Below the pieces are notes generated by a model that did no database searches, was not told the DNA's origin, and saw only the letters and a list, made by a program, of their open reading frames with translations. From a virus, in IMG/VR virus record IMGVR_UViG_3300017770_000222, positions 1 to 21,024 of that record: a stretch of DNA of 21,024 nucleotides. One strand, 5' to 3'. Of the stretch, positions 1-21,024 are shown piece by piece. Position 1 is the first letter of the stretch. Every line of letters starts with the position of its first letter. The position numbers were made by a program, and so were the translations under genes.

Positions 1-422
1 ACTTGTTTGTGCCATCGAGAATCTCTACCCTCAACAGCGGCTTCTTTCCAATCTCCTTTGAGAATGGCTTCGTGCATTTTCTTAAACTTGCTTAGTCTGG
101 TTCTACCCATATTAAACATCATATTAACCAGGATTTGTTGCACTTCGTCTGGTAAATCTTCAAATATCCCATCTTCGTATAAAGCATTACATTCTGAGAT
201 GGCGAGGTCAAGGTCACGCTCGAAGCAGTCCTTAACTCGTTCTTCATCAACTGGAGTTCCGACAGCAGCGCCGAATTCAGCATCGGATTCGAGTACCAAG
301 TGGCCAACTCCGAAAGTAGGGTATCCCAGGTGATCGTGATAGATTTCATACACCACACCCTCGTCTATTTTTAATTGTTCAAAGACAGCTTCTCTGTCTA
401 ATTTTGTATCTCTAAAAAACAT
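1..422 (-). CDS. T4-type lysozyme (GH24), C-terminus cut by window edge
   Basis: A muramidase that would cleave the glycan chain of peptidoglycan, either as endolysin or as a virion lysozyme. The reading frame is open from an ATG at 422 to the left edge, showing 140 residues; T4 lysozyme e has 164, so roughly 20 or more residues are missing. The N-terminal half aligns with T4 e: KIDEGVVYEIYHDHLGYPTF followed by GVGHL matches the T4 active-site region, placing the catalytic Glu at residue 21, Asp at 30 and Thr at 36. LVNMMFNMG and SRWHKQ match later T4 e motifs. The lysozyme fold starts at residue 1, with no gp5-like OB domain before it and no signal peptide, so an e-like endolysin that needs a holin is the simplest reading. 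An AGAGG ribosome site lies 7 bases before the ATG. The upstream gene stops 11 bases away. Confidence 0.9.
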   Translation of the reverse strand, partial: MFFRDTKLDREAVFEQLKIDEGVVYEIYHDHLGYPTFGVGHLVLESDAEFGAAVGTPVDEERVKDCFERDLDLAISECNALYEDGIFEDLPDEVQQILVNMMFNMGRTRLSKFKKMHEAILKGDWKEAAVEGRDSRWHKQ

Positions 423-433
423 TTTGTTCCTCT

Positions 434-790
434 CTATGTTAACGTTGTTATGTCAACAGTGGATGTACCTTGAAATTCTAAAAGGCTTGCCACTTTGTCT
501 ATCGCACTATTGGCAGAATTGATAACGTTATTATAATAATCATCGCCGCCTGCATATTCATATCCCCACAAACCAATATTAACTGCGGTGTCTGCTGTGG
601 TTACTTTCGTTACTTCTGTATTTGCACGATCTTCAGCTGTTAAATTAGCAACCATAGGCTGTACCGAATATATTGAACTTCCTACTGATACATCATAAGT
701 TTTAACATTAAGTGTTACTTTCTTAATGACATTATCAGAATCAAATTTAAGTACTTCTGCTAATTCAAGTACCTTATCATAACTAGGCAT
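434..790 (-). CDS. Conserved hypothetical phage protein, 118 aa
   Basis: I do not recognise a function. The protein is acidic, lacks cysteine, and has no signal peptide or membrane segment. It has a helical N-terminus (MPSYDKVLELAEVLKFD), a Ser/Thr/Val-rich middle that looks beta-stranded, and a region rich in Gly and Tyr (GYEYAGGDDYYNN) before a Ser/Ala helix. It sits 5 bases after the stop of the upstream gene and 11 bases before the lysozyme, so it is part of the same late transcript. The ribosome site is weak, which suggests translational coupling. A small virion or assembly role is possible from its place in the late region, but nothing in the sequence proves this. Confidence 0.7.
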   Translation of the reverse strand: MPSYDKVLELAEVLKFDSDNVIKKVTLNVKTYDVSVGSSIYSVQPMVANLTAEDRANTEVTKVTTADTAVNIGLWGYEYAGGDDYYNNVINSANSAIDKVASLLEFQGTSTVDITTLT

Positions 791-795
791 AGTTA

Positions 796-1290
796 TTAAC
801 TAATCATTTCAAATTCAGCGGACTTGTTCATAAATGAAATTGCCCATCTGTCATCAGAATCAATAAAGCAATAATGGATTTTACCTTTATCAGGTCCATC
901 TACTACTTCCCAAATCCAACATACAAATCCTGGTTTGATTTTCTTATCTTCTGATGAGATTGTTTGAAAGAAAGTTTTCATGCGATGTTGAGCATTCCAA
1001 AAACGACCATAACGGATTTCTTCCGTATTCCAAATTTCTTTGTACTTGGCTTGAACGTCTTTGTAATCTCTTCCGATTACATGTCTCTTTTCTGCCTTTT
1101 TACCAAAAGGAACAATTCCCATTCCGAGAACCTTTACTTTTCCGTCATAAACAGGCAATCCTGAAATACCATAGTTCTTTGCACTACGGCCTTTCCACAT
1201 AGGTGTTACAGTTGTTCCAACTTTTAGTTTGGCAACGGTAACTTTACCTTCGTCTAATTGTTCTTGTTCCCATGCATTAAATGATTTCAT
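796..1290 (-). CDS. Putative internal virion protein with capsid-targeting-like leader
   Basis: The function is unknown. The 164-residue protein starts MKSFNAWEQEQLDEGKV, a leader of the MK-x-F type shared with several genes in this window, and has an LDE/G sequence at residues 12 to 15 that fits the T4 gp21 prohead-protease consensus (L or I, x, E, then A/G/S). The rest is a Trp- and Tyr-rich globular protein containing GRFWNAQHRMKTFF and FVCWIWEVVDG, ending in a beta-rich part with HYCFIDSDDRWAISF. There is no membrane segment. An AAAGGA ribosome site is placed well before the ATG at 1290. The packaging idea is inference from the leader; an alternative is a cytoplasmic or structural protein with a fortuitous start. 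Confidence 0.75.
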   Translation of the reverse strand: MKSFNAWEQEQLDEGKVTVAKLKVGTTVTPMWKGRSAKNYGISGLPVYDGKVKVLGMGIVPFGKKAEKRHVIGRDYKDVQAKYKEIWNTEEIRYGRFWNAQHRMKTFFQTISSEDKKIKPGFVCWIWEVVDGPDKGKIHYCFIDSDDRWAISFMNKSAEFEMIS

Positions 1291-1304
1291 ATCTTTTCCT
1301 TTAA

Positions 1305-2066
1305 TTAACCAGCAGCTGATCCCATTTGTTGTTTTGCTGCAGCACGCTCTTTATCGCGTTCTTGTTTACGTTTCTCACGCTCTTTTTCGACTTCGTCTTG
1401 AGCTTTTTGTCTTTCAGCCTCCGAAGCGTGCTTTAGTTTAATTCTTTCTTTTTCTTTGTCTTGACGATCTTTCATCAAGTCAAGTTCAGATGCTTGTCTT
1501 GCTTTTAATTGAGCTTGAGCAACAGCATCTTCTTTAACATTAACCGTACCCATAATATCTCGAATACGCTTCTTGTGTTTCTTTTGATTCTTTTTAGAAA
1601 CTCCTGGTTCTCCATCAGGACCTACTCCTAAGCCGGCAATATTTCCACCGCCGACATTATTCGTAGGTTCTTCTTCGATTTCTCGTTTTGCTGCTTCAGC
1701 AATTAAAGAACCATTTTCTTCAACGAATCGTTCCAAAGATTTTTCTATATCTTCTTCAACTGATTCTTCTGTTAAATAGTTTGTGGCTTCAACTCTTTGT
1801 TGCTCACGTATCAACCATAAAGCTGATGCATATGATGCTAACTTAGTTTGACCGCCAGGAAGTTTAGCAAGTAGTTTCTTCAGATTAAGAATCATTTGGT
1901 CAAAGTTACCAAACGCCGCTTTCTGCGCATTCTTCGAGAAGTCCTTACGTTTGATTAGGATATTACCCTTATCATCAATAATCCCTTCTTTATATGCAGC
2001 CCACTTATTAAAGGGTGTCACCAACCTTTTGATAAATGAGTATACTAAGAATAAATCTACTACCAT
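1305..2066 (-). CDS. Conserved T4-like phage protein with long charged coiled-coil tail
   Basis: A 253-residue protein of a type I have seen in T4-like phages of marine bacteria, without known function. The N-terminal 100 residues are a conserved helical domain: a hydrophobic start (MVVDLFLVYSFIKRLVTPF), then AYKEGIIDDKGN, then LKKLLAKLPGG and KLASYASALWLIRE. The hydrophobic start has Lys/Arg breaks and is probably packing core, not a clear membrane anchor. After a Gly-rich linker near residues 138 to 155, the last 95 residues are almost all Lys, Glu, Arg, Gln, Asp and Ala, a long highly charged helix or coiled coil. The start has an AGGGA site and directly follows the stop codon of the preceding gene. 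A scaffold, core or chaperone role in head or tail assembly would fit the tail, but is a guess. Confidence 0.8.
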   Translation of the reverse strand: MVVDLFLVYSFIKRLVTPFNKWAAYKEGIIDDKGNILIKRKDFSKNAQKAAFGNFDQMILNLKKLLAKLPGGQTKLASYASALWLIREQQRVEATNYLTEESVEEDIEKSLERFVEENGSLIAEAAKREIEEEPTNNVGGGNIAGLGVGPDGEPGVSKKNQKKHKKRIRDIMGTVNVKEDAVAQAQLKARQASELDLMKDRQDKEKERIKLKHASEAERQKAQDEVEKEREKRKQERDKERAAAKQQMGSAAG

Positions 2067-2441
2067 TTAAATTTCCCTCAACCTTTGTATTATAAACTCA
2101 TCACCAGTTATTGACTCTGAGCTTATTCCAATTTCATCATATACTAATACTTCTGGCATAAAATTCAAATACTCTACGAATGGTTTTAAATATTCGTGAT
2201 ATTCATGCAACCGCATAAATAACATATTTGTTGCCGCCTGTCCAAACACATTGAATATTACAATGAGATGGTTCAGAATTAACCTTTCTTTTAATTCGTC
2301 ATCTTGTCTATAACGACTCAGAAGTTTACGGAGATATTGAAATCTCTTTATATCTTCTTCGAACTCTGACAACTCAGTACACTGAGGATTGTCATAGTGT
2401 TTCATCGCGTAAAGCAGAAAGGTTGATTCTGTCAAATTCAT
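2067..2441 (-). CDS. Conserved T4-like phage protein, all-helical, 124 aa
   Basis: This matches a small protein family I associate with T4-like cyanophages and related marine phages, with no known activity. Recognisable parts are FLLYAMKHYDNPQC near the start, EFEEDIKRFQYLRKLLSRYR, then LKERLILNHLIVIFNVFG, and a C-terminal FIIQRLREI. It appears helical, soluble and mildly acidic. It is placed directly before the charged coiled-coil gene, whose ATG abuts its stop codon (TAAATG context), so the two are likely co-translated and may work together. There is no clear ribosome site before the ATG at 2441. A near-match to the late box (TTTAAATA) lies just upstream at 2459 to 2466. Confidence 0.8.
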   Translation of the reverse strand: MNLTESTFLLYAMKHYDNPQCTELSEFEEDIKRFQYLRKLLSRYRQDDELKERLILNHLIVIFNVFGQAATNMLFMRLHEYHEYLKPFVEYLNFMPEVLVYDEIGISSESITGDEFIIQRLREI

Positions 2442-2458
2442 AACAATAAAAGGCTAAC

Positions 2459-2466
2459 TATTTAAA
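2459..2466 (-). promoter_or_regulatory. Possible weak late promoter (TTTAAATA)
   Basis: This has one mismatch to the T4 late box TATAAATA and lies in the short gap right after the stop of the 98-residue gene, 18 bases before the next ATG. The position copies that of the exact boxes elsewhere in the window. Such near-matches are common by chance in AT-rich DNA, so confidence is low. Confidence 0.25.
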
Positions 2467-2467
2467 G

Positions 2468-2764
2468 TTAAGCGTCAGCTACAACTGTATCATCACCTGT
2501 ACCGTCTACACCTAAGTCACCAGCATTAGCTGCTGATACTTTCATCGGAACTAAGCATTCCGCGAAGTGACGGCCATTGGCTGTATGATATAACCACCAA
2601 CCTGGTCCTTTAAGACCTTTAGCTCTGTTAGCTGCGACGCCTGCTTCTGTTAAGTCAACAAAGACTGCATTGTCTTCGTCGTTTGACTTATTAGTATTGC
2701 CTGCGGCAGTTTCGAGCCACTTTGGTACGCTAGCTGCAGCGTCTGTTTTTCCCCATAGTGCCAT
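2468..2764 (-). CDS. Small conserved phage protein, possible virion component
   Basis: A 98-residue acidic protein starting MALWGKTDAAASVPKWLE. The middle has KGLKGPGWWLYHTANGRHFAECLVPM, given here only as landmarks: GPGWWLY around residue 53 and AECLVPM near residue 68. This arrangement (W/Y pair, short turn, RH, ECL) resembles a family of small proteins in T4-like cyanophages that are often labelled structural. The C-terminus is an Ala/Gly/Asp tail. The ribosome site TTAGGAG is strong, suggesting high expression, in keeping with a structural protein. There is no signal peptide or membrane span. The family resemblance is from memory, and the structural role is inferred. Confidence 0.75.
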   Translation of the reverse strand: MALWGKTDAAASVPKWLETAAGNTNKSNDEDNAVFVDLTEAGVAANRAKGLKGPGWWLYHTANGRHFAECLVPMKVSAANAGDLGVDGTGDDTVVADA

Positions 2765-2782
2765 TGTTATTCTCCTAATTTA

Positions 2783-3022
2783 TTATTTTAAAACTTTATA
2801 AAGTTCATCAACTAATTCGGCTTTCTTTTTTCTTTTGTCAAGTTCAATACCTGCTTTACGACCTTCTGTCTCAAGGTCAGCTTTTGTTAGTTTACCTAAC
2901 GCAGCTTTAGTAACCTTAGGACCTTTAGCAACAGCAGCCTTCTTTGGCTCCTTTACTGGGTCTACTTTAGCAGGAGTTTCATCTTTACAAAATAAGCCTT
3001 TAATCCAATCAATCAAAAACAT
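2783..3022 (-). CDS. Small basic protein with SAP/Rho-N-like C-terminal helix motif
   Basis: A 79-residue Lys-rich protein. The N-terminus (MFLIDWIKGLFCKDE) is short and hydrophobic with one Cys; it is followed by a Lys/Pro/Ala linker and then by a compact helical C-terminus, LGKLTKADLETEGRKAGIEL and DKRKKKAELVDELYKVLK. The pattern of two helices, LTKADLE...GIELDKRKKKAELVDEL, resembles the SAP or Rho N-terminal fold used for nucleic-acid binding. DNA or RNA binding, perhaps within the head, is therefore possible. The start has a good AGGAGT site. The gene lies in a gap-free run of small late genes. Similar small proteins occur in T4-like phages; their role is not known to me. Confidence 0.75.
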   Translation of the reverse strand: MFLIDWIKGLFCKDETPAKVDPVKEPKKAAVAKGPKVTKAALGKLTKADLETEGRKAGIELDKRKKKAELVDELYKVLK

Positions 3023-3047
3023 AATTTACTCCTATTATATAATAGAA

Positions 3048-3530
3048 TTAACTACCGCAATTACTGGCAGCTAATTTCTTTTTCTTTGGCTCAAGAGTAT
3101 CTGAAGCTTCAGTATCCTCGGCCTTTTCGTTGTCTCCTTTCCAGTTCTTGTCTACGTAATCAAAGAATTCTTTTTTCTTCTCATCGCTTTCAAGTTCTGC
3201 TGGACTTTCGACTCCAAACTTTTTTAATGCTTTTTTGAAGAATTCTTGATATTCAGAATCTTCTTCGTTTTGTAAACGAGCCATAATCTTTTCTTCGATT
3301 TTGCTCTCGATAATTTCTTTCCAACTAGGCATTTTATTTTCCTCTGTGTATTGTTCTGGTAATGACTTTAAAAATTTCATTATATCTCTATTACTACCAA
3401 AGACACTCAATTCCATTCCTGTTGATGTCTTTTTAGTAAACGGATTAAGCTTTGCACTCTTGGCAAGCTTTAAAGCGTTTTTATAGCTCTTATCGTCCAT
3501 ATCAACTAATTTAAAACTTCCGTCAGCCAT
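3048..3530 (-). CDS. Conserved late protein, scaffold- or core-like C-terminal domain
   Basis: A 160-residue, highly charged protein in two parts. Residues 1 to about 75 form a small alpha/beta domain (FKLVDMDDKSYKNALKLAKS, then GMELSVFGSNRDIMKFLKSL). From about residue 88 there is a helical region, IIESKIEEKIMARL, then EYQEFFKKALKKFGV, SPAELESDEKKKEFFDYVDK and NWKGD. This second part resembles a C-terminal domain found on several proteins of T4-like marine phages, often near prohead or virion genes. The tail is Lys-rich and ends SNCGS. An exact late box lies 32 bases upstream, and an AAGGA/TAGGA ribosome site precedes the ATG. The late promoter and domain suggest a virion or head-assembly protein, but the exact job is unknown. 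Confidence 0.75.
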   Translation of the reverse strand: MADGSFKLVDMDDKSYKNALKLAKSAKLNPFTKKTSTGMELSVFGSNRDIMKFLKSLPEQYTEENKMPSWKEIIESKIEEKIMARLQNEEDSEYQEFFKKALKKFGVESPAELESDEKKKEFFDYVDKNWKGDNEKAEDTEASDTLEPKKKKLAASNCGS

Positions 3531-3561
3531 TCCTTATTCCTATTATTATATGTTCTATGTT

Positions 3562-3569
3562 TATTTATA
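3562..3569 (-). promoter_or_regulatory. T4-type late promoter TATAAATA
   Basis: This is an exact match to the T4 late promoter box recognised by host RNA polymerase with the gp55 sigma factor and gp33/gp45. It lies in a 34-base gap, overlapping the TAA stop of the upstream gene, with the downstream ATG 32 bases beyond. The distance leaves space for a start site and the ribosome site. It should drive the leftward block of small genes down to the lysozyme. Confidence 0.7.
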
Positions 3570-3861
3570 ACAGTTTCGTTATCCGAATCTGTAAATTATC
3601 AATGCCTTTAATCAAACGATGGTATTCACCTTCTTCGATCTTAAATCTTATTCCTGGTTCTAATAACAATGGTAAACAATTTTCTGGTTGAAATTGCCAA
3701 CCATTTCCTGATATAACTTCAACCATGCGGTCTTCTTTATCTCTGTGCCAAACAAACTCTGCCTGATCTTCATTAATATCAAATGTACGAATATCACCAA
3801 TATCCGTATATGGCTTACCAGAAATAACTACCACCTCCCTTGAGACCAAGTTCCTTTGCAT
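3565..3861 (-). CDS. Cupin-like small protein; start uncertain
   Basis: The confident part begins near YTDIGDIRTFDINEDQ and continues with AEFVWHRDKEDRMVEVISGN, GWQFQPENCLPLLL, GIRFKIEEGEYHRLIKG and a final LQIRITKL. The order (WHRD motif, G-W-Q-F, LLLEPG, YHRLI) looks like a single small beta-barrel of the cupin type, with His residues that could bind metal. Related proteins occur in T4-like phages; the substrate is unknown. The given start is the ATG at 3861, which overlaps the preceding gene by 47 bases and has a poor ribosome site. A strong AGGGAGGT site at 3833 to 3840 points instead to a start near 3825, where only ATT is in frame at good spacing; that would give about 86 residues. The frame stays open further upstream to 4062, but that extension runs inside the better-supported upstream gene. 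Confidence 0.75.
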   Translation of the reverse strand: MQRNLVSREVVVISGKPYTDIGDIRTFDINEDQAEFVWHRDKEDRMVEVISGNGWQFQPENCLPLLLEPGIRFKIEEGEYHRLIKGIDNLQIRITKLL

Positions 3862-4186
3862 ACTTAGGTAATCGACAGGCCCAGTATCCTGCAGACATTT
3901 TATCTGTTTTAGTATCGCAATTGTGTCTGCTTGCGAAATTCTTAGCTGCGTCTCTATCATTGATTTTAGCAGTAAGCCCACCTTTCTCATCACCGAACTC
4001 AATCTTTTTGATATTACCTGTGTCAGGGTTTCTAACATAGACAACATACTTCTTATCTCCACTCGAACGTTTAGGTGTATTTAATTCTGGTTCTTCTTCC
4101 AATTCAATCATAGGGCTTTCTAAAGGAACAGTAACTCCTTCATATAATCCAAAGCCTTCATGTTTCCACTCTGTAAATTTTTTCAT
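3815..4186 (-). CDS. Leader-bearing basic protein with YWACRLP motif
   Basis: A 123-residue protein. The N-terminus MKKFTEWKHEGFGLYEGVTV has the MK-x-F leader and an LYE/G site at residues 14 to 17 that fits T4 gp21 processing. After an acidic linker comes a compact domain starting KKYVVYVRNPDTGNIKKIEF, then GDEKGGLTAKIND, AAKNFASRHNCDTKTDK and GYWACRLPKYAKELGL, ending GGGSYFW. The RHxC...YWxCR pattern is a phage domain family I have seen in many T4-like genomes; the Cys and His could bind metal. No enzymatic role is known to me. Its ATG shares one base with the stop of the RimK-like gene (TAATG), indicating coupled translation. Packaging in the head is inferred from the leader. Confidence 0.8.
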   Translation of the reverse strand: MKKFTEWKHEGFGLYEGVTVPLESPMIELEEEPELNTPKRSSGDKKYVVYVRNPDTGNIKKIEFGDEKGGLTAKINDRDAAKNFASRHNCDTKTDKMSAGYWACRLPKYAKELGLKGGGSYFW

Positions 4187-5640
4187 TAGTGATCCGATTT
4201 GTCGTTTCTATCTGTTTTGTTTGATAATATAAATCGTCTGTTTGGATTGACTGCAATTTTGAACTTAGTCATTAACTTTCTATTCACTAACATTTCTGAT
4301 GCAGTATCTTTTAATGACAACGCGATTTCAGCAATATGTTTCTTGTTATTGAAAAAGATCTCATGTTCAACTACAGGTCTTGTATCAAATGGTTTTTGAC
4401 CACGAGTTGGTTTTGAGACATATATTACTTCACTCTCAAACTTATAACCGTTCTTTTCCCAAAATACCTTTTTACCTTTTGTTTCCATTTTATCAACATG
4501 GAGCATACTTGCCTTTGCACTGTTACCAGAATCAAACTTTGCACGTACAGGATTCTTTTCCATACCTTTAAATATAATCGTTTCAATATAACCTGCTTCT
4601 TGTCTAAAGATTGGTCTTCTATTGACATCCTTAGAAAAGAATTGTATAATTGTCTCTACAACTTTCTTATCAGATACTTTACCTTGTTTCTCTTCTGTCC
4701 AAGGATCGTAACCTTCAAAGTGAGAACGAATACCTGGAGAACCATTTACTTCAATAATATAAGGATTACCTTTCTTATCAACAAAATGATCTACTCCACA
4801 ATATACAGCTCCTGTTGCTCTTGCGGCTGCTTTAATTACTGCGATCTCTTTCTTTGATAAATCGTATGGTTCTGTTGTTGCACCTTGGTGAACATTGTTT
4901 CTAAAGTCTTTGTTATCTGGTGCTTGTATTCTTTCTGCTGCTGCAATAATTTTACCACCAACAAGTAGTGTACGAATATCTGATTTCATTTCAAAGAATT
5001 CTTGTATTAATAAATCAGCATCGTATTTCCATAACGATTGACATACACCTGTTAAAGATGACATACTATCAATCTTCATTACACCAACACCTTGAGTACC
5101 TTTTAGTGTTTTAACAATAACAGGGAACTTTCCACCAACTCGTTTATGAGCGTCTTCAATTGAATGTTCGTTGGGTATAGATGATGTTCTTGGAATCGGT
5201 ATATTATTACGACCTAACAATAATGCGTTGGACATTTTGTTATCGCAAACTAACATAGATTCTAAATCATTAACAAGTAAGAAACCAATATCCTGTAGAG
5301 AAGATACGAATGCTTGAGAGGTAAGCGTTCCGATTGCACCTGCTCTTACAAATACAATTGAGTTATGAGTTTCTATTTCAATATCTTTATTCTTGCCGTC
5401 AATATTACGAATCTTTACAGTTCCAATATCAATATCGGAATCGGCAATCCATGCTTTTGATATATCAACGAAATCAAATTTAATATCTCTCTTAACAGAA
5501 ACTTCTTCAACAATATCAGCAAAGGTTCCGTCACCATCTCCTGTACCTAAGACAACCACATGCAGTTCGTTATAAGGAACAACTTCTGCTTCTTCCTCGA
5601 GAGGGAGTGGGTTTCTTCTGTACTCAGATATAGATTTCAT
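4186..5640 (-). CDS. RimK-like ATP-grasp ligase fused to RimB-like aspartic protease domain
   Basis: Two domains in one chain of 484 residues. Residues about 25 to 340 are an ATP-grasp ligase of the RimK type: the ATP-binding segment FPVIVKTLKGTQGVGVMKI around 172 to 190, LLIQEFFE near 210, and the metal-binding end YIIEVNGSPGI near 294 to 304. RimK adds glutamate to the C-terminus of ribosomal protein S6. Residues about 350 to 475 match the RimB/zinc-protease-annotated retropepsin-like family that trims such glutamates, with VRAKFDSGNSAKASMLHV at 365 to 382 holding the likely catalytic Asp370 in a DSG motif. The protein starts MKSISEYRRNPLPLEEEAEV, a weaker form of the shared leader with an LEE site at 14 to 16. 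The start lacks a clear ribosome site. The target protein is unknown; S6 or another host protein is possible. Confidence 0.88.
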   Translation of the reverse strand: MKSISEYRRNPLPLEEEAEVVPYNELHVVVLGTGDGDGTFADIVEEVSVKRDIKFDFVDISKAWIADSDIDIGTVKIRNIDGKNKDIEIETHNSIVFVRAGAIGTLTSQAFVSSLQDIGFLLVNDLESMLVCDNKMSNALLLGRNNIPIPRTSSIPNEHSIEDAHKRVGGKFPVIVKTLKGTQGVGVMKIDSMSSLTGVCQSLWKYDADLLIQEFFEMKSDIRTLLVGGKIIAAAERIQAPDNKDFRNNVHQGATTEPYDLSKKEIAVIKAAARATGAVYCGVDHFVDKKGNPYIIEVNGSPGIRSHFEGYDPWTEEKQGKVSDKKVVETIIQFFSKDVNRRPIFRQEAGYIETIIFKGMEKNPVRAKFDSGNSAKASMLHVDKMETKGKKVFWEKNGYKFESEVIYVSKPTRGQKPFDTRPVVEHEIFFNNKKHIAEIALSLKDTASEMLVNRKLMTKFKIAVNPNRRFILSNKTDRNDKSDH

Positions 5641-5659
5641 AATATTAAATTCAACTAAT

Positions 5660-6508
5660 TTACTTCTTGCGCTTATTCGCAGGAAGGCTTGCGTCTAATG
5701 CAGCTTCAACTTCTTTATATTGCCTAATGTATTGCATAGATCCATATTTCACTTTGTTTAGTTTAGAAAGTTCTCTTTTAACTTTAGGATCTTTTGATTG
5801 CTTCATATCAGACAGATCGTATCTTGCGTTAAGTTCACTTAGGTTAGTAGATTCTTCAACGTATTTCATCATGAATTCGTCAGTTTCATCTGCGTCATCA
5901 GTTTTAATTTCGCCGTTATCCATTGCCCATCCGATAATATCGTCTTCAGCTTTTTGGTCTAAATCTCCACCTCTTTGATACTTTTCTATTGCGCGTCTAT
6001 GTTTTGTTATTATTTGTTTCCATTCTCTATCACGTGGAAAATGTTTAATTACATTATTGATATTCTCAAGTAATTCAGGAAAGATATCTTTAAGATCTCC
6101 ATCGTCCATCATATAAGCATCGCCTTGTAGGAATGCAACAATATCAGCTTTCTTGCCAGTAATGTCAGCCGTCTGACTGCCTGTCTTTTTAATTTTAATA
6201 TTGTGTTGTCTTTGCGACTTGTTAATATCAGATGAACTTCCAATATAGTCAATATCAATCTTAGTAGTTTTGTTTGGGCTTCTGAGTCTCAACTTTTCAG
6301 CCAATACAGATTCGTCCAAACTAATTGTTACTTCTTCTTCGAGTGATTCGTTATGAGGATAACCTTTTAATGGAACTGGTGAAGGTACCAAAGTTTGTTT
6401 GATTTTTTCATAAGTTAATTTTGCTAACTTTTCTTTGAACTCTTTAGTTCTTGCATCAATGGACTTTTTAACTTGTGCGTCCAATCTTGCTTGTCTATTA
6501 TCTTCCAC
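5660..6508 (-). CDS. Uncharacterised charged late protein, GTG start
   Basis: A 282-residue, very charged protein with no function that I recognise. It begins at a GTG codon, chosen because GGAGG lies six bases upstream and the preceding stop is only two bases away. The first 45 residues are a helix rich in Lys, Arg and Glu. A small folded part around residues 68 to 130 includes KLRLRSPNKTTKIDIDYIGS and ADITGKKADIVAFLQGDAYM, followed by a helical half with LKDIFPELLENINNVIKHFP and a basic, Lys-rich C-terminus ending ANKRKK. Several Leu/Ile-x-Glu sites (LEE near 56, LAE near 69) could be cut by a prohead protease, which would leave most of the folded part. It lacks the MK-x-F leader. A head-core or DNA-associated role would fit the charge, but is a guess. 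Confidence 0.7.
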   Translation of the reverse strand: MEDNRQARLDAQVKKSIDARTKEFKEKLAKLTYEKIKQTLVPSPVPLKGYPHNESLEEEVTISLDESVLAEKLRLRSPNKTTKIDIDYIGSSSDINKSQRQHNIKIKKTGSQTADITGKKADIVAFLQGDAYMMDDGDLKDIFPELLENINNVIKHFPRDREWKQIITKHRRAIEKYQRGGDLDQKAEDDIIGWAMDNGEIKTDDADETDEFMMKYVEESTNLSELNARYDLSDMKQSKDPKVKRELSKLNKVKYGSMQYIRQYKEVEAALDASLPANKRKK

Positions 6509-6510
6509 GT

Positions 6511-7059
6511 TTATCCTCCGAATTCGTGTCCTGCGACTCTCTTCATTTGTTTCTTAAACTCAGCAAAGTCAGGTTTTGATTTATATAATTTAATTGATAG
6601 ATGGTCTTTATCTTTGCCTTTAATGCGCCAATTGTAACCATCCTTCTTATGTTCTGGTTTTGTTGTTTTTACAACACGTCTTTGGAATCCATCTTCCCAA
6701 GATTCGGATCCTTCTGATAATTGTTCATCAACCATCAAAGCTAAGATATGGGAATCTAATCCATACTGATTCGCAATCCTGCCTGCATAATATTCTTTTC
6801 CGTGCCTTGGTTTAGGACCATGCTTATACATGATTTCTTTTACTTTAGCAACAGCTTGTCCATACTTCTTTTTAAATATAGTATCAGCTGCAATCTTTTT
6901 AATTACTTGCTGTGTTGTTAATTCTTCAGTTTGATTTTCTTCAGGTACGCAATTAGGAACCATCTTGTTGCCTTTCTTTTTCATGCCTACTTTTTTGTAG
7001 CCAACCCAGCAACCGTCTGCTTCTTCAATAGATTCTAAAATGTCTCTGAAGGTTTTCAT
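6511..7059 (-). CDS. Leader-bearing late protein with CW-GY-PNC motif
   Basis: A 182-residue basic protein. It opens MKTFRDILESIEEADGCWVG, very close in pattern to the T4 internal-protein leader MKTYQEFIAEA, with an IEE/A site at residues 11 to 14. Directly after it comes CWVGYKKVGMKKKGNKMVPN followed by CVPE, a two-Cys motif I have met in several proteins of T4-like marine phages, possibly a small metal or disulphide knuckle. A helical centre follows (IKKIAADTIFKKKYGQAVAK, then KYGLDSHILALMVDEQ-like helices), and the last 50 residues form a beta/alpha part containing YNWRIKGKDKDHLSIKLY and FAEFKKQMKRVAGHEFGG. The function is unknown. The likely mature protein after cleavage would start right at the Cys motif, which supports the leader being a removable propeptide. 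Confidence 0.8.
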   Translation of the reverse strand: MKTFRDILESIEEADGCWVGYKKVGMKKKGNKMVPNCVPEENQTEELTTQQVIKKIAADTIFKKKYGQAVAKVKEIMYKHGPKPRHGKEYYAGRIANQYGLDSHILALMVDEQLSEGSESWEDGFQRRVVKTTKPEHKKDGYNWRIKGKDKDHLSIKLYKSKPDFAEFKKQMKRVAGHEFGG

Positions 7060-7063
7060 ATTT

Positions 7064-7615
7064 CTATTTAAGCCTTACTGAATAAACAAATGGTCTTTTA
7101 GGATCTGCTTGACCTACTCTAACTGCTTCACCGTAATATAAATCTATTGGGTTATTAGTATCTAACTCATTAGGTTGTATATCTTTTACGGATTGACCAC
7201 CAGCAATTTCTTTTTGAATTGCTATAGAAGTATCTTTTGCGAATTTAGTATAGTTTTTACAGAATTCTTTAGAAACTTGAAGCTGTTCTTTCATAGTTGT
7301 TTCAGCATCTTCTAAATTTTCTGCCGTAAACGAAAGTAGGATCTTATCTCCACTAATTTTCTGCGTGGTGCCTTCGGATTGTAAATCAAAATAACTAGAT
7401 TGAAGTCCAATTAAAGTTGATTCATAATCATCTCTTGCTTGTTGCGCTTCAAAAGCTTTTAGATTCTTACAGCCTTTAACCTGAAACTCAAGGTCAAACC
7501 CTCTTGCTTCTGTTAAAGCATTACGCATTCTCTCGTATAACTCTTTTTCTAATTCTTCTTTTACCTGAAGTGGCTTATTAGCAATAGCATCTTCAATTAT
7601 TTTTTTAATACTCAT
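7064..7615 (-). CDS. Scaffold-like late protein with helical propeptide
   Basis: The ATG at 7615 is preferred over one 24 bases further upstream, as it has AAGGA eight bases before it and follows the upstream stop without overlap. This gives 183 residues starting MSIKKIIEDAIANKPLQV. The first about 37 residues form one amphipathic helix ending ELYERMRNALTEARGF; this resembles short helical segments on prohead core or cargo proteins of T4-like phages, and the LTE/A site fits gp21 cleavage. The remainder is a mixed globular protein with KGCKNLKAFEAQQARDDYES, KISGDKILLSFTAENLEDAE and a C-terminal LYYGEAVRVGQADPKRPFVY. The function is unknown. It could be a core, scaffold or internal protein. Confidence 0.78.
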   Translation of the reverse strand: MSIKKIIEDAIANKPLQVKEELEKELYERMRNALTEARGFDLEFQVKGCKNLKAFEAQQARDDYESTLIGLQSSYFDLQSEGTTQKISGDKILLSFTAENLEDAETTMKEQLQVSKEFCKNYTKFAKDTSIAIQKEIAGGQSVKDIQPNELDTNNPIDLYYGEAVRVGQADPKRPFVYSVRLK

Positions 7616-7619
7616 TTTA

Positions 7620-8294
7620 TTATCCTTTATATTTACCATCTACGATGTCGTTAAATAATTTTTTAACTGCTGTTCTTGCGGCTGCAGGACCAACTTTATA
7701 TTTCTGTTCTAAACTTTTAGAGATACCTGTTAAACCAGTAATACCATCAGAACGACCATCTTTCATAAAGTCCATGATATCTTTTTCTAATTGTTTTTGA
7801 TTTGGTAAACTTTCGTTGATTTCTTCTTCAACTTCGTCTTCCTTAATTAGTTTATCTACATTCAGACCGCTTTTAAGATTACCTTTACTATCTATTGCCT
7901 TAGGATACATTTTAGCAATTAGATCATTATAACCTACAAGTATATTTAATAAGTCAGCTTGGATTTCTTTTGTTGAAATACCTCTAATTACTTTCTTAAC
8001 TGCAGCGAGGTTACCTTGAGCAAGAGCACGAGATACTGCCTGATAGTCTTTCTTATCTTGACCGGTTTCTTTATTAGAGAGTCTTGCTACATTCTTAGTA
8101 GCTAAAGTTAAGTCTTGATTGTAATTTTCCATAACGACAGTATGTGGTCTTCCATTGATATGAACAATAGGATTACCATTCTTATCTACGTTACCGTCCC
8201 ATACTCCGTCTTTATGAGCCTTTCTGGCTTTCTTAACAAGAGGGTGAGTTTCTAAACTCCTTACCTCAGCTAACGATTCTCTAAATGATTTCAT
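7620..8294 (-). CDS. Leader-bearing late protein, paralogue of the upstream neighbour
   Basis: A 224-residue basic protein starting MKSFRESLAEVRSLE, with an LAE/V site at residues 8 to 11. Residues 17 to 55 hold HPLVKKARKAHKDGVWDGNV and DKNGNPIVHINGRPH, a segment I have seen in other T4-like phage proteins. Residues about 62 to 133 are a helical domain with KETGQDKKDYQAVSRALAQG, ISTKEIQADLLNILVGYNDL and KMYPKA. This domain is clearly shared with the product of the next gene upstream, so the two arose by duplication. The C-terminal 60 residues look like a small helix-turn-helix-like unit (GLTGISKSLEQKYKVGPAAA), which could bind nucleic acid. There is only a weak TGGA ribosome site, and it starts 2 bases after the upstream stop. 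The function is unknown. Confidence 0.8.
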   Translation of the reverse strand: MKSFRESLAEVRSLETHPLVKKARKAHKDGVWDGNVDKNGNPIVHINGRPHTVVMENYNQDLTLATKNVARLSNKETGQDKKDYQAVSRALAQGNLAAVKKVIRGISTKEIQADLLNILVGYNDLIAKMYPKAIDSKGNLKSGLNVDKLIKEDEVEEEINESLPNQKQLEKDIMDFMKDGRSDGITGLTGISKSLEQKYKVGPAAARTAVKKLFNDIVDGKYKG

Positions 8295-8296
8295 TA

Positions 8297-9163
8297 TTAT
8301 CCAAACCTCTTTGCGAATGTTTTAAGATCAATAGTTTCAATAGAACCAAACTCATCAATTACTTTATACATAAGTTTGCCTCTCATATCAATTGCCATTG
8401 CCTGATAATATTTGGTTCCAGATCTTAAACCGCTAATCTCTGAACCGTAAATATTTAAATGTTTAATCTGTGGGGCTTTTTTAATTTCTTGAAGTTCAGC
8501 ATCTTCATCAAACATACCTGAAGCTTTCATCATGGCAAGTGCATCTTTCTTTGCCTTTTCCATATTTTGCTTATTCATTTTTTCAACGGCTTTCTTAATC
8601 ATAGCAAGTCTTTTCTTTTTATCCTTTTCAGACATTGCTTCATCAACTTTACCGTATGTAATACAAGGATCTTGACCACAACCACAATTCTTTTCTTCTG
8701 GAAGTTTCATTGCGAATTGTTGATCATCTTCAACTTTTCTTGCGAATTGAACAACGTATTGTCCTGGTTTTGCTTTTGGGTACATCTTTTTAAATACTTC
8801 TTCATGTCCCATAATAAACGACACGAGATCTTCAATAATAACAGTATCAAGCTTTGCCATATACTTAGCAGCTTCTTTGTGTTTATTTTGAGATATCATT
8901 TTAGCAACATTTTGAAAATCACGTTTATCACCACCTGTCTCTTTACGAGCAGCGTCGTTAATTTCTTTTGCTAAATCTTTGGATTCTTTTGAAAGGTTTT
9001 CGCTGATTACATCAACGCCTTCTAATACTTCTCTGAATTTTTTCATTTTTCGTTTCCTTGCTGGTTTCTCTGCCGGAGTATCTGTTTGTAATTTGGCTCG
9101 AGCCTTATCGGTTCCCCAATCTCCAGCTCCACCAGTTTCGTTTATATTATTTATATCATCCAT
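8297..9163 (-). CDS. Late protein with internal leader start; paralogue of downstream neighbour
   Basis: The frame begins at the ATG at 9163, which abuts the TAG of the upstream gene, giving 288 residues. Residue 40 is a second Met at 9046 that starts MKKFREVLEGVDVISENL, the same leader type as its neighbours, with AAGGA eight bases before it and an exact late box about 100 bases upstream. The short form would have 249 residues. Residues 58 to 131 share a helical domain with the 224-residue neighbour (KETGGDKRDFQNVAKMISQN, KKMYPKAK). Then come a Cys cluster NCGCGQDPCITYGK near 160 to 173, a Lys/Met-rich helix and a beta-rich C-terminus (GTKYYQAMAIDMRGKLMYKV). The function is unknown. The Cys cluster might bind zinc. 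Both long and short products could be made; the short one would be the form with a packaging leader. Confidence 0.8.
   Translation of the reverse strand: MDDINNINETGGAGDWGTDKARAKLQTDTPAEKPARKRKMKKFREVLEGVDVISENLSKESKDLAKEINDAARKETGGDKRDFQNVAKMISQNKHKEAAKYMAKLDTVIIEDLVSFIMGHEEVFKKMYPKAKPGQYVVQFARKVEDDQQFAMKLPEEKNCGCGQDPCITYGKVDEAMSEKDKKKRLAMIKKAVEKMNKQNMEKAKKDALAMMKASGMFDEDAELQEIKKAPQIKHLNIYGSEISGLRSGTKYYQAMAIDMRGKLMYKVIDEFGSIETIDLKTFAKRFG
9055..9059 (-). promoter_or_regulatory. Ribosome site for the internal start at 9046
   Basis: AAGGA lies eight bases upstream of the in-frame ATG at 9046 inside the 288-residue frame. The outer ATG at 9163 has no comparable site. This supports initiation at 9046 to give a protein beginning with the capsid-targeting-like leader. 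Confidence 0.6.
9148..9155 (-). promoter_or_regulatory. Possible late promoter TATAAATA inside coding region
   Basis: An exact late box within codons 3 to 6 of the long frame. A transcript from it would begin downstream of the ATG at 9163 and could only yield the short product from 9046. It lies in coding DNA, so a chance match in AT-rich sequence is quite possible. Confidence 0.45.
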
Positions 9164-10942
9164 CTATTTAACTTTATCAGCCAAGTCTTTATCAGCTTTA
9201 CCCCAAGTACCAGGTGATTTTGTAGCAAAACTATTTACTCTTGCCAATCCCCATTGTACTGGAGTTGTACCAGGTCTATGGCCTGTTCTCCAAGCAGCAA
9301 CACCACGATCAAACACTTTCTTCAATATTGCATAAGGCATTCCTGATTTCTCAGCCTTATCCTTTAATGATTTTTCAGGGTTTGATTTTTCAGATACAAA
9401 TTCTACTTGCTCCATCAAATCATATAGTTCGTTAATTCTGTTTTCTGTAATTTCAGATTCAACTTCGGCACGCTGTTTTTCTAATGCTTCCATTTCTCTG
9501 GCTTTACCATACATCTTGAATCTATAATCAAAATTAACTGTATTATCTTGTCTTAATAATTGGTGTGGTCTTTTTAAACCTGCACGTTCCATATTACGGT
9601 TAACGGCTTCACCAAACATTTTCTTAAATTTGTTTGAATGCTTAGATGGTTTTGTTTTAGCTTCTGCATCACCAGGAGCAGGTTCATAAGCTTTTGGATT
9701 GTCATCGTCCATCTTTGTCTTTTTATTAAAATGGGCTTGACGTTTATCTTTAGTAGAACCGCCTAGATCTTTATAATATCCAGGTTGTTGTTTTTGTTGT
9801 TTTGATTCTTTATCAGCTTCTTTTTGTAATCGTTCTTGAATAGATGCTGCTTTATATAAATGTTGATTTGTTTCTTCGTTAGCAGTTCTTAAAGCCTTTT
9901 GAACTTCAGGATGCTTTGATAAATTTCTTTTGAGTTTATCAATTTCTTTAACTGCATAATTCATATTACCTGCTAAATCCAAAGCAAGCTCAATTGCTAA
10001 CTTAACATTCTTATCTCTATCTGCGGCTGATTTAGATCTTGGATTCTTTTTATAATATTGAGCAACTTCTGCGCCTGTTAGTTTTTGTTTACCCATTGGT
10101 GATAAAGGATCTACTTTACCATCTTTAACTCTTTCAGCAAGGAATTGTTGAACAGAGAAGTTTAATGATTCGGATAAACCTAAACCTTTACGAACATCAG
10201 CGTATAGGTCATTCTTTAATCTTGCGTTACGTCCTGGAATACCTTTAAAGAATAAAGCAGTTTCACCGTCTGCGGCTGCTGCTCTTACCTTACTTGCTGA
10301 CATACCTGAAACATCATCAGAATCTGGATCTCTATCACCTGCCGATACAACCTTAATAGAATTAAATGTATAATCCTTTCCGTTATATTTGTTTAATAGT
10401 GTTTCAAATTCTCCAGTTCTATCAGAACCAACAACGAGAACAAGATCCTTAAAGCCTGCCTTTTGTAATTCTTTTGCTACTTCAATAATTGTTCTTGCGG
10501 TTGATTTAACAACTAATCTTTTACCAAATAATGTTTGTGCATATTTGATTTTCTGATCGTATGTTAATGGATTCTTTTTAGCATCTTGTGTTCTTGATAG
10601 GTAAACGTATGGAGTACCCTTTTCTGATATTGCTGTTGAGATAATCTTATTAACTAATTTCTCATGTCCTACGGTTGGAGGATTCATTCTTCCAAATGTA
10701 ATAACAGCTTTATCTTGAACAGCTTCTTTAATCGTAGGTTCGGTATCTATGAATTTATCCGCATCAAAGCTAGTCTTGGAATCTTTCTTAATAATTCCTT
10801 TACCAGTATCTTGGTCTTTCTTTTTATCTTTGCGCTTTTTGATATCTTTATTATCCTTGGCAACTCCGCTATCTTGATCGTTATAATCGTCGATAGAATC
10901 TTTTGCCATGGATGTTGCATCTTTTTCGTTTAAGCGATCCAT
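9164..10942 (-). CDS. NMNAT-like nucleotidyltransferase fused to phage C-terminal domain
   Basis: A 592-residue multidomain protein. Residues 1 to 73 are a charged, disordered-looking stretch ending TEPTIKEA, an IKE/A site fitting T4 gp21 cleavage. Residues about 78 to 235 are a nucleotidyltransferase of the HxGH family: VITFGRMNPPTVGHEKLV at 80 to 97 has the T-x-G-H form of the motif, LVLVVGSDR is at 166 to 174, and MSASKVRAAA at 213 to 222 matches the C-terminal ISxxxxR-type motif. Such enzymes join a nucleotide to phosphate-containing substrates (NMN, pantetheine phosphate, glycerol or choline phosphate); the substrate here is open. A long charged helical middle follows, then a compact C-terminal domain at about 519 to 592 with GVAAWRTGHRPGTTPVQWGL and ARVNSF, resembling the phage domain DUF5824. 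A late promoter precedes it. It may be packaged, though it lacks the MK-x-F start. Confidence 0.85.
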   Translation of the reverse strand: MDRLNEKDATSMAKDSIDDYNDQDSGVAKDNKDIKKRKDKKKDQDTGKGIIKKDSKTSFDADKFIDTEPTIKEAVQDKAVITFGRMNPPTVGHEKLVNKIISTAISEKGTPYVYLSRTQDAKKNPLTYDQKIKYAQTLFGKRLVVKSTARTIIEVAKELQKAGFKDLVLVVGSDRTGEFETLLNKYNGKDYTFNSIKVVSAGDRDPDSDDVSGMSASKVRAAAADGETALFFKGIPGRNARLKNDLYADVRKGLGLSESLNFSVQQFLAERVKDGKVDPLSPMGKQKLTGAEVAQYYKKNPRSKSAADRDKNVKLAIELALDLAGNMNYAVKEIDKLKRNLSKHPEVQKALRTANEETNQHLYKAASIQERLQKEADKESKQQKQQPGYYKDLGGSTKDKRQAHFNKKTKMDDDNPKAYEPAPGDAEAKTKPSKHSNKFKKMFGEAVNRNMERAGLKRPHQLLRQDNTVNFDYRFKMYGKAREMEALEKQRAEVESEITENRINELYDLMEQVEFVSEKSNPEKSLKDKAEKSGMPYAILKKVFDRGVAAWRTGHRPGTTPVQWGLARVNSFATKSPGTWGKADKDLADKVK

Positions 10943-10974
10943 TTAAATATTCCTAATTTTATTTGCTAATGTTT

Positions 10975-11664
10975 TTATTTATAATATTTAGCAAAGGACT
11001 CAATAAATTCGTAGTTTCTATGTGCAGAATCATTCCAAATAGTAGATTCTCTTAAATATCCAATGGCAGGAGTCGGTGACATAATTGCCAAAGGTATTTG
11101 AGTACATCTTTGATTGAGAATAAAGTATGCATTATCAACGCATCCCATTACTCCTTTCTGTTCTATTTCATAAATTAAGTTTTGTGCTGTTCTTTTTGTC
11201 ATCATATAAGCATGCGCACCTTCATGCCCATTAATACCAATCAATTGTCTTGGTTCATTATCTCTTGCATCTATAAAGTTATAATTTTCAGGGTCTGTTA
11301 CTTTATAACCTAATGTAATTAAATAATTGTCTGGTACTTTAATATCGGGTTTATAATACATTAATGCATCATGTTCTAATACAATACCAACTTCATCATC
11401 ACCTTCTGCTATCTTTTTCCAAATGGCTGCGTGACCAGCTGAACATGTATTTGCTTTATGTTCTGCAGTTGGATGGTCAATATGCATCATAGGTTCGTAA
11501 AACTTCATCTTAATACCAGTTTGACACCAAGCCATACGACCAGTACAATTAGACCAACCTTCAAAGTATTCCCAATCTAAATTAATAACATCACATGTCT
11601 CTGCACACATCTTTGCATACTTACGTGATATTGGATGATCATGTGTTAATATATAAGCTTTCAA
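10975..11664 (-). CDS. GT25-like (LPS-type) glycosyltransferase
   Basis: A 229-residue protein similar in plan to glycosyltransferase family 25, which adds sugars to lipopolysaccharide or other acceptors. It starts MKAYILTHDHPISRKYAKMC, a beta strand plus basic helix as in the family. The central block KANTCSAGHAAIWKKIAEGD followed by EVGIVLEHDALMY aligns with the usual S-C-x-x-S-H...W...iilEDDa segment. The acidic pair normally written EDD is EHD at residues 97 to 99, so the metal site is altered but still acidic. A later GHEGAHAYMMTKRTAQNLI resembles the family's G-x-x-a-Y-l-i segment. There is no signal peptide, so it is cytoplasmic. Its ATG overlaps the upstream stop by ATGA. The donor and acceptor sugars cannot be read from the sequence. 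It closes the sigma70-driven cassette. Confidence 0.8.
   Translation of the reverse strand: MKAYILTHDHPISRKYAKMCAETCDVINLDWEYFEGWSNCTGRMAWCQTGIKMKFYEPMMHIDHPTAEHKANTCSAGHAAIWKKIAEGDDEVGIVLEHDALMYYKPDIKVPDNYLITLGYKVTDPENYNFIDARDNEPRQLIGINGHEGAHAYMMTKRTAQNLIYEIEQKGVMGCVDNAYFILNQRCTQIPLAIMSPTPAIGYLRESTIWNDSAHRNYEFIESFAKYYK
10976..10983 (-). promoter_or_regulatory. T4-type late promoter TATAAATA
   Basis: An exact match to the T4 late box, overlapping the TAA stop of the GT25-like gene and 33 bases before the ATG of the nucleotidyltransferase fusion. It restarts late transcription after the sigma70-driven cassette. Confidence 0.7.
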
Positions 11665-12335
11665 AATTTTACCTTTTCATATTTGTTTTCTTCTGCATAT
11701 TCGTTAATTCTTTGTTGATGTTTTAACGAAGGAGTTGGAAACTCTCTACACATATTTTCAAATGATTTATGTTTTCTTGTATTCTCCGGATTTGGATGTG
11801 GTTTAAATTCAATAGTTGGATATTGGATTTTCATATAGTTAAATAACTTTTCTTCTTCATCCTCAATTCTATATTTAATATTTGGTCTACAACGCATTAT
11901 GATTTCGTGAAACTGACATATACTATCAATTGCGTTTTCTACTGGGTTATTATTATTTAATCCAATAAATTGTTTTCTAAAATATGTAGAATCATAATTA
12001 AAATGCTTAACAATGTTTTCATAGCCAGGATAGAACTGTTGTCCGTCCCAACTATAACCATCTTTATCACACGGAGGTGATTCAGTATAAACAATAGAAG
12101 CAAGTGCAGTTTTTGGATCTCTTACATTATATACTAAATGATTATATGTAGGTCTTCTATCAAATCCTTTCTGCCACATATATGGTCCTTTAGGTTTAAC
12201 TAATAACCAAGATACGATTCCCATACTTCCTGGAACTTCGTGGCCAACATCCAAACCCCAATCTGATAATACTTTACTTGTATAACCAGTTCCTGTTCTT
12301 GGATGGCCTAAACCTAATATTTCTATATGCTTCAT
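11661..12335 (-). CDS. Sulfotransferase-like P-loop protein
   Basis: A 224-residue protein that looks like a PAPS-dependent sulfotransferase. The PAPS 5'-phosphosulfate loop is ILGLGHPRTGTGYTSKVL at residues 6 to 23, comparable with P-K/R-S-G-T-T/G of the family, and the 3'-phosphate motif is YNVRDPKTALAS at 69 to 80. GHE near residue 31 and a lengthy acceptor region rich in aromatic and His residues follow. The frame is open 24 codons further upstream, but the ATG at 12335 is chosen because it makes an ATGA overlap with the GT32-like gene and puts the P-loop near the N-terminus as in the family. It would transfer sulfate to a sugar or other acceptor. Lying between two glycosyltransferases, it may sulfate a glycan made or extended by them. 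No signal peptide or membrane segment is seen. Confidence 0.75.
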   Translation of the reverse strand: MKHIEILGLGHPRTGTGYTSKVLSDWGLDVGHEVPGSMGIVSWLLVKPKGPYMWQKGFDRRPTYNHLVYNVRDPKTALASIVYTESPPCDKDGYSWDGQQFYPGYENIVKHFNYDSTYFRKQFIGLNNNNPVENAIDSICQFHEIIMRCRPNIKYRIEDEEEKLFNYMKIQYPTIEFKPHPNPENTRKHKSFENMCREFPTPSLKHQQRINEYAEENKYEKVKF

Positions 12336-13006
12336 TCTACGCCTTGGTGATATTGTTTTGTTGTTCTTGACATTGAAGGTGCTTGATCGAGAGCAGTTGA
12401 ACCCCAATGTTGTTCTGCGTATATTTTACCTGGGCCATCATATCTTGGATAACCTGGTCTAAACCATTGAGGTATAAACATATAAGATGGAAAGATATGT
12501 AACATATGACGAGTGTCATCTAATAATCTTGCTAGGAAAAAGTTTCCTGTAGATTCGTGTGGCTTTGGATTTAATTGATTTGGTTTGAGAGTATGTAGTT
12601 TTCTCAATATAACATCAAGGAATTTATTACCTGGGTTTGCTGCCATGATAGGAGATATAGATCTTGGTATTACATCTTCCTTTTCAAATACAGTATATGC
12701 AAGGTTTGGATCTTCTACAAATAATTCATCTACTCTATGATAACATTCTGAATCTGCTTCAGGCCAAAATCCACCTCTTTCATATATTAACTCATAACGA
12801 ATTAAATCTGCTACTCCTGCCCAACAACGTTGCCTGTAGTACTCTTCAATTAAATGTTGATTGTACCATTTACGCTTATGTAACATTTCATCTGTGAAGA
12901 CTGAGTATTCCCAATCAGGATGTTTATTAGGCCATGTATTCATCCACTTCAATGGAGCAGGATTAGGACCAATCCAAATGTGAGTCATCTTCTTCTCAAT
13001 GTTCAT
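12332..13006 (-). CDS. GT32-like (DXD sugar-binding) glycosyltransferase
   Basis: A 224-residue protein of the OCH1/GT32-like family. It opens MNIEKKMTHIWIGPNPAPLK, the characteristic I-P-x-x-I-H-x-I/W-G start, followed by a strand DWEYSVFTDE. The central signature ADLIRYELIYERGGFWPEAD at residues 66 to 85 fits the family's S/A-D-x-x-R-Y-x-x-L-x-x-x-G-G-x-Y-x-D-x-D, except that the first Asp of DXD is Glu (EAD at 83 to 85). The rest includes PGNKFLDVILRKL and a His/Trp-rich C-terminus ending EQHWGSTALD. It would use a nucleotide sugar to glycosylate an unknown acceptor. It is cytoplasmic with no signal peptide. It overlaps the kinase gene by ATGA and the sulfotransferase by ATGA, so all are translated together. 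A second Met at residue 7 is an alternative start. Confidence 0.85.
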   Translation of the reverse strand: MNIEKKMTHIWIGPNPAPLKWMNTWPNKHPDWEYSVFTDEMLHKRKWYNQHLIEEYYRQRCWAGVADLIRYELIYERGGFWPEADSECYHRVDELFVEDPNLAYTVFEKEDVIPRSISPIMAANPGNKFLDVILRKLHTLKPNQLNPKPHESTGNFFLARLLDDTRHMLHIFPSYMFIPQWFRPGYPRYDGPGKIYAEQHWGSTALDQAPSMSRTTKQYHQGVE

Positions 13007-13536
13007 AATCTTTTAATGTATCTCATTGCTGCAGCTGCGTTATCATTAGAGTCTAAATTTATATATCCGATATTAAGTCGGTCAAACTGTTCTATAATTG
13101 CGTCATCAATTTCTTTACATTCTTGAAGATCTTGAGCTCGACCTTGTTGGTCAAAATCCTCAGGTCTTGTTAACATAAAGTTAATATTATAATCGTATAA
13201 GCAATAACACTCAAAAGCCATTTGGTCAATTAGATCTGAATAGATTGCTTCACCGTATCTCTCACGATATATTGGACTTAAGAGTACAGGACTATCGGTA
13301 ATAATATAATCTACCTTATCGGATAATCGTAATATCTTTCTGTGTTGATGACCGAGTACCCAAAGTTGATCTGCCAACATTGGTATGTTACCTTCCCATA
13401 CGCACTCTTTAGCAAACTCATCTGTCAGTTCGACATTGTAGCCTGCGATTTTCATTTGATAGAATAAACCTGCAGCAGCGGTTGATTTACCAGATCCTGG
13501 TCCGCCGTAAAAGTTTATGACTGTGACGTCTTTCAT
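13003..13536 (-). CDS. P-loop kinase-like protein, NadR-kinase-like
   Basis: A 177-residue P-loop NTPase. The Walker A motif is FYGGPGSGKSTAAAGLF at residues 9 to 25, followed by a strand and acidic turn (YNVELTDEFAKE), and a Walker B-like segment KVDYIITDSPVLLSPIYRE. The layout and the size resemble the kinase half of NadR (ribosylnicotinamide kinase) and related small phage ATPases; this is a similarity of plan, not a confident assignment. It is the first gene after a consensus sigma70 promoter, with AAGGTG about eight bases before the ATG. It overlaps the next gene by ATGA. Given the NMNAT-like domain encoded downstream, a part in NAD salvage is possible, as is a role in making activated precursors for the glycan genes that follow. 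Confidence 0.8.
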   Translation of the reverse strand: MKDVTVINFYGGPGSGKSTAAAGLFYQMKIAGYNVELTDEFAKECVWEGNIPMLADQLWVLGHQHRKILRLSDKVDYIITDSPVLLSPIYRERYGEAIYSDLIDQMAFECYCLYDYNINFMLTRPEDFDQQGRAQDLQECKEIDDAIIEQFDRLNIGYINLDSNDNAAAAMRYIKRL

Positions 13537-13569
13537 TGAGGATCACCTTATTCATATTGTAGAGTTTAT

Positions 13570-13598
13570 ATTATAACAAACTTAGGTCCTAATGTCAA
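13570..13598 (-). promoter_or_regulatory. Consensus sigma70 promoter of the accessory cassette
   Basis: On the minus strand a perfect -35 (TTGACA, 13593 to 13598) and a perfect -10 (TATAAT, 13570 to 13575) are separated by 17 bases (13576 to 13592). The likely start site is near 13563, leaving a leader of about 26 bases that holds AAGGTG before the ATG at 13536. The -35 overlaps the TGA stop of the upstream gene. This is the only such promoter I found in the window, and it is typical of early T4-like genes read by unmodified host polymerase. Confidence 0.85.
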
Positions 13599-13834
13599 CT
13601 GATTCCTTGACTGTTCCTATAATCATAGAAGTCTTTATTTACTTCACCTGCGATTGCTGTCTTGCCTGTTTGTCGACATTTAATATAAGTCTTTTGAGTT
13701 CCACCGCCTGGTTTAGTAAATGTTCTAACGCCTGCGGAGATCACTCCTGGAGTATCAGAATAAGTATCAGCTGCAGTTGCCGCGTTGTCGTATTCCCATG
13801 CTCCATTGCTTCCTGGTATTGTTACGAATGCCAT
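13595..13834 (-). CDS. Small conserved phage protein, 79 aa
   Basis: The frame is open to a GTG at 13846, but the ATG at 13834 is preferred: AAGGGTGG lies eight bases before it, and it shares a base with the upstream stop (TAATG). The product, MAFVTIPGSNGAWEYDNAAT onwards, is a beta-rich small protein with a TYSDTPG turn, GVRTFTKPGGGTQKTYIKCR and a C-terminal EVNKDFYDY. Proteins of this size and pattern occur widely in T4-like marine phages; I know of no assigned role. It has a single Cys, no membrane segment and no signal peptide. It is the last gene of the first late block, directly before the sigma70-driven cassette, whose promoter overlaps its stop codon. Confidence 0.8.
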   Translation of the reverse strand: MAFVTIPGSNGAWEYDNAATAADTYSDTPGVISAGVRTFTKPGGGTQKTYIKCRQTGKTAIAGEVNKDFYDYRNSQGIS

Positions 13835-15066
13835 TATTTTTGCCACCCTTTAATATATTTGTCTGAGAAGTTAGCTTGACTGAATCCCATACGATCCACG
13901 ATCTTTAATGCGTTCTTACCATAATGGTCAATCGCAACAAATCCTTCTTGTCCTGTAACTTCAAATCCTTTTGTTGTTTTAAGTAAAGTACGAATGCCAC
14001 CAACAGTGTTTAATTTAGCAATGATAACATATTTCATATCAACCAAAAGGTCGTATAATGTAAATATCTGTTGAAGCTTTCTTTTGTTCTTTTTATCAAA
14101 GATTGCCAATACTGCTGTGGCTTTATCCATTTGTGTTTTCTTACCAGCTGGAGTCTTACGCTTATCTGCTTCTTTCTGATAATATTGTTGTATGTATTTT
14201 TGTAGGTCAGTAACGAAAGCGGCAACTCCACCGATACGTTGGCCATCACGTACTTTTGAATTAATAAATGTATTAATCTTTTGATTTAAATCTGCGTTCG
14301 TTCCAAGTTCATTTAGAATCTTTGCATCTACTGTTCTGAATATTGAACCTGCTTTTGATAACATTGCTGTAAGATTATCAGTTTCTGTCTTTGTCATTGT
14401 TGCTGAACCTGACTTATCTTCAAACGTTGCGTCTACGTGCCAGACGTTTTTAACTTTCGCAAGTTTTGTTGATATCGCCATTCCAAAACTTGCAGACATT
14501 GTTTCAAGAGTTGATCCTGCGTATGTTGTGTGCCAGACCACGCCGATCTTTGATCCTGAAATTTTCTTACCGAGATCTGATGTTTTAGGTACCGCGTAAA
14601 CAATGGTATTAGGATGGAAAGTAACACACGATTCTCCATCAATGTCTTCTGTTTTAAGATCGTCGTTCGTATATAAGAAATCACCTTGTACTACTCCTTC
14701 AATTCCAAGCTTGGCAAATTCTTTCAACGCAACTTTAAATTTGCTATTGAGTTCACCGCTTAGATCATTATCTATTTCTGCATTTGTTTTATATAATTTT
14801 GGAGATTTATTAAATACTCCTTTCTTGGCAACAAAGAACTTACCATCAGATGGATCAGTACCAGCAAAGATCGCAGGTGCACCATCCCATTTTGTTGTTA
14901 AACTAACTGGAGCTGTTGTATTGCCTGATAGCATATCACGCAAAGCTCGAAGGTAATTAATAACGTTTCTTGTACCAGTAACACCACCATCAATTACAGC
15001 ATCTTCCAAATGCGTCATATGTAGATTAGCATCGGCCTCTGTAAGGAATTCGTTAAATCTTTTCAT
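13834..15066 (-). CDS. Leader-bearing protein with ligase/nucleotidyltransferase-type KxDG motif
   Basis: A 410-residue protein whose leader MKRFNEFLTEADANLHM is the closest in the window to the T4 internal-protein leader, with an LTE/A site at 8 to 11. VSLTTKWDGAPAIFAG at 54 to 69 resembles motif I of the covalent nucleotidyltransferases (DNA and RNA ligases, capping enzymes; K-x-D-G), making Lys59 the possible nucleotide-linked residue. Further possible motifs are KFFVAKKGVF (76 to 85), EGVVQGDFLYT (123 to 133) and KIGVVWHTTYAG (173 to 184), in the same order as ligase motifs III to IV. The C-terminal half is helical and basic, with a phage-specific end GFVAIDHYGKNALKIVDRMG. An RNA or DNA end-joining role is plausible, but other adenylyltransfer reactions are equally possible. 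Its ATG shares a base with the kinase gene's stop codon. Confidence 0.82.
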   Translation of the reverse strand: MKRFNEFLTEADANLHMTHLEDAVIDGGVTGTRNVINYLRALRDMLSGNTTAPVSLTTKWDGAPAIFAGTDPSDGKFFVAKKGVFNKSPKLYKTNAEIDNDLSGELNSKFKVALKEFAKLGIEGVVQGDFLYTNDDLKTEDIDGESCVTFHPNTIVYAVPKTSDLGKKISGSKIGVVWHTTYAGSTLETMSASFGMAISTKLAKVKNVWHVDATFEDKSGSATMTKTETDNLTAMLSKAGSIFRTVDAKILNELGTNADLNQKINTFINSKVRDGQRIGGVAAFVTDLQKYIQQYYQKEADKRKTPAGKKTQMDKATAVLAIFDKKNKRKLQQIFTLYDLLVDMKYVIIAKLNTVGGIRTLLKTTKGFEVTGQEGFVAIDHYGKNALKIVDRMGFSQANFSDKYIKGWQK

Positions 15067-15926
15067 TATGTTTTAATCCTTAAGTTGCCTTTATGTTTAA
15101 AATCTATTTCTACCTTTCTTTTTACTTCCTTAGCAATATCTTTAAGAAGTTTTAAATCGTTCTTCATTACATCTTTCATTATCTTGTCTTTTACATCTTT
15201 AAGAATCATATCAATAATCAAAGCACGATTCATTGAAAGATCTGTACCTTCCTCAAGATCTAAATGTTCTTCTGCGTAAGACTTAATCCATTTCTTTGCT
15301 TTAGGATTTTGTATAACTTGTTTAGCAAATTTAGATGCCCACTTATATCCTGACATAACTCCTTTATCAAAATCAGCATCTTGGGAATTATCAATTACTT
15401 GAAAACTAGAACCAAACATACTTTGAAATGAACCGATGTTCTTTTGTACTTCTTTCCATAAAGTAATAACCTGAACTTTTGGTAATGATCTTGGTCTTGA
15501 GTCATTACGAGCAATCGCAGTATCTAAATCTGTATTAACATAAATCATTCCAACGTCATAACCAAGCGATCTTAATTCTTTTATTTGACCTTGTATCTTT
15601 GTTACATTCTTACCTGTACCATCAATAACTAAACCGAGACGGCCTGTAATATAACCTTGCATTTTCATAGCAGTAAGTTTCTTTGCCTTGTCTCTTATTT
15701 GTTGTCCTTGTGTTGAAAAGATAGTGTTAGGATCCATTGTTAGTTTAGCTTTGTTCATTGCCAACTCAAACGCATCGTCTGAATTAACAACTTTAAATCC
15801 AAGCGCGGGTAATCCTGTTCTACCAACAATAAAAGATTTACCTGAACCAGGTCCGCCTGCTAAAAAGATTGCTTTAAATATCGCAGGATCATTTGGTCCT
15901 TCATTAAATTCTTTAAAGCTTTTCAT
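15066..15926 (-). CDS. Leader-bearing P-loop kinase (zeta-toxin / polynucleotide-kinase-like)
   Basis: A 286-residue protein starting MKSFKEFNEGPNDPAIFKAI, combining the shared leader with an FNE/G sequence that is near the gp21 consensus. A kinase domain follows: Walker A FLAGGPGSGKSFIVGRTGLP at 21 to 40, VVNSDDAFE near 46 to 54 as in the zeta toxin and polynucleotide kinase group, GLVIDGTGKNVTKI around 97 to 110, and a lid-like stretch IARNDSRPRSLP with two Arg. The last about 80 residues are a basic helical tail (LLKDIAKEVKRKVEIDFKHK). It would phosphorylate a small molecule, nucleic-acid end or sugar nucleotide; the sequence does not decide which. It overlaps the upstream gene by ATGA and the ligase-like gene by one base, so the three are likely made together. 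Confidence 0.82.
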   Translation of the reverse strand: MKSFKEFNEGPNDPAIFKAIFLAGGPGSGKSFIVGRTGLPALGFKVVNSDDAFELAMNKAKLTMDPNTIFSTQGQQIRDKAKKLTAMKMQGYITGRLGLVIDGTGKNVTKIQGQIKELRSLGYDVGMIYVNTDLDTAIARNDSRPRSLPKVQVITLWKEVQKNIGSFQSMFGSSFQVIDNSQDADFDKGVMSGYKWASKFAKQVIQNPKAKKWIKSYAEEHLDLEEGTDLSMNRALIIDMILKDVKDKIMKDVMKNDLKLLKDIAKEVKRKVEIDFKHKGNLRIKT

Positions 15927-17374
15927 AATGAAATCTCTCCAGGTATATTAGAAGTAAACGATATTTGTAATCCAAGGAATTTCATTAAAGACCCAAACAT
16001 CTTTTTACCTAATGCTGCAATTTTACTCAAGATTGCTTTGACCTTTTTCAAAACTGCTGTGATTGCTGATTTAACTTTATTTAATAAGCCTGTACCGATA
16101 TTCTTTGCCGCGGCTGCCGCTTTCTTCAACATATCAAGAGGTCCTTCACAAAGATAATCTTCTGTTAATAAACCATTGACTGCACCAAGTTCTTCAAGTA
16201 CAACATCTCTAAAGGTTTGAGTATCTTCTTTAATACCCAATCTCAATGAAGAATATGCTGGAGCACCACCTCCACCTGATTTAAAGGCAACGTATGGTTT
16301 TACTGTAGTTGCATACTTTTTAATAATAGGATCATGAATATTATTGATTGGTTCTAATACAACCTTTCCACCAATTTCAAATTTACCTAATAGGTTAGCA
16401 GCTGCTCTTGATTGTGGTGAACCAAATTTATGATTACCTGTAGAAGCTTCTAATACAACATACTTAGAAAACATTTTGTTTGCTTCATTGTCTTGGTTCA
16501 TATATTGCATTAACATATCAGACAGTTCTTTATTTTGTTTATCCTTCTTTTGGAAATCAATAATTTCGTCTGTCTTTTCACCATCTTTTGCTTTTTGTTT
16601 TAAAGCAGTAACCGTTGTTCCTGATATTAAAGTATTCATCTTCTCTTCCATATTGGAGACAAGATCTGTAGCAAATTTCTTTTCGTTACCCATTTCAGTT
16701 AACGCAGCTTCTACAATTGCGATTGCTTCTTTCTTTTTGGCAGAAGCCAATTGAGAACCACCTGCTTTCTTTAATGATATCTTTTCTTTGAAATCAGAAG
16801 AAGCAATATCAGTCTTTGGAGTTTTATCTCTTGCTCCTTGTTTTGACCATATAGGTCCAAGACTAACTGAACCTATTGCACCACCTCTACCTGTTTGAAC
16901 TAAAGCTGCAGCTGACAATCCTTTCCCAAAGTTTTTAGCAATTTGTTCGGCCTGAGTTTGATACCCAGTCCAATATTTCATTGCCACTTCTTCTGTAGCA
17001 GGATCTGTCTTTTGGTTGTTTAAATTATTATAGGCAAATACAATAAGGTCTTCCCACTCTGCACCAGATGGCATTCCGCCACCTTCTTTATGTTGAATAA
17101 AGGAACTGGATTTATAACCGATACCGCCTTTTAAATGGAGTATTTTTCCATCAGGAGCTTTTAGAAACTTTTCGTGGGTTGCACTATCTTTGCCTACGAC
17201 AAGATCAGGTTTAGACGATGATCCTGTTACTTCGAATACATCGCCTTTCTTATAACCCATTTGAGTAAGCTCTGCGAAACCTTCACCTTTCCAAACAACC
17301 TTTGCACCAATGACATAGTCAGGTTTCATTATGGTTGCTTCAGCTAAATTGGCAAATGACTTAAACCTTTTCAT
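15923..17374 (-). CDS. Leader-bearing protein with nuclease-like core and cationic amphipathic tail
   Basis: A 483-residue protein starting MKRFKSFANLAEATIMKPDY, with LAE/A at 10 to 13 fitting gp21 processing. Residues 20 to 95 form a beta-rich N-terminal part (VIGAKVVWKGEGF). Around 104 to 215 is a pattern reminiscent of PD-(D/E)XK nucleases: an acidic helix GAEWEDLIVFAYN, then PKTDI at 186 to 190, then EKISLKKAGGSQLASAKK at 197 to 214, where Asp189 and Lys202 would be catalytic. This is suggestive only. From residue 411 to 470 there is an unusual Ala/Lys/Leu-rich stretch (MLKKAAAAAKNIGTGLLNKV and onwards) with about 12 Lys and one Asp, directly after an LCE/G sequence that could be a second protease site. 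A late promoter lies 36 bases upstream, so it opens the first late block after gp41. Confidence 0.78.
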   Translation of the reverse strand: MKRFKSFANLAEATIMKPDYVIGAKVVWKGEGFAELTQMGYKKGDVFEVTGSSSKPDLVVGKDSATHEKFLKAPDGKILHLKGGIGYKSSSFIQHKEGGGMPSGAEWEDLIVFAYNNLNNQKTDPATEEVAMKYWTGYQTQAEQIAKNFGKGLSAAALVQTGRGGAIGSVSLGPIWSKQGARDKTPKTDIASSDFKEKISLKKAGGSQLASAKKKEAIAIVEAALTEMGNEKKFATDLVSNMEEKMNTLISGTTVTALKQKAKDGEKTDEIIDFQKKDKQNKELSDMLMQYMNQDNEANKMFSKYVVLEASTGNHKFGSPQSRAAANLLGKFEIGGKVVLEPINNIHDPIIKKYATTVKPYVAFKSGGGGAPAYSSLRLGIKEDTQTFRDVVLEELGAVNGLLTEDYLCEGPLDMLKKAAAAAKNIGTGLLNKVKSAITAVLKKVKAILSKIAALGKKMFGSLMKFLGLQISFTSNIPGEISL

Positions 17375-17409
17375 TGAATACCTATAAAATTTGTAGTTTA
17401 CTTTAGTTT

Positions 17410-17417
17410 TATTTATA
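17410..17417 (-). promoter_or_regulatory. T4-type late promoter TATAAATA
   Basis: An exact late box in the 50-base gap between the gp41 stop and the next ATG, at a usual distance for a T4 late transcript leader. It marks the switch from the replication block to the late block. Confidence 0.75.
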
Positions 17418-17424
17418 CAGATAC

Positions 17425-18870
17425 TTAAGTTAAGGCAACATCTCCAAATACATTCTTACCACCAGGTTTCCGTTTGTTCAGTCTCATACCGATGTCGGTC
17501 TTGTCGAACACAGGACCGTCGTCATAATTCTGATTCTTTCCCCCAGGACTGCCACCTCCAGGACCATCTAGATTAATATTGTCTTGAGCAGAATCTTCAA
17601 GTTCATAGATCTTCATCTTTGCTCTTTCAATACCAACTAGGAATCTTCGATAATAACTAATGTCTCCCCAACGATTCTTCAACTGTTTAATCATCAGCTG
17701 ATTCATTTCGTCAAGATATTCGGAACTGACCAAACCTAATATACAGTCAGCAGTATGAGTAATACCCATTGACTCAGATGTATTTGTTAGATCGACGTCG
17801 GAGTTACCATACGCATCTCTGTTATACTGAGAAGATGTAACGACAGCACAATTATATTCCATTGCCAATCCACGTACTTCTTCAGCAATTGATTTGACCA
17901 AAGTATAACTATTAGCAGCTGCAGCACCTTTCACTCGAGCAGAAGAACAAATGTTCAAGTAATCGAGAAAGATAACATCAGGCTGAAAGTTCTTTTTGAG
18001 TTTGAGTTCGTTTAACAAATGACGGAAGTGACCGCTATGAGCAGATCCTGTTGGGAACTCCTTAATAACCAGTTTACCTGTTGTCTTTGTTTTATATCGG
18101 TTCATACGTTTCTCAAATACATCACGAGGTACTTCACCAACTTCGTCGAGAGTAATATCCATAATGTTTGCGTCAATACGACGACCGATTTCTTCAGCAG
18201 CCATTTCCATTGTAATATACAGAACATTCTTTCCATACATCAAATGATTTGCTGCCATATGACATTTAAGTAAAGATTTACCACCACCTGTCGTTGCCAA
18301 CAGTACGGTCATAGATTTACGAGGTATGCCACCCTTTGTAATTTTGTTTAAGATTTCAATGTCAAAAGGAATACGTTCTTCAACTCTGTGATAATGTTCA
18401 TAACGATCATCAACATCTTCAAGGAAGTCATGACCAACTGATTGGTCAAAGTTGATACCTAACGAATCCGAGAGCAATCCTGGAATTGCCCCCTTATCCA
18501 TGTCGTTGTCTTGACTATCAAGAATCAGAATTGCTTTACGTATACTATTATATAAATCTTTGTCTTGACAGAACTTTTCAGTTTCATCAATCAAAAAATC
18601 CATATTGGTATCAACATCGATTGACATACTATCAACCAATTGATGAACACCTTGATACGTATCTTCGTTCAGATCCTTACGTTTATCAACAGCAATCTTT
18701 AAAGCTTCAAGTGAAGGCGGCTCCTTGTACTTTTCAAGGTACTCGGATGCCGTTTCAAATACTTTACGAAGAACAGTATCATCGAAGTAATCTTCTTTTA
18801 AATATGGAAATACCTTACGGCAATAGTCCTCATTCAGTATCAGATTCGATAAGATCGTCTTCTCGAGCAT
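17425..18870 (-). CDS. 41: Replicative DNA helicase, T4 gp41 family
   Basis: Ring-shaped DnaB-type helicase that unwinds DNA ahead of the phage polymerase and works with the gp61 primase. The N-terminal domain starts MLEKTILSNLILNEDYCRKV. The RecA-like core has Walker A LLATTGGGKSLLKCHM (GGGKS near residue 195), the following strand NVLYITMEMAAEEIGRRIDA typical of the DnaB family, Walker B DVIFLDYLN near residue 300, and a downstream SSQYNRD motif. The length of 481 residues is close to T4 gp41 (475). The ATG at 18870 is chosen over the ATG 15 bases upstream because GGAGGG lies five bases before it. It overlaps the uvsX end by 41 bases. The C-terminal tail is Gly/Pro/Asn-rich (PGGGSPGGKNQNYDDG) and probably disordered. 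Confidence 0.95.
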   Translation of the reverse strand: MLEKTILSNLILNEDYCRKVFPYLKEDYFDDTVLRKVFETASEYLEKYKEPPSLEALKIAVDKRKDLNEDTYQGVHQLVDSMSIDVDTNMDFLIDETEKFCQDKDLYNSIRKAILILDSQDNDMDKGAIPGLLSDSLGINFDQSVGHDFLEDVDDRYEHYHRVEERIPFDIEILNKITKGGIPRKSMTVLLATTGGGKSLLKCHMAANHLMYGKNVLYITMEMAAEEIGRRIDANIMDITLDEVGEVPRDVFEKRMNRYKTKTTGKLVIKEFPTGSAHSGHFRHLLNELKLKKNFQPDVIFLDYLNICSSARVKGAAAANSYTLVKSIAEEVRGLAMEYNCAVVTSSQYNRDAYGNSDVDLTNTSESMGITHTADCILGLVSSEYLDEMNQLMIKQLKNRWGDISYYRRFLVGIERAKMKIYELEDSAQDNINLDGPGGGSPGGKNQNYDDGPVFDKTDIGMRLNKRKPGGKNVFGDVALT

Positions 18871-19894
18871 TGTTTCCCTCCACATTTTGCAGCTTGTATT
18901 TACGCTCTACATATTTACCAAACGATTCGTTTAGACATAACTCTTTGAAGAAATTATCATCATCTTCAATATCCTTACCTCTACGTTTCGGTTCAATAAT
19001 TTCTCCAGTACTCAGATCAGTTAGATTATACCAACCTTGAGTAGCTTTTTGGATATGACCGGATTCAATCGCAAGATCCATTAAGGAACTATTCTTTTGA
19101 ATACCTGAATCATATAATACCTTGAACGGTAACTTTGCTTTCTCTTTTACATATCTTGACTTTTCGATATTGATAGTAAACTTCCAACCTGCGAGGTCGG
19201 TACCATCTTTCTCTTGAGCCTTTGAAATAATAAAGATCTGATTCGCAGAATAGTAAATACCAGTACCACCAGAAATAATATTCTTTGGAAACAATCCAAT
19301 TTCTTTATATGTATGGTTGACTGCGATACAAGGAATATCCTTAGTCGTCAATCTTGGTGTTATAATTCTGAACAATGATTTAAGAGCTTTTGCTCTCGAC
19401 ATATTAGCAACTGACTTTTCGTTTAATGCATCCTCAACTTCTTTCTTCGAAGCAAGGTTACCGATTGAGTCAATCATGATCATTACATTGTCACCTTTAC
19501 CAACTTCATCTAAACGACCAACGATATCAAACTTTAATTGTTCAACATCTTCAATCGGAATATGAAGTACTCTGCTGGTATCAATATCAAAAGATTCCAA
19601 ATATTCTGGTGTAATACCATATTCAGAATCGTATAACAAAGCAATACCTTTTGGGTACTTTTTCAAATAAGCCTTCATACAGTATAAGCCGAGTAAAGTT
19701 TTGAAACTTTTAGATTCTCCTGCTACAACTGTTAGACCTGGGATAAGACCACCTTTCAACGAACCACTGAATGCAATATTTACAATTGGTAGTTCTGTTT
19801 GAATAGGATCCTTATCTTTAAAGAAAGCGGAATCATTCAGAGCAGCTGCCTGCTTTACTGATCCTGCCTTCAGCATTTTATCGAGTAAACTCAT
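18830..19894 (-). CDS. uvsX: RecA-like recombinase UvsX
   Basis: Strand-exchange recombinase for recombination-dependent replication and repair; it forms filaments on single-stranded DNA with the help of UvsY and displaces gp32. The protein has 354 residues, near the family length (T4 UvsX 391). Walker A is GESKSFKT at 59 to 66, a T4-UvsX-like form (T4 has GPSKSFKS) and not the bacterial GPESSGKT. Walker B is VMIMIDSIGNL at 137 to 147. The SEYGITPEYLESF region and VNHTYKEIGLFPKNIISGGT match the recombinase core, loop L2 and C-terminal part. The start has GGAG eight bases upstream and lies 3 bases after the upstream stop. The acidic C-terminus ends EDDLIESDTE. The order gp32, small gene, uvsX, 41 is typical of T4-like marine phages. 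Confidence 0.95.
   Translation of the reverse strand: MSLLDKMLKAGSVKQAAALNDSAFFKDKDPIQTELPIVNIAFSGSLKGGLIPGLTVVAGESKSFKTLLGLYCMKAYLKKYPKGIALLYDSEYGITPEYLESFDIDTSRVLHIPIEDVEQLKFDIVGRLDEVGKGDNVMIMIDSIGNLASKKEVEDALNEKSVANMSRAKALKSLFRIITPRLTTKDIPCIAVNHTYKEIGLFPKNIISGGTGIYYSANQIFIISKAQEKDGTDLAGWKFTINIEKSRYVKEKAKLPFKVLYDSGIQKNSSLMDLAIESGHIQKATQGWYNLTDLSTGEIIEPKRRGKDIEDDDNFFKELCLNESFGKYVERKYKLQNVEGNNAREDDLIESDTE
18876..18881 (-). promoter_or_regulatory. Ribosome site that fixes the gp41 start
   Basis: GGAGGG lies five bases before the ATG at 18870, inside the uvsX coding region. It is part of the codons following an upstream ATG at 18885, so that ATG cannot use it and the shorter gp41 is favoured. 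Confidence 0.75.
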
Positions 19895-19897
19895 ATT

Positions 19898-20182
19898 TTA
19901 TTCTCCACTTAGAATTTGATGTAACTTATCAGCAAACGCATCAAGTTTCTCATATCGGTTTGGCCAATATATGTAATCCTTTTCTGGGTTAGCTTTCAAG
20001 TTGTTTATTAAAGGAACTACTGCATCATACAATAACTGCGCTTTGGCTGCGTTTGATTCTGCGGTAGCGGATGAAGTTGTAGCAACTTCTTTGGCTTGTT
20101 GAACTACTTCGAGTTCATCAGCGTCAACAGCTGTGAAACCAAAATCGAAATCGAGAATGGTTGTTTCTTTTTCAATAGACAT
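19898..20182 (-). CDS. Small conserved gene between gp32 and uvsX
   Basis: A 94-residue acidic protein, helical throughout, with an Asp/Glu N-terminus (ILDFDFGFTAVDADELEVVQ), an Ala/Glu/Thr middle helix and a conserved end NPEKDYIYWPNRYEKLDAFA followed by DKLHQIL. The KDYIYWPNR segment is a hallmark of small proteins found at this place in T4-like marine phages; I know of no established role. Its place between gp32 and UvsX makes a replication or recombination accessory role likely, for instance in filament loading, but that is inference. It has a strong AAGGAGGA ribosome site directly after the hairpin that ends the gp32 message. Confidence 0.85.
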   Translation of the reverse strand: MSIEKETTILDFDFGFTAVDADELEVVQQAKEVATTSSATAESNAAKAQLLYDAVVPLINNLKANPEKDYIYWPNRYEKLDAFADKLHQILSGE

Positions 20183-20193
20183 ACGTCCTCCTT

Positions 20194-20217
20194 AAAAGAG
20201 GGGACCCGAAGATCCCC
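20194..20217 (-). terminator. CUUCGG-loop hairpin after gp32
   Basis: On the minus strand GGGGATC, loop TTCG, GGTCCCC (20200 to 20217) forms a seven-pair stem with one T-G pair and the extra-stable C(UUCG)G loop. It is followed by TCTTTT, and then by the ribosome site of the next gene. UUCG hairpins are known as terminators and mRNA stabilisers in T4. With a short, interrupted U run it is probably a partial terminator or 3'-end protector of gp32 mRNA, not a full stop. Confidence 0.75.
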
Positions 20218-20225
20218 ACAGTTGT

Positions 20226-21024
20226 TTAACTACGTGCCAATTCCTTAAATATACTAAGGTCATCATCATCATCACTAGCGGACGATCCTACTGAAGCTTC
20301 GGCGGTTGCCATTGCTGGTTCAGGAGTATCGTTTGACATACTGGATAAATCCAATTCGTCAGCAGTTTCAGTTACCGGTGCAGAAGCAGTCGGTTCATCA
20401 TTTTGTAGATCAAGTACACGATACATTTTAGTTTTTAGTTCTGAGTAAGATTTGAAATTACTTTCAGATACTAATTCTTGTAGAGAATGTTGTTCTCCCC
20501 AAATTCTTTCCAATGCTTCATCATCTTCAGACAATGGAGTCGCAGGATCGAACTCAGATTTATCGTAGTTCGGATAACCTTCAAACTGTCTAATCTTTAA
20601 ACGGAAGTTTGCACCTTCCCATAGATCAAACGGATTGGTTGGTTCTTCATCTTCAAACGTTGGGTTCATAAGATCATTCAATTTATCAAAGATCTTTTTA
20701 CCGAACTGATACATGAATACTTTACCTTCATTCTCAGGATTGCCTGGGTCTTTGACTACATAGATGTTAGCAGTATACTTCAGCCTACGCTTCTGTTTAC
20801 GTGCTTGTTCTTTGTCAGCCTCGACACCACTATTCCAAAGTTTAGAGTTAAACTCAGAAACAGGATCATCCTGATTTAATGTGGTTAGAGAGTTTTCGAT
20901 ATACCATAGACCTGTAGGTCCTTGGAATCCATGATCCCAAATCCTTACGAAAGGCATCTCTTCACCTTGAGAGGCGGGTAGGAAACGAATGACTGCGAAG
21001 CCATTGCCTGCCTTATCTCTTGTA
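20226..21024 (-). CDS. 32: Single-stranded DNA-binding protein gp32, N-terminus cut by window edge
   Basis: Helix-destabilising protein that coats single-stranded DNA in replication, repair and recombination and binds the polymerase, helicase loader and UvsX systems. The frame is open to the right edge; an ATG at 20957 is internal, because the residues before it, RDKAGNGFAVIRFLPASQGE, match gp32. About 265 residues are visible, and the missing part would hold the N-terminal cooperativity domain. The core has HGFQGPTGLWYIEN, YTANIYVVKDPGNPENEGKV and YQFGKKIFDKLNDLMNP, all close to T4. The zinc-binding cysteines of T4 gp32 (77, 87, 90) are absent: the segment that would be CPVCQ is DPVSEFN. The C-terminus is an acidic tail ending DDDDDLSIFKELARS, as expected for the protein-interaction tail. 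Confidence 0.95.
   Translation of the reverse strand, partial: TRDKAGNGFAVIRFLPASQGEEMPFVRIWDHGFQGPTGLWYIENSLTTLNQDDPVSEFNSKLWNSGVEADKEQARKQKRRLKYTANIYVVKDPGNPENEGKVFMYQFGKKIFDKLNDLMNPTFEDEEPTNPFDLWEGANFRLKIRQFEGYPNYDKSEFDPATPLSEDDEALERIWGEQHSLQELVSESNFKSYSELKTKMYRVLDLQNDEPTASAPVTETADELDLSSMSNDTPEPAMATAEASVGSSASDDDDDLSIFKELARS

Follow-up and report, generated by a model that had tools for sequence, protein, structure and literature searches.

Three overlapping genes of a marine T4-like phage encode a candidate head-borne payload of nucleic-acid enzymes

The window, meaning the whole stretch of DNA that was analysed, is a virus record of 21,024 bases whose gene content is T4-like and includes a DnaB-type helicase and a UvsX-like gene. 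IMG/VR contigs of this kind are fragments, start codons were picked by rule, and no tRNA genes were found in the 21 kb. On its minus strand lie three adjacent genes that overlap as originally predicted: the stop of the nuclease gene and the start of the kinase gene share an ATGA (15923-15926), and base 15066 is common to the kinase and DUF6267 genes (TAATG joint). The features are as follows.

17410-17417, minus strand: T4-type late promoter element TATAAATA, 43 nt before the nuclease ATG
15923-17374, minus strand: nuclease gene, an open reading frame of 483 amino acids
17339-17374, minus strand: nuclease leader MKRFKSFANLAE, of the capsid-targeting type, with a predicted cut after LAE
Nuclease protein, predicted domains: leader; SH3/FeoA-like domain at about 10-99; MspI-like restriction-endonuclease domain at 92-381; C-terminal helical tail
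Nuclease protein, predicted active-site residues: E108, D189, S200 and K202
16160-16168, minus strand: L403-x-E405 of the nuclease, ahead of the C-terminal tail; E405 is invariant
15066-15926, minus strand: kinase gene, an open reading frame of 286 amino acids
Kinase protein: GGPGSGKS P-loop, leader MKSFKEFNE and an additional C-terminal helical region
13834-15066, minus strand: DUF6267 (KWDGAP) gene, an open reading frame of 410 amino acids
15037-15066, minus strand: DUF6267 leader MKRFNEFLTE, with aromatic residues at 4 and 7, L8 and E10 as in T4 IPIII
DUF6267 protein, core: KWDG (K59), QGD (127-129), EGFV (374-377) and KIVDR (388-392), with a helical insertion at about 226-352

The trio had also been placed behind one late promoter, and this proved well founded. 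The element TATAAATA equals the T4 late-promoter consensus; the 8-mer occurs four times in the window against 2.4 expected, which is weak evidence taken alone. Its placement is nevertheless not a matter of chance, since 21 of the 37 nuclease homologues have it within 100 nt upstream (0.9 expected), mostly 37–44 nt from the start. Ahead of DUF6267 starts it is rare (6 of 86). We therefore interpret the three genes as a single late transcription unit.

The first protein of the trio had been noted for a D...xK nuclease-like pattern, and its predicted structure (pLDDT 82) indeed has a restriction-endonuclease core fold with a D...xK active site. In the VIA re-alignment, from which both the MspI matches and the ligase matches described below come, the model matched MspI with Z 9.9 over 196 residues (rmsd 4.1), the runner-up reaching Z 5.4. 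The pattern itself (D189, S200-L-K202) is kept in 34 homologues, as are E108 and TPKTD189 in the same 34-row alignment. With the MspI-like fold strongly supported and the active-site residues conserved, we place the protein in the nuclease (restriction-endonuclease) fold class with high confidence. A Pfam search gave no family match, BLAST against annotated phage records detected no relative, a sequence-profile search of solved structures returned nothing useful, and Foldseek found no significant match for the model in the PDB. Profile searches did pick up relatives in many marine viral contigs, in phage Melnitz and in Pelagibacter phage HTVC008M, and a viral structure library holds relatives of the fold from cyanophages. 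An amphipathic tail makes up the last 80 residues, and the conserved L403-x-E405 ahead of it is a possible second prohead-protease site. CCGG is avoided in the nuclease clade (0.60 vs 0.91 in others); general palindrome avoidance and kinship are confounding factors, so that we rejected this as a sign of MspI-like specificity, and as a hint of sequence-specific cleavage it is suggestive only. As a separate observation, GATC is nearly missing from the phage Melnitz fragments L033 and L035 (3 seen vs 87 expected), a depletion far stronger than most palindrome avoidance in related phages.

The identification of the GGPGSGKS protein as a kinase was borne out by profile matches above cut-off to PF06414 (Zeta_toxin; 34.3 bits, cut-off 22.3) and PF13671 (AAA_33; 29.3 bits, cut-off 27), and its membership of the P-loop kinase superfamily is almost certain. 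Its best solved relative by profile was Zeta toxin; a single-sequence search of solved structures found nothing. In T4 Pnkp, the P-loop is followed by a DxxR motif and lid arginines. The window protein has the P-loop and R140, R144 and R146, but carries an invariant NSD50xxxE54 where T4 Pnkp has DxxR. With DxxR replaced and Zeta toxin the closest solved relative, its identification as Pnkp was rejected, and the idea that it is a polynucleotide kinase is not supported. In related records the kinase domain also occurs in fusions: behind an NMNAT-like domain in two of them (L102 and L116), and joined in L130 to an NTP_transf_2 nucleotidyltransferase (above cut-off), a pairing that resembles RNA-repair sets (PMC7824862). 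When the kinase follows another domain, a VEE|G sequence lies internally at the same place, as ahead of the kinase domain in the L130 fusion (7461-9230), and a cut there would free the fused kinase domain. A second P-loop kinase near the trio (13003-13536, minus strand) belongs to AAA_28, with a thymidylate-kinase-like PHROG, and lacks a leader.

The KWDGAP protein, credited beforehand with ligase-type motifs, is a member of PF19782/DUF6267 (E 7.5e-107; phrog_455), a family present in more than 460 phage records, mostly of cyanophages, where it goes by the name T4-GC71; we found no publications on it in the open-licence literature. KWDGAP with Lys59, on whose conservation the original prediction depended, is invariant among 51 aligned homologues. 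So are K59-x-D-G, Q127-G-D129, E374-G and K388, which are kept in the aligned cyanophage copies too; they look like motifs I, III, IV and V of ligases. The predicted structure (pLDDT 85) shows a nucleotidyltransferase core broken by the helical insertion. Nearly all of the best 40–50 re-aligned PDB chains were RNA or DNA ligases, led by NgrRnl, T4 Rnl2, Trl1 and T4 Rnl1; ranks 1–20 were all ligases, but Z never exceeded 7.8, short of the value of 8 at which the tool deems a match reliable. Foldseek against the PDB gave no significant match for this model, and a sequence-profile search matched no solved ligase. From the invariant motifs and the list of structural matches, we consider that DUF6267 probably belongs, as a divergent family, to the covalent nucleotidyltransferase (RNA/DNA ligase) superfamily. 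In S-PM2 the annotation splits DUF6267 (L181 2998-4777), its motif IV/V half being joined to a cytidylyltransferase (S-PM2p139).

What unites the three proteins is their N-termini (MKRFKSFANLAE, MKSFKEFNEG and MKRFNEFLTE), all of which resemble T4 capsid-targeting leaders and mostly end in [L/I]xE. The T4 capsid-targeting sequence comprises ten residues, of which 4 and 7 mainly target and 8 and 10 process, and gp21 cuts it after L/I-x-E; T4 packs CTS-EcoRI and other foreign enzymes in this way (PMC9026906). The DUF6267 leader of the window conforms to this pattern exactly, and its E10 is at least 90% conserved. The window nuclease leader carries an insertion that puts LAE at 10-12, and the window kinase has FNE, not [L/I]xE, as its cut site; its homologues mostly have IxE or VxE. 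Under a strict leader pattern (F, Y, L or W, three on a hydrophobic residue, then [LIVFM]xE), leaders were found in 70 of 89 DUF6267 homologues (0.7 expected by shuffling), 17 of 37 nuclease homologues and 14 of 22 kinase homologues (fewer than one expected in each), and in none of the 71 controls (DnaB, 0/45; UvsX, 0/26). When the nuclease and ligase families were aligned locally by profile, only their leaders proved similar. The claim that all three genes bear leaders thus stands up across all three families. A gp21-family prohead protease (PF03420) is encoded in 10 of 11 related records; none was seen in the 21 kb window, which is a fragment. Five further minus-strand genes (796-1290, 3815-4186, 4186-5640, 6511-7059 and 7620-8294), one of which encodes a RimK-like ATP-grasp protein with a zinc-protease-like C-terminus, have leader-like MKxF or MKSI starts with [L/I]xE within 16 residues; the head cargo of the phage may be larger than the trio. 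The minus-strand gene at 9164-10942 encodes an NMNAT-like 'cytidylyltransferase' with a DUF5824 C-terminus. In L102 and L116 its relatives are fused to the kinase, and in S-PM2 a relative is joined to the C-terminal part of DUF6267.

Virion data exist for neighbours of DUF6267 in cyanophages; for the window phage or its close relatives we found no virion proteomics in the open-licence literature. The S-SM1 cytidylyltransferase that adjoins DUF6267 starts MKKFSAFLNEA and was detected in purified virions in one study (PMC3037559). In S-CRM01, a kinase two genes downstream of DUF6267 starts MISFDQFLSEK and is probably the kinase reported in virions by another (PMC10665884), which itself leaves undecided whether such proteins truly sit inside. 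Here the leader is itself an argument that these cytidylyltransferases and kinases do. The S-CREM2 virion proteome likewise includes a cytidylyltransferase. In the five cyanophages whose DUF6267 was inspected (P-HM2, S-SM1, S-CRM01, S-8S53 and ACG-2014h) the protein lacks the leader, and the family is therefore not inherently a virion protein. For the trio, the leader statistics and these precedents make carriage in the head likely.

We therefore favour, as the better-supported reading though by no means a settled one, that the trio are late internal-head-protein genes of a marine T4-like phage with a payload of nucleic-acid enzymes: a nuclease of MspI-like topology, a Zeta/AAA_33 P-loop kinase and a DUF6267 enzyme of the ligase superfamily. 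Judging from the signals and their T4 precedents, each protein would enter the prohead core by means of its leader, which a gp21-type protease would then cut off, and the mature enzymes would be ejected with the DNA at infection; since each bears the predicted head-loading leader of T4-type phages, the virus probably injects them together with its genome. What they would do there is far less certain. The nuclease may act against DNA of the host or of rivals on entry, and the ligase-like enzyme, helped by the kinase in phages that have one, may mend broken nucleic-acid ends, with RNA a slightly better candidate than DNA.

The original prediction went further and considered the trio as a possible end-processing system, expecting the three genes to co-occur. 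In such a single coupled pathway the nuclease would trim or cut, the kinase phosphorylate 5' ends and DUF6267 seal, all as infection starts and with entering DNA or host-damaged RNA as the substrate. The overlapping genes speak for it, as does their order, which is constant in the lineage of the window, and all three genes are found at 13 of 48 non-redundant nuclease loci, many of the others ending early. Overall, the expected co-occurrence is mixed: most relatives either lack the kinase or encode it at another site (a distant one in phage Melnitz), and in one record (G003) the nuclease and DUF6267 are 32 kb apart. Restriction-type cuts, moreover, leave a 5'-phosphate, so that no kinase would be needed, and functionally unrelated neighbours bear the same type of leader, so that a shared location in the head does not show joint action. 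Kinase-NTP_transf_2 fusions and leader-bearing HAD phosphatase-like genes directly upstream of DUF6267 (L045 5396-6001 and L058 5384-6004) do resemble RNA-repair sets. With a kinase in some lineages only, changing DUF6267 partners and unrelated leader-bearing neighbours, a single coupled pathway is not supported, and we regard it as unlikely.

Across more distant relatives, DUF6267 is preceded by genes of differing families, yet these are often nuclease-like and many have leaders: a D..xK-type motif occurs in 42 of 78 genes directly upstream, compared with 184 of 712 background open reading frames (26%), an enrichment that is not blind, as the regular expression was written after some upstream genes had been read. 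Two upstream families match type II restriction-enzyme profiles. Compared by profile with the window nuclease, the upstream families that differ from it mostly gave no match. The nuclease nature of these non-homologous genes, which thus rests on motif enrichment, the two profile matches and inspection by eye, is weaker than that of the window gene. Together with the leaders, the enrichment and the restriction-enzyme matches favour a real nuclease-DUF6267 association, one that counts in favour of the coupled pathway. A related reading, equally doubtful in our view, is a head-borne cut-and-seal kit of marine T4-like phages in which a rapidly exchanged restriction-type nuclease would be coupled to DUF6267 as a conserved ligase family not described before, and would act on nucleic acids at DNA entry, sometimes joined by a kinase and a nucleotidyltransferase.

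An alternative confined to DUF6267, and one that we find improbable, is that this ligase-superfamily nucleotidyltransferase does not ligate but transfers a nucleotide onto proteins or, in capping-like fashion, onto the ends of RNA. Such a role would fit a protein in which no C-terminal OB or Rnl-type domain was recognised, a large helical insertion separates motifs IIIa and IV, and motif III is QGD, not GE; its top structural matches, however, are RNA ligases and not capping enzymes. That the proteins are made late and act in the infected cell, the leader being a common N-terminal oddity and not a head address, is least probable: leaderless cyanophage copies among replication genes do show that such enzymes can work in the cell, but the residues of T4 IPIII at 4, 7, 8 and 10 are kept across highly diverged proteins of three folds, the leader is absent from DnaB and UvsX, and leader-bearing neighbours were found in virions.

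If our preferred reading of a late, head-borne enzyme payload is true, the principle of the T4 internal proteins, one conserved head address with exchangeable cargo, reaches catalytic nucleic-acid enzymes in phages that are very abundant in the ocean. It would also give DUF6267 a first functional frame, provide a simple sequence rule for predicting injected phage proteins, and possibly explain why cytidylyltransferases and kinases are repeatedly reported in cyanophage virions.

Among known systems, MspI and other type II restriction endonucleases share the fold and the E/D/xK active-site pattern of the nuclease, which differs in its added N-terminal SH3-like domain, leader and C-terminal tail and in having no methyltransferase partner within the window. 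The T4 tRNA-repair pair of Pnkp (PseT) and Rnl1 offers a parallel in that a P-loop kinase adjoins a ligase-superfamily gene; the window kinase, closest to Zeta toxin, lacks both DxxR and a fused phosphatase, and the trio includes a nuclease and is predicted to be head-borne. T4 RNA ligases 1 and 2, NgrRnl and the Trl1 ligase domain resemble DUF6267 in motifs I (KxDG), III, IV (EGxV) and V and in heading its fold list, but show no detectable sequence similarity to it, and DUF6267 departs from them in its QGD motif III and its helical insertion of about 125 residues. In cyanophages, the virion cytidylyltransferase (T4-GC190) and kinases come from the same gene neighbourhood and bear leaders; the available portions of the reports on them (PMC3037559, PMC10665884) do not name the leader and do not count DUF6267 or the nuclease among head cargo. 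With IPI, IPII, IPIII and Alt of T4 the trio shares a leader of about ten residues (aromatic at 4 and 7, L/I at 8, E at 10), transcription from a late promoter, a protease of the gp21 type, diverse bodies behind one leader and possibly a C-terminal cut like that of Alt. Whereas the bodies of the T4 proteins are inhibitors or an ADP-ribosyltransferase, those in the window are predicted to be a nuclease of restriction type, a kinase and an enzyme of the ligase superfamily.
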